Shown piece by piece: positions 1-64,000 of a DNA stretch of 64,000 nucleotides (position 1 is its first letter; every line of letters begins with the position of its first letter). The notes below the pieces were generated by a model, which did no database searches, was not told the origin of the DNA, and was given only the letters and a program-made list of their open reading frames with translations. Origin of the DNA: Hoeflea prorocentri (GTDB lineage Bacteria > Pseudomonadota > Alphaproteobacteria > Rhizobiales > Rhizobiaceae); NCBI RefSeq assembly GCF_027944115.1, contig NZ_JAPJZI010000001.1, positions 2,232,001 through 2,296,000 on the forward strand, given 5' to 3'. A program made the position numbers and the translations under genes.

Positions 1-4
1 CACC

Positions 5-193
5 ATGACGACCGCGGAAACAGTTGACTATATCGAGCAGGAGCTCATCGAGATTCAAAAAGAGATCAACTCCAAGCAATCCCGGCGCAAGTCACGCCTG
101 CGCTTTAACGACTTGAAGCGGCTGGACGAACTGCGCGCGCGCAAGAACCGGCTCTGGATACGGTTGCAGGAGGCCCTGTCCGGCTCCAGCTGA
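5..193 (+). CDS. small charged coiled-coil hypothetical protein
   Basis: This 62-residue protein is very rich in Glu, Lys and Arg and has heptad-like spacing of Ile/Leu from about residue 9 to 58, so it should be one long helix or a short coiled coil. It has no signal peptide, Cys or membrane segment. It converges on ada with a 9-nt gap. The window begins only four bases before the ATG, so its ribosome binding site and upstream partner cannot be seen. I recognise no family. That the frame is open and the codon use ordinary is the only evidence that it is real. Confidence 0.6.
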   Translation: MTTAETVDYIEQELIEIQKEINSKQSRRKSRLRFNDLKRLDELRARKNRLWIRLQEALSGSS

Positions 194-202
194 CTGTCAT
201 AC

Positions 203-1294
203 TCAGCCTGGTTCCCTACGGTTTTTTCCGGGTGCCGAAACGCCGCCGGCAAGGGTTGTCTCCAGATCAATGAGTTTTTGCTTGCGCCACAAACCGCCGC
301 CATAGCCGGTCAGCGAGCCATCGGAACCAAGAACCCTGTGACATGGTATCACGAGGGCGATCTGGTTCGCACCGTTGGCCCTGGCAACCGCACGCACAGC
401 CGAAGGTTTGCCGATCAGTCGGGCAATATCGCTATAAGTTCGCGTCTCACCGGGCGCTATGGTCAACAGCTCTTGCCATACGCGGCGGGTAAATGGGCTG
501 CCATGCATTGTCAGCGGTGTTTCGAACACGGCGCTACGCCCGGCAAAATAGTCGTCCAGTTCCAGCTTGATTGCTTCGGTCGGTTTGTGCCGGCCTATTC
601 CGATGCCGCCCCTCACCTTTTTTTGCAGCCTGCGCAACTCGGTCGGCAGAGCTTTACGGTCGGCAAACTCGAGTAGGTGCAGCGTATGGGGATCGCTGAC
701 GGCGATCATTGGACCAAGAGGGGTGTCGAACCAGTCGGCAAGCAGCAACTCCTCGCCGCTGAACCGGGACGGCGACCGCCCCAGCAAGCGCGCAAAGGCG
801 CTACGAAACCCGCTGGCGGATTCAAAGCCCGCATCCTGCTGAGCATCGATCACACGCCCGCCGGACGATAGCGTGACAAAACCGTCCCTCAATCTTCCAA
901 GGCGCGCCATTTCAAGAAACGTCATGTCAAAGTGACGCTTGAATGCACGGCGGACCGTCGAAGGGTCGTAACCCATGGCGATGATATCACCTTCGCTCCA
1001 GCGTCTGAGGGGGTCGGCCTCCAGCGCCGCCAACAGGTCAGCGATCATCGCATCGGCTTCAGCTGCCGGTTTCAAGGGCGAACAACGCTTGCAGGGCCGG
1101 TAGCCGGCTTCGATACAGGCGGCGACGGTTTGAAAAAACTGGCAGTTCTCGCGTTTCGGATTACGGGCCGGACAGGTCAGCCGGCAAAAAATTCCGGTTG
1201 ATGAGACGCCGACAAAGACGCGCCCGTCATAGGACGCATCTCTCGAGACAAGCGCCTGGTAAAGCACATCATTGTCGGGCAGTTTGAACAACAT
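203..1294 (-). CDS. ada: Ada: methylphosphotriester/O6-methylguanine-DNA methyltransferase and transcriptional activator
   Basis: Ada repairs alkylated DNA by moving methyl groups to its own cysteines, and activates the adaptive response. The N-terminal zinc domain has the four-Cys set (C37 and C41 in the CRLTC stretch, then the CKRC motif near residues 68-71). An AraC-type helix-turn-helix follows (about 85-180), then the methyltransferase domain with the acceptor motif PCHRV near residue 320. The 363-residue length is normal for full-length Ada. No strong ribosome binding site precedes the ATG. It is a single gene, convergent with the small upstream ORF. Confidence 0.96.
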   Translation of the reverse strand: MLFKLPDNDVLYQALVSRDASYDGRVFVGVSSTGIFCRLTCPARNPKRENCQFFQTVAACIEAGYRPCKRCSPLKPAAEADAMIADLLAALEADPLRRWSEGDIIAMGYDPSTVRRAFKRHFDMTFLEMARLGRLRDGFVTLSSGGRVIDAQQDAGFESASGFRSAFARLLGRSPSRFSGEELLLADWFDTPLGPMIAVSDPHTLHLLEFADRKALPTELRRLQKKVRGGIGIGRHKPTEAIKLELDDYFAGRSAVFETPLTMHGSPFTRRVWQELLTIAPGETRTYSDIARLIGKPSAVRAVARANGANQIALVIPCHRVLGSDGSLTGYGGGLWRKQKLIDLETTLAGGVSAPGKNRREPG

Positions 1295-1411
1295 GCCGAA
1301 GAATTACCATGGAGACAAAAACAAGTCCGCCGATTTTCGGGCGTTTATGTTGAAATTTCCACTTGCGCCACCTGCCGGCAAAGCCTATTGAAATCTGGCC
1401 TTTTGGCAGGT

Positions 1412-1488
<77 letters not shown>

Positions 1489-1806
1489 TTTCTTTAAAAA
1501 CTTCCTGTTCCAACATCCCGTTTACAAACCCCACACAGTGCTGTGCACCCGTTTGGGGCGACCGGGCAACAGCTTGCGCTGTTGAACAACCCTTTTGCAT
1601 TTTCCACTGGAAAACAAACTCGGCTCAGTCCTGCACCAACGATTCCCAGCACTCATTCGATCCTGCTTAACGAATGAAACTTCTTACTTAATCTGAATTA
1701 CACATCGAATAATATCTATTTTCGTAGATCAAATTGAAGTATTTGACTCACATTCGGTTTTATTAATAGTATTCGCCAGCAACAAAATGACATTTGAGGC
1801 AAACTG
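1489..1806 (+). other. AT-rich intergenic stretch downstream of tRNA-Pro
   Basis: These 318 bases hold no gene that I can support. Composition drops sharply to AT-rich from about 1670 to 1800, unlike the surrounding DNA. The only structured signals are the weak promoter candidate at 1743-1772 and the ribosome binding site GAGG at 1796-1799 that serves the small peptide gene. Confidence 0.6.
1743..1772 (+). promoter_or_regulatory. candidate promoter for the lasso-like precursor gene
   Basis: TTGACT at 1743-1748 and TAGTAT at 1767-1772 are 18 bp apart in AT-rich DNA, 35 nt before the precursor ATG. The -35 is a 5/6 match and the -10 a 4/6 match to the sigma-70 consensus. AT-rich DNA often gives such matches by chance. 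Confidence 0.35.
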
Positions 1807-1941
1807 ATGAAAAGAACCTATGAAAAGCCAAAGATTCGTACGTGTGGCAGTCTCGATAAGCTAGCCGCCAAGATCATCGCTTCAGGTGTGCCGGTTCGCG
1901 GTGGCGGAGACCTGGAAATCATACCCCGTCCAGAATCTTAA
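1807..1941 (+). CDS. lasso-type RiPP leader-containing small peptide (orphan precursor)
   Basis: A 44-codon ORF with a good Shine-Dalgarno (GAGG, 7 nt before the ATG). The leader has the pattern YEKPKIRTCGSLDKL (residues 5-19), matching the Y-x2-P-x-(L/I)-x3-G-x-L leader motif that PqqD-like B1 proteins bind in lasso peptide systems. If cleavage falls after Ser26, the core would start GVPVRGGGD, so Gly1 and Asp9 are placed for a nine-residue macrolactam, with an LEIIPRPES tail. The usual Thr at -2 is Ala here. No B or C maturation enzyme lies in the window. It converges on the glycosyltransferase gene (14-nt gap). Existence of the gene is likely; maturation to a lasso is inference. Confidence 0.62.
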   Translation: MKRTYEKPKIRTCGSLDKLAAKIIASGVPVRGGGDLEIIPRPES

Positions 1942-1955
1942 TTCACTCGCGCAAC

Positions 1956-3209
1956 CTAGTGCCGGGCCGGACAGGTCAGAGTGTGTGACGGCTGCTGCTC
2001 GGCATCAGCCGTCAGCGTCATCAGTGATCGTTGCAACAAATCATTGACCTGACCCGCGGCTTCATAAGCATTGCACCGATAAGCCTCGTAGCCCGAAGAG
2101 ATCCGAAGAATTTTTTCTGCGAACTCCCTGTCGCTCTCCGCGTGTTCCGCATTGCCTTGCGCTAACAGGCCCTGCAAGGCAATGCCCTTACTGTGAACGA
2201 TGGGCTTGCCGGCCAAAACCCCATCCACAACAAGACCTGAGCCGGTGTGGCGATAAGACCGCGTGCTGTGCGGAAGAAGCATCATGTCCAATCCGCCAAT
2301 CATTTTGCGGTATTCCTCCGGAGGCAGGCCACAGGGCAGGTATTTAATCGTCACGCCGTGTTCGCGCCGGGCCGCCAGCCAGGATTGCAGTTCGCTTACC
2401 AGCCGGCGTGTCTGTCTGCCGGGCACTGTCTGACACACAAAGTAAAATTTGTGCTTGATGTCGTTTTGCGTGATCAGGGTGCGCAAATGGCTCATGATCG
2501 ACGGGATGCGATAGCTGCCTTTTTCTTCCGCCTGGCGTCCGGGAATGCCGACAGTGAATATGTTTCGGGAACCGGAACTGCTGTTGCCGGAAATCCGACC
2601 GGTCTCACCACCCGGCCGAATGGGGCCGGCAATCAAGAGGCTTGCCTTGACCGGAACCAGAAAATCACGCTCGACATGGGCGGCAAGCTCAGCACTGGAA
2701 GTAAAAACCTCCAGTTTTCCAGCATTGCACAACCGCCGAAGGCTGATCACCGTTTCTGAAGCAAGCGGCGCCAAAGTCTCTTGCGACAGAAGGCGTAGCT
2801 TGAATGTCGGCAGATCGGCCGGACATCCGTTTTCCAGGAAACGGGTGATGGCAGTCACATCGATCGCCTCGGGGGACGGTACAAACACGACATCCGACGG
2901 ATCCGCATCGATCTTCCGCAGGGTCGTTTTGAGAACGTCCATATAGCCTCTCACGTGGGCGGCAATTTTTTCGCCGGTCTTGCGCGGCACATTGCCTGCC
3001 AACAACTTGGAGAGTTGTTCGTCCAGTACGGGCAATGAAGCCCAATGACCTGCATATCCCGCTGGTGCCGGCACGGACACATCGCATTGTGTGAGAAGAT
3101 GCAGATCGACATCAGACAGAGTCTCACCGATCGTCTCGACTTGCGCCTGTTCGTAGCCGTGCATGCGGCCCAGTCGAGGTTCAATCACAAGGAGTCGTCG
3201 TTTCTGCAT
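1956..3209 (-). CDS. glycosyltransferase-like protein
   Basis: A protein of about 417 residues that resembles GT-B glycosyltransferases. The N-terminus is a beta strand followed by a Gly/His-rich turn (LLVIEPRLGRMHGYEQ). The C-terminal half has a strand-helix pattern ending in GSGLVVDGVLAGKPIV and KGIALQGLL, which looks like the nucleotide-sugar region of GT4-type enzymes. No signal peptide or membrane segment is seen. The frame stays open to a TTG at 3245; I chose the ATG at 3209, but neither start has a clear ribosome binding site. It lies alone between AT-rich flanks, beside the orphan RiPP precursor. Donor and acceptor are unknown. Confidence 0.6.
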   Translation of the reverse strand: MQKRRLLVIEPRLGRMHGYEQAQVETIGETLSDVDLHLLTQCDVSVPAPAGYAGHWASLPVLDEQLSKLLAGNVPRKTGEKIAAHVRGYMDVLKTTLRKIDADPSDVVFVPSPEAIDVTAITRFLENGCPADLPTFKLRLLSQETLAPLASETVISLRRLCNAGKLEVFTSSAELAAHVERDFLVPVKASLLIAGPIRPGGETGRISGNSSSGSRNIFTVGIPGRQAEEKGSYRIPSIMSHLRTLITQNDIKHKFYFVCQTVPGRQTRRLVSELQSWLAARREHGVTIKYLPCGLPPEEYRKMIGGLDMMLLPHSTRSYRHTGSGLVVDGVLAGKPIVHSKGIALQGLLAQGNAEHAESDREFAEKILRISSGYEAYRCNAYEAAGQVNDLLQRSLMTLTADAEQQPSHTLTCPARH

Positions 3210-3311
3210 CGGTGTAGTAGTATTCACCCACCGCGTATAATTCAACTATGCATTATGTATATTTTTTCAATAATATTTTATTTTTTAATGGGTTCTGTTT
3301 GTGTAATTACA

Positions 3312-3962
3312 CTATCCCTCCCCTAAATCAGAAAGATCAACAACCGACAGCGCCCACCGACGCCCCTTGCCGCGCGCCATTGCCTGATTGATCCACACCA
3401 TGGCGAAGGGTTCAAGCAGGCGCGCCTTGTCAAGCGAACCGGCGTCGAGCGGATCAAAGCCGAGGCCTTCAAGCAAGCCCGCGACCGTCTCCTTCGCCTC
3501 AGTATCGTCTGAAGCCAAAAACATTGCAGGGCGCGCCGGCATGGATCCGGCATACCGCATGACGTCCGCGCCAACCTGATTCAGGGTCTTGACGATGCGT
3601 GCACCTGGCAGCCATGCAGCAACCGTCTCAGCGCCGGAGGTCGACCATCCGCGGTCGAGCCGCAAGGCACCGTCGGCAAATTCCAGCGGGTTCATGCAGT
3701 CAATGATGATTTTGCCGGACAGATCGCCGAGTGTAGCGAGGGCCTCCTTTGCCGCCGTCCACGGAAGAGCAAGAACGACTACATGCGCGTGCTCCGCTGC
3801 CTCGGCCGCTGGGAGGGCTTTTGCGCCGGTTTGGTCCTTCAGGTCACGGAGTTCCTGGGTTTGAAGGTGTCGCGAACCCAGAATGATCTCGTGATGGGTT
3901 GACGCCCAGCCGTGGGCGAGCGCGCTTCCGACGGAGCCTGTCCCGATAATTGCGATGCGCAT
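3312..3962 (-). CDS. NADP-binding F420-oxidoreductase-fold reductase
   Basis: This 216-residue protein opens with a Rossmann motif (IAIIGTGSVGSALAHGW) and follows the pattern of the NADPH-dependent F420 reductase family, including the DCMNPLEF and ARIVKTLNQVGADVM stretches. In bacteria without F420 such proteins are usually NADP-dependent oxidoreductases of unknown substrate. GGAGG lies 5-6 nt before the ATG. It is divergent from the LysR gene across 74 bp, the usual arrangement of a LysR regulator and its target, so it is probably controlled by that protein. Confidence 0.82.
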   Translation of the reverse strand: MRIAIIGTGSVGSALAHGWASTHHEIILGSRHLQTQELRDLKDQTGAKALPAAEAAEHAHVVVLALPWTAAKEALATLGDLSGKIIIDCMNPLEFADGALRLDRGWSTSGAETVAAWLPGARIVKTLNQVGADVMRYAGSMPARPAMFLASDDTEAKETVAGLLEGLGFDPLDAGSLDKARLLEPFAMVWINQAMARGKGRRWALSVVDLSDLGEG

Positions 3963-4025
3963 TCTTGCCTCCTTCTTGCCTTGCGGTCCGTCACGGAATA
4001 CGAAACATAAGAATGCAAAACAAAC

Positions 4026-4036
4026 GAATATGATTC
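4026..4036. promoter_or_regulatory. inverted repeat just before the LysR start
   Basis: GAAT-ATG-ATTC is a perfect 4+3+4 inverted repeat ending at the base before the lysR-family ATG. It lies in the shared 74-bp divergent region. It takes the place where a Shine-Dalgarno should be, since none is visible for this gene. It is short and could be chance. Confidence 0.25.
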
Positions 4037-4981
4037 ATGTCTGAATTCGATGCTGATAAAATCAGACGGCTGGACATGTCGGTGCTGCTGGTCTTCCTGG
4101 CGCTGGTTCGTCACCGCAAGGCGCTGGCGGTCGCCGAAGAACTGGGTCTGACGCCCTCATCCATCAGTCACGCCCAGAAGCGGCTGAGGGATATCCTCGG
4201 CGATCCATTGTTTATTCGACGACCCCATGGCCTTGAGCCAACAGCTTTTGCGCTGGAACTGGAACCCCGCATCAGGGATATCGTCACCCGGCTTCAGGAA
4301 GTTGTCAGCAGCCCGCGCCCCTTTGACCCTAAGTCAGCGACAGGTACCGTGCGTATCAGTGCGTTCGACGGCGAGATCGCGGCCCACATTCCGAAGCTGC
4401 TTGCTCAGATGGAGAATTCGGCACCGGCGCTAAAGCTCATCGTCAGACCATTTGGCCGAAAAGACGCTCTCAGAGCGCTTGAACATGATGAAACGGATCT
4501 TGCACTCGGCTTCTTCTGGGACTTGCCTGCCCGCTTTATGGCAACATCACTCTACGAGGAAGGCTACCGCGTTGTCATGCGGCGTAATCATCCATTGGCG
4601 AACGAAGACGTCCTCGGGCCCGAAGCTTTTGCATCGACCGGGCATGCCGTGGTTTCACCTGCCGGCGATCTTCGCGGCATTGTCGATGACAGTCTGGATC
4701 AGATGGGTTTGAGGCGGATGGTCCGAGTGGCGCTGCCGCACTTCCTGCCGGCCCTTGCAACCGTATCGCAAAGCGACCTTATTGCAACGCTGCCGTCAAG
4801 AATTGTCGAAGATTACGCGGATACATTCGGCCTTTACCACTGTCGTCCGCCCGTCGAGTTACGGTCCTTTCCGGTCAGCCTTGTCCGCCACGTCAAAAAC
4901 CAGCGCAACGCCATGCACAACTGGGTTGCCGACGCGCTGGTCGGCATTGCCCGTGCCGAACAGCGGTCAGCGGTCAACTAG
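4037..4981 (+). CDS. LysR-family transcriptional regulator
   Basis: A typical 314-residue LysR protein. A winged helix-turn-helix occupies about residues 10-70 (VAEELGLTPSSISHAQKRL), followed by a substrate-binding domain of two alpha/beta lobes (about 95-300). The line LDMSVLLVFLALVRHRK resembles the NodD/LinR-type subgroup. It is divergent from the NADP-binding reductase and its stop overlaps the stop of the convergent downstream gene by 4 nt. The effector cannot be predicted. There is no clear ribosome binding site before the ATG. Confidence 0.93.
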   Translation: MSEFDADKIRRLDMSVLLVFLALVRHRKALAVAEELGLTPSSISHAQKRLRDILGDPLFIRRPHGLEPTAFALELEPRIRDIVTRLQEVVSSPRPFDPKSATGTVRISAFDGEIAAHIPKLLAQMENSAPALKLIVRPFGRKDALRALEHDETDLALGFFWDLPARFMATSLYEEGYRVVMRRNHPLANEDVLGPEAFASTGHAVVSPAGDLRGIVDDSLDQMGLRRMVRVALPHFLPALATVSQSDLIATLPSRIVEDYADTFGLYHCRPPVELRSFPVSLVRHVKNQRNAMHNWVADALVGIARAEQRSAVN

Positions 4982-5574
4982 TCCAGATCGACAAACAACG
5001 CCACGTCTTTGGCTTCTGCCGGAATCGAACCGGAATTGACGTTGACGGTGAATGTCATGCCCTCCCCGTTGAGCGTTGCCGTCAGCAGTTCGACGACCAG
5101 AGGCTCCTCGGTTTCAAGACCTGCAACGGCAATTGCCGCATTGGGTGGATCGGACTTAAACGACCCCTCCCCGCTGTCGCTCCACATCTCGACGAACACG
5201 TCGTGCGGGACATGCCCGGCTTCGCGGACAGGCCGGTCGGAAAAATAAAATGTCGACGGTGCGAGGTTCGTCAGCGACAGGGTTCCGTCCTTGAACTCAA
5301 GCGCTCCTGCCTGCTGCACGTAAAGATAGGACGGAACAATACCGACTTCGCGCGGCGGAACCTTGTCGCCTTTCAGCGCATCACCGGTCTGGCGAACGCC
5401 TTTCTCGATTGCTTCGCCGGTCTTGTCGACACCCTTGCCGATGGCTTCACCGGTTTCCTGGAGCGCCTTTCCGATGCCTTTGACGATCTGGGCCTGTGCC
5501 ACCTGGCCTGTCGGCGCGCCTGCCAGCACCACAAGCAGCATCAGGCAGAGCGGAAACAATAATCGATTGGTCAT
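4978..5574 (-). CDS. exported hypothetical protein with tandem 11-residue repeats
   Basis: The 198-residue product starts with a Sec signal peptide (hydrophobic residues 4-20, likely cleavage after the AQA near 28). Residues 36-68 are three consecutive 11-mers of the type K-x-(L/V)-x2-TG-(E/D)-A-(I/L)-x, which form an amphipathic helix like LEA or apolipoprotein repeats. The rest is predicted beta-rich and ends LFVDLD. GGGGGA precedes the ATG. I recognise no family. The repeats suggest contact with membrane or cell wall in the periplasm, but this is inference. Confidence 0.72.
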   Translation of the reverse strand: MTNRLLFPLCLMLLVVLAGAPTGQVAQAQIVKGIGKALQETGEAIGKGVDKTGEAIEKGVRQTGDALKGDKVPPREVGIVPSYLYVQQAGALEFKDGTLSLTNLAPSTFYFSDRPVREAGHVPHDVFVEMWSDSGEGSFKSDPPNAAIAVAGLETEEPLVVELLTATLNGEGMTFTVNVNSGSIPAEAKDVALFVDLD

Positions 5575-5671
5575 AAGACATCCCCCACAAGGTTACAGAA
5601 ACACTCGCCCGCCGGTCGTCGATGTAATCACACATGACGCCCGGACAAAACACCAGAAACCGGCGGACCGC

Positions 5672-5692
5672 GTGATATTTTTGCCATATCAC
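5672..5692. promoter_or_regulatory. inverted repeat GTGATAT-N7-ATATCAC
   Basis: A perfect 7-bp inverted repeat with a 7-bp spacer in the divergent region between the exported repeat protein and the SLT-like lipoprotein. The size fits a dimeric repressor site or a short hairpin. No assigned regulator. Confidence 0.35.
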
Positions 5693-5753
5693 CGGCAAAT
5701 GACAGCACATTGGCAAGCCAGAACGCAAAACGTCACATTTCAAACACAAATAC

Positions 5754-5768
5754 CCATTTGGCAAATGG
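5754..5768. promoter_or_regulatory. palindrome CCATTTG-G-CAAATGG
   Basis: A perfect 15-bp palindrome about one central base, 61 bp before the SLT-like lipoprotein ATG. It is in a good position for an operator or activator site of that gene. The half-site GCAAATG also occurs at 5695-5701. Confidence 0.35.
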
Positions 5769-5829
5769 TTGAGAGGCGCGCGCAGTATCATTGCCCGCCA
5801 GTTGCATGAGTTAAAACCAGATCAAAGAC

Positions 5830-6375
5830 ATGAAATTAACCACACTCGGCATTTTTGCCGCCGCCATTTTCCTTGCCGGTTGCTCGGCTACCGATGCAAG
5901 CGGAGAAAAGCAGAAGGCCTATCAGATCGGCGCTCACAAGAGCGGCACCGTCCGCTTTGAAAAGCTCTCCGGTTATAACAGCGCGCAGACGCGGATCGCC
6001 AACAAGATTACCGCCCGTTTTGCAGCAGCCGGCTATGGCGAACCCCAGCAGATCGCCGCCGTCTCCGTCGCCATTCGCGAGTCTACGCTCAATCCGAAGG
6101 CTCATAACCGCGGCTGCAATTGCTACGGTCTGTTCCAGATGAACAAGAGCGCCGGGCTCGGCCGCGGCCACTCCGTCTCCAATCTGACCAAGGCCGACTA
6201 CAATATCTCGCTCATTCTCGAAGAAGCCGAACGGTTCCCGAGTTTCGGTGCGGCAAAAACGGTGGACCAGGCGATCAACGCCTTTGTGCGCAATGTGACC
6301 CGGCCGGCCAACAAACCAGGTGTCGTAAAGGCCACAATCCGCACCGCGCGCAAAGTGGAAAAGTCGGCGGACTGA
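5830..6375 (+). CDS. lipoprotein with lysozyme-like/lytic transglycosylase-type domain
   Basis: A 181-residue protein with a lipobox (FLAGC, Cys18) so it should be lipid-anchored. Residues about 50-150 look like an SLT/lysozyme fold: AVSVAIRESTLNPKAHN gives the probable catalytic Glu, followed by the YGLFQMN strand typical of transglycosylase SLT domains. This would cut peptidoglycan. The domain is short and contains a CNC pair just before YGLFQ, so activity is not certain. It has its own upstream region with two inverted repeats and no close operon partner. Confidence 0.72.
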   Translation: MKLTTLGIFAAAIFLAGCSATDASGEKQKAYQIGAHKSGTVRFEKLSGYNSAQTRIANKITARFAAAGYGEPQQIAAVSVAIRESTLNPKAHNRGCNCYGLFQMNKSAGLGRGHSVSNLTKADYNISLILEEAERFPSFGAAKTVDQAINAFVRNVTRPANKPGVVKATIRTARKVEKSAD

Positions 6376-6517
6376 CCCGCTGACGAAACGGCGAGGCATT
6401 AAGCACGTTCACAAATTGACCTGTGAGCGAACCAATTAAGGCAAGACACGCCGCAAAAAAATGCAGTAGGTTGCAGGCACGTTATCCTGTCGTTTTCTAA
6501 ACGCTTCGGAAGACACC

Positions 6518-6949
6518 ATGCTTCGCATTCTTGTCGATTTTCTATCCGGAATCATTCGCGTTCTGGCGGTTGTATGCATTGCCGGAGGTGCCATCGCCGG
6601 CTACCTCCAGGCCCCGTCAATGGATGTGGAGCCATGGGCCGGCGCGTTGATCGGATTTGCTGCGGGATTTCTCGTCGCGTCCGTGGGTGGCGGCCTGCTG
6701 GCCTGTTTCATCCTGATAGAAAACCATCTGCGCGTTCTTGCAGACGGTACAATCGAGAAACGGAAAAACCCGGAGCCGGAAGAACAAGAAAAGTCCGAAG
6801 AACAGGCAGCGATGGAACGGGCCGAGCGCATCGCAAGCTATGCGCGCCAATACCGCTCGCAGATCCCTCAGCCGCAATCGGCAACGTCAGCGGAAGGTAC
6901 GGCGGAGGCAGCCGCCAGCGAAAAGACCGCAGAGCAGAAAACAAGCTAG
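6518..6949 (+). CDS. small inner-membrane hypothetical protein
   Basis: 143 residues with two hydrophobic segments (about 8-30 and 40-68) joined by a short loop, then a long cytoplasmic-looking tail rich in Glu, Ala and Gln (about 75-143) that should be helical and disordered. No known domain recognised. It converges on the TRAP transporter large subunit gene with about 30 bp between stops. Confidence 0.62.
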   Translation: MLRILVDFLSGIIRVLAVVCIAGGAIAGYLQAPSMDVEPWAGALIGFAAGFLVASVGGGLLACFILIENHLRVLADGTIEKRKNPEPEEQEKSEEQAAMERAERIASYARQYRSQIPQPQSATSAEGTAEAAASEKTAEQKTS

Positions 6950-6980
6950 ACCGCGTCAGTTTTCGACCAAATCGGCCTCG

Positions 6981-8384
6981 TCACGACGTCAGCCCCGGCA
7001 ACCAAAGCACAATGGACGGAAACGCCACCAGAACGGCGATAGTCATCGCATCGGCCACAAAGAACGGCGAAGCGCCACGAAACACGTCCTGCACCGATAT
7101 GTCGGACCGCACGCCTGCCACAACGAAACAGTTGAGCCCGATAGGCGGCGTTATCAGACAGAGCTCGGCCATTTTGACCACAAGAATGCCGAACCAGATG
7201 GCGCAGCCGGTGCCCGAGACGCCGAAGGCACTGTCGACGGCGCTGACATCCGGCCCGCCATTGAGCGCAATGACGGCCGGATAGACGACGGGCAGCGTCA
7301 GAAGCAGCATGCCGATTGCATCCATAAACATGCCAAGCACAGCATAGGCGAGCAGGATCAAAACGAGCGTCAGCATCGGGCTTTGCTCGAGCGAGGTGAT
7401 CCAATCGGAAAAAGCACCGGGCAGATCGGCAAATCCCAGGAAACGCACGTAAACCAGCACACCCCAGATGATGGTGAAGATCATCACGGCGAGTTTTGCC
7501 GTCTCAAGCAGGGAATCGCGAAATTGCGGCCAGCGCATACCCTTGTAGACGGCCATGCAAAAGACAACGAACGCACCCAGAGCACCGCCTTCCGTAGGCG
7601 TTCCCCACGCATCGCCGCCAAAAGGGTTGTAGATAAAGCAGATGATGATGACGACAACAAAGATGATCGGCGATGCCGCCGGCAGCGAACGAAAACGCTC
7701 GCCCCAGGAGAAACCGCGAACCGGTGGGCCGAACTCCTTGAACGTAACGGCCATCAACACGACAAGCCCGCCATAGATCAGAGCCGAAACCGCACCGGGT
7801 ACGAACCCGGCAAGCAACAGCATGCCGACATCCTGCTCGACGATGATGGCGTAGATCACCAGGATTGCGGAAGGCGGGATCAGGGACGCAAGTGTGCCCC
7901 CGGCGGCCACAACGCCTGCGGCAAAGCGGCGGTCATATCCCAGCTTAAGCATCTCGGGAATCGCAATTCGGGCGAAAACCGCGCTCGTTGCGACGGACGC
8001 ACCCGAAACGGCGGCGAAGCCAGCCGTTGCAAAAACGGTCGCAACGCCGAGGCCACCCGGCAGCCAGCCGACCCAGCGCTTGGCCGCTTCAAACAGGGCG
8101 CGCGTGAGACCGGCATAATAGGCCAGATAGCCTATCAGGATGAAGGTCGGGATCAGAGACAGCGCCTGCGACGACACTTTCGAATGAGGCACCTGCCCGG
8201 CCGTCTTGACCGCTACCGTCAGCGCCCATGTGAAGGCCGACGGGTCGTAACCCTTCTTGGCCCAGAAGATCCATATGAGACCGGTGAGACCCGCAAGCGC
8301 GGCGGCGAAGGCCACCCGCATGCCGAGGATCACCATGACCAGCATGAAACCGGAAACAATGAGGCCGATATCGATGGGTTCCAT
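6981..8384 (-). CDS. TRAP transporter large permease (DctM family)
   Basis: 467 residues with about twelve to thirteen hydrophobic segments and the DctM signature regions (GAPT-like FAAVSGASVATSAVFARIAIPEM and PPSAILVIYAIIVEQDVGMLLLAGFVPG). It is the channel subunit of a tripartite ATP-independent periplasmic transporter, which uses the sodium gradient to bring in carboxylates or similar organic anions. It is last in the dctP-dctQ-dctM order. The start overlaps the stop of the small subunit gene by one base (TGATG), so translation is coupled. Confidence 0.95.
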   Translation of the reverse strand: MEPIDIGLIVSGFMLVMVILGMRVAFAAALAGLTGLIWIFWAKKGYDPSAFTWALTVAVKTAGQVPHSKVSSQALSLIPTFILIGYLAYYAGLTRALFEAAKRWVGWLPGGLGVATVFATAGFAAVSGASVATSAVFARIAIPEMLKLGYDRRFAAGVVAAGGTLASLIPPSAILVIYAIIVEQDVGMLLLAGFVPGAVSALIYGGLVVLMAVTFKEFGPPVRGFSWGERFRSLPAASPIIFVVVIIICFIYNPFGGDAWGTPTEGGALGAFVVFCMAVYKGMRWPQFRDSLLETAKLAVMIFTIIWGVLVYVRFLGFADLPGAFSDWITSLEQSPMLTLVLILLAYAVLGMFMDAIGMLLLTLPVVYPAVIALNGGPDVSAVDSAFGVSGTGCAIWFGILVVKMAELCLITPPIGLNCFVVAGVRSDISVQDVFRGASPFFVADAMTIAVLVAFPSIVLWLPGLTS

Positions 8385-9028
8385 CAGGCACGCTCCCCAT
8401 TGTCAAAACCGGAGACGGTTTTTGCCTCATTGGCTGCCTGGGTCGCGGCGTCCTCAATCAGGGGCACGGCAACAGGTGTTTTCGTTCCGCTAAGGATTGC
8501 CCGCCCATATCCCCAAAGCTGCAGGCTCAGTCGCAAGGAAAGGACGGAAAACGCGATGGGCGCCAGCAGCTTGCCGGGCCAGAGCGGTATGCCGATATCC
8601 ATTGAACTGTCGCGACTCCACATCGGCGCGGAAAAGTCGAAAGAGCGGTCGAAATGGGCATAGGTGCCCCATACCAGGAGGAGCATCAGCACCAACATGG
8701 CCAGCGTGGAAATGAACTCGGCCAGCCACAAGACACGGCCGGACATCAGGCCGATGACGATATCCATGCGGATATGCCCGCCGAGACGCTGCGCATAGGA
8801 AACCGCGATGAATGCGATCAACGGCATCGCCTGCTCGATCCAATCGACGTATCCCGGCAATGGCTGATTGATGAAATTGCGCCCGCCGACACTAATAACG
8901 GCCAGCAGCATGAGGGAAAAGACGGCAAGCCCTCCAATGAGCGCCAATTGCCGTTCCAGCCAGAACAGTTTGCGATCGAGACGGCTCAGAACGCTGCCGT
9001 CTTCAAGAACCGATGATGCTCCCGCCAT
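8384..9028 (-). CDS. TRAP transporter small permease (DctQ family)
   Basis: The 214-residue small subunit has four membrane segments (about 28-50, 63-83, 100-122 and 160-180) and the LPGYVDWIEQAMPLIAF region typical of DctQ proteins. It bridges binding protein and large permease. The frame is open ten codons further upstream; I chose the second of two adjacent ATGs because GGGAGG stands about 5 nt before it. It lies between dctP (61-bp gap) and dctM (1-nt overlap). Confidence 0.92.
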   Translation of the reverse strand: MAGASSVLEDGSVLSRLDRKLFWLERQLALIGGLAVFSLMLLAVISVGGRNFINQPLPGYVDWIEQAMPLIAFIAVSYAQRLGGHIRMDIVIGLMSGRVLWLAEFISTLAMLVLMLLLVWGTYAHFDRSFDFSAPMWSRDSSMDIGIPLWPGKLLAPIAFSVLSLRLSLQLWGYGRAILSGTKTPVAVPLIEDAATQAANEAKTVSGFDNGERA

Positions 9029-9089
9029 CATCCCCTCCCAATATCGAACCGCCCGCAACTCTCTTGAGATGCGGGCGGCAAGTGCACAA

Positions 9090-10100
9090 TCAGTTTTCGG
9101 AGATCGTCTTGACCGTCAGGTCATAGAGTTCCTGCGCAGGCAGGCCGCGCTTGGCATTATCCTCGATCCAGGCCTGTGCGGCCGGACCAGCCACCGCATC
9201 ACGGAAAGCATCCAGTTCCGACTGGTCATAGGTGACGGATTCGATGCCCTTTTCGCTCAGCACCGGTCCCCAGGCATCCATCGTCTTGCCGTTGTAGTTG
9301 TCGACATAATGCTTCAGGGCCTCATCCACAGAGCCGAGCAGTGCTTCGCGATGTTCTTCTGACAATGCCTCGAGGGCATCGGTATTGACCACAACAGGGC
9401 AGTTGACGGTGCCTGGGTTGAGATTGGTCGTCCACCAGTTTGCCGTCTCTACGGTCCCGAAAGACATATGCGCATGCGGCGCAAAAGCGACAGCTTTGAC
9501 AACACCTGAATCAAGCGCCTGGCGCACTTCCGATGCCGACATGGACGTCGGCACGGCGCCAACGGAGGCCATGGCCTTGCCGATACCGCCGGTGGCGCGC
9601 ACTGTCAGACCCTCAAAATCCTTCAAGGTCTTTGGCGGTTCGCCGACACCGGCAATATTGTATTGCGGCAGCGGCGACGGCATCAGCAGGGTTGCGTTCC
9701 AGCGCGCAAGATCGCCCTTGGTGGCCGGGTGCTGGTAGATGGCCATGGAAACGGCGATTTCCTTTTCAAGGGAATCGACGCCCAGGAAAGGAAGCTCAAG
9801 CACCGTGATGGACGGGTTCTTGTCGGCATGATAGCCGGCGCAGAACTGGGCCATCTCGAACGCTCCGATCGAGATTCCGTCAAGGTTCTCGCGGTTCTTG
9901 GAAAGGCCGCCATAGGAAAGGTTCAGGGTAAACTCACCATTGGTCTTTTCAGAGACGAGCTCAGCGAGTTTTTCCACGTGCTCGGTAAAGGCGCGTTTTT
10001 TGCCCCACAGCGAAACGTTCCATTCGGCAGCAAAGGCTTGACCTGCAAACACCGCCGTGATGGCGGTCATGGTGGCAAGCGTCAGCGTTTTGCGAATCAT
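9090..10100 (-). CDS. TRAP transporter substrate-binding protein (DctP family)
   Basis: 336 residues with a Sec signal (cleavage probably after AFA near residue 24). It has the two-domain DctP fold, with the conserved LKDFEGLTVRATGG stretch carrying the Arg that binds substrate carboxylate in the family. First gene of the three-gene TRAP operon, with GGAGG before the ATG. The substrate is not readable; the sequence looks like binding proteins for small organic acids. A two-component pair of DctB/DctD type lies 4 kb away on the same strand and might control it. Confidence 0.94.
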   Translation of the reverse strand: MIRKTLTLATMTAITAVFAGQAFAAEWNVSLWGKKRAFTEHVEKLAELVSEKTNGEFTLNLSYGGLSKNRENLDGISIGAFEMAQFCAGYHADKNPSITVLELPFLGVDSLEKEIAVSMAIYQHPATKGDLARWNATLLMPSPLPQYNIAGVGEPPKTLKDFEGLTVRATGGIGKAMASVGAVPTSMSASEVRQALDSGVVKAVAFAPHAHMSFGTVETANWWTTNLNPGTVNCPVVVNTDALEALSEEHREALLGSVDEALKHYVDNYNGKTMDAWGPVLSEKGIESVTYDQSELDAFRDAVAGPAAQAWIEDNAKRGLPAQELYDLTVKTISEN

Positions 10101-10351
10101 ATTATCCTCCCGTAAGTTCTCACGCCGTATTTCCGGCGATGGTCAATTGTCGCACAGACACGCGCCCCGTTTCTTCGAGTTTATCCGCAGACCGTCCGAT
10201 GCTCGGCCTGCGGATTTCCGCAAAGCCGGTTGTGGGACAGCCCGATGCTTGACTTGTCCCCGGCCTCTGCGGACATTGGCGTCATGCCTTACCCATGAAA
10301 GGCGATTTAGGCGCGTACCGCAAGCGCGGACCGCCGTCTTCAGAGTGTTCC

Positions 10352-11113
10352 ATGCGTATCTTTGCCACTTCAGATCTCCATGTAGACTATCGGGAAAACG
10401 GCCGCTGGGTTTCAGACCTCTCAACGACGGATTTCACAGACGATGTGCTGATCCTGGCCGGCGACATTTCCGATTCCCTGGAACGCATCGAACGCACGCT
10501 GACGGCCCTTGCCGCCCGCTTCAAACGGGTGCTCTACGTTCCGGGCAATCACGACCTTTGGGTCTTGCGGGACAAGGGCATATCGGACTCATTCGAGAAG
10601 TTTGGTTTTGTTCGCGATGTTATCAACAACAGCGGCGCGACCAGCGAACCTTTTCACGGCGCCAAAACCAGCATTATCCCGCTTCTTGGCTGGTACGATT
10701 TCTCGTTCGGTGAGCCGTCGGACGAGTTGAAACGGCGCTGGATGGACTTCAGAGCCTGCCGCTGGCCCGACGACGCCCGGAACTCGGATGTCACGGCACA
10801 TTTCATCAAGATGAACGAACCCGTGCCCGACAGATCCAGGCCGTTTGTCATCACCTTCTCGCATTTCATGCCGCGTATCGATCTCATTCCGTCATTTGCG
10901 CCGCCCAAGTCACGCATGCTGCTTCCCATCCTGGGAACGGGTCTGATCGACGAACAGATAAGGCGCGCTGGCGCATCGCTGCATGTCTACGGCCATAGCC
11001 ACGTCAACCGCAGGGCCGTGCGCGACGGCGTCGTCTACATCAACAACGCATTCGGCTATCCTTCCGAGGGACGTTTCACCGCCAAGAAGCTCCTGTGCAT
11101 TCATGAGGAGTGA
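10352..11113 (+). CDS. metallophosphoesterase (calcineurin-like)
   Basis: A 253-residue calcineurin-like phosphoesterase. Metal-binding motifs appear in order: TSDLHVD near residue 6, LAGDISD near 34, GNHDLW near 67, the His in FSHFMPR and the final GHSHVN. It has no signal peptide so acts in the cytoplasm, on a phosphodiester or phosphomonoester not known. The frame continues 19 codons upstream, but homology-like sequence starts at MRIFATSDLH, so I chose that ATG. It is divergent from the TRAP operon. Confidence 0.88.
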   Translation: MRIFATSDLHVDYRENGRWVSDLSTTDFTDDVLILAGDISDSLERIERTLTALAARFKRVLYVPGNHDLWVLRDKGISDSFEKFGFVRDVINNSGATSEPFHGAKTSIIPLLGWYDFSFGEPSDELKRRWMDFRACRWPDDARNSDVTAHFIKMNEPVPDRSRPFVITFSHFMPRIDLIPSFAPPKSRMLLPILGTGLIDEQIRRAGASLHVYGHSHVNRRAVRDGVVYINNAFGYPSEGRFTAKKLLCIHEE

Positions 11114-11244
11114 TTCTCGCACGGTATTTTCGGGCCGGCGACTGGGCAAAAGCCGTTGGTCGTGATCCTGTTGCGTTTAAACTCAAGGCTGCGTCTGCTA
11201 AACTCGTTGCCATAATCAGGGTTACACGATGACACGGGGAACAC

Positions 11245-11502
11245 ATGCCTCTTCAATCCATTGCTGAAAAAGCCGTTGCCAAAATTGTCGAAACGGAACC
11301 GTCACTTTCTCAGGAGTCCCAGGCAGCCATCGCCAGAATCGTCGAACAGGCGGTGATGGATGCCGCCGTCAGCGCTTCGCAGCGCTGCGCGAACGTTGTC
11401 GGCGCGCATCTCGAGCATGAGGAAGACAAGGCGCACCAGATCACAGAGAAAATCAAGCGGGAAGAAACGGCTCTGGTCGCCAATCTGATGGGGATGCGCT
11501 GA
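11245..11502 (+). CDS. small helical hypothetical protein
   Basis: 85 residues, all predicted helical, with an Ala/Glu-rich pattern and no Cys pair, membrane segment or signal peptide. It ends 21 bp from the stop of the convergent spermidine-synthase-like gene. I recognise no family. Codon use is like that of its neighbours. Confidence 0.55.
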   Translation: MPLQSIAEKAVAKIVETEPSLSQESQAAIARIVEQAVMDAAVSASQRCANVVGAHLEHEEDKAHQITEKIKREETALVANLMGMR

Positions 11503-11523
11503 CACCGTTCAGGTCGGAACAGC

Positions 11524-12243
11524 CTACCGTTTTTGAGCAACATAGACCGTCTGCGTGAACGGCTTGTTGTCCTGGAGCGGATTGGGAAAGGTTACCGGCT
11601 CGGCCTTGGCTTCATCGAACACCGCAGACAGCCTTTCCGTGACAACATCATCGGTGACAGCATCCGACCACAGGCCGACAACGCCGCCAGGACGAACATG
11701 TCTTGCCAGCCGATCAAATCCAGCGGTTGAATAGAAGCTGCTGCTTCTGTCGTCGAGAAAATGTTCCGGCGTATGGTCAATGTCGATCAGGATCGCGTCG
11801 TACTGACGGCCCAGCGCCTGTGCATCAAATCCGTTTTCAGACGCTGCCAACTCAAAGAAGTCGCCCTGCACAATCCGGCATCTGGCATCCTCTTTCAACG
11901 GTGGCGTCAGCGGCACAAGACCTTCCTCATGCCATCTGATAACCGGCTCGAGCATTTCGATGACCGTAAGTGATCGGACGTAACTGTGTTCCAACACGGC
12001 CTGTGCTGTATAACCAAGCCCAAGACCACCGACCAGAATATCCGGCGCTTCGCAGGCAAGCTGCGCAATACCGAGTTTTGCCAGCGCAACCTCGGAGGCT
12101 GTGAAAAGGCTCGACATCAAGTGCTCGTCTCCAAGAAGGATCTCGAAGACATCGGTACCAAGCGACAGGATACGCCGACGGCGCAGGCTGACCGGACCTA
12201 TAGGCGTGGGCGCGTAGTCGATTTCCTCAAAGAGGCTGCTCAT
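11524..12243 (-). CDS. spermidine synthase-like methyltransferase-fold protein
   Basis: 239 residues with the Rossmann core of the spermidine synthase family: ILVGGLGLGYTAQAVLEH is the nucleotide-binding loop, VIEMLEPVIRWHEE the acidic strand and DAILIDIDHTPEHFL the strand before the substrate site. The canonical synthase GGGDG loop is GGLGLG here and the catalytic Asp context differs, so it may act on something other than putrescine. Its ATG overlaps the stop of the adenylate cyclase gene (ATGA), so it is translated with it. Confidence 0.82.
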   Translation of the reverse strand: MSSLFEEIDYAPTPIGPVSLRRRRILSLGTDVFEILLGDEHLMSSLFTASEVALAKLGIAQLACEAPDILVGGLGLGYTAQAVLEHSYVRSLTVIEMLEPVIRWHEEGLVPLTPPLKEDARCRIVQGDFFELAASENGFDAQALGRQYDAILIDIDHTPEHFLDDRSSSFYSTAGFDRLARHVRPGGVVGLWSDAVTDDVVTERLSAVFDEAKAEPVTFPNPLQDNKPFTQTVYVAQKR

Positions 12244-14063
12244 GCCGTCTCCCGCGATATGCCGGGGACGGCTTCGCGTTCACCGATCAGGCGATAAACC
12301 TCGACCGGTTGCGATTTGCCTTTTACTGCGAAGCTGCCGACGGGCTCGAAATCAAAGCTGTTCTCCACCTCAGCCACGATCTGATCACTGACCAGAATGA
12401 TCGCGCGGGCGCCATCATCAACGCTGTCACAAAGGTCCTCGATCCGGCTGCAGGTGTTCACCGTGTCGCCGACGACGGTATAGTTGATGCGTCCGGGCGC
12501 GCCGATATTGCCGACGATCAGCGGGCCCGAATGAACAGAAATCTTAACCCGGAGATCAACCCCTTTGCCCGCAGCGGCTTCCGCCTCCATCTGCCGCTTG
12601 ATGGCAAGCGCCGCGCGGCAGGCGCGCACGGCCTGGTCGCTTTGCGCATCAGGTGCGCCCCAGAAAGCCATGGCCGCGTCGCCGATATATTTGTCGATCG
12701 TGCCGCCCTCGGCTTCGATACACCGGTTGACGATAGCGAAGTGGTCGTTGAGGAAGCGGGCCACCTCGCCCGGCTTCATATCCTCCGACATCTTGGTGAA
12801 ACCGATAATGTCGGTAAACATCAGGGCCAGATGGCTCTCGGTCGATACGACCGCACTCGATCCGCCCTGGGATATGATCCGTTTCACCAGCGCCCGCGGC
12901 ACGTAAGTCTCGAAGGTGCGCAGCCCCTCCACCATGCGGTGAAACGCCTTGATCTGCTCGTTGATCTCCCGAATGAAGGAGGCGCGCGGTATCTCGATGT
13001 TCTCAAGGTCCAGATCGCCGACCTGGCCTTCCGCCTTGGCAAGCTGAATGATGGGGCGGGCGAGATATCGGGCGAGCAAAATCCCCAGCACAATGGCGAC
13101 GACAAGGACAAGCAGCGCGATCATCGTGGAGCCCAACAGGCGAATGAACTGGTCGCCGATATCAGCCATGTTGGCATAAACCCCGATCCGCCAGGGTTGC
13201 GGGCTATAACCCGATATCTTCTTGGTGAGAAACAGGTATCCCTGCTCGTTGTACTCGACGATGGCGCTCTCGAAGTCAGCGTCCGATTGCGGGAAATCCG
13301 TATCCCGTTTGGGGAAATCCGCCAGGATGCGATCGCCAAAGCCTTCCAGGAAAAGGAGGTTCAGCTCCTGGTCGAGCCGAGACCGATTGGCCAACTCCGG
13401 CATGCGCGGATGCGCCAGTACATGCTTGTCGCCATAGAGGATGAAGGCCGTCATTCCAAGGGCGCCGCTGGCCTCGCGAACAACGTCCGACAGCCTTTCA
13501 ATATCGATGCCCGTGGCAAAGGCGCCGACATAGTCTCCGTTCCTGTGAAGCGCGGTCTGCATGCCGATATAGGTCACACCTTGCACCGATGTCGGTGCGG
13601 TCCATGTGGGTTTGGCTGGCGCCGAGGATTCGGTCAGTCCCAGTTCATCCCGCACGCTCGGATGGATGGTCTGAACGGACCCGTCGACATCCTCCAGAGC
13701 AACAACGGGAAACCGCTGCTTGTCCCAGATGACAACACCCGAAACCTGAGGTGACGGCCCCAATGTTCCAAGCAATGTATCGCGTAATTGTTCCTTGTTG
13801 GACAGATCGATCTCACCCTTTTCCACCAGGGTGACAATGTAGTCAGCCAGCGCTTCGGCCGGTTCGACATAATCGAGCAGGCGCGTTTCCAGATTGGCCA
13901 TGGTCAATTCGCCGGATTCACGCAACAACTCAAGCGTGTTGCGGAAATTGGCCCCGGCGGTGATGAACAGGACAATTCCGACAGACAGAAGGATGAGCGT
14001 TCCGATTGCGGTGGACAGCAGAACGGTAAGGCTGACACGGCCAGACCCGGCGAGTCTCTTCAT
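12240..14063 (-). CDS. membrane-bound class III adenylate/guanylate cyclase with Cache sensor
   Basis: 607 residues. A membrane helix at about 12-35, an extracytoplasmic Cache-type sensor (about 40-290), a second membrane helix (about 305-330), a HAMP-like linker, and a class III cyclase catalytic domain (about 400-590). The metal-binding line FTDIIGFT, the Lys in DKYIGDA, and NYTVVGDTVNTCSR with the transition-state Asn/Arg residues are all present, so it should be active, with ATP the more likely substrate. It follows the two-component regulator by 84 bp on the same strand. Confidence 0.92.
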   Translation of the reverse strand: MKRLAGSGRVSLTVLLSTAIGTLILLSVGIVLFITAGANFRNTLELLRESGELTMANLETRLLDYVEPAEALADYIVTLVEKGEIDLSNKEQLRDTLLGTLGPSPQVSGVVIWDKQRFPVVALEDVDGSVQTIHPSVRDELGLTESSAPAKPTWTAPTSVQGVTYIGMQTALHRNGDYVGAFATGIDIERLSDVVREASGALGMTAFILYGDKHVLAHPRMPELANRSRLDQELNLLFLEGFGDRILADFPKRDTDFPQSDADFESAIVEYNEQGYLFLTKKISGYSPQPWRIGVYANMADIGDQFIRLLGSTMIALLVLVVAIVLGILLARYLARPIIQLAKAEGQVGDLDLENIEIPRASFIREINEQIKAFHRMVEGLRTFETYVPRALVKRIISQGGSSAVVSTESHLALMFTDIIGFTKMSEDMKPGEVARFLNDHFAIVNRCIEAEGGTIDKYIGDAAMAFWGAPDAQSDQAVRACRAALAIKRQMEAEAAAGKGVDLRVKISVHSGPLIVGNIGAPGRINYTVVGDTVNTCSRIEDLCDSVDDGARAIILVSDQIVAEVENSFDFEPVGSFAVKGKSQPVEVYRLIGEREAVPGISRETA

Positions 14064-14147
14064 GTGCGCCTCCTCTCAACCCCGTGATCACCGGAATGTA
14101 GGTTGCCACAGGCCCATGTGCAAAGGGGCTGGCAGCGATTGGGTTCG

Positions 14148-15482
14148 CTATCCAACAAAATCGGATCGGTCCAGGTTCAATTTGACCATCTTTTCGTTCA
14201 GGGTGCGCCGCCCGATCCCCAGTGCTTCAGCGACGGCGTCCATGCGCCCTTCATGGGCGACCAGTGCCTTGCCGATCAGGCGCCGTTCAAAGGCCGCAAC
14301 CGCCTCTCTCAACGTATCTGGAAGATCAGCAACATCAGCGGACGGCGCGATCGCGTCCGAGACGGAACCGGCGCCGCGGCGTGCGGCCAGAACCCGCCGC
14401 TCGGCCACATTGCGCAGTTCGCGCACATTGCCGGGCCAGTCATGCGACAGAAGCGCTGCAATGTCCCCTGCAGACAGATCCGGCGCTTCGACCTCATAGG
14501 TGCGGGCAAAGAGCTGAAGGAAATGCGAGAACAACAGACCGATATCATCTTTGCGCCGAACAAGCGGCGGCAGGCCAATCGTTGCCGCGTTGAGGCGATA
14601 AAGCAGGTCGGGTCGCATCTGCCCGCCGTCAACCTTTTCCTGAAGGTCATTGCTGCTGGCGGAAATAACACGCACGTCCACCTTGCGGACGGCATTTGAC
14701 CCGGTTGAGACAAACTCACCGGTTTCAAGAACCCTCAAAAGCGCACTTTGATGACCGGCCGAGAGCGCATCCACCTCGTCGAGGAAGAGCGTGCCGCCAT
14801 CAGCAAGCGTGAAATAGCCGGGTTCTTCGGCATCGCCGCCGAACATTGCCCGGTTGAAATCCCCTGATGTCACCACCGCGCAATTGACCGCCACAAATGC
14901 GGCACCAGCGCGCTCGCCAAGATCGTGAAGCGCGTGCGCGACCACGTCCTTGCCGGTGCCTGTTTCTCCAAGAAGCAGCACCGGCATCCGGGCGGCGGCA
15001 AGATCAAGTATCTGCTCACGCAACGTCTTCATCACATCCGTCTCGCCCAGCAAAACGCGGTCAAGCCCGGAGACGTCCGCAAGTCGCGCCCGCAGGTTCC
15101 GGTTGTCGCGCAAAAGACGGCGCTTTTCGACCGCGTGATTCAGCACCCTGATCAGACGTGCGGGATCGAAGGGTTTTTCCAGAAAGCTGAATGCGCCCTT
15201 GCCCATCGCTTCAACGGCCTGAGGTATATCCGCATGGGCGGATATCAGTATGACCGGAACGTCGGGTTGGGCCTCGCGGATATGATCGAGAAGATCCATG
15301 CCGCTCAAACCGGGCATCTTCATATCGGTGACCACCGCATCCGGAAGCTCGCGGGACAGCCCGGAGACCGCATCGGCGCCCCTGAAGAAAACCGATACGT
15401 CAAAGCCAGCGCGCCCCAGCAGGTGCGAGAGCGATTCCCGCATGGCGCGGTCATCGTCGATCACGAATACTCTAGATCGCAT
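14148..15482 (-). CDS. NtrC/DctD-type response regulator lacking the GAFTGA loop
   Basis: 444 residues from the chosen ATG (11 codons inside the longest frame; the overlap with the kinase gene is then 11 nt). The receiver domain has VVTDMKMPG with phospho-acceptor D53. The AAA+ domain keeps Walker A (GETGTGKD, 172-179), Walker B (GGTLFLDEVD) and the RPDLLYRLN arginine region. The Fis-type helix-turn-helix is C-terminal. In place of the sigma-54 contact loop GAFTGA the sequence runs straight through EEPGYFTLADGG (about 219-230). Such proteins generally cannot open sigma-54 promoters; some act with sigma-70. Confidence 0.9.
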   Translation of the reverse strand: MRSRVFVIDDDRAMRESLSHLLGRAGFDVSVFFRGADAVSGLSRELPDAVVTDMKMPGLSGMDLLDHIREAQPDVPVILISAHADIPQAVEAMGKGAFSFLEKPFDPARLIRVLNHAVEKRRLLRDNRNLRARLADVSGLDRVLLGETDVMKTLREQILDLAAARMPVLLLGETGTGKDVVAHALHDLGERAGAAFVAVNCAVVTSGDFNRAMFGGDAEEPGYFTLADGGTLFLDEVDALSAGHQSALLRVLETGEFVSTGSNAVRKVDVRVISASSNDLQEKVDGGQMRPDLLYRLNAATIGLPPLVRRKDDIGLLFSHFLQLFARTYEVEAPDLSAGDIAALLSHDWPGNVRELRNVAERRVLAARRGAGSVSDAIAPSADVADLPDTLREAVAAFERRLIGKALVAHEGRMDAVAEALGIGRRTLNEKMVKLNLDRSDFVG

Positions 15483-17310
15483 CGGATTGCGTGCTCCCGG
15501 CCTTTTGCTCTTCATCCGCCAGCGGCAGGATCATGGTGAAAACGGCACCGCCATCTGCTCCGTTGTCAAAAGTCATGCGTCCATCGTGGTCTTTCAGAAT
15601 TGCCGCGGAAATCGACAACCCAAGCCCCATGCCCACCCCGGAAGCCTTGGTTGTGAAAAACGGATCCTCCGCGTGGGTCAGTGCCTCTTCGGTTAGCCCC
15701 GGACCATTGTCCCGGACGCTAAGAAGTGCCTGATTGACATTGGAAGTCAGTTTGATCGTCATGTTTGGCGCGTCGCATCCGGCAACTGCATCCCTGGCGT
15801 TGCGGATCATGTTCACCAGCACCTGTTCGATGCGAAACATGTCGCCGAAGACGCAAACCGGCTCATCAGGTTGCTGGATGTTCAAGTTGATATTCGCCGA
15901 GGCAAGATCGGCCCGCATCATCTCGGTCGCTGCGCCGATTGCGTCACGCAAATCAAAGAGGACCAGTTTCTCGGTTTGACGGTGGGCAAAAAATCTCAAT
16001 TGCCCGGTGATGTGCTCCATGCGAGCCGTAATGGCGTTCAGTTGGTCAACCAGTTCGCGCGCCTCCCCCTCTATTGCGCTTCCGGGAAGGTCTGCGGCTG
16101 CCAGATAGTTGCGCATGGCGGCAATCGGCTGTCCGAGTTCATGGGTGACCGACGCCGACAACTGGCCAAGAGCCGCCAGTTTGCTGACCTGTCTGAGTTC
16201 TTTCTGCGCGTGTTCAAGACGCCGCTCGGCCGCGCGGCGTTCTTCGATCTCGTCCTCGAGTTGCCGGTTGATTGCCTGCAGGCTGCGCCGCTGCTCCTGC
16301 GAGGCAAACAGCGCGCTGCGGACCCGGTTCGTGCGCACAAGCAGAAAGGCTACCGCAAAAAGCGACAGCGCTGCCGCAGCAAGAACCAGGGACTGTCGGG
16401 CCTGTGCATTCACCGGTTCAAGCGATGCAAGGTAATGCAGCCTCCAGCCAAGATGCCCCACTTCACCGACCGTCTGCAGATAACGCGTGTCCCCGATGGA
16501 AACCGTGTGATCGGACGATACGGTGTAATTCAGCGGATCAAGCGGCTCATTTCCGAACTGGCGTTCATCAGCAATCTCCACCCGGGCGTCGTTGGAAAGG
16601 GGCAGAAGCGTGCGATAGGTCCAGTCCGGATTGGACGCTAATATGACGACGCCGCGCGAATCGGCGGCAAGCAGGGTCTCTCCACCCTCGCGCCATGCGC
16701 GCGTCAGTGGCGTCAGATCGACCTTAAGAGCAATAACTCCGGCAATATGTCCGGTCGAGGCATAGACCGGTTCGGAGATAAAAAAACCGGGCTCCTGCGT
16801 GGTTGCGCCTATGGCAAAAAACACGCCGCGCCCACCCGACAGAGCCTTCTTGAAGTAGGGACGGAAGCTGTAGTTGTTTCCGATGAAGGTCTGCGTCTCG
16901 TTCCAGTTTGAAGCCGCGATCGTCAGGCCGGAAGGGTCCATCAGGTAAATCGCATCAATGCCGGCCTGGTCCGAGAAACTCTCAAGCCTCAGGTTCAACT
17001 CAGTTGTGTCATCACCCTCCACGGCACCGATGACCAACGGATCCCAGGAGAGAATGAATGGCAGATGCTGATGCTCTTCGAGTGCGGAGGTAAGCGTCGA
17101 CAGGTAAAGCGACATGCGGTCGAGAGAGCGGCGCTCTTCTGCGGCAAGAGCCATCTTTTGCGAAACCCAGAACACCGACAGAAGGCCGAGCACGCCGATA
17201 ACAAGGAGGGCTACGACGGTAAAGCGCGGTCCCCGCCGGCCGGTTGCCAATCGCGGTCGGCCGGACTTTTCCTTGGGCGGCACGAGGCCGGCGAGTTCTT
17301 CCACTTGCAT
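15472..17310 (-). CDS. DctB-like sensor histidine kinase
   Basis: 612 residues. A membrane helix near 32-52, a double-Cache periplasmic sensor (about 60-300) with the NYSFRPYFKKAL stretch typical of DctB-type ligand domains, a second helix near 310-328, a coiled coil (about 335-380), the H box VTHELGQPIAAMRNY with His390, and N, G1 and G2 boxes (NMIRNARDAV, DNGPGL, GVGMGLGLSI). It is likely to sense a small carboxylate. It is cotranscribed with the response regulator, the stop overlapping that gene's start by 11 nt. Confidence 0.94.
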   Translation of the reverse strand: MQVEELAGLVPPKEKSGRPRLATGRRGPRFTVVALLVIGVLGLLSVFWVSQKMALAAEERRSLDRMSLYLSTLTSALEEHQHLPFILSWDPLVIGAVEGDDTTELNLRLESFSDQAGIDAIYLMDPSGLTIAASNWNETQTFIGNNYSFRPYFKKALSGGRGVFFAIGATTQEPGFFISEPVYASTGHIAGVIALKVDLTPLTRAWREGGETLLAADSRGVVILASNPDWTYRTLLPLSNDARVEIADERQFGNEPLDPLNYTVSSDHTVSIGDTRYLQTVGEVGHLGWRLHYLASLEPVNAQARQSLVLAAAALSLFAVAFLLVRTNRVRSALFASQEQRRSLQAINRQLEDEIEERRAAERRLEHAQKELRQVSKLAALGQLSASVTHELGQPIAAMRNYLAAADLPGSAIEGEARELVDQLNAITARMEHITGQLRFFAHRQTEKLVLFDLRDAIGAATEMMRADLASANINLNIQQPDEPVCVFGDMFRIEQVLVNMIRNARDAVAGCDAPNMTIKLTSNVNQALLSVRDNGPGLTEEALTHAEDPFFTTKASGVGMGLGLSISAAILKDHDGRMTFDNGADGGAVFTMILPLADEEQKAGSTQSDAI

Positions 17311-17369
17311 GCCGCCTTATAATGCGCTGCGAACAGCTTCGCCAGAACCATTCACTTTTGGCCGCTTCC

Positions 17370-17993
17370 TCAGACAGCGCGAACCGGCTGCCGTAACACG
17401 GTCTTCAGTTTCTCCGGCCGGGTTTTTCGCGGGTCGCCAAGATATATCTCATGGTGATGCCCATCTTCGGCCAGCCCGTTTTGCGGCAGGAATTCATGGT
17501 GAAGCCTGTGCAACGTCGGACCTTCATCCGAGTAAGGACCTATGTGCATGATCTGAACCGCCCTGCCCTCGTGATAGGTTTCAAAGCGCAGCTTCCCAAG
17601 GGCCGGCAGATCGTCGCTTGCAGCAACCTTGTCGCGAATCTCGTCAACATGTTCCGCCGTAATCCAATCCGGCTGCATGATCATGACCGTCCATTGCCAC
17701 TGGTCTTTGTCGCCTGACACAAAAACGCTCATATCGTCCGCCCACCAAAGCGCCTCTAGCGGCGGCACGACATAATCCCGCCCAAGCTTCTGTTTTGAAA
17801 GGAACTTCAGCTTGAACGCCATGGGATAAAGGGCCGCAAGGGCTTGCGCATATTCGGTAGATGCGTCCTGGCTCGGCGAACCGGCGCCATCGATCATCAG
17901 GAATTGCAGCGGCGGCACATCGATGAGGCTGAAATCCTTTGCCGATGGCGCGAAACAGGTCTTCATGGTTTTCTTGAAATCAATCTTTTCCAT
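17370..17993 (-). CDS. GyrI-like small-molecule-binding domain protein
   Basis: 207 residues starting at MEKIDFKK, chosen because GGAGG lies 7 nt before it. The sequence fits stand-alone GyrI-like (SHS2/AraC effector-binding) proteins: PPLQFLMIDGAGSP near the start and VQIMHIGPYSDEGPTLHRLH near residue 150. These bind or hydrolyse hydrophobic small molecules. It overlaps the PadR gene by 14 nt and is downstream of it. The pair (PadR sensor plus GyrI-like) is common and is probably a drug or xenobiotic response unit. Confidence 0.86.
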   Translation of the reverse strand: MEKIDFKKTMKTCFAPSAKDFSLIDVPPLQFLMIDGAGSPSQDASTEYAQALAALYPMAFKLKFLSKQKLGRDYVVPPLEALWWADDMSVFVSGDKDQWQWTVMIMQPDWITAEHVDEIRDKVAASDDLPALGKLRFETYHEGRAVQIMHIGPYSDEGPTLHRLHHEFLPQNGLAEDGHHHEIYLGDPRKTRPEKLKTVLRQPVRAV

Positions 17994-18522
17994 TGTCACC
18001 TCCAAGCAGTTTGATCGTGCGTTCAAGCCATTCGCGTTCGGCATTCAGTTGGGTTGTACTGTAGTCGAACAGAGCCTCGACATGCGCCGGCAGGTGTGCC
18101 GCCGCCTGACGCTTTGAGCCGACACGCGAAGCAATCTCGGTCAGGGCGTCGTGCCTGCGTTCAAGCGCCGCCAATGCTTTGTCCTGCTCGATGCCCGGCC
18201 AGTTGGCCAGACCCAGCAGAACTGACGGGTAGAGATTGTGGGGCTCGGCGAGCGCCCGAACTGTTGCCTGCTGAAAGACGGGCACCGCCTCTGTTGTGGG
18301 GTGGTAGATCTTGCGGGTCTTCTTGGCCGGGTCCGGTCGGCTCTCCGCAAGACCGCGCTTTTCCAGCTTGCTCAATATGAAATAGATCGACGAAAAGGCG
18401 AGTTCCGTCCATTCGCGCATGCCGCGCTCGTCAATGATGCGGTCCAGATCATAGCCGTGAGACGGCCGCTCAAGCAGAAGCCCCAGAACGGCATATTCCG
18501 CATTTGTCATATCAATCTTCAT
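17980..18522 (-). CDS. PadR-family transcriptional repressor
   Basis: 180 residues. The N-terminal winged helix (about 5-85: AEYAVLGLLLERPSHGYDL through SSIYFILSKLEKRGL) is standard PadR; the C-terminal half (about 95-175) is the helical dimer domain of the Vir-type subgroup. The frame is open 17 more codons, but those run through the operator palindrome, so I placed the start at 18522; the ATG at 18510 is an alternative. The palindrome immediately upstream implies autoregulation. It heads a two-gene operon. Confidence 0.9.
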   Translation of the reverse strand: MKIDMTNAEYAVLGLLLERPSHGYDLDRIIDERGMREWTELAFSSIYFILSKLEKRGLAESRPDPAKKTRKIYHPTTEAVPVFQQATVRALAEPHNLYPSVLLGLANWPGIEQDKALAALERRHDALTEIASRVGSKRQAAAHLPAHVEALFDYSTTQLNAEREWLERTIKLLGGDNGKD

Positions 18523-18523
18523 T

Positions 18524-18539
18524 ATTCTAGTACTAGAAT
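18524..18539. promoter_or_regulatory. PadR operator candidate ATTCTAGTACTAGAAT
   Basis: A perfect 16-bp palindrome two bases upstream of the PadR start codon. PadR proteins typically repress their own promoter through a site of this size and position. Confidence 0.6.
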
Positions 18540-18647
18540 AAATGATCGAACGGGTCAATGAGCGAGCCAACAACGGGCAACCATTGATCAGCGCGCGTTC
18601 AGGCCGGTGTTAAAGTGCCTTGGATGAGTGTTTAGGCAATGGACAGG

Positions 18648-19193
18648 TTAGCGGACCTGGTCGAGCAAGCGTTTGCATTCGAGCAGATCGTAAAGCGCTT
18701 CCTGGAGAAGTTCCTTGTCTTCCTTGGCCATCGAACCGCCCTCGCCGTCCTTGGCCGATCCGCCTCCAATCCCAAAGAAGCGGCCGCCCGGCAATTTGGC
18801 CTGTCCGACAAGCTGATCGCCATCGGGATCGCTTTCGCCGCTTGAGGCTTCTTCCTGCGGTTCCGGTGGTTCAGCTGCTTCCTGCCGGGTGAAAGATGCG
18901 AGCGCTTCAGTTGCCGTGACTTCGCCGGAGCCGATTGCAACGGCAAACTTGGAGCCATTCTGCTTGAGCAGTTTCTGTACACCCTTGATCGTGTAACCCT
19001 GGTCATAGAGCAGATGGCGAATGCCCTTGAGAAGGTCGACGTCGTCAGGTCGATAATAGCGGCGGCCTCCGCCGCGCTTCATCGGTTTGATCTGATTGAA
19101 GCGCGTCTCCCAGAAACGCAAAACGTGCTGCGGCAGATCGAGTTCGTCCGCCACTTCACTTATGGTACGAAATGCGTCCGGGCTTTTGTCCAT
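18648..19193 (-). CDS. MerR-family transcriptional regulator
   Basis: 181 residues with an N-terminal MerR winged helix (about 8-80: [22 protein letters not shown], then [15 protein letters not shown]) and a Ser/Gly/Glu-rich low-complexity middle, then a C-terminal helix. This MerR type follows ihfA in most Rhizobiales and has no known ligand. The frame is open 40 codons upstream, but the family sequence begins at [10 protein letters not shown], so I chose that start. No terminator was seen after it. Confidence 0.88.
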
Positions 19194-19343
19194 TCTCCGA
19201 ATATCCCGCAAAATGCGGCAGGCCGCCGCTTGTCTGTCGCACGCATTTCCAGCAAGCACTGCGGTCGCGACAGCATTGAGTCGCATTGCAACCCGTGCAG
19301 CCCAATCTTGCAAGCGCCCAAAGTGGAAAGTGTGTGGATTGTC

Positions 19344-19667
19344 TTAGTGATTTCCGGAGTTCTTGCGCTTTACATGCGCATCAAGAACTCGTTTCTTCAG
19401 CACATTCGAGGCCTTGAATGTCATAACCCGGCGCGGTGAGATCGGAACTTCCTCACCGGTCTTCGGATTGCGGCCGATACGCTCGTTTTTGTCGCGAATC
19501 TGAAATGTCGCAAAAGACGAAAGCTTGACGCTTTCACCGCGGACAATGGCATTGCAAACCTCGTCGATGACCATTTCGACCAGCGAAGCGGATTCGGTTC
19601 TCGAAAGTCCCACTTTGCGGAATACTGCTTCCGCCAGATCCGCTCTCGTGACCGTTTTTCCACCCAT
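19344..19667 (-). CDS. ihfA: integration host factor subunit alpha
   Basis: 107 residues from [11 protein letters not shown]; the upstream 19 codons of open frame are not family-like. The protein is a standard IHF-alpha: helical dimer body and the beta-arm motif [18 protein letters not shown] with the intercalating Pro. It bends DNA at specific sites together with IHF-beta in replication, recombination and activation of sigma-54 promoters. It lies 144 bp after fabH and 150 bp before the MerR gene. Confidence 0.95.
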
Positions 19668-19811
19668 TGATTTACAACCATCCCCGTATCTGCTGTCAGG
19701 CATCGCCTGCGGGCTTACAAACACTATTGACCTTAAGAGAGCGGGTCAAGACGTGTTTATGTTGCAGCGCATCTATAAGCATATGAAAATCGGGCTTTTT
19801 CCGCCTTTGAC

Positions 19812-20789
19812 CTACCAGCGCACCATGACGGCGCCCCAGGTAAAGCCGCCACCCATCGCTTCAAGCAGCACCACGTCATTTTCCTTGATGCGCCCGTCTT
19901 CCAACGCATCCACAAGCGCCAGCGGGATCGAAGCCGCCGAGGTATTTCCGTAGCGATCGACCGTGATCACGACTTTTTTCGGATCGATACCCAATTTGCG
20001 CGCCGAGGCATCAATAATGCGCTTGTTTGCCTGATGTGGCACGAACCAGTCGATATCTTCGGCGGTCATTCCGGTCGCATCAAAGACGGACTCGATCACG
20101 TCCGTGATCATGCCGACGGCATGTTTGAAGACTTCCCTGCCCTGCATGCGCAAATGGCCGACCTTCTGCGTGGAAGACGGCCCGCCATCCACATAGAGCT
20201 TTTCCTTGTGACAGCCGTCCGATCGAAGCTTCGAGGCAAGGACACCGCGATCGGACAGTTCACCAGGTGACTCAACCGCTTCCAGAACAAGTGCGCCGGC
20301 GCCGTCGCCGAAGAGCACGCAGGTCCCCCGGTCATCCCAGTCGAGAATGCGGGAGAACGTCTCCGAACCGATGACCAACGCTCGCTTTGCCAGCCCGCCA
20401 CGCAAATATGCATCGGCGGTCGTCATTGCATAAACAAAGCCTGTGCAGACGGCCTGAACATCAAAGGCGGCGCCGTGGCGCATGCCGAGACGGTTCTGAA
20501 TATCAACCGCGGCAGCAGGAAAGGTGTTATCCGGTGTCGACGTAGCAACGATGATCAGGTCAATGTCCTGTGGGCCGAGGCCGGCGTTTTCCAGCGCGGC
20601 CTTTGCAGCGCCCGCGCCGAGCGAGCATGTGGTCTCATCCTCGCCTGCGATATAGCGCTGACGGATACCCGTACGCTGGATGATCCACTCATCGGTCGTA
20701 TCGACAACACCTTCCATATCCTTGTTCGTCATGACCCGCTTGGGCAGACAGGAACCATAACCACGCACAACTGATCGGATCATACTCAC
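19812..20789 (-). CDS. fabH: beta-ketoacyl-ACP synthase III (FabH)
   Basis: 325 residues. FabH condenses acetyl-CoA with malonyl-ACP to start fatty acid synthesis. The catalytic triad shows as [12 protein letters not shown] (Cys near 113), VPHQANKRI (His near 250) and [13 protein letters not shown] (Asn near 280). The stop/start overlap with plsX is ATGA, so the two are translationally coupled, the usual arrangement. Confidence 0.97.
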
Positions 20790-21841
20790 CCCTGATTTTC
20801 CTCGACCAGTTCTCCGGTCACCGGCAGCCTGGCGTGGAAGAGTTTCAAATCGTCTTCAATCTTTGAGATAAGATTATTTCGCGCCATGTCATGGGCGACA
20901 TCCACCGCGGCGGCGAAACCATCGGCGTCCGTTCCGCCATGGCTCTTGATGACGATCCCGTTCATTCCAAGGAAAACACCGCCATTGACCTTGTTCGGAT
21001 CCATCTTTTCGCGCAAACGGTCGAAGGCGCTCTTTGCCAGCAGATAGCCGAGACGGGCAAGCCAAGTTCGGTTCATCGCGGCCCGCAGATATTCGCCGAT
21101 CTGCCGCGCCGTGCCTTCTGCCGCTTTCAGCGCGATATTTCCGGAAAAGCCCTCAGTGACGACGACATCGACCGTTCCCTTGCCGAGGTCATCGCCCTCG
21201 ACAAAGCCGCGGTAGTCCATTCCCGGCAACTCGCTGACGCGCAGGATGCGTCCGGCTTCCTTGACCTCTTCCTGACCCTTGATCTCCTCGACGCCGATAT
21301 TGAGCAGACCGACCGACGGCCTGTCGATCTCGAACAAGGCACGCGCCATGGCCGCGCCCATCATGGAAAAGTCAATCAATTGCTGTGCGTCGGCGCCGAC
21401 CGTTGCTCCGACATCAAGCACAATGCTTTCGCCCCTCACCGTCGGCCATATGGCAGCAATCGCCGGCCGTTCGATATTGGCCATGGTCCTGAGACAAAAG
21501 CGGGCCATCGCCATAAGCGCGCCGGTATTGCCGGCAGACACGCAGACATCCGCCTCACCGTTCTTCACCGCCTCGATCGAGCGCCACATGGAGGAGCGCC
21601 ACCGCCCCTGCCGAAGCGCCCGGCTCGGCTTGTCGTCCATCCGCACCGCCACTTCGCAGTGATGGAACTCGCTGGCGGCCTTCAGCTTTGGAAATTTCTC
21701 CAGAAGCGGCAGGCACTTGTCCTCGATTCCGAAGAGTTGAAACTTGAGTTCAGGATAACGATCAAGAGATTTTGCCAGACCGGGGATGGCCACTTCAGGA
21801 CCGAAATCGCCTCCCATTACATCCACTGCAACCGTAATCAA
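20786..21841 (-). CDS. plsX: phosphate acyltransferase PlsX
   Basis: 351 residues. PlsX makes acyl-phosphate from acyl-ACP for phosphatidic acid synthesis. The start [13 protein letters not shown], the [10 protein letters not shown] loop and the [16 protein letters not shown] stretch are clear family motifs, and length is normal. First gene of the plsX-fabH pair, followed by ihfA. The 172-bp region upstream includes the small palindrome at 21929-21941. Confidence 0.97.
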
Positions 21842-21928
21842 TCTTTTGTATCCCTCATGGTGCTCCCCGTTCGGGCTGCGGAAAGCTTACCCTCCAGCCT
21901 GCAGTAAATAACTGTTTTGTGCCGGCAT

Positions 21929-21941
21929 ACAATATAATTGT
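21929..21941. promoter_or_regulatory. palindrome ACAAT-ATA-ATTGT upstream of plsX
   Basis: A perfect 5+3+5 inverted repeat 88 bp before the plsX start, in the only AT-rich spot of the plsX upstream region. It may overlap a -10 element (TATATT on the minus strand). Short, so it could be chance. Confidence 0.3.
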
Positions 21942-22013
21942 CCATGCGTTCCACGCCTGTCCAAGCATTCGCGGCCAAACCGGCCCGGTTCCTGAGAAGG
22001 GACAGTCGACAAA

Positions 22014-22565
22014 TCAGCGTTTGCTCCAGTCTTTCAAACCTGCAAACGGTGACGGCGGCCGATCTTCTTCAGGTGGTGTCTCCTCAGCCGCCTCCAGGAC
22101 CGCGCCCTCTTTACGCGGATAGGGGTCGATTGCCAACACAATGAATTCCTCACAGACCAATCCCACATCAATGGAATCGCCGGTAAATGTCTCCGGCAGA
22201 TCCGGCCCTTCCGCATCAACGATCATTTCACCCGTTTCATCGACGGGAATGCGCGCAAGCCTGGAGCCATCAGGTACGAAAAGCGCGTCAATGGCTTCAT
22301 CGATATGCGACTGCACCGGCTCGAGCGTGACGACACATTCCTGTTCGAGGTCTACCTGCACACGACCTTTGATGCGGACCCCGTCGCGCTTCCAGCGCAG
22401 GAGCTCAAGGTCGGCCTTAAGCGCATTGACCTTGGTAACGCCCCAGCGATCGGCCAGTTCCGCCCGCTCGCGCTCATCGGCCTCCAGGGTGACTGAGACA
22501 GGATTGATCGACAGGTGGCCGACATTCACCCTGTAGCTGAACGATTCCTTTTTGCTTTCAGGCAT
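22014..22565 (-). CDS. DUF177/YceD-family protein
   Basis: 183 residues starting at MPESKKESFSYRV, ten codons inside the longest frame. This is the YceD/DUF177 family, linked to 23S rRNA accumulation and present in nearly all bacteria. Motif-like stretches are VTLEPVQSHIDEAIDALF and VGLVCEEFIVLAIDPYPRK. The start overlaps the stop of the ubiquinol-cytochrome chaperone gene by 8 nt. plsX follows 173 bp later, without the rpmF gene that often stands between them in other phyla. Confidence 0.88.
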   Translation of the reverse strand: MPESKKESFSYRVNVGHLSINPVSVTLEADERERAELADRWGVTKVNALKADLELLRWKRDGVRIKGRVQVDLEQECVVTLEPVQSHIDEAIDALFVPDGSRLARIPVDETGEMIVDAEGPDLPETFTGDSIDVGLVCEEFIVLAIDPYPRKEGAVLEAAEETPPEEDRPPSPFAGLKDWSKR

Positions 22566-23145
22566 TTGTTTGATTTTCCTGCACAATCGAATCATCAGGC
22601 TGCGTCAGTTGCCCGGCAAGGAGTTCCGCTTCGTCGCGTTCTAAGAACCATTTGTCGAGCCGCATCACCTCCTGCGCCAGCTCGGAAAGCTCCTCTGCTC
22701 CCACCATTTGCAATTGATCCTTATCTGTCCGGTCCTGCGGATAGATATTGCGATGGAGCGCCGCGGACAATGCCAATGGCGCACCTTCGTTCAGGGCGGT
22801 CCCGTATGACTGGGCCCGGCCATAGAACATGCGCGCAAGCTTCTTCATTCTTTTGGGAACGGATTGATCGCCGATCCCCAGTTCACGCAATGAATGATCC
22901 ATATCTTCAAAAAAAGTGTCGACAACATCCTGGGCGAGTTGCTGAAGCGCTGGATCCTTGCCGTCAGTCCGGCGGAAAAACAGGACCATCACGACACTTA
23001 GCATCTCGAAGCGGCCCATAACGGTATCCGGAACGTGCATGCGGGCATAGAACGCAGGATTGCGGGCAATCGCCGTCAATCGCCGGTACAGCCGATCGAC
23101 AATTTCGCGATTCTTTCGCTTTCGACTAAAATACCCGAAGATCAT
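22558..23145 (-). CDS. ubiquinol-cytochrome c chaperone family protein
   Basis: 195 residues with the family pattern of the alphaproteobacterial Cbp3-like chaperone: REIVDRLYRRLTAIARNP at the start, MGRFEMLSVVMVLFFRR, and DMDHSLRELGIGDQSVPKRMKKLARMFYGR in the middle with quotations here shortened in function. In mitochondria Cbp3 helps assembly of cytochrome bc1. I chose the internal ATG giving MIFGYFSRKRK over a start ten codons upstream. Divergent from bamE, cotranscribed with DUF177. Confidence 0.88.
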   Translation of the reverse strand: MIFGYFSRKRKNREIVDRLYRRLTAIARNPAFYARMHVPDTVMGRFEMLSVVMVLFFRRTDGKDPALQQLAQDVVDTFFEDMDHSLRELGIGDQSVPKRMKKLARMFYGRAQSYGTALNEGAPLALSAALHRNIYPQDRTDKDQLQMVGAEELSELAQEVMRLDKWFLERDEAELLAGQLTQPDDSIVQENQTNA

Positions 23146-23296
23146 CGTTTTCCTTCGATGCCATATTTTCGGCACCGGATTGCTTCATTGATCGCATGCA
23201 TGGGTCCCATACCCGGTTGCATCTGTGGCGCTGCTGGTTTACCGAAGCGGACGGGAAAAGCAACGGCTGGGCTTTTGACTGACAGGGGAGATATTG

Positions 23297-23806
23297 TTGA
23301 AGCGGCGTTTATTCAACACAGATCGGCGCATTTCTTTTGCCGGTGTCATTGCACTCGGTCTTTCGGCCGCCGTTTTGAGCGGCTGTAATACGAGTGAAAC
23401 GTTCACTCAGGGTTATGTCGTTGACAGCGAAACCCTGGAACTTGTCCCGCCCGGGTCAAGCAAGGAGCAGGTGCTTCTGTCGCTCGGCACGCCGACGACC
23501 AAGGGTGATTACGGGCAGGAAACCTTCTACTACATCTCTCAAAAGCGTGTACGCAACGCCATGTTCATGAAGCCGAGGCTTGTTGATCAGTCCATTCTGG
23601 CGGTCTATTTCGACGATGAGGGAACGGTCAGCAGTATTTCCAACTACACGCTTGAGGACGGCAAGGTATTCGATACGATCCACCGTACGACGCCAACCGG
23701 AGGCAAGGAAGAAACCTTCCTGAGCCGTGCCCTGTCCTCCGTCGGCTCCTCCGGACAAGCCGGAGCCAGGCAGATTATTACCGGCGGCAACAATTCGGGC
23801 TTGTGA
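23297..23806 (+). CDS. bamE: outer membrane protein assembly lipoprotein BamE/SmpA
   Basis: 169 residues with a lipobox (VLSGC near residue 30) and a SmpA/OmlA domain (about 45-125: VPPGSSKEQVLLSLGTP and VYFDDEGTVSSISNY). BamE is a lipoprotein of the BAM complex that inserts beta-barrel proteins. No ATG fits; two TTG codons stand at 23294 and 23297, and GGGGAG (23285-23290) is better spaced for the second, so the start is TTG at 23297. A strong terminator follows 20 bp after the stop. Confidence 0.92.
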   Translation: MKRRLFNTDRRISFAGVIALGLSAAVLSGCNTSETFTQGYVVDSETLELVPPGSSKEQVLLSLGTPTTKGDYGQETFYYISQKRVRNAMFMKPRLVDQSILAVYFDDEGTVSSISNYTLEDGKVFDTIHRTTPTGGKEETFLSRALSSVGSSGQAGARQIITGGNNSGL

Positions 23807-23825
23807 GTTTACCGACAGCGAAACA

Positions 23826-23856
23826 AAAAAACCCCGCGCGAGGCGCGGGGTTTTTT
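23826..23856. terminator. bidirectional intrinsic terminator between bamE and hppA
   Basis: Stem CCCCGCGC/GCGCGGGG with loop GAG, flanked by A6 on one side and T6 on the other. It works in both directions, ending bamE (plus) and hppA (minus). Confidence 0.93.
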
Positions 23857-23862
23857 ATTGCC

Positions 23863-23882
23863 GGCGGCCCTTTCGGGCCGCC
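23863..23882. terminator. second GC-rich hairpin at the end of hppA
   Basis: GGCGGCCC-TTTC-GGGCCGCC, a perfect 8-bp stem with a 4-nt loop, located between the hppA stop and the T-rich terminator. It has no U-tract of its own. It would be the first hairpin met by hppA transcripts and may protect the 3' end. Confidence 0.5.
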
Positions 23883-23891
23883 AAACAGGGA

Positions 23892-26030
23892 TCAGGAGTG
23901 GGCGAGAACTGCAAGAAGCAGCAGCGCCACGATGTTGGTGATCTTGATCGCCGGGTTCACGGCCGGGCCAGCGGTATCCTTATAAGGATCGCCGACGGTG
24001 TCACCGGTGACAGATGCCTTGTGGGCTTCACTGCCCTTTTCGTGCTTCACACCCTGTGCGTCGACAAAGCCGTCTTCGAAGGATTTTTTCGCATTATCCC
24101 AGGCACCACCGCCTGACGTCATGGAAATCGCGACAAACAGGCCGTTGACGATCACACCGAGGAGCGAAGCACCAAGGGCTGCAAACGCCGAAGCCTTCGA
24201 TCCCGAGATGAACAGGATACCGAAATAGACCACGAGCGGCGCCAGCACCGGAAGCAGAGACGGTACGATCATTTCCTTGATCGCGGCCCGGGTGAGAATG
24301 TCCACCGCACGCGCGTAGTCCGGACGGTCCTTGCCTTCCAGAATACCGGGCTTTTCCTTGAACTGCCTGCGCACTTCCTGAACGACCGTTCCGCCTGCAC
24401 GGCCAACGGCCGTCATGGCGATACCACCGAACAGATAGGGGATCAGACCGCCGAAGATCAGTCCGGCCACCACGTAGGGGTTGGACAGGCTGAACGAGAT
24501 TTCTCCCATGTCGGAGAAATAGGGGAATGATTCCGAATTGCTGGCGAAGAAGGCCAGGTCGTTCGAGTAGGCGGCAAACAGCACCAGAGCGCCAAGACCG
24601 GCAGAGCCGATTGCGTAACCCTTGGTGACTGCCTTGGTCGTATTGCCGACTGCATCAAGCGCATCGGTTGACTTGCGTACATCGGCGGGCAAACCGGACA
24701 TTTCGGCGATACCGCCGGCATTGTCCGTCACCGGACCGAAGGCATCAAGCGCGACGATCATTCCGGCAATGCCAAGCATCGCCGTGACGGCGATACCCAT
24801 TCCAAACAGCCCACCGAGCTGGAAGGTGCCGATGATACCGGCGATGATGACAATCGCCGGAAGAGCCGTTGCTTCCAGCGAAACCGCCAGGCCCTGGATC
24901 ACGTTGGTTCCATGGCCCGTTACGGAAGCCTCGGCAATCGAATTCACCGGACGCTTGTCTGTGCCTGTATAGTATTCGGTGATCCAGACGATAAGCCCGG
25001 TCACGATCAGGCCGACAACGCCGCACAGGAACAGGTTTGTACCCGTCGTGCCGATTTCGCTGATCTCACCCCAGCCGATTGTCAACTGAGTTGCAATCGC
25101 CATGCCGACGATCGACAGCAGGCCGGTCGCGATAAGGCCCTTGTAGAGCGCGCCCATGATCGAGCCGTTGGAGCCGAGCTTGACGAAAAAGACGCCGGCA
25201 ATCGACGTCACGATGCAAGCCGCGCAGATTACGAGCGGATAGAGCATGATCGATTCAAGCATTGCGGAACCGGCAAAGAAGATCGCTCCGAGAACCATGG
25301 TGGCGACAACGGTCACCGCATAGGTTTCGAAAAGGTCGGCGGCCATGCCTGCACAGTCACCGACATTGTCGCCGACATTGTCGGCAATCGTTGCCGGGTT
25401 GCGCGGATCGTCCTCCGGAATACCTGCCTCAACCTTACCCACAAGGTCGCCGCCGACATCCGCACCCTTGGTGAAGATACCGCCGCCAAGACGGGCAAAG
25501 ATAGAAATCAGCGACGCGCCGAAACCGAGCGCTACAAGCGCGTCGATAACCGTACGGTCGGCAACGGCATACCCCATCGGACCGGTCAGGATGTAGTAGT
25601 AGATGGAGACACCAAGAAGGGCCAGGCCAGCCACCAGCATGCCGGTGATGGCGCCGGATTTGAAGGCGATATCGAGACCTGCCGCCAGGCTGTTTGATGC
25701 TGCCTGTGCTGTGCGGACGTTGGCGCGCACTGAAACGTGCATGCCGATATAGCCGGCAGCGCCGGACAAGACCGCGCCGATCAGAAAACCAATGGCCGCC
25801 AGGGATGAAAGAAGTATCCAGGTGATAACGAATACGACCGCGCCAACGATCGCAATAGTCGTGTACTGGCGGTTCAGATATGCTTGCGCACCCTCCCGGA
25901 TTGCGCCAGCAATCTCCTGCATCCGCTCATTGCCCTGGTCAGCGGCAAGCACTGACTGTGTCGCCCAAACCGCGAAGACAATTGAAAGCAGACCGCAGGC
26001 GATGACGGCAAATAGAATTGACAATGCCAT
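23892..26030 (-). CDS. hppA: membrane-bound proton-pumping pyrophosphatase
   Basis: 712 residues with about sixteen membrane helices. It couples PPi hydrolysis to proton export. PPi-binding motifs include [19 protein letters not shown] and the [19 protein letters not shown] region. The [10 protein letters not shown] stretch carries Lys and Thr at the positions that mark the potassium-independent H+-pumping class (Ala in K+-dependent enzymes). The start is the ATG after AGGAGG; the open frame upstream is not coding. Ends at a double hairpin. Confidence 0.96.
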
Positions 26031-26208
26031 TCCCTCCTGTTCGCCGAGCAGGATCCCCCAAACCCGGCTGTTAAGACACGCGGCTGGAGGCCGGAACGGA
26101 ACCGGCCGCCGCATCGGCGCGGACAATGGCGACAGCACCCCCGTCCGTCAAGGATTTGTTGCCGAATCCCACCGGGTTTACGCCGAAAGTGCCAGATAAA
26201 GAGCTGAA

Positions 26209-27453
26209 TCAGGCCGCTGCGGAGCGGTTTTTGCGGTCGCTGCGGACCTGAAGCCCAAGAAGCAGCAGGCAGGCAAGTGCGATCGGCCACATGATCATGT
26301 TGATTCCTTCCCAACCAAGGGTATTGAGAACCTTACCGGCCATCAGCGAACTGAACGCGACCGTTCCAAACAGGATCACGTCATGAACACCTTGCACCTT
26401 GTTTTTCTCGGAGGAGCGGTAGGTGGTCGTCACCATGGCTGTTGCGCCAATAAACCCGAAGTTCCAACCAACGCCGAGAAGGACGAGCGCCAGCCAGAAA
26501 TTCCAGAGCTCAATGCCCATGCTGCCGACAACAGCGCAGCCAATCAGTATGATCAGCCCGGTTGCCACAATTGTCTCACGCCCGTATCTGGCGATCAGCT
26601 TGCCGGTGAAGAAACTCGGACCGAACATTGCCAAAACATGCCATTGAATGCCCAGCGTCGCCATATCGGTGGAAAAGCCGCAGCCAATCATCGCTAGCGG
26701 CGCACCCGTCATCATGAAGGACATCAGCGCAAAGGAACACACGCCACATGCAAGTGCGGTGAGGAAGCGCGGCTGGCTGATAATTTCCAGGAGCGGCCGC
26801 GCCGGCTCCTCGCTCTCATGTTCCAGAAGAACCGTGTTTTCATGCACGCGCAGGAACGACAGGACCACTATCCCGATGAATGCCAAGCCGATGACCGACG
26901 CATAGGCGCCCGCAAACTGGATCGGGGCGAAGAAATCGCGCATGAAGATAACCGTCTGCGGCCCGATAATCGCCGCGAAAATCCCGCCGATCAGGACCCA
27001 TGAGATGGCCTGCGCCTTGAAACCCTCCGGAGCGTTGTCCGCTGCCGCAAAGCGAAATTGCTGGACAAAGGCACCGCCCATGCCAAGCACCATGAGGCCG
27101 GCGGCAAACAGCCAGAAATCAAGCCTGAAAAGCGCGATGGCCGAGATCAGCCCACCCAGAGCGCTAACCATAGCCCCGCCCATGAAACCGTAGCGCCGGC
27201 CGATCAGGCGCATCAGCCAGGCGGCCGGCAGAGCGCCGAGGGCAACGCCGATGTTGAAACCGGTCACTGGCGCTGTCGCGAGCGACTTGTCCTCATCAAG
27301 CAGATAGTCACCCGCGATGCCTCCGAGCGAGATCGCGATCGGGGCACAGGCGCCGATAAAGGCATTCGCCGCCGCCAGAACAAAGGCATTACGCTTGGCA
27401 AGGCCGAGCGAATGGTCATGGGCCTGTGTCGCAACTGGGTCGCTGACGGTCAT
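26209..27453 (-). CDS. MFS transporter
   Basis: 414 residues with twelve hydrophobic segments, and an MFS-type loop between helices 2 and 3 (RLIGRRYGFMGG). A central cytoplasmic loop with Glu/His (ENTVLLEHESEEP) separates the halves. Substrate is unknown: no close marker of a drug, sugar or siderophore class is visible. It lies between the FAD/folate dehydrogenase gene (187 bp upstream) and hppA (178 bp downstream), probably its own unit. Confidence 0.88.
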   Translation of the reverse strand: MTVSDPVATQAHDHSLGLAKRNAFVLAAANAFIGACAPIAISLGGIAGDYLLDEDKSLATAPVTGFNIGVALGALPAAWLMRLIGRRYGFMGGAMVSALGGLISAIALFRLDFWLFAAGLMVLGMGGAFVQQFRFAAADNAPEGFKAQAISWVLIGGIFAAIIGPQTVIFMRDFFAPIQFAGAYASVIGLAFIGIVVLSFLRVHENTVLLEHESEEPARPLLEIISQPRFLTALACGVCSFALMSFMMTGAPLAMIGCGFSTDMATLGIQWHVLAMFGPSFFTGKLIARYGRETIVATGLIILIGCAVVGSMGIELWNFWLALVLLGVGWNFGFIGATAMVTTTYRSSEKNKVQGVHDVILFGTVAFSSLMAGKVLNTLGWEGINMIMWPIALACLLLLGLQVRSDRKNRSAAA

Positions 27454-27639
27454 GTGCTTTCCTGTCGTTCCGGACTGCGGAAAAGCCGGGATTACCGGTC
27501 GGGAAACCGGCCAAACGGTCGATTCGCAAGCTCCAGGATTCCAAACCGCTGAGGCGCGGCAGTCGGTGATAAGGCGCCCATTGATATATTAGAGCTTTGT
27601 GAAGTTCAATCGGCCAAATGACGCATTGCGATCACATCT

Positions 27640-30189
27640 TCAGCCCCGCATCCTGTCTCCGGCCGGATCGAATGGCGGCTCGACGGCAAGACGTGCCGGA
27701 CAGCGGCGGCCGAGGATTTCCACCTCGAAAAAGCCTGTGTCCCCGACGTCCGCCAGTTCGCCGGGAACATAGCCCTGGGCCAGAGACATCTCGACATAAT
27801 GCCCATAACCGCCTGAAGTGACCCAGCCGACAACACGCCACTCACCATCCTGCTGCGGCTGCGGTTTGGGCAACTCGTTCCCGTCAGCACCGAATCGCGG
27901 CGCACCGTGACCGTGCGGCGGCGCGACCAGCCCATAGTCGCGGGAGCCGACCCGTGCCCAGATCGGTTCATCGCCCATAACGTCGGTGTTGTCGGCATCT
28001 ATGACCAGTGATACGCGCCGGATCGAAGGCCCCTGCTCCGCCTCCTTGGCGGCGGCGGCGCGGCCGACAAAATCGTTCTTCGACAGCTTGACGAACCGGT
28101 CCATCGCACCCTCAAACGGACCATAGATCGGCCTCAATTCCGCAAACCAGGTCGGAAAATTCTTCTCAAGGCGCATGGACAGGAGCGCCCGCATGCCAAA
28201 ATCGACGATGCCGTGGTCCTCGCCGGCCGCCTTGATGGCGCAATAGACGGTCCTCTCATAGGCCGGCTCCATCCAGATTTCATAACCGAGATCGCCGGTA
28301 TAACTGATGCGGTTGACCCGGCACGGACAGCCGGCAACGTCCATCTCCCGATAATCCATGAAGCGGAAGGCTTCGTTCGACACATCGATGTCCGCCAGCC
28401 TCTCCAGCACCTTGCGCGACAAGGGGCCGGCGATCGAGAGGCCGACAAGTGTCTGACCAAACCGCCTGATCCGCACCGAACCGTCCGGCGGCAGATGGTT
28501 CTCAAACCAGCGCATGTGGTAGATTTGCGCAGCCGTCGAACCCCAGACCATGAAGCAGCCATCGTCGGCCTTGGCGATGGTGAAATCCCCGATCAGCTTG
28601 CCGTTGTCGTTCAACATGGGTGTGAGAACGATCCGTCCCGTGCGCGGCATAGTGTTGGTCATCAGCCTTGAAAGCCAGGCTTCGGCGCCCTCTCCGCTTA
28701 TCTCGTATTTTGCGAAATTGGCGATCTCCGTTACGCCCACACGCTCACGCACAGCACGCACCTCATTGCCCACATGCTCAAAGTCGTTCGAGCGGTGGAA
28801 GGAGAGTTCGTCCTCCGCTTCGGCTTGCGAGGGCGCAAACCATAGCGGCGTTTCCAGCCCCCAGCTATCCCCCATGACGGCGTTGTTGTCGCGGACCATG
28901 ATGTCATAGAGCGGGGTTGTCTGCTGTGGCCTTGCCGCAGGCAGTTCCTCGTTCGGAAAACGGATTGAAAAACGGCGCGAATAGTTTTCTCGCACCTTGG
29001 CGTTGGTGTAGCGCAGCGATGTGAAGTCACCGAAGCGCGCCACATCCATGCCGAAGATATCGTGGCCGGGTTCTCCCTCTACCATCCAGTTTGCCAGCGC
29101 CAACCCGACACCGCCGCCCTGCGAAAATCCTGCCATGACGGCACAGGCCGACCAGAAATTCGTCAGCCCCTGCACCGGCCCGACCAGCGGATTGCCGTCC
29201 GGCGCGAATGTGAACGGGCCGTTTATGACCTGCTTTATCCCGGCTTCGGCAAATGCAGGAAAATGCCTGAAGCCGATTTCGAGAGACGGGGCGATCCGGT
29301 CGAGGTCCGGCTGCAGAAGTTCGTGACCGAAATCCCAGGGTGTCTTGAGCGGCGACCACGGCACGCAAGCTTTCTCATAGGTTCCAAGCAGAAGGCCATC
29401 GCGCTCCTGCCGTGTGTAGATTTCTCCGCGGAAATCAATGACGCCAACGAGCTCGCGGCCGGACGACCGGTTGAACTCAACGACTTCAGGCACGGTTTCC
29501 GTCAGGAGATACATGTGCTCCATCGCCAGGACCGGCAGTTCGATGCCGACCATGCGACCGACCTCGCGCGCCCAAAGCCCGCCGGCATTGACAATATGCT
29601 CGGCTTTGACCGTGCCGTTCCGCGTGACCACATTCCAGGTGCCATCAACGTCCTGGGTGATTTCGGTCACCGGGTTTCGTAGCTCGATCTTTGCACCGAG
29701 CTTCTGTGCGGCGCGTGCATAGGCGTGTGTGGTGCCTGACGGATCGAGATGGCCCTCGACCGGGTCCCAAAGGGCGCCGACGAAGTTGCTTTCATCCATC
29801 AGGGGAAACATCGCCTTGGCTTCCGATGGCGTGATGATCTCCGTTTCCATTCCAAGGGCCCGGCCGACCGCGTGGGTATAGCGCAGGAAGTTCATACGCT
29901 CTTCCGTATCGGCCATCATCACGCCGCCGGTCAGGTGCAGCCCGCATGACTGGCCCGAGAGTTCCTCGAGCTCCTCATAGAGCGACACCGTGTAGGCCTG
30001 CAGCTTGGCAACGTTCGGATCGCCGTTCAACGTGTGAAACCCGCCGGCTGCGTGCCAGGACGAGCCGGAGGTGAGTTCAGAGCGTTCGATCAGCAACAGG
30101 TCATTCCAGCCGGCCCGTGCCAGATGAAAGAGCACCGAACATCCGACGACACCACCGCCGATAACGACAACCCGCGCCTGCCTGTCCAT
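27640..30189 (-). CDS. dimethylglycine/sarcosine dehydrogenase-type FAD and GcvT protein
   Basis: 849 residues. An N-terminal FAD domain (about 5-370: VVVIGGGVVGCSVLFHLARAG and SSWHAAGGFHTLNGDP, the His being the flavin-linking position in dimethylglycine dehydrogenase), a linker FAO_M part, then a GcvT folate-binding domain (about 420-740) and GcvT C-terminal domain. It oxidises an N-methyl amine and passes the methyl carbon to tetrahydrofolate, as in glycine betaine or choline breakdown. The long upstream open frame (83 codons) is not family-like; the start is MDRQARVVV. Divergent from the phosphoesterase gene. Confidence 0.92.
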   Translation of the reverse strand: MDRQARVVVIGGGVVGCSVLFHLARAGWNDLLLIERSELTSGSSWHAAGGFHTLNGDPNVAKLQAYTVSLYEELEELSGQSCGLHLTGGVMMADTEERMNFLRYTHAVGRALGMETEIITPSEAKAMFPLMDESNFVGALWDPVEGHLDPSGTTHAYARAAQKLGAKIELRNPVTEITQDVDGTWNVVTRNGTVKAEHIVNAGGLWAREVGRMVGIELPVLAMEHMYLLTETVPEVVEFNRSSGRELVGVIDFRGEIYTRQERDGLLLGTYEKACVPWSPLKTPWDFGHELLQPDLDRIAPSLEIGFRHFPAFAEAGIKQVINGPFTFAPDGNPLVGPVQGLTNFWSACAVMAGFSQGGGVGLALANWMVEGEPGHDIFGMDVARFGDFTSLRYTNAKVRENYSRRFSIRFPNEELPAARPQQTTPLYDIMVRDNNAVMGDSWGLETPLWFAPSQAEAEDELSFHRSNDFEHVGNEVRAVRERVGVTEIANFAKYEISGEGAEAWLSRLMTNTMPRTGRIVLTPMLNDNGKLIGDFTIAKADDGCFMVWGSTAAQIYHMRWFENHLPPDGSVRIRRFGQTLVGLSIAGPLSRKVLERLADIDVSNEAFRFMDYREMDVAGCPCRVNRISYTGDLGYEIWMEPAYERTVYCAIKAAGEDHGIVDFGMRALLSMRLEKNFPTWFAELRPIYGPFEGAMDRFVKLSKNDFVGRAAAAKEAEQGPSIRRVSLVIDADNTDVMGDEPIWARVGSRDYGLVAPPHGHGAPRFGADGNELPKPQPQQDGEWRVVGWVTSGGYGHYVEMSLAQGYVPGELADVGDTGFFEVEILGRRCPARLAVEPPFDPAGDRMRG

Positions 30190-30391
30190 CACGTTCTCCC
30201 GTTGCGTGATCCATTCCAACTTCATCTGTGATCTAGAGACAATTACCAAACGCAAACAAGGGGGTATTGCGCATGGTTTGGGTGATTTGCGCGTTATTGG
30301 ATGCGTTTTCACCACAGGGCGCCGGCAGCGCTCACGTTGCATGTCACGGTTGAGACATGTTTTGACTGTAGACGGCCCGCAGAGGACAGGA

Positions 30392-31282
30392 ATGATCACA
30401 CGGCGACTATTTTTGAAGACCCTGGCAGGCGGCGCCATCCTGGCCGGGTCGATGGGCGGATATGCTTTCGGGATGGAACCACGTTTCCGTCTGGTCCAAA
30501 AACACTATGCCGTTCGCACGCCGCGTCTGAGCGCACTTGCGGACAAAACGGGCCGGCCGCTTCGCATCGCCATGCTCGCGGATCTGCATGCCTGCGAGCC
30601 CTGGATGCCGGAGGCGCGCATCAAACATATTGTGCGCCGAACGAACGCTCTCGACCCCGATGTTGTTGTTTTACTTGGTGATTTTGTTGCAGCGCTTTGG
30701 CGTTTCAAAATCCGGGATGTGCCGATGGCGACCTGGAGCCGCGCGCTTGGAGGCCTTGATGCACCACTCGGCACCTATGCGGTTCTGGGCAATCATGACT
30801 GGTGGGTCGACGGGCCTGCCGTTGAACGACATCTCACACAGGCGGGCATCCCCGTTCTGGAGAACCAGGCTTTGCCCATCGATCTGCCACAGGGCGGCCG
30901 TTTCTGGCTCGCCGGGCTTGGCGACCAGTTGGCCGTTCCGCTTGGGCGTGGCCGTTTCCGCGGGCGCGATGACCTGGAAGCCACCCTCTCGCAGATCTCG
31001 GATGAGACAGATCCGGCCATTCTGCTTGCCCATGAGCCGGATGTCTTTCCGCAAGTTTCTTCCCGCTTTGATCTTACGCTAAGCGGTCATACCCACGGCG
31101 GTCAGGTCCGCCTCCCGGTGTTCGGTTCGCCCATCGTCCCGTCGCGGTACGGGCAGCGCTATGCTTATGGCCATATTGAGGAAGACGGGAGGCAAATCAT
31201 CGTATCGGGCGGACTTGGTGTTTCGGTCCTTCCGGTCCGCTTCGGCATGCCGCCGGAAATCACGGTGATTGAGGCGGGTTAA
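30392..31282 (+). CDS. Tat-exported metallophosphoesterase (YkuE-like)
   Basis: 296 residues. The start is MITRRLFLKTLAGG: AGAGGACAGGA precedes it, and TRRLFLK is a Tat signal, so it is exported folded. Metal motifs appear in order: LADLHACEPW, VVVLLGDFV, LGNHDWW, LLAHEPDVF and SGHTHGGQ. It resembles YkuE-like phosphoesterases that act at the membrane or on lipids. A hairpin at 31273-31288 overlaps its stop. Convergent with nusB. Confidence 0.9.
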   Translation: MITRRLFLKTLAGGAILAGSMGGYAFGMEPRFRLVQKHYAVRTPRLSALADKTGRPLRIAMLADLHACEPWMPEARIKHIVRRTNALDPDVVVLLGDFVAALWRFKIRDVPMATWSRALGGLDAPLGTYAVLGNHDWWVDGPAVERHLTQAGIPVLENQALPIDLPQGGRFWLAGLGDQLAVPLGRGRFRGRDDLEATLSQISDETDPAILLAHEPDVFPQVSSRFDLTLSGHTHGGQVRLPVFGSPIVPSRYGQRYAYGHIEEDGRQIIVSGGLGVSVLPVRFGMPPEITVIEAG

Positions 31283-31288
31283 CCCGCC
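31273..31288. terminator. hairpin at the phosphoesterase/nusB convergent end
   Basis: GGCGGGTTAACCCGCC, a perfect 6-bp stem with TTAA loop, sits between the two convergent stops and includes the plus-strand TAA. It is followed by CTATTTT on the plus strand. A weak terminator usable by either direction. Confidence 0.55.
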
Positions 31289-31762
31289 CTATTTTCCACC
31301 CTCGCGCACACGCCTGGCTATGCGGTCCAGCACGGCGTTGATCAGCTTCGGTTCTTCATCATCAAAAAACGCCTGGCCGATATCGACATATTCGGTCACG
31401 ATCACGGCAATCGGAACCTCGCGCCGGTTGGACAGCTCGAACGCTCCTGCCCTCAATATCGCGCGCAATGTCGAATCGAGGCGCGATAGCGGCCAGTCCT
31501 CCGTCAGGGAGGTACGGATCAGCGGATCGAGTGTGCGTTGCTGTTCAACCACGCCGGAGACGATGGCACGGAACCAGGCAGGATCGGCTTTCCGGTAAAG
31601 GTCGCCATCCAGTTCCTTGCCAAGGCGATGCATCTCGTATTCGGACACTACCTCCAAGACCCCGGTGCCGCCGATATCCATCTGATAGAGAGCCTGAACG
31701 GCAGCAAGGCGGGCGGCACCGCGCTGATTGGCGGTTTTGGGGCCTGATGCGTCTTTGGTCAC
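31289..31762 (-). CDS. nusB: transcription antitermination factor NusB
   Basis: 157 residues with the NusB pattern [15 protein letters not shown] at the start and [30 protein letters not shown] near the end with quotations cut short here. It joins NusE in rRNA antitermination. The start overlaps the stop of ribH by 4 nt (ATGA), which is the standard rib-nusB operon. Confidence 0.95.
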
Positions 31763-32229
31763 TTCGCGCCCAGCCGTTTCTTCAAATCGATCATGGTCAA
31801 TGCCGCACGAGCGGCGAAACCGCCCTTGTCCTTTTCCCCGGGTCCATCATGATTGGTGGCCCGCTTCCATGCCTGATCGCGGTTCTCGACCGTCAGTATC
31901 CCGTTTCCAACGGCAATGGACTCGCTGATCGACAGATCCATCAATGCGCGACTGGATTCGTTTGCGACAATCTCGAAGTGATAGGTCTCGCCGCGAATGA
32001 CCGTTCCAAGAGCGACAAAGCCGTCATACTGCGTGCCGTCTTCATCCATTCCGTCAAGCGCCATGGCGACCACTGCAGGAATTTCCAACGCACCCGGAAC
32101 GGTCACGACGTCAAAGCTCGCACCGGCCTCGGTCAATGCCTCCTTTGCGCCGTTCAAAAGCGCGTCTGAAAGGTCGTCATAGAAGCGCGCCTCGACGATG
32201 AGAAGATGCGCAGAGCTGCTGGCACTCAT
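31759..32229 (-). CDS. ribH: 6,7-dimethyl-8-ribityllumazine synthase (RibH)
   Basis: 156 residues. It joins 5-amino-6-ribitylaminouracil and dihydroxybutanone phosphate into lumazine. Motifs: [29 protein letters not shown] and [20 protein letters not shown] is 9 nt before the second of two nearby ATGs, so I chose [10 protein letters not shown]; the other ATG is 9 bp upstream. Downstream of ribE by 93 bp, coupled to nusB. Confidence 0.95.
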
Positions 32230-32322
32230 GGTGGCCATCCCTCGCTGAGTTTTAATTGCGGGCGTCAAAACACGCCACTGCCGACTTGGCAAGCGGTTTT
32301 CGCAAAGGGTCTGTTTTTCGCG

Positions 32323-32949
32323 TCACCTATCGGCCTGCCCGGATTGTTTGAAACCGATCAGACGCTCGGCATATCGGGCCATCTGGTCTATTTCCAGATT
32401 GACACGGTCTCCGGCCTCGCGGTCGGCCCAGGTGGTTACATCCAGCGAATGGCGTATCAGGAGAACATCAAAATCAGCGCCATCCACTGCATTGACCGTC
32501 AGGGAAGTCCCATCAAGCGCGACCGAGCCTTTCGGCGCGATGAAGCGTGCAAGATCCAGCGGGGCGCGAAGCCTGAAACGGCGTGCATCGCCTTCATCTT
32601 CCACGGATCGCACGCTCGCCAGCCCATCAACATGGCCGGAAACCAGGTGGCCGCCAAGCTCATCGCCGATCCGCAGTGAGCGCTCGAGATTTATACGCGT
32701 GCCCACGCGCCAGGTGCCGATTGTGGTCAGGCGCAGGGCCTCTTCCCACGCCTCGACTTCAAACCAGCGATCGGCTTCACCGGCCGGCGGCAGCGCGGTT
32801 ACCGTCAGGCAGGTTCCCGAACAGGCGATCGATGCGCCGATATCAATCGTTTGGGGGTCATAGATGGTCCCAACGCGCAATCTGACGCCTTCATTCATCG
32901 GCGTGACCGAGTGAACCGTTCCGACGTCTGTGACAATACCGGTAAACAT
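32323..32949 (-). CDS. ribE: riboflavin synthase alpha chain (RibE/RibC)
   Basis: 208 residues with two repeated lumazine-binding barrels: MFTGIVTDVGTVHSV near residue 1 and HLVSGHVDGLASV near 95. It converts two lumazines to riboflavin. ribD ends on the same base where this gene starts (1-nt overlap). No FMN riboswitch fold was evident in the rib region, but I could not fold RNA reliably by eye. Confidence 0.94.
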   Translation of the reverse strand: MFTGIVTDVGTVHSVTPMNEGVRLRVGTIYDPQTIDIGASIACSGTCLTVTALPPAGEADRWFEVEAWEEALRLTTIGTWRVGTRINLERSLRIGDELGGHLVSGHVDGLASVRSVEDEGDARRFRLRAPLDLARFIAPKGSVALDGTSLTVNAVDGADFDVLLIRHSLDVTTWADREAGDRVNLEIDQMARYAERLIGFKQSGQADR

Positions 32950-34055
32950 TATTCGCTTCTCTCATATTCGAAACGCCAATCCGGGCCGAAACGGGCTGCA
33001 GCCGTTTTCACAAAGCCTGCCGGCATGATTTCAGGGCTTAGCGGCGCCGCAATCCCATCCTCACCGATTGCCTCAGGTCCAATATAGAGACGTATACGAT
33101 CGACAAGACCTGCTTCGAGGAAGGCTTGCGCAACGGCCGCACCACCCTCAACAATAACCGTCATGATGCCCTTCCCGCAAAGGTCTTCCAGCATCTCCGG
33201 CAAGGCAATGCCGTTTTCAGTCTCTTCACAAGCCAGCATCTGACACCCGGCTTGCGTCAGTTGGCGATATCTCTCGTCGTCCGGCGGCTTGGTGGTCGCG
33301 ATGATGACCGGATAGTCGCGTGCCGAGCGGGCAAGCGCGCTATCTGGCGGCAGGCGCAATTCCCGGTCCAGCACAAGACGTATCGGGGAGCGGTTCTCAA
33401 GACCCGGCAGACGGCAAGTCAGCGATGGATCGTCTTCCAAAGCCGTATTGATGCCAATCGCTATGACGTCGCTCGTCGCGCGCAAAAGGTGGCTGACATG
33501 ATTGCTGAGCGGGTCGGTGATCGGCACCTGCCCGCTGCCCTTGCGGCCGATCTTTCCGTCCTGCGACAAGGCGAGTTTGAGCGTGACATGTGGCCGGGCA
33601 AACCGGCGTTGCGTGAGGTATCCCGCCATTGCCTTCATGGCGGCCGGCGCGAGAACGTCGGTCTCGACCTCTATGCCTCCGTCCTCCAGTATCTTGTAGC
33701 CAAGACCGGAGACGCGGCCGTCCGGATCGGTGGTCGCAGCAACAACCCGGCTGATACCGGCACTGACCAACGCATCGGCGCAGGGCGGCGTGCTGCCATG
33801 ATGGGCGCAGGGCTCAAGGGTGACATAGGCCGTCGATCCGGCAGCCAGATCACCGGCCTCTTCAATCGCCTCAGTCTCCGCGTGGGGCCTTCCGCCAATG
33901 GCAGTAAGCCCCCGTCCGACGATCACCGGCATGCCGTCAACGTCCCGCACAAGAATGGTTGCAACGGATGGATTTGTGCCGGTGCGGCCAAGATGTCGAT
34001 AGGTGTAGCGGATCGCCGCCGCCATCATCCGCCTGTCAAATTCGGAGACGGCCAT
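32949..34055 (-). CDS. ribD: bifunctional riboflavin deaminase/reductase RibD
   Basis: 368 residues. Deaminase domain (about 1-145) has the zinc motif HAETEAIEEAG plus PCAHHGSTPPC; the reductase domain (about 150-365) has KLALSQDGKIGRKGSGQVPIT and the GGAAVAQAFLEAGLVD strand. It is the second step of riboflavin synthesis. It overlaps ribE by 1 nt and begins 5 bp after the nrdR stop, so nrdR-ribD-ribE-ribH-nusB form one operon. Confidence 0.96.
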   Translation of the reverse strand: MAVSEFDRRMMAAAIRYTYRHLGRTGTNPSVATILVRDVDGMPVIVGRGLTAIGGRPHAETEAIEEAGDLAAGSTAYVTLEPCAHHGSTPPCADALVSAGISRVVAATTDPDGRVSGLGYKILEDGGIEVETDVLAPAAMKAMAGYLTQRRFARPHVTLKLALSQDGKIGRKGSGQVPITDPLSNHVSHLLRATSDVIAIGINTALEDDPSLTCRLPGLENRSPIRLVLDRELRLPPDSALARSARDYPVIIATTKPPDDERYRQLTQAGCQMLACEETENGIALPEMLEDLCGKGIMTVIVEGGAAVAQAFLEAGLVDRIRLYIGPEAIGEDGIAAPLSPEIMPAGFVKTAAARFGPDWRFEYERSE

Positions 34056-34060
34056 CGTGT

Positions 34061-34537
34061 CTATTCTTCCTGCGCGCTACCGCTGATCTGGGCGCTCAGT
34101 TCTTCCAGAACGTTTTCGAAATCCTTCGGATCGCTGAAATCGCGATAGACGGACGCATAGCGCACAAAGCCGACATCATCGATCGCCTTGAGTGCCTCGA
34201 TCACCATCAGGCCGATCTTGTCGGAATGGACATCGGTCTCGCCCGAGCTTTCAAGCCGGCGCACAATTCCCGAAACGGCCCGCTCGACCCGATCGCGTTC
34301 GACCGGTCGTTTGCGAAGCGCGATCTCGAAGGAGCGCAGCAGCTTGTCGCGGTCGAAAGGCACTTTTCTGCCGGTTTTCTTGATGACCTGGAGATCGCGC
34401 AATTGCACGCGTTCGAAGGTTGTAAACCTGCCGCCACAGTCCGGGCAAACGCGCCGTCGCCGGATCGCCGTTGCATCCTCGGCCGGGCGTGAATCCTTCA
34501 CCTGAGTGTCTTCGGAACTGCAATAGGGACAGCGCAT
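34061..34537 (-). CDS. nrdR: transcriptional repressor NrdR
   Basis: 158 residues starting at [13 protein letters not shown]; 14 codons of upstream open frame are not family-like. The zinc ribbon CPYC...CPDC (about 3-34) is followed by an ATP-cone domain (about 45-135: [20 protein letters not shown]). It represses ribonucleotide reductase genes when dATP is high. Lies between glyA and ribD in the standard Rhizobiales order. Confidence 0.96.
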
Positions 34538-34671
34538 GGAACCCCACAATCGGATTTCGGTTTGAACCCGCGCGTGCAACCAACGGCGACAGCGTGAGCC
34601 TTCATATCAGATGCATGTGCCGCAGAAAAACGCACAAAGCAAATGGAACGGGGATTACGCCACAAGATATG

Positions 34672-34694
34672 CCGGCGGCGTGCAGCGCCGCCGG
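34672..34694. other. GC-rich hairpin downstream of glyA
   Basis: CCGGCGGCG-TGCAG-CGCCGCCGG, a perfect 9-bp stem, 22 bp after the glyA stop. There is no U-tract on either strand, so it is not a classic terminator; it may be a processing or Rho-related stem. A second small stem, CCGGCC-TAAA-GGCCGG, overlaps the glyA stop at 34711-34726. Confidence 0.45.
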
Positions 34695-34715
34695 ATCCAT
34701 CGCGGTGATACCGGC

Positions 34716-36029
34716 CTAAAGGCCGGGATAGATCGGAAAGCGCCCCGTCAGGCCGAGGACCTTTTCCTTCACCGCCTGTTCGACAGCGGCGTTGCCTTCT
34801 TCCGAATTGGCAGCGCGCAGCCCGTCAAGAACCTCAATGATCAGCTTGCCGATCTCACGGAACTCTGCCGGACCGAAACCACGCGTCGTACCGGCCGGCG
34901 TGCCAAGGCGGATACCGGAGGTGATGGTGGGCTTTTGCGGATCGTTCGGCACACCGTTCTTGTTGCAGGTGACGAAGGCGCGTCCGAGTGAGGCTTCAGA
35001 ATCCTTGCCGGTCAGGTTTTTCGGCCGAAGGTCGACGAGGAAGAGATGCGTATCGGTACCGCCGGAAACGATCTCAAGACCGCCCTCGACGAGTGTCGAA
35101 GCAAGGACTTTTGCGTTCTCGACGACCTGTTTCGCATAGTCGGAAAACTGCGGGGACAGCGCCTCGCCAAAGGCAACGGCCTTGGCGGCGATCACATGCA
35201 TGAGCGGGCCGCCCTGAAGGCCTGGAAAGACAGCCGAATTGATCTTCTTGGCGATATCCCCGTCGTTGGTCAGCACCAGACCGCCACGCGGGCCGCGCAA
35301 GGTCTTGTGGGTTGTCGAGGTTGCAACATGGGCATGCGGGAACGGGCTGGGATGCACCCCACCGGCCACAAGGCCTGCAAAGTGGGCCATATCCACCCAG
35401 AACCAGGCGCCGACTTCATCGGCGATCGCGCGGAAACGGGCAAAATCGATCTCCCGCGAATAGGCCGATCCGCCGGCGATGATAAGGGCCGGTTTATGTT
35501 CGCGGGCAAGTGCTTCGACCTGCTCGTAGTCAATGCGCCCGGTATCGGCGTGGACGCCGTATTGGACGGCATTGAACCATTTGCCGGACATGTTGGGGCG
35601 CGCGCCGTGCGTGAGGTGGCCGCCGGCGTCAAGGCTCATCCCAAGGATGGTGTCGCCCGGCTTTATGAGCGCCATCATCACGGCCTGATTCGCCTGACTG
35701 CCTGAGTTCGGCTGAACATTGGCAAATCCGCAGTCGAAGAGCTTTGTTACCCGGTCGATCGCCAGTTGTTCGGCGATGTCGACATACTGACAGCCGCCAT
35801 AGTAGCGCCGGCCCGGATAGCCCTCGGCATATTTGTTGGTCATGATTGAGCCCTGCGCCTCAAGGACAGCGCGCGAAACGATGTTCTCGGACGCAATCAA
35901 CTCGATTTCCTGGCGCTGGCGACCAAGTTCCTTGACAATCGAACCGGAGAGCTCCGGATCGGCCTCGCTCAGCGGGCGATTAAAAAACGCGTCCGCGGGA
36001 CGCTCCATAGAGGCGATAGAGTCAGACAT
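34716..36029 (-). CDS. glyA: serine hydroxymethyltransferase GlyA
   Basis: 437 residues. Converts serine and tetrahydrofolate to glycine and methylene-THF. The PLP lysine is in [13 protein letters not shown], the family's standard motif; [17 protein letters not shown] and [13 protein letters not shown] are also clear. It may feed on the folate C1 pool made by the dimethylglycine-type dehydrogenase nearby. About 170 bp upstream of nrdR's start; probably separate from the rib operon because of the hairpins between them. Confidence 0.97.
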
Positions 36030-36239
36030 TTGACGTCAATCCTGCAGTGGGGCAGCTTTTTGCAAGCTGGCGCTGTGTAGTGGGCGACCGTGGACATGCC
36101 CGGTCAAAGACCCGGGCGCGGCCACGAGCGTGTCATAATGCTGCAAGGATCATTAAACAAGTTCCGCAATGCGCAATCGCCGGACAACGAACACAAAGCG
36201 ACGATTTGCGTCAGTATGCCCGACAAGCGGCAACCGGTA

Positions 36240-37520
36240 TTATTGAAGCGCAAGCTCCTCAACGCCATCGCGGCGGTAGATGTCATCGCGGAATTGGGCA
36301 ACACCGTCAGAGGTCGACCATGCCGTCACATAGGTGAAGTAGACCGGTACCGGTTCCGCCAGCAAGACCGGCGTGCTGACGCCGCTGGCAATTACCTGTT
36401 CCATTGTCTGACGATCCCAGCCTGACGTGTCGCGCAACAGCCATGTGGACAGGTCGCGTACGTTTTGAACACGCACACAGCCGGAGCTTTCAAAACGCAG
36501 CAATTTGCCGAAGAGGCTCTGCTGCGGCGTGTCGTGCATATAGACCGCATGCGGATTGTGGAAATTGATCTTCGTCGACGACATCGCGTTGATCTTGCCG
36601 GGATCCTGGCGGAACATCAGCTTGGGCGCTTCGGCGGCATTCCAGTCAATTGTCTCCGGAGCAACCTCATTGCCACGACCATCAAAAAGCCGAATCGAGT
36701 TGCGCGTCAGATAGGTCGGGTCCTTGCGCATCAGCGGCATGATATCCTTTTCGATAATCGAGCGCGGCGCGGTCCAATAGGGATTGAGGATGACCTCGTG
36801 GATCTTTGAATTGAGGATTGGCGTCTGCCGGCTGATCTTGCCGACAACTGCCGTGTGACGCAGCACCACACGCTCGCCTTCAACGGCTTCAATCTGTGCC
36901 GCCGGAATATTGACCACGACATAGCGGTCACCGAGAAAACCGGACATTGAGCGCAGGCGGACCAGATTGGTCTCCAGTTGCCCGAGCCGCACGGCGGCCG
37001 TGACATTGAGCGCCGCGTAGGAGTAACGGCCAAGAACGCCGTCTGCCGGAAGTCCGTGCCGGGCCTGGAAACGCTTGACGGCGCCGTCGACATACGAGTC
37101 GAAAGCCGTCGAGGTTCCGGTTGACGCAGCCAGATCGCCTGAGACAATAAGACGCTTGCGCAATGTCGAAACAGCCGGATCGTCAACGCCAAGTTTCAAG
37201 CGCTTGCCGGAGGGAACGACGGGCCATCCTCCGCGCAGCACGATATCCTGATAGGACGCAATCGCGGTTTCCACATAGTTGACGGTGTCCGTGCTGAGAA
37301 TCGGAACGCTGGAGTTCACCCTTTCGGCACTTCTCGATGCCTGGGCGTCGAACTGGTCGTCCCAGGTCCCGCGCCGCGGCGCGTTGATAATGTTCTCGAT
37401 TGTCGTCTGCGTCAGCGTTTGAGCTGACGCCGCGCCGGCGGCCACAGCGGCGCCAGATGCCAGGGCACCCCTTACAAAGGCGCGACGGGAAACAGATTTA
37501 CCGAATGTCTTCTTAGGCAT
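36240..37520 (-). CDS. Tat-exported L,D-transpeptidase (YkuD type)
   Basis: 426 residues. The N-terminus SRRAFVRGALASGAAV is a Tat-type signal. A peptidoglycan-binding domain follows (about 105-165: KRFQARHGLPADGVLGRYSY), then the YkuD transpeptidase domain (about 190-360) with YMHDTPQQSLF and SSGCVRV; Cys348 is the catalytic residue. It makes 3-3 cross-links or anchors proteins in peptidoglycan. In Rhizobiales this is the LdtP-type target of LdtR, which here lies 1.4 kb upstream on the same strand. Confidence 0.93.
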   Translation of the reverse strand: MPKKTFGKSVSRRAFVRGALASGAAVAAGAASAQTLTQTTIENIINAPRRGTWDDQFDAQASRSAERVNSSVPILSTDTVNYVETAIASYQDIVLRGGWPVVPSGKRLKLGVDDPAVSTLRKRLIVSGDLAASTGTSTAFDSYVDGAVKRFQARHGLPADGVLGRYSYAALNVTAAVRLGQLETNLVRLRSMSGFLGDRYVVVNIPAAQIEAVEGERVVLRHTAVVGKISRQTPILNSKIHEVILNPYWTAPRSIIEKDIMPLMRKDPTYLTRNSIRLFDGRGNEVAPETIDWNAAEAPKLMFRQDPGKINAMSSTKINFHNPHAVYMHDTPQQSLFGKLLRFESSGCVRVQNVRDLSTWLLRDTSGWDRQTMEQVIASGVSTPVLLAEPVPVYFTYVTAWSTSDGVAQFRDDIYRRDGVEELALQ

Positions 37521-37756
37521 TAGCAGGTACCGTTAAGCCGATTGTCGATATTGCACGAATGATATGTCGCTCGCACATGTTGATTACAACTATAGCAGCC
37601 GTATCGTCGCGTGTTTTTCACGATTTTGCGAGACCCCTGTCAAAGCACGAACGCATACCCACCCATATCCGATCTGCATTTTTCGATTTCCACATCAATA
37701 TGGCCAATTCATGGTTAAGATTCGGTTCGCCGGTTTTGTATTTTCACAGCGGACGT

Positions 37757-38749
37757 TCAGGAAGCCTTCGGAACCGTCGTCGCCTTGAACTTCGACATCA
37801 GGTAGGGGCCGGACAGGACGGGCTCATATTTTGGTTGCTCGCCAGCTCCCAGGCATGATTGAAGACACTCGATCCGGGCAGGCCAGTTGGGCTGATGGAA
37901 GAACGCAAAGCTTTGCCTGCGCATCATGCCGCCCTCTTCTGCGGACGGATTGACGACACGGTGCAGCGTTGACACCCAACGGTCATTGGTCCAGCGGGCC
38001 ATGAGATCGCCGATATTGATGACAAAGGCGCCCGGAACCGGCGGAACTGATATCCAATGACCATCGGGAGCCAGAATCTCGAGCCCGCGGGATCCCTCCT
38101 GCGGAAGAAGAATGGTCAGACTGCCATAATCCGTATGGGCGCCGGCGCGAAGCTGGCCCGGTTTCGGAGACACGGATTGCTCGGGATAATTCAGGGCTCT
38201 CAGGGCGCTGATCGGTGCGTCGATGAAAGGCTCGAAATAATCCTCCGGCAGTTCGAGAGCGACCGCGAACACCCGCATGATTCGGGCGGCAAGATCTTCC
38301 ATCGCGCGATAGTAGGCGGTCCACGCGTCCATGAAGCCGTCCGGTTTTTCAGGCCATATGGTCCGGGCGTAACAGAACGCCAATGCGTCCGGGTCTTCCA
38401 TTCCGGGCGGCACTTTCAAGGGTCCGCCATTGAAGCTTTCCTTCAGATCCGGGGGCGTATCCTCACCTTTTGATTTTGCAAGCGCCTCAAGCTCCGGGCC
38501 CAGATACCCATAGGGATATCCGTCATAGGGCGCCTTGGCGCCCGCCTTATTGCTAACGGAGCTGTCAAAAAACGCCCGTGCAGCCTCCCATGCCGAGCGG
38601 ATGGTGGTTTCCGGCACGCCGTGACCGCTGACTGCCAGGAACCCCGCTGCTCGGCAGATCTCGTCGATCCTTCTGCCTTCGCGGGCCTTTGCCGTCTGGT
38701 CGGCGCTTTCAAACTGCGCCAGATCAAACACGGGAAAGGACGCTGTCAT
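37757..38749 (-). CDS. isopenicillin-N-synthase-family 2OG-Fe(II) oxygenase
   Basis: 330 residues with a DIOX_N region (about 5-120) and the oxygenase core (about 175-280). Iron ligands: HTDYGSLTIL (His-x-Asp) and LHRVVNP (distal His); RRQSFAFFHQPN holds the R-x-S that binds 2-oxoglutarate. Bacterial members act on unknown small molecules. It stands between ldtR and the transpeptidase, with a terminator before it, so it is transcribed separately from ldtR. Confidence 0.9.
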   Translation of the reverse strand: MTASFPVFDLAQFESADQTAKAREGRRIDEICRAAGFLAVSGHGVPETTIRSAWEAARAFFDSSVSNKAGAKAPYDGYPYGYLGPELEALAKSKGEDTPPDLKESFNGGPLKVPPGMEDPDALAFCYARTIWPEKPDGFMDAWTAYYRAMEDLAARIMRVFAVALELPEDYFEPFIDAPISALRALNYPEQSVSPKPGQLRAGAHTDYGSLTILLPQEGSRGLEILAPDGHWISVPPVPGAFVINIGDLMARWTNDRWVSTLHRVVNPSAEEGGMMRRQSFAFFHQPNWPARIECLQSCLGAGEQPKYEPVLSGPYLMSKFKATTVPKAS

Positions 38750-38830
38750 TACAAGATTCTCCTGGTTGAGCCCCTAGCCGAACATACCGATGCTGGCCAG
38801 TCAATCGGACAGAACAGCCCAAGAAACGGC

Positions 38831-38861
38831 AAAAGGCCACAGGCGCATTGCGCCGGTGGCC
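38831..38861 (-). terminator. intrinsic terminator of ldtR
   Basis: GGCCAC and GGCGC arms pair with GCGCC and GTGGCC around an ATT loop with one A/G mismatch; on the minus strand the stem is followed by TTTTG. It lies 27 bp after the ldtR stop. Confidence 0.8.
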
Positions 38862-38887
38862 CTTTAAGCCGTCTGCCAGACCTCAGT

Positions 38888-39397
38888 TTAGAGGCGGTAG
38901 AGAATCTGATCGTTCCAGAAACGGTCGAGGCGCTGCAAGGCCTTGTTCATATTCTGAAACTCTTCGGCGTCAATGCCGCCGACCTGCTCGATTGAGCCAA
39001 TGTGACGTTCATAAAGACCGGCCACAATATCTGCCACTTCGGTCCCCTTGTCGGTCAGGCTGACACGTACGGAACGGCGGTCGACCCTTGAACGCTGGTG
39101 ATTGATGAAACCCAGATCAACCAGTTTCTTCAGGTTGTAGGACACATTCGAGCCGAGATAATAGCCACGCGAACGCAATTCACCGGCCGTCAGCTCCGAG
39201 TTTCCGATATTGAAGAGAAGCAGTGCCTGAATCGCGTTGATGTCGCTTCTGCCGTTACGCTCGAACTCATCCTTGATGACGTCGAGCAGACGACGATGCA
39301 ACCGTTCAACCAGTTGCAGACACTCCATGTACAATGAACGCAGGGCGTTCTTGTCCTGTGCTGGCGGAACAGAGTCCGCACGCATACCATTTACCAT
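38888..39397 (-). CDS. ldtR: LdtR, MarR-family regulator of cell-wall genes
   Basis: 169 residues. The stretches CLQLVERLHRRLLDVIKDEF and LRSRGYYLGSNVSYNLKKL match the highly conserved LdtR of Rhizobiales, known from Liberibacter and Sinorhizobium as a regulator of an L,D-transpeptidase and osmotic tolerance. Winged helix about residues 45-115, including the HQRSRVDRRSVRV wing. I placed the start on the ATG at 39397, with GAGG 7 nt before it; a GTG lies one codon earlier. Ends at a terminator. Confidence 0.92.
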   Translation of the reverse strand: MVNGMRADSVPPAQDKNALRSLYMECLQLVERLHRRLLDVIKDEFERNGRSDINAIQALLLFNIGNSELTAGELRSRGYYLGSNVSYNLKKLVDLGFINHQRSRVDRRSVRVSLTDKGTEVADIVAGLYERHIGSIEQVGGIDAEEFQNMNKALQRLDRFWNDQILYRL

Positions 39398-39403
39398 CAC
39401 TAT

Positions 39404-39447
39404 GCCTCACTGTCAGTTCTGACGGCTTTTTTCTGCCATCTTGAGGC
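39404..39447. promoter_or_regulatory. nested inverted repeats upstream of ldtR
   Basis: GTCAG-TT-CTGAC (39412-39423) lies inside a wider pair GCCTCA (39404-39409) and TGAGGC (39442-39447), directly before the ldtR start. LdtR is a dimer that regulates its own promoter in relatives, so this is a candidate operator. Confidence 0.45.
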
Positions 39448-39538
39448 ACACCCTATCGAATACGTCTAAAATTGGACTTAAAATGCAATATTAATAATGG
39501 GTTACCGGTGCAAACCCGGTATCAGAGTAAACCGATTC

Positions 39539-39964
39539 TTACTCGGCCTGTTCCTCGGCACGCTTGGCTATATAAAGCAAAACCCGGAATACGCCGTAAA
39601 CCACGGCGATCATGAAATGGGCAAACAGCAGCATCCAGTTGCTGCCATAGAGTTCGGGAAAGACCCCGTGCATGATGATCTCGACGATGGCGGCTACCAG
39701 CCAGACGACAGGCCCCCAGGAGACCACCATCCACAATCCGATACCCGCCACCGGCCAAAGGACGGCAAGGGAAGCGGCCGCTATCTTCCAGTGAACCGGC
39801 AGCAGATCGAAGCGCCAGGCGCCTTCGTCCGCAATACCGATCAGCAACGCCCAGTAGCGCAGGCCGGCAATCAGACAGAAAATCGCGACAATCCGGTGAA
39901 AGACGTTGAACGCTGTCTGAGCCGTGCTTGGTCTGGGAGCCCCCGGTTCGGTGAATTCGCTCAT
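39539..39964 (-). CDS. DUF6163-family membrane protein
   Basis: 141 residues with four membrane segments (about 18-40, 50-70, 76-98 and 105-130). It belongs to the small DUF6163-type family that accompanies ldtR and hemB in Rhizobiales. Function is not known. Its start overlaps the stop of the HIBYL-CoA hydrolase-like gene by 4 nt, so the two are one operon. Confidence 0.8.
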   Translation of the reverse strand: MSEFTEPGAPRPSTAQTAFNVFHRIVAIFCLIAGLRYWALLIGIADEGAWRFDLLPVHWKIAAASLAVLWPVAGIGLWMVVSWGPVVWLVAAIVEIIMHGVFPELYGSNWMLLFAHFMIAVVYGVFRVLLYIAKRAEEQAE

Positions 39965-41031
39965 TGGACTTCGGAAAACCCGGTCAGTTCATCATCGTTC
40001 AGGTGAGCGAAATACGCATCAACCGCATCGGCGCTCACATCTTCCAGCCGCGCAGGATTCCAAGTCGGATCGTTCGTCTTGTCAACGATGACGGCGCGAA
40101 TTCCCTCGATAAATTCATGGCCTTGCAGCATCCTGACCAGGATTCGGTACTCCATGCGCATGCAGTCGGCGAGGCTGAGCGAAACGCCCTCCAGAAGCTG
40201 TCGGAACGCAACGGACATGCTGGTCGGCGAATTTCTGCCGATTGCCGCAAGGGTCTTGGCGGCAAATTCGCTGTCCGGCGCGGACCGTCCAAGCTCCTCA
40301 ACCACCTCGATGACACTGCGGCCGGAAAACAGCCTGCCGATTTCCTTGTGGTCGAGTTTGGCAGCCGGAAGCGCTTCGCGATTATCGTGACGATCCAGAA
40401 CGGAAGCGGTGTCCGGGCTCTTGCAAAGGTCATCCTCAAGAGCATCAAGACCTTCGGCGGGCAGTGCATGCGTTGCTATGCCGCTTGCGAGTGCGTCGCC
40501 GGCGCGAATACGGGTGCCCGTGAGGGCAAGAAAGAGGCCGAAATGTCCGGGCAGTCGGGAAAGGAAATGGCTTCCACCGACGTCCGGGAAAAACCCGATA
40601 CCGACCTCGGGCATCGCAAAGACCGCGTTTTCGGTCATCACACGATAGGGACCGTGAACGGCAACGCCGACGCCGCCGCCCATGATGATGCCGTCAATCA
40701 TTGGAACAACCGGCTTGGGATAAACGCCGAGACGGGCGTTCAGGAGGTACTCGTCCCGGAAAAAATCGTAATGCGGGCGGCCGGACTTCGACATGCGGTA
40801 GAGTTCAAGCAGGTCGCCGCCCGCGCTGAATGCCCGGCCCTCACCTTTAAGAATAATGTGGGTGACCCTGTCATCGCTTTGCCAGGCATCAAGAGCGGCG
40901 TCCATTGCCCTGACCATTTTGTGATTGATGGCGTTGAGTGCATCGGGGCGCGTCAGCGATATGATTCCCGCGTGACCCCTGACCTCAAATGCGACGTCGC
41001 CATCACCGCCAAAATCCATACTCGCCCTCAT
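39961..41031 (-). CDS. 3-hydroxyisobutyryl-CoA hydrolase-type enoyl-CoA hydratase family protein
   Basis: 356 residues of crotonase fold. The oxyanion-hole stretches are KGEGRAFSAGGDLLELY and MGGGVGVAVHGPYRVMTEN, and the EVGIGFFPDVGGSHFLSRLPG line, with its Glu and Asp, is typical of 3-hydroxyisobutyryl-CoA hydrolase in valine breakdown. The long C-terminal region is present (crotonases of 260 residues lack it). Divergent from hemB, cotranscribed with the DUF6163 gene. Confidence 0.9.
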   Translation of the reverse strand: MRASMDFGGDGDVAFEVRGHAGIISLTRPDALNAINHKMVRAMDAALDAWQSDDRVTHIILKGEGRAFSAGGDLLELYRMSKSGRPHYDFFRDEYLLNARLGVYPKPVVPMIDGIIMGGGVGVAVHGPYRVMTENAVFAMPEVGIGFFPDVGGSHFLSRLPGHFGLFLALTGTRIRAGDALASGIATHALPAEGLDALEDDLCKSPDTASVLDRHDNREALPAAKLDHKEIGRLFSGRSVIEVVEELGRSAPDSEFAAKTLAAIGRNSPTSMSVAFRQLLEGVSLSLADCMRMEYRILVRMLQGHEFIEGIRAVIVDKTNDPTWNPARLEDVSADAVDAYFAHLNDDELTGFSEVQ

Positions 41032-41215
41032 CCCGTTGATTCAGTTCACTATGCTGTAAGCAGCGCCTCGGCTTTGGTCAATGGCGACCCGTGGACGACA
41101 GGTTCTGCACGCAAACCTTGCACCCACGGTGCTTTGAAAGCTTGCCGGCGGCGTGATAAGGATTGCCGCGACAATACCTTTGAACCGAAACTCTTTGGGT
41201 GCAGGCAAGGACAGC

Positions 41216-42250
41216 ATGAATCGGCAATTCGACAAAACGGCGCTCAATCGGCGCACCGTTGACGAGATCACCGGCGGGCGGCGCATGCGACGCAACAGGC
41301 GGGCCGACTGGACCCGTCGCCTTGTGCGTGAAAACAGCCTGAGCACGAACGACCTTATCTGGCCGGTGTTCCTGATCCCCGGCAAAAACAAATCCGAAGA
41401 CATCGCCGCCATGCCCGGCGTACAACGCGTGACACCCGATATTGCCGCAAGGCAGGCTGAAGAAGCAGCGAAACTCGGCATCCCGGCCATCGCCACCTTT
41501 CCTAATATCGCACCTGAACTGCGTGACGAAACAGGCTCGAATGCCCTTGCGGCCGATAATCTCATCAACCAGACAACCCGCCTTATCAAAGAGCGCGTAC
41601 CCGATATCGGCGTCATCACCGATGTCGCCCTTGATCCCTTCACCAGCCACGGACATGACGGCATCTTGAGAGACGGCATCGTCGTGAACGACGAAACCGT
41701 TGTGCAGCTCGCCGAGGCTGCCGTGCTTCAGGCAGAGGCAGGGGCCGACATCATCGCGCCGTCGGACATGATGGACGGGCGCATCGGTGCGATCCGCGAT
41801 GCGCTCGACACCAACGGGTTCAGTGACGTCGGGATCATGTCTTATGCCACGAAATTCGCGTCCGGTTTTTACGGTCCATACCGAGAGGCAATCGGAACGC
41901 AGGATCTGCTGAAAGGTGATAAACGCAGCTACTACATCGACCCTGCCAATTCGGACGAGGCCGTGCGGGATGCTGCCCTCGACATCGAGGAAGGCGCAGA
42001 CATGCTCATGGTCAAGCCTGGTCTGCCTTATCTGGACATAGTCTGGCGCCTGAAGGAGAGTTTTGGCATGCCGACATTCGCCTATCAGGTGTCGGGAGAG
42101 TACGCGATGATCAAGGCCGCGGCTCAAAACGGATGGCTGGACGGCGAACGCGCCATGCTGGAGAGCCTGATTGCGTTCAAGCGCGCGGGCTGCGACGGCA
42201 TCCTGACCTATTTTGCTCCTGAAGCAGCAAAGCTGCTGAGCCAGTCATAG
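41216..42250 (+). CDS. hemB: delta-aminolevulinic acid dehydratase (porphobilinogen synthase)
   Basis: 344 residues from MNRQFDKTALNRR, with AAGGA 8 nt before it; 21 upstream codons are not family-like. Joins two ALA molecules in heme synthesis. The Schiff-base lysine is in LMVKPGLPYLD, the second Lys in SYATKFASGFYGP. The metal loop reads DVALDPFTSHGHDGI, with Asp in place of the Cys triad, so it is the magnesium-type enzyme usual for alphaproteobacteria. Confidence 0.96.
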   Translation: MNRQFDKTALNRRTVDEITGGRRMRRNRRADWTRRLVRENSLSTNDLIWPVFLIPGKNKSEDIAAMPGVQRVTPDIAARQAEEAAKLGIPAIATFPNIAPELRDETGSNALAADNLINQTTRLIKERVPDIGVITDVALDPFTSHGHDGILRDGIVVNDETVVQLAEAAVLQAEAGADIIAPSDMMDGRIGAIRDALDTNGFSDVGIMSYATKFASGFYGPYREAIGTQDLLKGDKRSYYIDPANSDEAVRDAALDIEEGADMLMVKPGLPYLDIVWRLKESFGMPTFAYQVSGEYAMIKAAAQNGWLDGERAMLESLIAFKRAGCDGILTYFAPEAAKLLSQS

Positions 42251-42336
42251 ATGCCAAAATCACGGCAAGCCCTGAACAGGCATCGAACAATACCCGTCTC
42301 GATCAGTACCAGACAGCAAAATGCGAGCTCCCCTTC

Positions 42337-42362
42337 GCCGGCGGCCCCCGACTTCCGCCGGC
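42337..42362. other. hairpin between hemB and the 2OG-type gene
   Basis: GCCGGCGG, 10-nt loop, CCGCCGGC: a perfect 8-bp stem in the 260-bp space between two convergent genes. No U-tract on either strand. It is probably the shared 3' end structure. Confidence 0.4.
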
Positions 42363-42510
42363 ACCGCCTGTCGAACAAGGACAAAAGTCCAAAATAGTCC
42401 AAGTCGCATACTGGTCGGAGTGCCGGATTGGCTGCAATTGAGGAGTTCCGCCTTATGCGCAACCGGACCTCTCGTCAGGGCTGCACAAGGTCATTTGTTT
42501 GCCGGCAGGG

Positions 42511-43215
42511 CTAATTGAACATTCGCCGGACGTTGCGCTTCAGTCGGGGTATCAAGGAGTAGTCAATCAACATGTATCCGAGGCTGAACCGGTGTGTCTG
42601 GGAATATACACAATGCCAGAACGGCGTTTTCTGGCTGACCGGAAATACACGCAGATTCCACTGCCTGTCCTCGAGTGTGACGACTTCACCAGTCTCTGGT
42701 TTAAAGTAGCGAAAAAAGGAATCACCTTCCGTCTCCGCATAATTTATGTAGACCCGCCAGCCCGGAGACCTGCTGTTTGTGTGCCAGGACATGAAAGAGC
42801 CCGGCGGATACCAGAAGTGTCCGCTTGTGCGCGCTTTCAGTTTGTAGCCCGATTTGAACAGGGTCTTCAATAGACTGCCCATCTGATCATCCACCTGTTT
42901 GCGCAGACGTTTTACAGTCTGATCATGCACAGAGCCCTCAATGTGACTGGCGCTGAAATGGATGACATTTGAAATCTCGCTCTCTCTGGCGATACCGTGC
43001 ACGTCGCGGCCGGCACTGAGGATACTCTGTAGCGCCGCATGCGATACTTGCTCGGCGGCGTCATCGGCAGGCTCAAAGCGCTTCATTTCTTCCTTTGCGG
43101 CGCTCTTTTGGGCACGGATGCATTCAAGCACGTCGGACCGGAGCGACTCCGGAATCACAACCGGGTCGATATCATGCAGGCTCTTTGACCGAGCCAGATC
43201 TATCCGCATGTTCAT
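42511..43215 (-). CDS. 2OG-Fe(II) oxygenase-like protein with H-x-N in place of H-x-D
   Basis: 234 residues from an ATG with AAGGG about 8 nt before it; the frame is open 33 codons more. The C-terminal half matches the double-stranded beta-helix pattern of 2-oxoglutarate oxygenases: YPPGSFMSWHTNS, RVYINYAETEGDSFFRYF, and FWHCVYSQTHRFSLGY. Assigned ligands are H145, N147 and H201, with R209-x-S211 for 2-oxoglutarate. N147 replaces the usual Asp. The N-terminus (about 1-100) is helical. Its function is unknown and it stands alone, divergent from the RDD gene. Confidence 0.65.
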   Translation of the reverse strand: MNMRIDLARSKSLHDIDPVVIPESLRSDVLECIRAQKSAAKEEMKRFEPADDAAEQVSHAALQSILSAGRDVHGIARESEISNVIHFSASHIEGSVHDQTVKRLRKQVDDQMGSLLKTLFKSGYKLKARTSGHFWYPPGSFMSWHTNSRSPGWRVYINYAETEGDSFFRYFKPETGEVVTLEDRQWNLRVFPVSQKTPFWHCVYSQTHRFSLGYMLIDYSLIPRLKRNVRRMFN

Positions 43216-43427
43216 CGCGTGGTCCCTTCTTGTTGCGCTGGGCATCGACGATACCAATATAGTTAGCAATGATACATGAAGAGAATCGCGATCGGTCCAC
43301 GGACCGCACCGCAAAACATGCGTGATATACTGGCCTGCTTCTGTTGGGTTGCTTGCATATCACGTCAACTCGAGCCGGTTTGAATGTAAGCATATGAGAC
43401 TTACGTTGGATTTATAAGGTGCAGCAA

Positions 43428-43868
43428 ATGGATGAAAGCCTTGAGACCTGGAGGAGCTATAACGGCGTGCGCTCCCGGCGCATTATGGCGTTTTTTATCG
43501 ACTACGCGCTGGTGCTTGCACTGTGTGTTCCTGTTGCGATTCTGATATTTTTCATCGGGGTGTTCAGTCTCGGTCTCGGCTGGATCCTTTATTCGGTGCT
43601 CTTCGCCATCGTCGCCTTGCCCTATATCGGCATGACCCTTGGCGGTTCACGTCAGGCAACGCCCGGCATGCAGATTATGGGCATTCGCATGATGCGAACG
43701 GACGGGCTGAGGGTCGATCCGATGCTTGCGATGGTCCACGCGGTCCTGTTCTGGCTTGGAAACGTAATTTTCACACCGCTCATTCTGTTGATCAGCCTGA
43801 TCGCCAACCGTAAACGCTGTCTGCACGACCTGCTGCTCGGCGTTTACATCGTTCGCGACGATCTTTAG
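43428..43868 (+). CDS. RDD-family membrane protein
   Basis: 146 residues with an N-terminal RDD motif (SRRIMAFFIDYALVLAL) and three or four membrane helices. RDD proteins are small transporter-like membrane proteins of loosely known function. AAGG lies 9 nt before the chosen ATG; a GTG three codons earlier has no spacing for it. In the usual place between hemB and bpt. Confidence 0.85.
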   Translation: MDESLETWRSYNGVRSRRIMAFFIDYALVLALCVPVAILIFFIGVFSLGLGWILYSVLFAIVALPYIGMTLGGSRQATPGMQIMGIRMMRTDGLRVDPMLAMVHAVLFWLGNVIFTPLILLISLIANRKRCLHDLLLGVYIVRDDL

Positions 43869-44055
43869 CAACCAATGCTTGAACACCAAACTCCCGCAGG
43901 CTACGGCAGCGGCGTCGGGCGCAATGGTGTTTCGTCCAAGCCCCTCTGCAGGAAATGCAGGCGCATAAATTGGTGCCAAAAGGGCATTATGCCACTTTGA
44001 ACACAGCGCCTCGCCGGATAAAATTGCAGCCCTGGCGCAAAGATTAGGGCTGGGT

Positions 44056-45894
44056 ATGCAGGATTTCCACCTATTGGCGACGTTCGCAATCATAGGCGCG
44101 ACTATCGTTGCCTATGCGTCGGAGCGGCTGTCTATGGAGGCTGTGTCTCTGGCGAGCCTTTCCGCGCTTTTGCTGCTGTTCGGCTTCTTTCCCTATACCA
44201 GTGGCGAGGGCGTCGAACTGACACCGAGCCGGCTGCTTGCAGGCTTTTCAGACCCTGCCCTTGCGACGGTTATCGCACTCCTGATTGTCGGGCAGGGCCT
44301 CTTTGCCACAGATGCCATTGACGGTCCGGCGCGCAGCATAGGACGGCTCGGCGGACCAAGTGGCCGGCGCGCCATATTTCTCGTCATCATAACCGCAGGG
44401 GTTCTCAGCGCGTTCCTGAACAACACTCCGGTCGTTGTGATCTTTATTCCCATCCTGACGGTGATTGCCGCGCAGCGCAGCTATCCGGGCTCAAGAGTGT
44501 TCATGCCCTTGTCCTTCATGTGCATCCTCGGCGGCATGACGACACTGCTCGGCTCGTCGACCAATCTCATCGCCGCCGGGGTCGCCGAGGACAATGGCGT
44601 CATTATCTCTTTCTTCGATCTGACAGGCATGGGGTCGATGCTGGCGGTCGTCGGCGGCCTTTACGTGCTCTTCCTGATGCCGTCCATGATGCGCGAGCGC
44701 TCTTCGGAGATCAGCCGGACGCATTCGTCCCACGGGGCGCAGTTCATCGGGGAAATTCCGGTCACCGCCGGGCATCCCTTTATCGGCCTCCAATCGAAGG
44801 CAGGCATGTTTCCTGGGCTTGTCGATCTTACACCCCGGCTCATGCACCGACGCCACGTGCCCATCCTTCCGCCATTCGAAGGTATTACGATTTCGGCCGG
44901 TGACACGCTGGTCGTCACCGGAACCCGCCGTGCCTTTTCCAAGGCACTGGCGCTTGGAAGCGCCGTTGCGGAGCCCGATGACGGCCAGGACGGGTCAGAG
45001 CTGCGCGACGACGGCGTCGAAAGCCAGCGCCCGGGTCCCGATTATCATCTGGTCGAAGCTGTGGTTGCGCCCGGCTCGCGTTTTGCCGGACGAACGATCC
45101 AGCTCTCAGGCATCCGAGCCCGTCACGGTGTTTCGGTCTTCGGGGTTCAGCGCAAGAGCCGCATGGCGCGTATGCCGCTTTCGGAAATCCGGCTTGAGCC
45201 CGGCGACACCATATTGCTGGGCGGAAACTACGAACAGATCATACAGCTGCGCGGCGATCACGACCTGCTCCTTCTGGAACATTCCGCCGAACCGGTGCCT
45301 CAAAGCCGCAAGGCGGTCTTCGCTTTTTCCATCTTCATCGCCATCATATTGCTTTCGGCCTTTGAAATCCTGCCTATCGTGGTCAGTGCGATTACGGGTG
45401 CGGTGCTGATGCTCGCTCTTGGATGTCTGACTATCTATCAGGCAGCGCGCGCTTTCGACCGGCAGGTTTTTCTGCTGGTCGGCTCGTCTATCGGTCTGGC
45501 GACAGCGCTGCAGGCAACCGGCGGCGCGTCTCTGATCGCCGACACAACGGTCGCAGCGCTCATGGGTGCACCGGTGCCCGTTGTCTTGTCCGTCCTGTTC
45601 ATTGTGATGGCCGTTGTCACCAACATATTGAGCAACAACGCGACCGCTGTTCTCTTCATGCCCATTGCGCTCGGCGTTGCCGATCGTCTTGGGGCCTCCC
45701 AGGAGGCGTTCGTGGCGGCAGTCATCTTTGCTGCCAACGCCAGTTTTGCCACCCCTATCGGATATCAGACCAACCTTCTTGTCATGGGGCCTGGACATTA
45801 CGGCTTCCGCGATTACCTGCGTGCGGGCGCACCGTTGGTCCTGATCATCTGGTTGACATTTTCGTTTCTTGCGCCGTGGTATTATGGATTATAG
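44056..45894 (+). CDS. SLC13/CitT-type permease with two TrkA-C domains
   Basis: 612 residues. Two transport halves (about 1-210 and 410-610, together about eleven to twelve helices) hold the SLC13 signatures FLNNTPVVVIFIPIL and LLGSSTNLIAAGV in the first and ILSNNATAVLFMPIAL in the second. In between lie two RCK_C/TrkA-C domains (about 225-300 and 330-400: HLVEAVVAPGSRFAGRTI and LEPGDTILLGG). It should import an anion such as a dicarboxylate or sulfate; which one is not readable. Confidence 0.93.
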   Translation: MQDFHLLATFAIIGATIVAYASERLSMEAVSLASLSALLLLFGFFPYTSGEGVELTPSRLLAGFSDPALATVIALLIVGQGLFATDAIDGPARSIGRLGGPSGRRAIFLVIITAGVLSAFLNNTPVVVIFIPILTVIAAQRSYPGSRVFMPLSFMCILGGMTTLLGSSTNLIAAGVAEDNGVIISFFDLTGMGSMLAVVGGLYVLFLMPSMMRERSSEISRTHSSHGAQFIGEIPVTAGHPFIGLQSKAGMFPGLVDLTPRLMHRRHVPILPPFEGITISAGDTLVVTGTRRAFSKALALGSAVAEPDDGQDGSELRDDGVESQRPGPDYHLVEAVVAPGSRFAGRTIQLSGIRARHGVSVFGVQRKSRMARMPLSEIRLEPGDTILLGGNYEQIIQLRGDHDLLLLEHSAEPVPQSRKAVFAFSIFIAIILLSAFEILPIVVSAITGAVLMLALGCLTIYQAARAFDRQVFLLVGSSIGLATALQATGGASLIADTTVAALMGAPVPVVLSVLFIVMAVVTNILSNNATAVLFMPIALGVADRLGASQEAFVAAVIFAANASFATPIGYQTNLLVMGPGHYGFRDYLRAGAPLVLIIWLTFSFLAPWYYGL

Positions 45895-45922
45895 TTTCGG
45901 CAACAGGAATCATTTGCCATAG

Positions 45923-46672
45923 ATGACCAATCAACCCGTCCATTCCCCGCAGTTTTTCCTGACTGCACCCTCACCCTGTCCATATCTGGATGGGCAGTTT
46001 GAGCGGAAGGTGTTCACGCATCTGGTCGGGGAAAAGGCCGCGGAACTGAACGATCTGCTTACGCAAGGCGGTTTCAGGCGATCGCAGAACATCGCCTATC
46101 GCCCGGCCTGCGAGACCTGCAGGGCCTGCATATCCGTCAGGATCCTTGCCGGCGAGTTCAAACCCAACCGGTCCATGAAGCGCATCATCGCGCGCAATGA
46201 CGACCTTGTCGCCCAGGAATTTCCGGCAGAGCCTTCCAGTGAGCAATATTCGCTGTTTCGCGGCTATCTCGACGCCCGTCACCAGGAAGGCGGCATGTCG
46301 GACATGACCGTGCTCGACTATGCGATGATGGTCGAGGATACCCATGTGCCGACGCGGGTCATCGAATACCGGATCGGCGCGGACGGTCTTGATGGCGATG
46401 ACAGCGAGCGCGGCAAGCTGATCGCCGTGGCGCTCAGCGATCTGATGGGCGATGGTTTATCAATGGTCTATTCCTTCTTCGATCCGGACTATTCGGACCG
46501 GTCGCTCGGCACCTATATGATCCTCGATCACATCGTGCGGGCGCAGGACAGAGGCCTGCCGCATGTCTATCTCGGCTACTGGGTCGCCGGTTCAAGCAAG
46601 ATGGATTACAAGACCCGCTTCCTGCCGCAGGAACACCTCATGTCCGGCGGCTGGGAACGCTACGAGGGCTGA
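45923..46672 (+). CDS. bpt: aspartate/glutamate leucyltransferase (Ate/Bpt)
   Basis: 249 residues, the bacterial protein transferase that adds Leu to N-terminal Asp or Glu for ClpAP-mediated decay (N-end rule). Clear motifs: [17 protein letters not shown], the [18 protein letters not shown] zinc/cysteine line and [15 protein letters not shown]. Length is normal. It lies 28 bp after the permease stop; the position after RDD is standard for Rhizobiales. Confidence 0.95.
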
Positions 46673-46709
46673 CCTGCCCGATGCTTGCGGCCCTGCACAT
46701 CCGCCCGGA

Positions 46710-47078
46710 TCATTGTGGCTCGCCGATCTCGATAATGTGCCGGTCCGGGTCATGGAACCGGAAAACCCGCTGCCCCCATCCCTGCATTTGCACCGGATGG
46801 ATGAGATCGACCTTTTTGCCTATATCGGCAAATGTTGCGTCCAGATCTTCAACCTCGAAATAAAGAACCAGATTATCCCGCCCGAATGGCTCCGTGGGTT
46901 TTGAGGTCCGTCCGAATACGCTGCGCAGAAGAGATGCGCCCTCATGGATTGCAAAGCCATTGTCAAACCGGACGAAATCACCGTGATCTTCTACGATCTC
47001 CAGGCCAAGCACCTGCGTGTAGAACCTGCGTGAGCGGTCCATGTCGGCCACGAACGGCAGCGGATTGACAAACCTCAT
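46710..47078 (-). CDS. VOC-family (glyoxalase-like) protein
   Basis: 122 residues starting at MRFVNPLPFVADM. A single vicinal-oxygen-chelate domain: DRSRRFYTQVLGLEIVEDHG at the start and FRFHDPDRHIIEIGEP at the end, with Glu as metal ligand. It could be a bleomycin-resistance-like, glyoxalase-like or dioxygenase-like protein; substrate unknown. About 65 codons of upstream open frame overlap the quinone oxidoreductase gene, so the shorter start is chosen. 23 bp after that gene, same strand. Confidence 0.85.
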   Translation of the reverse strand: MRFVNPLPFVADMDRSRRFYTQVLGLEIVEDHGDFVRFDNGFAIHEGASLLRSVFGRTSKPTEPFGRDNLVLYFEVEDLDATFADIGKKVDLIHPVQMQGWGQRVFRFHDPDRHIIEIGEPQ

Positions 47079-47101
47079 GAGCGTCTTGCCGCCTACACCA
47101 T

Positions 47102-48076
47102 CTACGGAACCAGAACGACCTTTCCCGCATTGCCCGATCCCACAACGGCGACATGGGCGTCGGCGGCGTCGGCAAGGCTGAATGTCCTGCCTACAATCGG
47201 CCGAAGCGCCCCTTCGGCAATCCAGGCCATGATATCCGTCATCATCACCGAAACCTGCTCGGGCGTGGCGTTCCACAGCATGATGCCGCGGATATCAAGT
47301 TCCTTCATCATGGTCAGCCGTGGATTGATGGTAATCTCGCCGCGATTGCCGATGACCATGATCCTGCCCGACATGGCTGCCAGATCCAGATCTGCCGCCA
47401 GGTTCTCATTGGCAAGCATTTCGAGGATCAGATCCGGCCCCCCACCGTCCGTGGCGGCACGCACCTCGTCAAGGTATCCGTCTTCGTTGTGATTAACGAC
47501 CACATCCGCGCCTTCACGGCGCACGAGTTCCTCGCCTTCCGCCGAGCCGGCGCTTCCGATTACTCTCAGACCTGCGCGCTTGGCAACCTGAATTGACGCG
47601 GTTCCGACTGAACCGCTGGCGCCGTGGATGAAAACGGTTTCGCCGGCCTTCGCACCGCCGCGCTCGAACAGCGCATAGTGGGCAGTTGGGTAAGAAACGC
47701 CAAAGGTCGCGGCCTGCTCGAATGACACACCGTCGGGAAGCGCCAGAACATTTTCCTGTGGCCGTTTGACTTTTTCGGCGTAGCAGCCGGTAAAATCGAA
47801 CCCCATGGCGGTCCCGACAAACACCCTGTCACCGGCGGCGAATTTTTCGACACCCGCACCCACGGCTGACACGATGCCGGCGGCGTCACCACCGGGAATG
47901 CACGGCAAATCCGGCTTCACACGATAGGTTCCGCTCCGCATATAGGTGTCGGCCGGATTAACACCTGCCGCTTTGACATCGATCACAACCTCACCCGGAC
48001 CGGGAACCGGATCGTCCACCTCGTCAAGCTGGAGTACTTCCGGGCCACCAAACCGGTGCATTCGGATCGCTTTCAT
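47102..48076 (-). CDS. zinc-free MDR-type NADPH:quinone oxidoreductase
   Basis: 324 residues from MKAIRMHRFGG. GroES-like domain (about 1-115) and a Rossmann domain (about 125-260) with VFIHGASGSVGTASIQVAK. The zinc-binding Cys set of alcohol dehydrogenases is missing, as in quinone oxidoreductases (QOR/Qor2). Reduces quinones or enones with NADPH. Cotranscribed with the VOC gene. Confidence 0.9.
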   Translation of the reverse strand: MKAIRMHRFGGPEVLQLDEVDDPVPGPGEVVIDVKAAGVNPADTYMRSGTYRVKPDLPCIPGGDAAGIVSAVGAGVEKFAAGDRVFVGTAMGFDFTGCYAEKVKRPQENVLALPDGVSFEQAATFGVSYPTAHYALFERGGAKAGETVFIHGASGSVGTASIQVAKRAGLRVIGSAGSAEGEELVRREGADVVVNHNEDGYLDEVRAATDGGGPDLILEMLANENLAADLDLAAMSGRIMVIGNRGEITINPRLTMMKELDIRGIMLWNATPEQVSVMMTDIMAWIAEGALRPIVGRTFSLADAADAHVAVVGSGNAGKVVLVP

Positions 48077-48197
48077 TGATCGGGCCTCCATCGACACTGA
48101 GTTCGGCCAGAACAGGCGGCCGTGTGATCCGGAAAGGTAAAGTTCCCACTTTCCGTGTCAACCGATTGATATTGTGTCTTTAGAGGAAAGCTTCTGC

Positions 48198-48255
48198 AAA
48201 AAAAGGTGGCCTGGCTCACCCGATCCGGCGGGAAGTTGCCGGGAGCCAAGCCACC
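48198..48255 (-). terminator. intrinsic terminator of the NitT/TauT-type ABC operon
   Basis: GGTGGC/GCCACC and GGCTC/GAGCC arms pair with small mismatches; on the minus strand the stem ends in a run of seven T. It lies 26 bp beyond the ATPase stop. Confidence 0.78.
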
Positions 48256-48280
48256 AAAGCGCAATTGCGGGGTCGCGCAA

Positions 48281-49036
48281 TTAGTGATCCAACATGCCCC
48301 ACAATTTGCGTTTTACCTGGATGAATTCATCCGTCAGCCGCATATCCGGTGTCCTTGGACGCACGAGACTGACATCCTCGATATGGTGGATACGGCCCGG
48401 CCTGGCGGACATGACGATAATCTTGTCTGCCAGAAAAATCGCCTCCTCCAGATCATGGGTAACGAATACAACCGTTTTTCTGGACTGGGACCACGTATCC
48501 AGGAGATCGTCCTGCATGCGCTCCTTTGTCTGGGCATCCAACGCGCCGAACGGTTCATCCATGAGAAGGATATCCGGATCATTGGCATAAACACGGCCGA
48601 TATCGACGCGCTTGCGCATGCCGCCCGAAAGTTCGCGCGGCCATCGGTCTTCAAAACCGGCAAGCCCCACCATCTTCACCCATTTTTCTTCGATCTCGCG
48701 CTGTTGCGCTTTGCTGGCACCACGAAGGCGCGGACCGTAGGAGATATTGCGCGCGACGGTCATCCAAGGGAATACGGCATCCTGTTGGAAAACCATCCCG
48801 CGCCTCTGGTCTGTACCCTTGATGACCTCGCCATCAAGCGTCATCTGACCATCTGAGGGCTCAAACAGTCCGGCCATCATTTTCAGCAGCGTCGACTTTC
48901 CGCATCCTGACGTTCCGACGATAGCATTGAAACTGCCGGACTCGAATGTCAGGTTGATACCTTCCAGAACGGTCAATGCCGCGGGCGTGCCCTTCCCGAA
49001 TGTATGAGAAAGGTCTTCAACACGTATCTCAGGCAT
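48281..49036 (-). CDS. ABC transporter ATP-binding protein (nitrate/taurine family)
   Basis: 251 residues from MPEIRVEDLSHTF. Walker A GTSGCGKST, signature LSGGMRKRVDI, Walker B ILLMDEPFGALD and the switch His in VFVTHDLEEAIFL. The sequence fits the NitT/TauT/SsuB type that takes up sulfonates, nitrate or pyrimidine precursors. It overlaps the permease gene by 1 nt and is last in the SBP-permease-ATPase operon. Confidence 0.93.
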   Translation of the reverse strand: MPEIRVEDLSHTFGKGTPAALTVLEGINLTFESGSFNAIVGTSGCGKSTLLKMMAGLFEPSDGQMTLDGEVIKGTDQRRGMVFQQDAVFPWMTVARNISYGPRLRGASKAQQREIEEKWVKMVGLAGFEDRWPRELSGGMRKRVDIGRVYANDPDILLMDEPFGALDAQTKERMQDDLLDTWSQSRKTVVFVTHDLEEAIFLADKIIVMSARPGRIHHIEDVSLVRPRTPDMRLTDEFIQVKRKLWGMLDH

Positions 49037-49812
49037 TATTCCCTCGCCTCCGACCAATCCATCAACCGGGCCTGGATCACCCTGAATGTGCGATCCATAA
49101 TGAAGGCACAAAATCCGATGATAACGATGATCATCATGACCTGATCTGTGAGGAAATACCGACGTCCTTCCTGCAGCAAGAAGCCCAGGCCGTTCTGCGC
49201 CGCCAGAAGCTCGGAAGCAACGAGCGTCGTCCATGCAGCGGCAAGCGCGATGCGATAGCCGGTGATGATGAACGGTGTCGCCGCCGGAATGGCCACGGTC
49301 CGGAATATCTGAAACCGCGATGCGCCCATTGTCGAGGCGGCGTCCACATAGACCTGAGGGACGTTCTTCATGCCTGCAACAACATTGACCACACACACCA
49401 TGAAGCAGGCGATCGTGATGATGAGAACACGGCTGAATTCTTCAATGCCGAACCAGATGATGATAATCGGGATATAGGCAAGCGGCGGTATCGGGCGCAG
49501 GGCTTCGATGAGCGGATCAAACAGATATTCTATCTTATCGTACCAACCGATCAGGCAGCCGAGGATCAACGCCAGTGACGTTCCGATGAAAAAGCCCATG
49601 AAGATTCTGAACAAGCTAGCCACGAGCGCCGAAAACAGACTGCCGGACTCGATGTTGGCCACAAAGGACGTATAGATATCGGCCAGTGGCGGAAGCAAAG
49701 CCGGATTGTTGTCCGGCCTGTTGGTCACCAGAATGTAGGCGATGAATACGATTGCTACTGAAAGGGCGCCCAAAAACAGGCGCCCCGTCAGGAATTTCGC
49801 TACAGCGTCCAT
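49036..49812 (-). CDS. ABC transporter permease (nitrate/taurine family)
   Basis: 258 residues with six membrane helices and the EAA loop ASTMGASRFQIFRTVAIPAATPFI. It pairs with the ATPase downstream. 8 bp after the binding-protein stop; 1-nt overlap with the ATPase start. Confidence 0.92.
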   Translation of the reverse strand: MDAVAKFLTGRLFLGALSVAIVFIAYILVTNRPDNNPALLPPLADIYTSFVANIESGSLFSALVASLFRIFMGFFIGTSLALILGCLIGWYDKIEYLFDPLIEALRPIPPLAYIPIIIIWFGIEEFSRVLIITIACFMVCVVNVVAGMKNVPQVYVDAASTMGASRFQIFRTVAIPAATPFIITGYRIALAAAWTTLVASELLAAQNGLGFLLQEGRRYFLTDQVMMIIVIIGFCAFIMDRTFRVIQARLMDWSEARE

Positions 49813-49820
49813 GATGCGTA

Positions 49821-50864
49821 TCAGATCTGCTTGACAATCTGATCGGTAACAAGGGCGTCAACGTCTGGCATGGAATCGAGCTTGCCTTTGTTCACAAGGA
49901 ACTCGGCCTGAACCCTTGCCGAGTTCAACAACAGCCCTTTGGCGAACAGGTCCTTGATCTCGGCGGTGTCGAGATAACCCCAACCATTGAAGATCTCGGC
50001 CACCTGCGGGCGTGTCACCTTGGCATTGCCCATGCCCTGCTGCCAACGCAACATGGCGTCAATGGCCTTGTCGTTTTCATTTCTCTGCAACGCAACTGTC
50101 GGGCCATGGAATGCCGCCACGAGATCAACCAGCATCTCTTCGTTGGCATCCATATATGGCTGGGTCGTCATGATGACGTCCATGATGCTCGGGAAGTTCT
50201 CCGGCAATTTTCCGCCATCGACGGTCATCACTGCATCGGGACGCGCTTCGAAGATAAGCGCACGTGACGTGGCGAGCGGCACACAGGCATCAACCGCGCC
50301 GGCAACAAAGGCAGCCTGACCTTCAATCGGCTCCATGTTGACGCGTGTGATGGGCATGTCCGACAGCCCGGCCGAGGCAAGCGCTGAATCGAGGAAGAAG
50401 TCGAAGTTCGAACCGGAGGTCACGGCAATGCGCTTGCCTTCAAGATCTTCAATCGAGTTCAGGCCCGGTGCGCCGACGACGACGAACAAGGGCGTCGCGT
50501 CCCCGCAAACAGAAAACTCCCGAAAATCAGCCACATTGCGTGCCATCGCGGCCAAGGGCGGGACAGAACCGACTGTCAAAACGTCGATGCTGCCGCCGAC
50601 CATGGCCTCGATGCCGGGAGGTCCTGACGGAAACACTTTGATATCGAGCTCGATGTCGCGCTCGGCGAGAAAGCCCTGATCCTGGGCCAGCCAATACATG
50701 CCAAACGAATATGCAGGAATGATCCCGAATTTGATTTTACGTTTTGCGGCCTGAGCCGGCTTCACGAAGAAATGCGGTGTCGCCAATACGGCAGAAGCAC
50801 CGACGGCGCCTTTCAGAACGGTTCTTCTGTTAAGCGGCCTGGATGTCACTGTCTTGGATTTCAT
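49821..50864 (-). CDS. Tat-exported ABC substrate-binding protein (NMT1/TauA type)
   Basis: 347 residues. The N-terminus LNRRTVLKGAVGASAV is a Tat signal, not Sec. The mature part fits the NMT1/SsuA/TauA class II binding proteins (GIIPAYSFGMYWLAQDQGFLAERDIELD at the start, quoted here only in part by position 45-70). With a sulfatase gene divergent from it, the ligand may be a sulfate ester or sulfonate. A TTGACA promoter lies upstream at 50916-50944. Confidence 0.9.
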   Translation of the reverse strand: MKSKTVTSRPLNRRTVLKGAVGASAVLATPHFFVKPAQAAKRKIKFGIIPAYSFGMYWLAQDQGFLAERDIELDIKVFPSGPPGIEAMVGGSIDVLTVGSVPPLAAMARNVADFREFSVCGDATPLFVVVGAPGLNSIEDLEGKRIAVTSGSNFDFFLDSALASAGLSDMPITRVNMEPIEGQAAFVAGAVDACVPLATSRALIFEARPDAVMTVDGGKLPENFPSIMDVIMTTQPYMDANEEMLVDLVAAFHGPTVALQRNENDKAIDAMLRWQQGMGNAKVTRPQVAEIFNGWGYLDTAEIKDLFAKGLLLNSARVQAEFLVNKGKLDSMPDVDALVTDQIVKQI

Positions 50865-50915
50865 TTGTCGTTCCTCCCTATTGGACCGAGGATCCCAATC
50901 TCAGCTCACTCCTAA

Positions 50916-50944
50916 ACGGTAGGTCGAAAATCACGGGTTGTCAA
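50916..50944 (-). promoter_or_regulatory. sigma-70-type promoter of the ABC operon
   Basis: On the minus strand, TTGACA (50939-50944, full match) is 17 bp from TACCGT (50916-50921, 3/6 match). It is 52 bp before the binding-protein start. The inverted repeat at 50945-50961 adjoins the -35. Confidence 0.55.
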
Positions 50945-50961
50945 TTTAGTAGTTACTAGAA
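50945..50961. promoter_or_regulatory. operator candidate TTTAGTA-GTT-ACTAGAA
   Basis: An inverted repeat (TTTAGTA facing TACTAGA, one mismatch) with a GT-N4-AC centre (GTAGTTAC), the core pattern of many GntR-family sites. It lies between the divergent binding protein and sulfatase genes, next to the -35 of the former, and a GntR gene is at the end of the cluster. Confidence 0.45.
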
Positions 50962-51020
50962 TAAAATCACTCTCATAAAATCGTCTGCGTTTGCCAAATC
51001 CGTGCGTAAAGGAACCGCTC

Positions 51021-52526
51021 GTGAATATTATTCTCATCCTGGTCGACAGCCTGAACAAGGATTGCCTGAGCATTTACAATCCCGACACGAGGTGCCGAAC
51101 ACCGTCCATTGACGCTTTCGCGCGGAAAGGCCGGATCTTTGACAATCACTATATCGCGAGCCTTCCCTGCATGCCTGCGCGGCGAGAGATTTACTCCGGA
51201 CGGAAGGAATTTTTGTGGAGACCCTGGGGACCGCTGGAAATCTTTGATCCGCGGCTGCCGCAACTGGTCGGCGCGGCCGGTTACAATACCGGCATCGTCA
51301 CCGATCACTATCACTACTGGGAGGAAATGGCGAACGGCTACATACAGGGTTTTGCTTCGCTCAATTTCATCCGCGGCCATGAAACCGATAACTGGAAAGT
51401 GCCGAAACCCGGCGACGTTCCGGACTGGGTCAAGAAGATGTCAGAGTTCCGAGCCGCAGAGCATATGGAAAAATACTATGCGAACGTTCGGGACTTTAAG
51501 GGAGAAGAAGATTTCTTCCCCGCAAAAGTCTTCAGCAAAGCCGGCGAGTGGCTGGAAGAAAATGCCGCCTCCGGTCCCTTCTTCCTGCAGGTTGAGAGCT
51601 TTGACGTGCATGAGCCCTTTCATGTCCCGGAGCCCTATGCATCGATGTACAGCGACGGCGGCTCGGCGGCCGACTACAGTATCTGGCCTCCCTATCAGGT
51701 CTATGCGGATCTTGATGCCTTCATGGAACAGACCACGCCCGAGGAACTCGCTTTCCTCAAATCGCAATATATGGGCAAGGCCACGATGGTGGATAAATGG
51801 CTTGGTCTCTTCCTGGACAAGCTGACCACTCTTGACCTGTGGGACGACACGATGGTCATCTTCACGACAGACCATGGGCATGATCTTGGCCAGCGCGGCG
51901 TTTTCGGCAAGCAGTACCCGCACTATGACAGCCACGCCAATATCCCAATGATTGTCTGGCACCCCGATCATCAAAGCGAAGAGCGGGTTTCGGCTTTGAC
52001 ACAAACGGTTGACATATTCGCAACCGTGATCGAAGCCGCCGAGGCTCCCCTGCCCGATGAGACCCGCCACTCCAGCAGCATTCTGCCGGCGCTCGGCGGA
52101 GCACAGCACCGCGATGCGGTTCTTTACGGCACGTTTGGGCAAGGTGTTTGCATTACCGATGGGGACTGGATTCTGTTTAAATCCCCCGTCAAGGGCAAAC
52201 CGCTTTTCACCTACTCGACCATGATCAACAGGCCGCTTCTTGTGGACAACCCGGTCGACGGACGCGTCGGGAAGTTGCCGGACGCGCCAGTCGGTCAAGA
52301 CCGTTACGACCCGACGGTGCCTTTGCCGATGTGGAAAATCCCGATCGAAATCGATCCAAGGACCTATGAGAATTTTCTGTTCAACAGAAAGGACGACCCG
52401 AACCAGGATCATAACCTTTGGGACGCGGAACCGGAACAACGCGAACGGATGCTCGAACTGCTGCGGGAAAAGATCGCCCAGGAAGGTGCGCCTGCAGAAC
52501 AGCTTGAGCGTCTGGGCCTTGCCTGA
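51021..52526 (+). CDS. sulfatase of type I (formylglycine type), cytoplasmic
   Basis: 501 residues from a GTG at 51021 with AAGGA 7 nt before it; the open frame upstream is not coding. The active-site motif C50-M-P-A-R with IYSGR is the C-x-P-x-R signature whose Cys is made into formylglycine. Metal ligands include D9 (ILILVDSL) and D283/H284 (FTTDHGHDLGQRG). There is no signal peptide, so the substrate must enter the cell, which fits the transporter beside it. Sulfatase is more likely than phosphonate monoester hydrolase, but both share these motifs. Confidence 0.88.
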   Translation: MNIILILVDSLNKDCLSIYNPDTRCRTPSIDAFARKGRIFDNHYIASLPCMPARREIYSGRKEFLWRPWGPLEIFDPRLPQLVGAAGYNTGIVTDHYHYWEEMANGYIQGFASLNFIRGHETDNWKVPKPGDVPDWVKKMSEFRAAEHMEKYYANVRDFKGEEDFFPAKVFSKAGEWLEENAASGPFFLQVESFDVHEPFHVPEPYASMYSDGGSAADYSIWPPYQVYADLDAFMEQTTPEELAFLKSQYMGKATMVDKWLGLFLDKLTTLDLWDDTMVIFTTDHGHDLGQRGVFGKQYPHYDSHANIPMIVWHPDHQSEERVSALTQTVDIFATVIEAAEAPLPDETRHSSSILPALGGAQHRDAVLYGTFGQGVCITDGDWILFKSPVKGKPLFTYSTMINRPLLVDNPVDGRVGKLPDAPVGQDRYDPTVPLPMWKIPIEIDPRTYENFLFNRKDDPNQDHNLWDAEPEQRERMLELLREKIAQEGAPAEQLERLGLA

Positions 52527-52678
52527 ATGCTGATGGCTTGACCAACCCGAGCCAAGGGCTTTTAGGGACCGTCCCCTGCCCGGATTGCCGAAAGCCGAAA
52601 CAAGTCGGCGGTTGAATTGTCCGTGTGGATATCTATTGTTGGTCGAAGTCTATGTCGCAGCATGGTATGGGGGCCGGC

Positions 52679-53509
52679 ATGACAGAGAACGTTGTCTCGA
52701 TTCGCGGTCGGGGCCGTCCAAAATTCGACCAGGCGCACAAGCAGGCCGCTGACCGTTTTCAGCAGGCTTGCGGGAAGATCTCTGTTTCCAAGACGGTCAG
52801 TCTGCCCCTGTGGCGTCAGCTCGCCGAGCAACTTGAGGCTGTGATCCGGGCCGGTGAACTCGAACCGCATTCGCGCATGCCGTCCGAGGAGGCACTGAAG
52901 GAGATGTTCGGTGTCTCACGAACTGTCGTGCGCAACGCGATGCAAACGCTGGCCAATCGCGGCCTTGTCGTCAAGGTGCATCGAAAGGGCATCTTTGTCG
53001 ATGCGCCGCCGCTCGAGACGGCGTTTCTGACAAGCAATCTCAGCGTCTATGACGACATGGTCTCCAGAGGCCACCAGGTGTCGACGAATACGTTCGAATT
53101 CCAACGAGCCGAGGCCGAACAGGAAGAACGCGACGCCCTGCAACTCAAAGATGATGAAACCGTCATCCGCATTGGCCGACTCTTCTGGATGGACGAAAAG
53201 CCGATCACCTACACCCATATGACTCTGCATGGCGGGAAGCTTCCGGGCTTTGAAACACTCAACATAGAGAACCGCTCGATACTCGGCCTGATACGCGAAC
53301 GATACGGCCGCCGGTTGCGACGCTGCGAGCGCTGGTTCAGGGCCGTGATAGCGCCAGACTACGTCTGTGAAGCCATGGGCGTGGCTCCTGGAACCCCGAT
53401 GATGTGGATCGAATCCATCGCCTACGAGGCCGACAACACGCCGCTCGAGTTTTACCGGGCATATTACAATTCAGATGCAGCAAGCATGCATCTGTCTATT
53501 GTTGACTGA
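52679..53509 (+). CDS. GntR/HutC-family regulator with UTRA domain
   Basis: 276 residues. Winged helix about 35-105 (LWRQLAEQLEAVIRAGELEPHSRMPSE and VSRTVVRNAMQTLANRGLV in function) followed by a UTRA ligand domain (about 125-270). Start uncertain: the ATG at 52679 has GGGGG nearby; one at 52649 is also in frame. It is 152 bp downstream of the sulfatase and probably controls the sulfatase/ABC module, with the inverted repeat at 50945-50961 as candidate site. Confidence 0.86.
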   Translation: MTENVVSIRGRGRPKFDQAHKQAADRFQQACGKISVSKTVSLPLWRQLAEQLEAVIRAGELEPHSRMPSEEALKEMFGVSRTVVRNAMQTLANRGLVVKVHRKGIFVDAPPLETAFLTSNLSVYDDMVSRGHQVSTNTFEFQRAEAEQEERDALQLKDDETVIRIGRLFWMDEKPITYTHMTLHGGKLPGFETLNIENRSILGLIRERYGRRLRRCERWFRAVIAPDYVCEAMGVAPGTPMMWIESIAYEADNTPLEFYRAYYNSDAASMHLSIVD

Positions 53510-53677
53510 AGCGAGCGCGGGGAAATTCAGGCGGTTCTCGAACAAACGCACCTTGTTCCACAGCCAGCCAGGCCCCTCGCCCGTGATCTGCTGTAGCCCC
53601 GTATAGACAAGTCGCCCCTGCGAAAACTCGCCAATGGCGAGCTCCGGGGCTTGTCGGTTCTCCATAGCCTTGTCATG

Positions 53678-53705
53678 AAAAAGCCCCCGGAATTGCTCCG
53701 GGGGC
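53678..53705 (-). terminator. intrinsic terminator of the HyuA-DUF917-Dpp operon
   Basis: GCCCCCGGA-ATTGC-TCCGGGGGC, a perfect 9-bp stem, followed on the minus strand by TTTTT. It lies about 40 bp after the stop of the binding-protein gene, which is last in the operon. Confidence 0.92.
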
Positions 53706-53743
53706 AAGTGTGGCCTGTCTTGGGAGTGCAGACGGGGCCGGTG

Positions 53744-55321
53744 CTACTGGTCGCAATTCCACCAGTAACGGGAAAAATCCGTATCCCAGCTTTGCATGGG
53801 AACCCATTCGTAACCCTGCAGGCATTTGTTGGCCGCAAAGCGCTTGTTCTGGGTCAGCAGGAACACGTCCGACTGCATGTCGTAGAGCTTCTGCTGAATG
53901 GCCTTGTAGATCTCGTTCTGCTTGGCCGTATCCGTGGTGCTGCGCGATTCGTCGATCAGCGCATCGATCTCGTCGCTCAGCACCCACTCCATCGAAGCCC
54001 AAGTGCCTTTGGCATTCGAATGATACTGGACATAAAACACCGAATCCGGAGACGGATAGGTGGGTCCGTAAAAGACCTGCGTCGCGTTGGGAGACGTTTC
54101 GATGGATGTCGCAAGTTCGGTGATGCGGTTCCAGGGCTCCGGCTGAAGCTCAACCTCGAAGCCGATGGATTCGAGCGCCGATTTGAACAGCAGGCCGATC
54201 TCTTCCTCGAAGGCCGTCTTGGCGACATAGCCATGGGTGATCTTGATCGGCTCCTGGCCTGCATATTTCGACTTGGCGACTTCTTCCTTGGCCTTCTCGA
54301 GATTGTATTCAGGCGCTGGAAGACTATCGAGGTAGGCATCGGCAAAGACCGGTGCGAGAGGCCCGCTCAACTGGCCGCCCGGAAAGATCACTTCGCGTAT
54401 GGTCTCGTAGTCCATCGCATAGGCAATCGCGCGGCGGATATGGACGTCATCCGTCGGCGGGAGCTGGTTGTTGAGCTTGAGGTAGAAGCCGGTCGCGGTA
54501 TCCGCCGAGATGATCTTGTAGTCATCCATCTTGGCGATGGCGTCGTAGGTCTCGACGCCCTGATACTGCGAGGACATGCCAAGTTCGCCCTTTGCCGCCA
54601 GCGCTTTGATCGTCGCTTCGTCGCGCGTGACGACAAAACGCAGTTCGTCGATGGGTTTTTCATTAGGCCAACCGGCATGATAGCCCTCGTACCGGCTCAT
54701 CATCATCTGCGCACCGCGCGTCCAGTTTTCCAGATTGTAGGGACCGGCGCCGGCGGACTTGTCGGCAAGATAGGTTTCGCCCCATTCACCGTCATTCTGC
54801 TCCGCAACCAGATCCGAGTTGACCACAAGGATCAGCGGCGTATTGGACAGGAACGGCGAGTAGACCCGGTTGAGGGTAATTTCGACCGTTCCACTGTCGA
54901 TCGCCTTGACATTCTGCGGATCGATCAGATCGGCAAACAGATATGATGGCCCCTCATTGATCGACAAAAGCCTCTGCATGGAAAACACGACATCCTTGGC
55001 TTCAACCGGGCTGCCATCCTGGAATGTCGCGCCCTGCTTGAGCTTGAATGTGTATTTGGTGTTGTCCTCCGACACCTCCCAGCTCTCGGCAAGCTGCGGA
55101 ACAATCTGCCCGGCGCCGTTCACCGTTGTCAGGCCGTCATAAAGGTTCACCGCGGCCATATATTCGGTGTAGTCGTTAATCTTAGCCGGATCGATCGTTC
55201 CGAAGATCTGAACCGTGTTGACGACCAGCGTGACCTTGTCGTCGCTCAGCGCCGGTGTTGTAAGCGCTGTTGCAGCGGCCAAACCGGCCGCAAATGCCAT
55301 TCCCTTCCTGAAGTATTTCAT
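53744..55321 (-). CDS. peptide/nickel-type ABC substrate-binding protein (SBP_bac_5)
   Basis: 525 residues from MKYFRKGMAF with a Sec signal (cleavage about residue 26). It is a class-C extracellular solute-binding protein of the DppA/OppA type, with the lead-in LYDGLTTVNGAGQIVPQLAESW. Ligand not readable; the neighbours (hydantoinase, DUF917) make a cyclic amide more likely than a peptide. It is the last gene of the operon, an unusual place because binding proteins mostly stand first. Confidence 0.93.
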   Translation of the reverse strand: MKYFRKGMAFAAGLAAATALTTPALSDDKVTLVVNTVQIFGTIDPAKINDYTEYMAAVNLYDGLTTVNGAGQIVPQLAESWEVSEDNTKYTFKLKQGATFQDGSPVEAKDVVFSMQRLLSINEGPSYLFADLIDPQNVKAIDSGTVEITLNRVYSPFLSNTPLILVVNSDLVAEQNDGEWGETYLADKSAGAGPYNLENWTRGAQMMMSRYEGYHAGWPNEKPIDELRFVVTRDEATIKALAAKGELGMSSQYQGVETYDAIAKMDDYKIISADTATGFYLKLNNQLPPTDDVHIRRAIAYAMDYETIREVIFPGGQLSGPLAPVFADAYLDSLPAPEYNLEKAKEEVAKSKYAGQEPIKITHGYVAKTAFEEEIGLLFKSALESIGFEVELQPEPWNRITELATSIETSPNATQVFYGPTYPSPDSVFYVQYHSNAKGTWASMEWVLSDEIDALIDESRSTTDTAKQNEIYKAIQQKLYDMQSDVFLLTQNKRFAANKCLQGYEWVPMQSWDTDFSRYWWNCDQ

Positions 55322-55355
55322 TTTGCTTTCTCCGTTTCGTTGGATTGTTTGATGG

Positions 55356-56444
55356 TTAAAGCGGCAAGTCCTCCAATGGTGTGTAGGCCTGCGGGTAACC
55401 GAAGTAGCCCGGGCCAACGAGCTCGATACCGGCAGGCGAACGCCATTGCGCATCACAAGGCAGCCCGATCATCGTCACCGCGAGCCCGTAGCGAAGCTGC
55501 TCGGTCGTCACCGGCAGCCCGCCATCGGCATCAAGCGCGCAGATGAGATCCGGCGTGACGGCAAGCGGCTTGTCGTCATCGTCAAGCGCAATGAGGAACT
55601 CGTTCTGGAAATCGACCCGGAACACGCGTCCCTGATCCTCATCCATGCCCTTGATGACCGCCCGCCCGCGCGCAAACCCGCCTTCTGTTTTGCGCTCGAT
55701 GTCGATGACGCGGCCGGAAAAGAGACGCTTTCCGTTGAGCTTTTCGATAAGCGCCGTCGCGGGATTCCTGTTGCAGCCGCGTTCGCCCGTGATCACCTGA
55801 CCAATGTCAAGGATCAGGGACAGCGTATGGCGAAGAATGCCTCTTTTGACCTCTTCACCGCTCATCGGATAGAGCGCAACCAGTGCAGAGCCGCCCATTT
55901 CGATTGTCTGGGAGCGCGCCAATCGCTCGGTCCAAAGGTTTGAAATGGCGTTGATGACTGAGCTGTTGCCTTTCTCATCGGCAATGACCATCGGTGTCGC
56001 GGCGACGCCTTGCATGGTGAAGGAGACCATCTGCAGCTCGGGAAAGGCACGCCCCATTCCGTCACCGTCGATCAGCGGCAGGCCTGTCGCCGCCGCAACG
56101 GCGAACGGGATGGTCGAGTTAAGCCCGCCGGCCTCAATGCAGATAAGCGCATCGGCCTTGCGTCCCAAAAACGCCTCAAGCTGCTCCAGCGCCCGGTTCG
56201 CCTCATCTCCGGCAGGCAACTTTTCCAGCATCACGGTCGGCGCGCCCATCATGCAGACGGGAACGCAGAGCCAGTCGTCCTTGACGTCCTCGGGCGCAAT
56301 GACCTCTACCGGACCATGCTGTTCGATGGCCGCCTGGGCCATGAGCTTGCCGATGTAGGGATCGCCCCCGCCGCCTGTGCCGAGAAAAGCGCCGCCAGTG
56401 GCGATGGCTTCCATCTCGTTGGCCGTAATCGTGTGAGTGCTCAT
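55356..56444 (-). CDS. DUF917-family protein (second copy)
   Basis: 362 residues of the DUF917 family. The N-terminal glycine-rich motif FLGTGGGGDPYIGKL and DGDGMGRAFPELQM are family hallmarks; the C-terminal half holds the beta-rich second domain. I recall that one branch of this family has been described as S-methyl-thiohydantoin desulfurase, which would fit the hydantoinase next door, but this should be checked. It is paralogous to the gene just upstream and its start overlaps that gene's stop by 4 nt (ATGA). Confidence 0.85.
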   Translation of the reverse strand: MSTHTITANEMEAIATGGAFLGTGGGGDPYIGKLMAQAAIEQHGPVEVIAPEDVKDDWLCVPVCMMGAPTVMLEKLPAGDEANRALEQLEAFLGRKADALICIEAGGLNSTIPFAVAAATGLPLIDGDGMGRAFPELQMVSFTMQGVAATPMVIADEKGNSSVINAISNLWTERLARSQTIEMGGSALVALYPMSGEEVKRGILRHTLSLILDIGQVITGERGCNRNPATALIEKLNGKRLFSGRVIDIERKTEGGFARGRAVIKGMDEDQGRVFRVDFQNEFLIALDDDDKPLAVTPDLICALDADGGLPVTTEQLRYGLAVTMIGLPCDAQWRSPAGIELVGPGYFGYPQAYTPLEDLPL

Positions 56445-57580
56445 TGTTTCGCGTCCTCCGTGGGGCCGGCGCCCGGCGCGTTCACGTCGTCAAGCGGCAG
56501 ATAATTGAGATGACCAAGGCCGAATCCGGCCGGACCGACAACCGCCAACGCCTCTGGCGTACGCAGCAAGGGGTGGCACGGAAGAGCCAGAACGCTGACG
56601 CGCTGCCCGTAGCGCAGCAATTCGGTGGTAATCGCCTCGCCAGTGTCGATGTCGAGGATCACGATGAGATCCGGGACCACGACCTCGGTCTTGCCGTTGC
56701 GGGAAAACACCAGGTTTTCATTCTGAATAATGATCGAGGCAACATCGCCTTCGTGCTTGTCGAACCCCTCGATCCGGGCTTCGCCGGCAACAAAGCCGCC
56801 TTTGAGCTCGCGCCGCACATCGCTGATCTTGCCGGTAAACACCAGTTGCCCCTGCTCGAACCGGCAGATCGCCTCAACCGCATCGGCATTGTTACGCTGT
56901 GCTTCGCGAACGGTGCGACCAAGGGAAATCGCCCGGCTGTAGGAATCAGGAATGGCAAAGCGTTTGACGAAGACACCCGGCATCGGCGCGCTTGCAAGGG
57001 ATGAGGCACCGCCCTGCGCGATCACACAGGCGCGGGCAAGCCGCTCGTGCCACAATTCGGATGCCGCATGGTCAAAGATCACAACATTGCCATGCAGGTC
57101 ACACATGGCGCTCGGCGTGCTGCGATGCCCGTAGATCGAATAGGTGGTCATCTGCATTTCCGGAAAAGCGCGTCCCATGCCGTCGCAATCAACCACGGGC
57201 AGGTCTGCAAGCGCCGCAACGATGAGCGGTTCCATCGCGTTCTGGCCGCCGATTTCCTCGCAGGCGATGGCGTCGATTTTAAAGTCGAGCCGCTCCTCCA
57301 GTGCGCGGATGCATCGCAGGCCCTCCCTGCCCTCCTTGATCCGTTCATGTGAGATCAAGGGCGCACCGATCCCGCCGACGGAAACGACCTTGGCGTCGTC
57401 CGGAAGCGCCTGGAGCGGAAGTACCCGCATCTTTCTACCCTCGCGCAGCACCTGCAGCGCACGCAACTTGCCGATATACGGGTTGCCGCCGCCGCCGGTC
57501 CCCAGGATCGCCGCGCCAACTTCAAGGGCTTCGATTTCCTCCTCGCCGATGGAGTAGAGATCAGCGTGCCGCGACAGCAT
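56441..57580 (-). CDS. DUF917-family protein (first copy)
   Basis: 379 residues from MLSRHADLYSI. It shares the ILGTGGGGNPYIGKL and DCDGMGRAFPEMQM motifs with the second copy and is collinear with it over its whole length, so the two are tandem paralogues, possibly subunits of one enzyme. It overlaps the hydantoinase gene by 20 nt, and is translationally coupled with the second copy. The frame is open 41 codons upstream, inside the hydantoinase gene. Confidence 0.85.
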   Translation of the reverse strand: MLSRHADLYSIGEEEIEALEVGAAILGTGGGGNPYIGKLRALQVLREGRKMRVLPLQALPDDAKVVSVGGIGAPLISHERIKEGREGLRCIRALEERLDFKIDAIACEEIGGQNAMEPLIVAALADLPVVDCDGMGRAFPEMQMTTYSIYGHRSTPSAMCDLHGNVVIFDHAASELWHERLARACVIAQGGASSLASAPMPGVFVKRFAIPDSYSRAISLGRTVREAQRNNADAVEAICRFEQGQLVFTGKISDVRRELKGGFVAGEARIEGFDKHEGDVASIIIQNENLVFSRNGKTEVVVPDLIVILDIDTGEAITTELLRYGQRVSVLALPCHPLLRTPEALAVVGPAGFGLGHLNYLPLDDVNAPGAGPTEDAKQ

Positions 57581-59132
57581 GCGCGCCCTCCATTTCTCCA
57601 ACCACCTTGACGTGAATGCGTGTCGCATTGCCCGGCAGATAAGCGAGCGGAACATCCTCACGCTCAATCGTTTCGATGGTCGACGGCGAAGCGCCGGACG
57701 CAACGGCTTTTTCGGTCGCCTCCCGCTCGGCCTGCTTGAGGCACTCTTCGCGTGTCAGCCCGTTTTCCAGCGAGTAGATCCGATCCACTTCACCGCTTAT
57801 CTGGGCGATCGCGGCGCCAACGGCGTTGGCAACCGCGAAATTCTCCGGCCGCACGACATCAAGGTCAGCCAGTTTGTCCGGCATCAAAATGGAGCCGCCG
57901 CCGACGGCTATGACAGGAATGGGATCAGGCGAGATGCGGCTGCGTTCGACGGCGCGTTGCAGCAACTGCGTTATCGCCGCCCTTGCCTTTTCGACCGTAT
58001 CCTTGTCGACACCGGCAACGCGTGCCGCATCGCCTATATCCGCTTCGCCTCTCGCCACCGCGATATCGGTTGCCGTCAGCGTTTCGCCGCCAAAGACCAA
58101 CGCTTCGCTGGTGATCCGGAACCCTACGGACTGTGGACCGACGGTCACAGTACCCGAATCATCCCGGCGCACCAGCGAACCGCCGCCCAGGCCGACCGAA
58201 AAAACATCCGGCATGCGGAAATTCGTGCGCACGCCGCCAATATCCACAACAGTGGCGGCCTGCCTCGGGAAACCATGCTGCAGGGCACCGACGTCCGTGG
58301 TCGTGCCGCCGATATCGACGACGATGCCGTTGCGTTCGCCGGTCAGGAATGCCGCACCGCGCATGGAGTTTGTCGGTCCCGACGCAAAGGTCAGTACTGG
58401 AAAGTGCTTGACCATGTCGGCATTCATCAACGTGCCGTCGTTCTGGGTAATATAGAAATCGCAGTCGAGACCCGCCGAGGTGAGCGCGCTCGCAAAAGCA
58501 TCGACCGTGCGCTCGCTCAGCGACAGCAGGCTGGCATTCATGATCGCCGCGCTCTCGCGCTCAAGCAGGCCAATGCGCCCGATATCGCTGGAAAGCACCA
58601 CGGAAACGTCAGGACAGCGTTTACGGATATGATCGCGGGCCACGCGCTCCATGTCCTGATTGATCGGGCTGAACACCGAACTGACCGACGCAACCTTGGT
58701 TTTGCGGCTATTGATATCATCGCAGATGCGGTCGAGCTCGTCCTCATCGAGCGGCGCGATCTCGCGCCCGTCGAACTCGTAGCCACCACGAACCAGATAT
58801 CCGCTGTCACCGGCCGCCTCGCGCAGATCCGCCGGCCAATCGACCATCGGCGGCAAGCAGGCCGTTGCCGGAAGGCCAAGCCTGATCGCCGCGACGGGAT
58901 TGATATGCTTGCGCTCGATCACGGCATTGGTGAAATGGGTCGTGCCGATCATCACCTTGTCGATCTGCTTGCGGTCGATGCCGGCCTTTCCGATCGCGCC
59001 CTCGAGCGCTTCTACAACGCCGCTGGTCACGTCCTGCGTGGTGGAGGCCTTGAAGCCTGACAACACCTCGCGCTCATGCATGACGACCGCGTCGGTGTTG
59101 GTTCCGCCAACGTCAATTCCTAGTCGATACAC
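57561..59132 (-). CDS. hydantoinase/oxoprolinase subunit A-type protein (HyuA)
   Basis: 523 residues. The start is GTG at 59132 because AAGGAG stands 6 nt before it; a TTG eleven codons upstream has no site. The ASKHA ATP-binding motif GIDVGGTNTDAVV and the VVDIGGTTTDVGAL strand are those of HyuA/ATP-dependent hydantoinases and oxoprolinases, and AVGGGSILMPD closes the fold. No HyuB gene is seen; the two DUF917 genes follow in its place. ABC ATPase gene ends 25 bp before. Confidence 0.92.
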   Translation of the reverse strand: MYRLGIDVGGTNTDAVVMHEREVLSGFKASTTQDVTSGVVEALEGAIGKAGIDRKQIDKVMIGTTHFTNAVIERKHINPVAAIRLGLPATACLPPMVDWPADLREAAGDSGYLVRGGYEFDGREIAPLDEDELDRICDDINSRKTKVASVSSVFSPINQDMERVARDHIRKRCPDVSVVLSSDIGRIGLLERESAAIMNASLLSLSERTVDAFASALTSAGLDCDFYITQNDGTLMNADMVKHFPVLTFASGPTNSMRGAAFLTGERNGIVVDIGGTTTDVGALQHGFPRQAATVVDIGGVRTNFRMPDVFSVGLGGGSLVRRDDSGTVTVGPQSVGFRITSEALVFGGETLTATDIAVARGEADIGDAARVAGVDKDTVEKARAAITQLLQRAVERSRISPDPIPVIAVGGGSILMPDKLADLDVVRPENFAVANAVGAAIAQISGEVDRIYSLENGLTREECLKQAEREATEKAVASGASPSTIETIEREDVPLAYLPGNATRIHVKVVGEMEGAHAVAAR

Positions 59133-59157
59133 CGCACTCTCCTTGTCACTCTTGGGG

Positions 59158-60837
59158 TCAGGCAACGGTATCGGCGAGATACCGTCTCTGCTCCTCGATA
59201 CTCGTCTTGGGTTTCAGGCGATCTTCTTCATCGCTCATCACCGGCACGGCGGCGATCAGCGCTCGCGTATAGGGATGTTGGGGGTCGGCGAACACGGATC
59301 GAGGCTCACCGCTCTCCACCAGCTCGCCGCGCAGCATAATGGCGATGCGGCTGCAGAAATTGCGCATCAGCGACAGGTCGTGCGAGATGAAGAGAAAGGT
59401 CAGGCCAAGTTCGTCGCGCAGCCTTTGCAGAAGATCGATAACGTTCTTCTGCACCGACACGTCGAGTGCCGATGTCGGCTCATCAAGAACGATGATCTTG
59501 GGATCGGCGGCCAGGGCCCGTGCAATCGCGACACGCTGCTTTTGGCCACCCGACAATTCGTGGGGATATTTGGAAACATAGTGCGGCGCAAGTTCGACAT
59601 GCGTCAGCAACTCCTGGATCCGCCCCTCTGCCTGCTGCGCGCCAAGCCCGGCAAACCGCAACGGCACAGACAAAGTCTGACCGACGGTACGCTTTGGATT
59701 GAGCGACGTTCCAGGGTTTTGATAGACAATCTGTATGAGGCGCCGATAATCCGAGCCCCGTTCCCCGCCGCCCACGGCACCGCCATCGACGGAGATCGTT
59801 CCGCCGCTTGGCCGGATCAGCCCCATGATCATGCGGGCGACCGTCGTCTTTCCAGACCCTGATTCCCCCGCAAGGCCGAAAATCTCGCCTTTCGCCACGG
59901 TCAACGACACATTGTTGACAGCACGATGGCTGTCGCCGCGCCGAAAAATGCCCCTGTCCTCAAACGTCTTGGACACGTTGGCAAGACTGATGATCGGCTC
60001 GGCCTCCACCGGAGGCTGGTCCTCGACACCCGGCCCGTAAAGCGGCGGGATCGCACTGATCAACTGGCGGGTATAGGCCTGCTGCGGCGTTTTGAAAAGC
60101 GTTGTCAGCGGGCCGTTTTCCACAATCTCGCCATGGCGCATGACGAAGATGTCGTCGGCCATCTTACGCACGACGCCGAGATTGTGGGTAATCATCAGCA
60201 GCGACAGCCCGTTGTCCGAAACCAGCCGGTTGATCAGCTTCATGATCTCGTCCTGGGTCGTCACATCAAGCGCCGTTCCCGGCTCATCCGCGATCAGGAG
60301 CCGCGGCTGGTGTAACAAGGCCAGAGCGATCAGGACGCGCTGGCGCATACCGCCTGACAATTGCGACGGATATGCGTTGAAGATGCGGTCGGGATCGGAA
60401 AGCTGCACCTGCCTGAGGACCTGCCCTATGCGCTGACGCCGGTCCGCCGCATCGGAACTCTCCCCGAGCCGGCGATCGGAAAATCGGAGCACATCATCGA
60501 GATGCCGTCCGATCCGGAAAACCGGGTTAAACGAGCTCAACGGATCCTGCATGATGATCGAAAAGGCAGTGCCCTTCATCGCTTCGCGCTTGCCGCGCGA
60601 AAGCGTCAACACGTCCTCCCCGTCAAACCGGATGCTGCCACTCTCGACAATGGCGTTTTCGGGCAGAGTGCCGAGGATCGCCTTGCTGGTGACCGACTTG
60701 CCGGAGCCTGTCTCGCCAATGAGCGCGACACGGCCACCCTCCGGTATCTTCAGCGCGACGTCCTTGAGCACGTTGTTGACGAGGCCGTAATTTCTGAAGG
60801 AGACGTTGAGATCCTGGATTTCTAGGAGGCTTGTCAC
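59158..60837 (-). CDS. dipeptide-type ABC ATPase, double NBD (DppD-DppF fusion)
   Basis: 559 residues with two complete ATPase halves. First half: GETGSGKS, LSGGMRQRVLI, LLIADEPGTALD. Second half: GESGSGKT, LSGGQKQRVAIARA, IIVLDEPTSALD. Each is followed by an oligopeptide/dipeptide C-terminal region. It serves a Dpp/Gsi-type importer with the two permeases upstream. dppC stops 3 bp before its start. Confidence 0.94.
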   Translation of the reverse strand: MTSLLEIQDLNVSFRNYGLVNNVLKDVALKIPEGGRVALIGETGSGKSVTSKAILGTLPENAIVESGSIRFDGEDVLTLSRGKREAMKGTAFSIIMQDPLSSFNPVFRIGRHLDDVLRFSDRRLGESSDAADRRQRIGQVLRQVQLSDPDRIFNAYPSQLSGGMRQRVLIALALLHQPRLLIADEPGTALDVTTQDEIMKLINRLVSDNGLSLLMITHNLGVVRKMADDIFVMRHGEIVENGPLTTLFKTPQQAYTRQLISAIPPLYGPGVEDQPPVEAEPIISLANVSKTFEDRGIFRRGDSHRAVNNVSLTVAKGEIFGLAGESGSGKTTVARMIMGLIRPSGGTISVDGGAVGGGERGSDYRRLIQIVYQNPGTSLNPKRTVGQTLSVPLRFAGLGAQQAEGRIQELLTHVELAPHYVSKYPHELSGGQKQRVAIARALAADPKIIVLDEPTSALDVSVQKNVIDLLQRLRDELGLTFLFISHDLSLMRNFCSRIAIMLRGELVESGEPRSVFADPQHPYTRALIAAVPVMSDEEDRLKPKTSIEEQRRYLADTVA

Positions 60838-60840
60838 TGC

Positions 60841-61716
60841 TCAAACCTCCACGTCGAACATGTCGCGCAGGCCGTCACCCAGGAGGTTGAAGCCAAGCGT
60901 GGCATAGAAGATCGCAAAGCCCGGTCCGAGGACACCCCACCACATCTCGGGCAGGAACTGCCGGCCATCGGCAACCATAGAGCCGAGATCGGGGGTCGGC
61001 GGTTTCACGCCAAGTCCGAGGAAGGACAGCGTCGCGCCGAAAAGAATGACAAAGGCGGCATCAAGGGTCGTCTTGACCGATATTACGGACACGCAGTTGG
61101 GCAATATCTCCCGTGTGAGCACATGCCAGTGGCTGGCACCGGCAAGCCTTGCAGCCTCGACAAAGTCTTCGGTCGCGATCGACTTAGATACGCGGTAGAT
61201 GAGCCGCGCGTGCCACGTCCACCACAGAAGCGTGATCGCAAGCATGGCATTGACAAGGTTCGGCTCCAGAACGTTGCCGATCGCCAACGCCATGATCAAT
61301 GGCGGGATCGCCAGCATCACATTGGTAAATCCGGTGATGATTTTCTCGGTCAGACCGCTGAAGTATCCGGCAAGCATTCCAAGGGCGGCGCCGACCGGGA
61401 CCGCAACGCCCAGAACACCAATCACAAGCAGGAGTGAGATCCGGAAGCCGAAAATGACACGCGTCAGAATATCCCGTCCGACTTTGTCGGTCCCCATCCA
61501 GTGCGCCCAGTCCGGCGCCCTGTGGCGATTACGGAAATCGACCGCAGCGCCGAAATCCTCCGGATAAGGGGCGATCAGCGGCGCCAGAATTGCCACCAGA
61601 ATGACCGACAGCACCATCAGGCCGCCGATGACGGCAGACGGATTGCGGGAAAAGCGGTACCAGGCCATGTAGCGCGCCGACAGGGTCGCCGGCTCGTTTT
61701 GTGAGACGACCGACAT
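60841..61716 (-). CDS. dipeptide-type ABC permease (DppC family)
   Basis: 291 residues with an N-terminal OppC_N segment (about 20-60) and five to six membrane helices. The EAA loop AARLAGASHWHVLTREILPN is typical. It overlaps the upstream DppB-type gene by one base. Confidence 0.93.
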   Translation of the reverse strand: MSVVSQNEPATLSARYMAWYRFSRNPSAVIGGLMVLSVILVAILAPLIAPYPEDFGAAVDFRNRHRAPDWAHWMGTDKVGRDILTRVIFGFRISLLLVIGVLGVAVPVGAALGMLAGYFSGLTEKIITGFTNVMLAIPPLIMALAIGNVLEPNLVNAMLAITLLWWTWHARLIYRVSKSIATEDFVEAARLAGASHWHVLTREILPNCVSVISVKTTLDAAFVILFGATLSFLGLGVKPPTPDLGSMVADGRQFLPEMWWGVLGPGFAIFYATLGFNLLGDGLRDMFDVEV

Positions 61717-62744
61717 CAGTTCGCCTCCTTGAAGCGCAGCCTCGGGTCGATCGCCATCAGCACGATATCGATCACCAGATTGGCGACGACAAAAAAGAAG
61801 CCGGATACCAGCACGACCGCCATGACAGCGTTGAGGTCCTTTTGCAGGATTGCCTCAAGCCCGTAGGAGGCGAATCCGCCCCAGGAAAACACCAGTTCGA
61901 CGACAAAGGCGTTGCCGATCAGCGAAGCGAATTCGAGGCCCATGATCGTCAAGGGCGCTATGGAGGAGAGTTTTAGAAGGTAGCGAAAGACAATGACCCT
62001 GTCCGGAACGCCGAATGATTTCAGCGTCAGGACATGGTCGCGTCTTTGATGTTCAATCATCGCCGATCGTGTGATGCGGGTGATCTGCCCGATCCCAGCC
62101 ATTGCCAGCGCAAGCGCCGGGAAGATCAGATGTTGAAGGGCGCTGCGAAAAACGGCCCAGTCGCCATGCACGGCTGAATCGATCAGCAGCAGGCCGGTGG
62201 GACCTGGTGGAAGCTCAAGCGAGTAGTTCACGCGGCCGAGCACCGGCCAATCCGTCAGGAAATTGGCCGCGACAAGCTGGAGCAGTATGGCGAACAGGAA
62301 ACTCGGCATTGTGACGCCGACGATGGAGAAAAAGCGACCCGCATTGTCGATCCAGCTATTGCGGTAACGGGCCGTCATGACGCCCAGCGGGATCGAGATC
62401 GCGACAATCAGCAGGACCGTGACGATCACCAGTTCCAGTGTGGCAGGCAAAAGCGCGGCGATTTCGTTGCTGACCTGTCGGCCCGATATCAGCGATTTGC
62501 CAAAATCACCCTGCAGACCGCGCCAGACATAATCGGTGTATTGCTGCCAAAGCGGTGCATCGAGCCCCATCTCGACACGCATTTCATCGACCTGTTGTTG
62601 GGTCGCGCTCGGCCCGAGCGCAATACGGGCCGGATCGCCGGGCACGATCCGGGCAAGAATGAAGATCATCGCCGAAAGCACAAACATGACGCCGGCAAAG
62701 CCGACTAGCCGTCTGAGCATTAGGCTGACTGGATTGGTCTGCAT
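61716..62744 (-). CDS. dipeptide-type ABC permease (DppB family)
   Basis: 342 residues from MQTNPVSLMLRRLV. Six membrane helices; RIVPGDPARIALGP after the first helix and the RDHVLTLKSFGVPDRVIVFRYLL EAA region (positions about 225-250) are DppB hallmarks. It is the first gene of the operon. The 166-bp space to the LuxR-type gene holds two direct repeats. Confidence 0.93.
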   Translation of the reverse strand: MQTNPVSLMLRRLVGFAGVMFVLSAMIFILARIVPGDPARIALGPSATQQQVDEMRVEMGLDAPLWQQYTDYVWRGLQGDFGKSLISGRQVSNEIAALLPATLELVIVTVLLIVAISIPLGVMTARYRNSWIDNAGRFFSIVGVTMPSFLFAILLQLVAANFLTDWPVLGRVNYSLELPPGPTGLLLIDSAVHGDWAVFRSALQHLIFPALALAMAGIGQITRITRSAMIEHQRRDHVLTLKSFGVPDRVIVFRYLLKLSSIAPLTIMGLEFASLIGNAFVVELVFSWGGFASYGLEAILQKDLNAVMAVVLVSGFFFVVANLVIDIVLMAIDPRLRFKEAN

Positions 62745-62852
62745 TGCGGCCCGATCTTCCACATGGGCGCGCGAACGGCTCATCCGTTCACGTCGTCAGA
62801 TGTGTCGGGCTAAAGACTGACGCTGGCGGACCGCAGCCACAATCTGCAAAAG

Positions 62853-62884
62853 GTATAGGTTTTCTAAAAATACGTATAGGTTTT
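62853..62884. promoter_or_regulatory. two GTATAGGTTTT direct repeats 21 bp apart
   Basis: GTATAGGTTTT occurs at 62853-62863 and 62874-62884, exactly 21 bp apart, two helical turns, on the same face. They stand between the MalT-like regulator gene and the operon it probably activates, 109-140 bp before the DppB-type start. No good -35/-10 pair was found nearby, which suits an activator-dependent promoter. Confidence 0.65.
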
Positions 62885-62910
62885 GTGCAAAATCAGCGCT
62901 TCTGACGAAG

Positions 62911-64000
62911 CTAGGCCACCCAATTCAGCGCCCGGGCCGCGGATATCGCCTCCGAGCGTTTTGTGCATCCCATCTTCCTGTAGATGTTGCCGAGATGGAA
63001 TTTGACGGTGACTTCCGACAGGCGCAGCTGACGGGCTACGAATTTATTGGATGCGCCTTCCGCGACCAGGGTCAAAACGCGCAATTCCTGCCGGGTAAGA
63101 CCGGAAACCTCCCGTTGACGCCCACCGGAATGGAATACATCGAGACGCCGAAGCACTTCTGTGCCCCCTGGCGCTGCGCGGACAAACTGGCTGATACGCT
63201 TGTCTTCCATCAACCTGTCGACAATCACCTTTTCGCCGATCAGATGGGTCATGGCGCCCATGCGCGCCGCACCGTCCAGCACTTTCGTGAATTGCGCCCG
63301 CGCCTTGGTGAGGTCGCGTTGCTGCCGGGCGAGATAGGCAAGCCAGAGTGACAGCGTGCTGCGCTGGCGATCGTTGACATTCGGGTTGGCGCGAAAATGC
63401 TCGACCTGGCGCAATCGCATGGCGTTGCGTGGCGCATTGCGGATGAGATGCCGCATCCATGCAAAGGCAATTGCTATCTCGCGCGTGTCGTCAAGCAGTT
63501 CCAGCGCTTCCTCGGCGCTTTCAACCCAGGTCATGTTGATCCGTGATTGAACGCTCGTCAGCAGTTCGGCCGCCTCCTGCCAGCGATTGTGGTTTTGCAG
63601 GATATCCACCTGCCTGATCGTGATAACGAAATTAAATCGCCGCGAGCGCCATTCCTGGATCCGCCACTTGTCGAGAAAGGTGCGTGCGGCGGCAATGCCG
63701 AGCTCGCCACTGATTGCCAGGCTTCCGTAATAAAGCGCCAGTTCGGTTATCGTCGGCCAAAGCTCTCCATAGGCGAATTTGTCGAACTCCTCGCTCAGAT
63801 AGGTCACAAGCTGCTCGGCGTTGCCCTTCTCATAGGCAAGGACCGCCTTGATCAGGCCAAGCAGACGATGATCCGTCGGCGTCTCGAATGTCACCTGATA
63901 GAGTGCCGCATCGGCGTCGCGCACCGCGCTTTCGACCTCCGGCAGCACACCGCGTACGAGCGAAAAAACCGCCCTGTGAAGCTCGATGTAAAACACCAGA
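62911..64000 (-). CDS. MalT-like LuxR-family regulator (N-terminus outside window)
   Basis: At least 361 C-terminal residues; the frame stays open to the window edge, so the start, and any AAA/NB-ARC part, is outside. The visible N-part is a helical, TPR-like region (about 1-285). The LuxR helix-turn-helix is at the C-terminus: GLTRQELRVLTLVAEG then SEVTVKFHLGNIYRKMGC. It lies 166 bp upstream of the DppB-type gene on the same strand; the tandem repeats in that gap are its probable sites. Confidence 0.88.
   Translation of the reverse strand, partial: LVFYIELHRAVFSLVRGVLPEVESAVRDADAALYQVTFETPTDHRLLGLIKAVLAYEKGNAEQLVTYLSEEFDKFAYGELWPTITELALYYGSLAISGELGIAAARTFLDKWRIQEWRSRRFNFVITIRQVDILQNHNRWQEAAELLTSVQSRINMTWVESAEEALELLDDTREIAIAFAWMRHLIRNAPRNAMRLRQVEHFRANPNVNDRQRSTLSLWLAYLARQQRDLTKARAQFTKVLDGAARMGAMTHLIGEKVIVDRLMEDKRISQFVRAAPGGTEVLRRLDVFHSGGRQREVSGLTRQELRVLTLVAEGASNKFVARQLRLSEVTVKFHLGNIYRKMGCTKRSEAISAARALNWVA

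Follow-up and report, generated by a model that had tools for sequence, protein, structure and literature searches.

Dispersed RiPP precursors with a lasso-type leader and their likely remote maturation locus in Hoeflea prorocentri

The ORF at positions 1807-1941 of the DNA analysed here is, on sequence evidence, a genuine RiPP precursor gene and not a chance ORF, because its peptide came first (E 1.1e-7) when a family profile built without it was run on all 969 window ORFs of at least 20 aa. The window is a 64,000-nt stretch of Hoeflea prorocentri (GCF_027944115.1, NZ_JAPJZI010000001.1, 2,232,001-2,296,000, forward strand). We consider it probable that this gene is one of nine dispersed precursors that feed a single remote enzyme locus, and that the product, whose chemistry we infer, is a peptide that stays linear, is phosphorylated and may also be acylated.

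The precursor gene, its family and its surroundings

The 44-residue peptide encoded at 1807-1941 is MKRTYEKPKIRTCGSLDKLAAKIIASGVPVRGGGDLEIIPRPES. In agreement with the original prediction, the frame has a Shine-Dalgarno sequence (core GAGG, ending 7 bases upstream of the start codon), and its leader shows a lasso-type pattern (YEKPKI...G-S-L, motif YxxPx[L/V/I]). Little weight is given to a promoter-like element upstream, because two overlapping sites were found where shuffles yield 0.7 ± 0.8. When all H. prorocentri members were left out of the profile, the peptide again ranked first (E 2.2e-5; next ORF 0.012), and the reversed window ORFs reached no better than E 1.1. None of the curated precursor models recognizes the peptide above cut-off; NCBIfam lasso_leader_L3 (NF033521) gave no match to it at E ≤ 10, and matched 3/34 members of the precursor family at E ≤ 0.01. 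A chance ORF could appeal to this result and to the shortness of the frame, but the leave-one-out rank and the reversed ORFs make it hardly credible. It had also been proposed that an absence of B and C genes from the genome, with no conservation of the ORF, would mark a chance ORF; a B1/B2 pair and a precursor family do exist.

As a query, the peptide returned weak paralogues in the H. prorocentri genome that aligned from residue 1; its weak matches in other families, mostly internal to long frames, were discounted as chance. Profile A1 (15 members, from H. prorocentri, i.e. G000, and from G001 and G007) gave nine strong precursor matches at five loci in H. prorocentri (Table 1). One of these, at 1980.7 kb, has 30 residues and lacks the SG motif described below. 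The family consensus is MKKxYxKPxxxKRxxLxxxTA.

Table 1. Features of the precursor locus, the enzyme locus and the precursor set of H. prorocentri. Positions are those of the window unless a locus (L060) or C1 is named.
Feature	Position	Strand	Basis
tRNA-Pro(GGG), upstream border of precursor islet	1412..1488	+	ARAGORN on L006 (1106-1182, offset 306)
Islet from tRNA-Pro to next gene, holds precursor	1489..1955	.	comparison with G007
Promoter-like TTGACT-N16/18-(AATAGT or TAGTAT)	1743..1772	+	pattern scan versus shuffles
Shine-Dalgarno core	1796..1799	+	sequence
Precursor peptide gene, 44 aa, ATG start	1807..1941	+	ORF listing, family profile, leave-one-out rank
Predicted leader (residues 1-21, MKRTYEKPKIRTCGSLDKLAA) with the RRE-binding motif Y5-x2-P8-x-I10	1807..1869	+	Y(-17) spacing, family register
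Predicted core, residues 22-44, KIIASGVPVRGGGDLEIIPRPES	1870..1938	+	family register; predicted cut after Ala21
Ser26-Gly27, conserved core motif, proposed phosphorylation site	1882..1887	+	SG counts versus shuffles
Convergent gene without a Pfam match, resembling a glycosyltransferase by eye	1956..3209	-	sequence, comparison with G007
B1 (PqqD, RRE)	L060 9376-9666	+	PF05402, 52.2 bits
B2 (lasso leader peptidase)	L060 9653-10096	+	PF13471, 46 bits; NF033537
HprK-like kinase	L060 10102-11091	+	profile and structure-sequence matches
NTP_transf_5	L060 11111-12181	-	homology
ACP	L060 12123-12365	-	weak family match (E 0.0088)
GNAT	L060 12362-12949	-	homology
AMP-ligase	L060 12946-14382	-	homology, solved relatives
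H. prorocentri precursors	C1: 545.6; 1551.9, 1552.4; 1980.7, 1980.9; 2004.7/2004.9/2005.3; 2233.8 kb (window copy)		A1 profile

The precursor lies between a tRNA-Pro and a convergent gene. The best matches to the tRNA-Pro stretch (window 1330-1500) have 81-99% identity in all seven genus relatives. No precursor was found at this locus in the seven fetched relatives, of which only five are informative because the loci of two (L205, L209) end within ~100 bases of the tRNA. Among the genus relatives' loci the downstream neighbour is shared by G007 only, and G007 has no precursor there. Because the distance from the tRNA to the aligned end of this neighbour is about 98 bases in G007 and about 543 in H. 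prorocentri, the comparison of sequences puts the precursor on a small AT-rich islet (GC 41.8% in its upstream part, 1491-1806, versus 58.1% for the whole window) that was either gained in H. prorocentri or lost in G007. The neighbour itself is probably unrelated to the precursor, since G007 carries the one without the other.

Several precursors lie near phage genes. In H. prorocentri, an endolysin gene stands 95 bases away from the precursors at 1980 kb, and a tail-protein gene 3.3 kb away (L038). A head-tail adaptor gene is about 2.1 kb from the precursors of G007 (L040) and about 1.3 kb from those of G006 (L124); in G001 the distance from the precursors to a tail fibre gene (L041) is about 2.5 kb. 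The pattern MKKxYEKP was present in 18 IMG/VR stretches; five of these (L225, L228, L231, L233 and L239) encode precursor-like peptides by the 34-row profile A5 (E ≤ 5.3e-9), and the remaining pattern matches reached A5 E 4e-4 or worse, even though the pattern imposes eight identical residues on all of them. On the 48.6-kb contig L233 the precursor is located between tail fibre and endolysin genes; in L225, where it stands beside tRNA-Ser, and L239 it is at a contig end, and host flank is likely. The combined viral pattern search gave no match, plasmid searches gave one match at E 10 and otherwise none, and matches in phage records (E 2 and 9) were ignored.

Some related observations were made along the way. 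Three IMG/VR stretches (L226, L227, L237) encode MKKKYEKP... peptides ending in C-x-Q-C-S-x-C-H-G-C-[RK], likely precursors of a different RiPP type. In G005, two frames (L125 7374-7991 and 8105-8533, both +) carry a lasso-type leader (TYEKPTVV...LLAVTA in the second) in frame with a phage structural/S74 chaperone-of-endosialidase domain, which amounts to a fusion of leader and tail-type protein. In three genus genomes the precursor groups have beside them a gene that by eye is patatin-like (L039 4402-5565, L040 6584-7750, L124 5661-6962).

Core register and the question of a lasso ring

The YxxPxL motif of lasso precursors spans positions -17 to -12 (PMC10368454), which sets core residue 1 at Y+17, i.e. 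at Lys22, and splits the 1807-1941 peptide into ...KLAA / KIIASGVPVRGGGDLEIIPRPES. Register and core statistics were collected from 61 precursors (38 + 23 from two sets, 60 unique cores), with Y set by hand in five rows. Weak matches at E 0.49 or above were set aside as chance on visual inspection; the one exception, L117_8516 (E 1.2), is a canonical lasso precursor and served as a control. Motif and position led us to retain manually L115_7260 (E 0.29) and a further two weak matches (E 0.0011, 0.002). Y+15 is Thr in 42/61 precursors and Ala in 11/61, and Y+16 is Ala in 53/61, counts that are partly selected, as are those of the SG motif, because the search profile itself contains TA and SG columns. 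By its position, the Thr at Y+15 is the expected T(-2) of lasso-type precursors; the 1807-1941 peptide has Ala there instead of the family-typical Thr. This Ala counts against cleavage here, since B2 no longer cut BsfA once its Ile at -2 was replaced by Ala, although the Bsf system is tuned to Ile (PMC10368454). The control L117_8516 shows the same Y+17 register with Thr at Y+15, followed by GGGGNTATD, that is Gly1-Asp9.

An SG motif is present in 39 of the 60 unique cores and absent from 21, as compared with a mean of 10.3 (sd 2.7) and a maximum of 20 in 2000 shuffles; all 60 contain Ser or Thr, and 55 contain Ser. HprK homologues act on Ser of linear precursors (PMC8498205, PMC10368454, PMC13381572): the kinase modifies the C-terminal Ser in paeninodin (PMC8498205), and an HprK-type kinase phosphorylates core Ser3 in BsfA (PMC10368454) and in LppA (PMC13381572). 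Because the cores share the SG motif, Ser26 is the likely kinase target, with the C-terminal Ser44 as a second candidate in the 1807-1941 peptide; just 5/61 cores end in Ser.

The original prediction had taken Gly27 as core residue 1 and drawn a Gly1-Asp9 ring to Asp35. This lasso reading fails because the register cuts after Ala21, not before Gly27, and because no cyclase was found; in addition, the ring residues are not conserved. Asp or Glu occurs at 7-9 from the SG Gly in 13/39 SG cores, the 1807-1941 core included, and in the Y+17 register 7/60 cores are ring-capable.

Lasso cyclases were sought with NF033535 (cut-off 525 bits) alongside an asparagine synthase model (cut-off 267.1 bits). 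No H. prorocentri protein passed 525 bits, the best scoring 261.6. The five PF00733 matches of this genome are two asparagine synthetases, MnmA, ArgG and NadE; the synthetases (C1:2.83 Mb and C2:88 kb) score 516.8 and 387.9 bits with the asparagine synthase model, and 261.6 and 174.9 bits with NF033535. There was no Asn_synthase-type match within 20 kb around B1/B2. Three proteins encoded next to other B2 genes served for comparison: those at L117 (788.9) and L121 (655.4) pass NF033535 and that at L120 (113.2) fails; since this model misses an Asn_synthase-domain protein beside the L120 B2, absence by NF033535 alone is not proof. NF033535 was run on 15 genomes, and its cut-off was exceeded in G104 and G097 only. 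An asparagine synthetase lies within the enzyme locus in 1/12 genomes with the full seven-gene set described below, the Roseovarius locus L146 (352.7 bits against the 267.1 cut-off; NF033535 197.4 of 525); there it stands with a Mur-ligase-like gene (by eye; 3133-6330, -), divergent from B1.

Could one of the two asparagine synthetases close a Gly27-Asp35 ring in trans, so that the peptide is a true lasso precursor after all? Leader and B2 are of the lasso type, Gly27 and Asp35 are at lasso spacing, and two candidate proteins exist; yet both pass the asparagine synthase model and fail NF033535. Moreover, G003 and G004 hold proteins in the same NF033535 score range with no PF13471 match at E ≤ 1e-3, and G001, which has the full seven-gene set, shows no NF033535 match at E ≤ 1e-40. 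Together with the unconserved ring residues and a leader that would run five residues beyond the Y(-17) register, this makes a lasso closed in trans very improbable.

The remote enzyme locus

The window itself holds no B or C gene (no match to PF00733 at E ≤ 0.001, or to PF13471 and PF05402 at E ≤ 10), as had been noted when the precursor was called an orphan with its enzymes elsewhere. The whole-genome search for B1, B2 and C proteins bore this out for B1 and B2, found side by side (PF05402 and PF13471) at C1:3775.4-3776.1 kb (G000:C1:3775376-3776096), and not for the cyclase, as no protein reached the NF033535 cut-off.

B2 is above the cut-off of NCBI lasso_biosyn_B2 (NF033537; 52.4 versus 33 bits), and its Cys83 and His120 are invariant in 12 aligned B2 proteins, the H. 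prorocentri one included. The kinase has no Pfam match, and HprK_rel_A aligns to part of it with a score of 33.1, short of the cut-off of 200; its P-loop matches solved HPr kinases (E 3.6e-4), and GKTTT and DD are invariant in the eight sequences aligned. The WDS serine is present in 7/7 ACPs examined, and the best solved relatives of the AMP-ligase are oxalate-CoA ligases. By eye, no SipW-like signal peptidase was seen among the L060 ORFs, where B2 occupies the peptidase place, and no exporter gene beside the enzymes. Two further PqqD proteins of H. prorocentri exceed the cut-off (C2:61.9 kb, C1:1.203 Mb); as B1 candidates they were rejected, B2 not being adjacent and the single over-cut-off PF13471 lying at C1:3.776 Mb. 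Around the second of them (L063 4190-8062) are glycosyltransferase-like genes and an ORF that may be HprK-like, and L063 is perhaps a second modification locus.

All nine H. prorocentri precursors are > 1.3 Mb from the L060 enzymes, even if the contig is circular. L060 is the likely maturation locus for them. Precursors were detected at E ≤ 1e-3 in 10/151 genomes and PF13471 in 15/151 (13 above the curated cut-off), and all ten precursor genomes are among these 15 (hypergeometric 2.4e-12; 7/7 and 3e-9 minus the three profile-source genomes). Counted by genus, co-occurrence is 5/5 genera versus 10/140 (6e-7), and 4/4 minus the own genus (8e-6). At E ≤ 1e-3, precursor and PF13471 are both missing from G003 and G004, which belong to the same genus. 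In a class sample of 385 evenly drawn genomes, where 33 have PF13471, A5 at E ≤ 1e-3 found H. prorocentri plus G265, a weak precursor-like case (E 5.2e-4) that has no PF13471 match and counts against co-occurrence.

A full set of the seven genes (B1, B2, kinase, NTP_transf_5, AMP-ligase, ACP, GNAT) was found in 12 different alphaproteobacterial genomes: H. prorocentri, G001, G002, G005, G006, G007, G032, G132 and those of loci L146, L147, L148 and L150. A scan of named genomes returned 12 loci, of which L141-L145 and L149 are the same contigs as G006, G007, G001, G005, G002 and G032 and were counted once, and L151 and L152 hold the AMP-ligase/GNAT/ACP part only. Named carriers include Hoeflea poritis, a Nitratireductor sp. 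and a Roseovarius; MAGs of Rhizobiaceae, Xanthobacteraceae and Hyphomicrobiaceae are carriers too. Precursors lie within the enzyme locus in 9/12 genomes, with tandem arrays of ten in L148 (6541-8434, -) and nine in L147 (6841-8335, -), which has a tenth about 5 kb away; in the 19-20 kb around the enzymes of H. prorocentri, G006 and G007 there was none at E ≤ 0.1. Core sequences hardly differ within L147 (G[AT]NFSGKK[AG]K) and are diverse in L148.

In the pathway that we propose, B1 would capture the leader through Y5..P8..I10 by its RRE, the HprK-like kinase would phosphorylate Ser26 of the SG motif, and B2 would cleave after Ala21. By homology, NTP_transf_5 may decorate the phosphate, as the homologue in pseudomycoidin puts hexoses on it (PMC8498205). 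The AMP-ligase would load an acid onto the ACP, and the GNAT, again by homology, may transfer it to an amine, the simplest candidate being the N-terminus freed by B2; this acyl step is suggested by the AMP-ligase/ACP/GNAT trio alone. The product would be linear because the locus is without a cyclase.

It is also conceivable, if rather unlikely, that the linear product is only phosphorylated and cleaved, the trio making another molecule or the donor for NTP_transf_5. G069 and G104 have B1-B2-kinase-NTP_transf_5 without the trio (no GNAT match at E ≤ 1e-10; a 25% AMP-binding match near the G104 locus was taken as unrelated), the trio occurs without B1/B2 in L151 and L152, and the GNAT profile matches 11 class-sample genomes lacking PF13471. 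Against this stand the linkage of the trio to B1, B2 and kinase in 12 distinct genomes and the presence of SG in 39/53 precursors from genomes with the trio versus 1/8 without, although SG is scarce despite the trio in L148 (1/10 precursors) and in L146 plus L150 (0/3).

A further alternative concerns the window copy alone, which may be a degenerate relic, a gene copy that came from an ancestral cluster and is matured no more. It lies far from the enzymes and alone at its locus, has Ala for Thr at -2 and is missing from the G007 site. However, its frame is intact and has a Shine-Dalgarno, its leader and SG motif are conserved, eight paralogues exist in the genome and the H. prorocentri B2 retains Cys and His; a relic is improbable.

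If one enzyme locus does serve the dispersed precursors, we may tentatively speak of a decentralized RiPP class, in which one chromosomal factory makes linear phospho-acyl-peptides from many unlinked precursors, some of them prophage cargo. If this were true, phages and small islets would supply interchangeable substrates to host-encoded modifying enzymes. The proposed pathway by itself would show a lasso RRE/peptidase pair, with an ordinary B2, used without a cyclase outside Bacillota, and the acyl-transfer set joined to that pair would point to acylated phosphopeptides. Precursor genes can be wholly unlinked from their enzymes, and cluster-based genome mining would miss them; a set of these precursors lies close to lysis, tail and head genes of phages.

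Comparison with known systems

The system has the YxxPx[L/V/I] leader, B1 RRE and B2 of lasso pathways, and lacks a cyclase and a core residue 1 with Asp/Glu at 7-9. The control lasso loci L117 (G104) and L121 (G097) share the B2-type peptidase and the Y-x2-P-x-L leader and differ by an adjacent cyclase over the NF033535 cut-off. Selidamides are GNAT-acylated RiPPs; the H. prorocentri system differs from such peptides in that genes for an AMP-ligase and an ACP accompany its GNAT gene. In albusnodin, too, a GNAT acts on a RiPP (PMC8498205), as proposed here. Phosphorylated lasso peptides (paeninodin, Bsf) have in common with our system B1, B2, an HprK-like kinase, a nucleotidyltransferase and a YxxPxL leader with residue 1 at Y+17 (PMC10368454, PMC8498205); unlike them, the H. 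prorocentri system has no cyclase and no conserved Gly1 and Asp8/9.

The Linear Polyphosphorylated Peptides (LPP) of Bacillota are likewise cyclase-free (Popov et al. 2026; PMC13381572). As described there, they resemble the H. prorocentri system in the discrete RRE, YxxP leader, HprK-like kinase, NTP transferase, missing macrolactam cyclase and variable cores, and in their clusters of one to three precursors, which we liken to it. The peptidase differs, being the archaeal-type signal peptidase LppS in LPP and a Cys-type lasso B2 here, and LPP has an MsbA-like exporter, of which none was seen by eye beside the H. prorocentri enzymes (PMC13381572). The LPP leader motif YxxPxVLxHQxIxFETxxS (PMC13381572) is found neither in the H. 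prorocentri leader YEKPKIRTCGSLDKLAA nor in the family consensus. The AMP-ligase/ACP/GNAT trio is outside the LPP core as that source describes it, and the words acyl carrier, acetyltransferase and ligase are absent from that paper. Scattered precursors and alphaproteobacterial hosts also set our system apart from LPP. In G104 (C45), a canonical lasso locus with cyclase (L117) and a cyclase-free B1-B2-kinase-NTP_transf_5 locus (L118) are about 24 kb apart, a pairing that resembles the LPP/paeninodin pairing of Bacilli.

Among the matches listed in open-licence PMC, a scope that covers neither subscription journals nor bioRxiv, there was no description of a B2/kinase/AMP-ligase/ACP/GNAT set, and the accessible part of PMC12710340 had nothing on it. 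We infer that the system works like LPP, i.e. linear, phosphorylated and without a cyclase, but with B2 and a different leader. What looks new is the combination of cyclase-free, B2-dependent processing with an acyl-transfer set and with dispersed precursors, several of them near phage genes.
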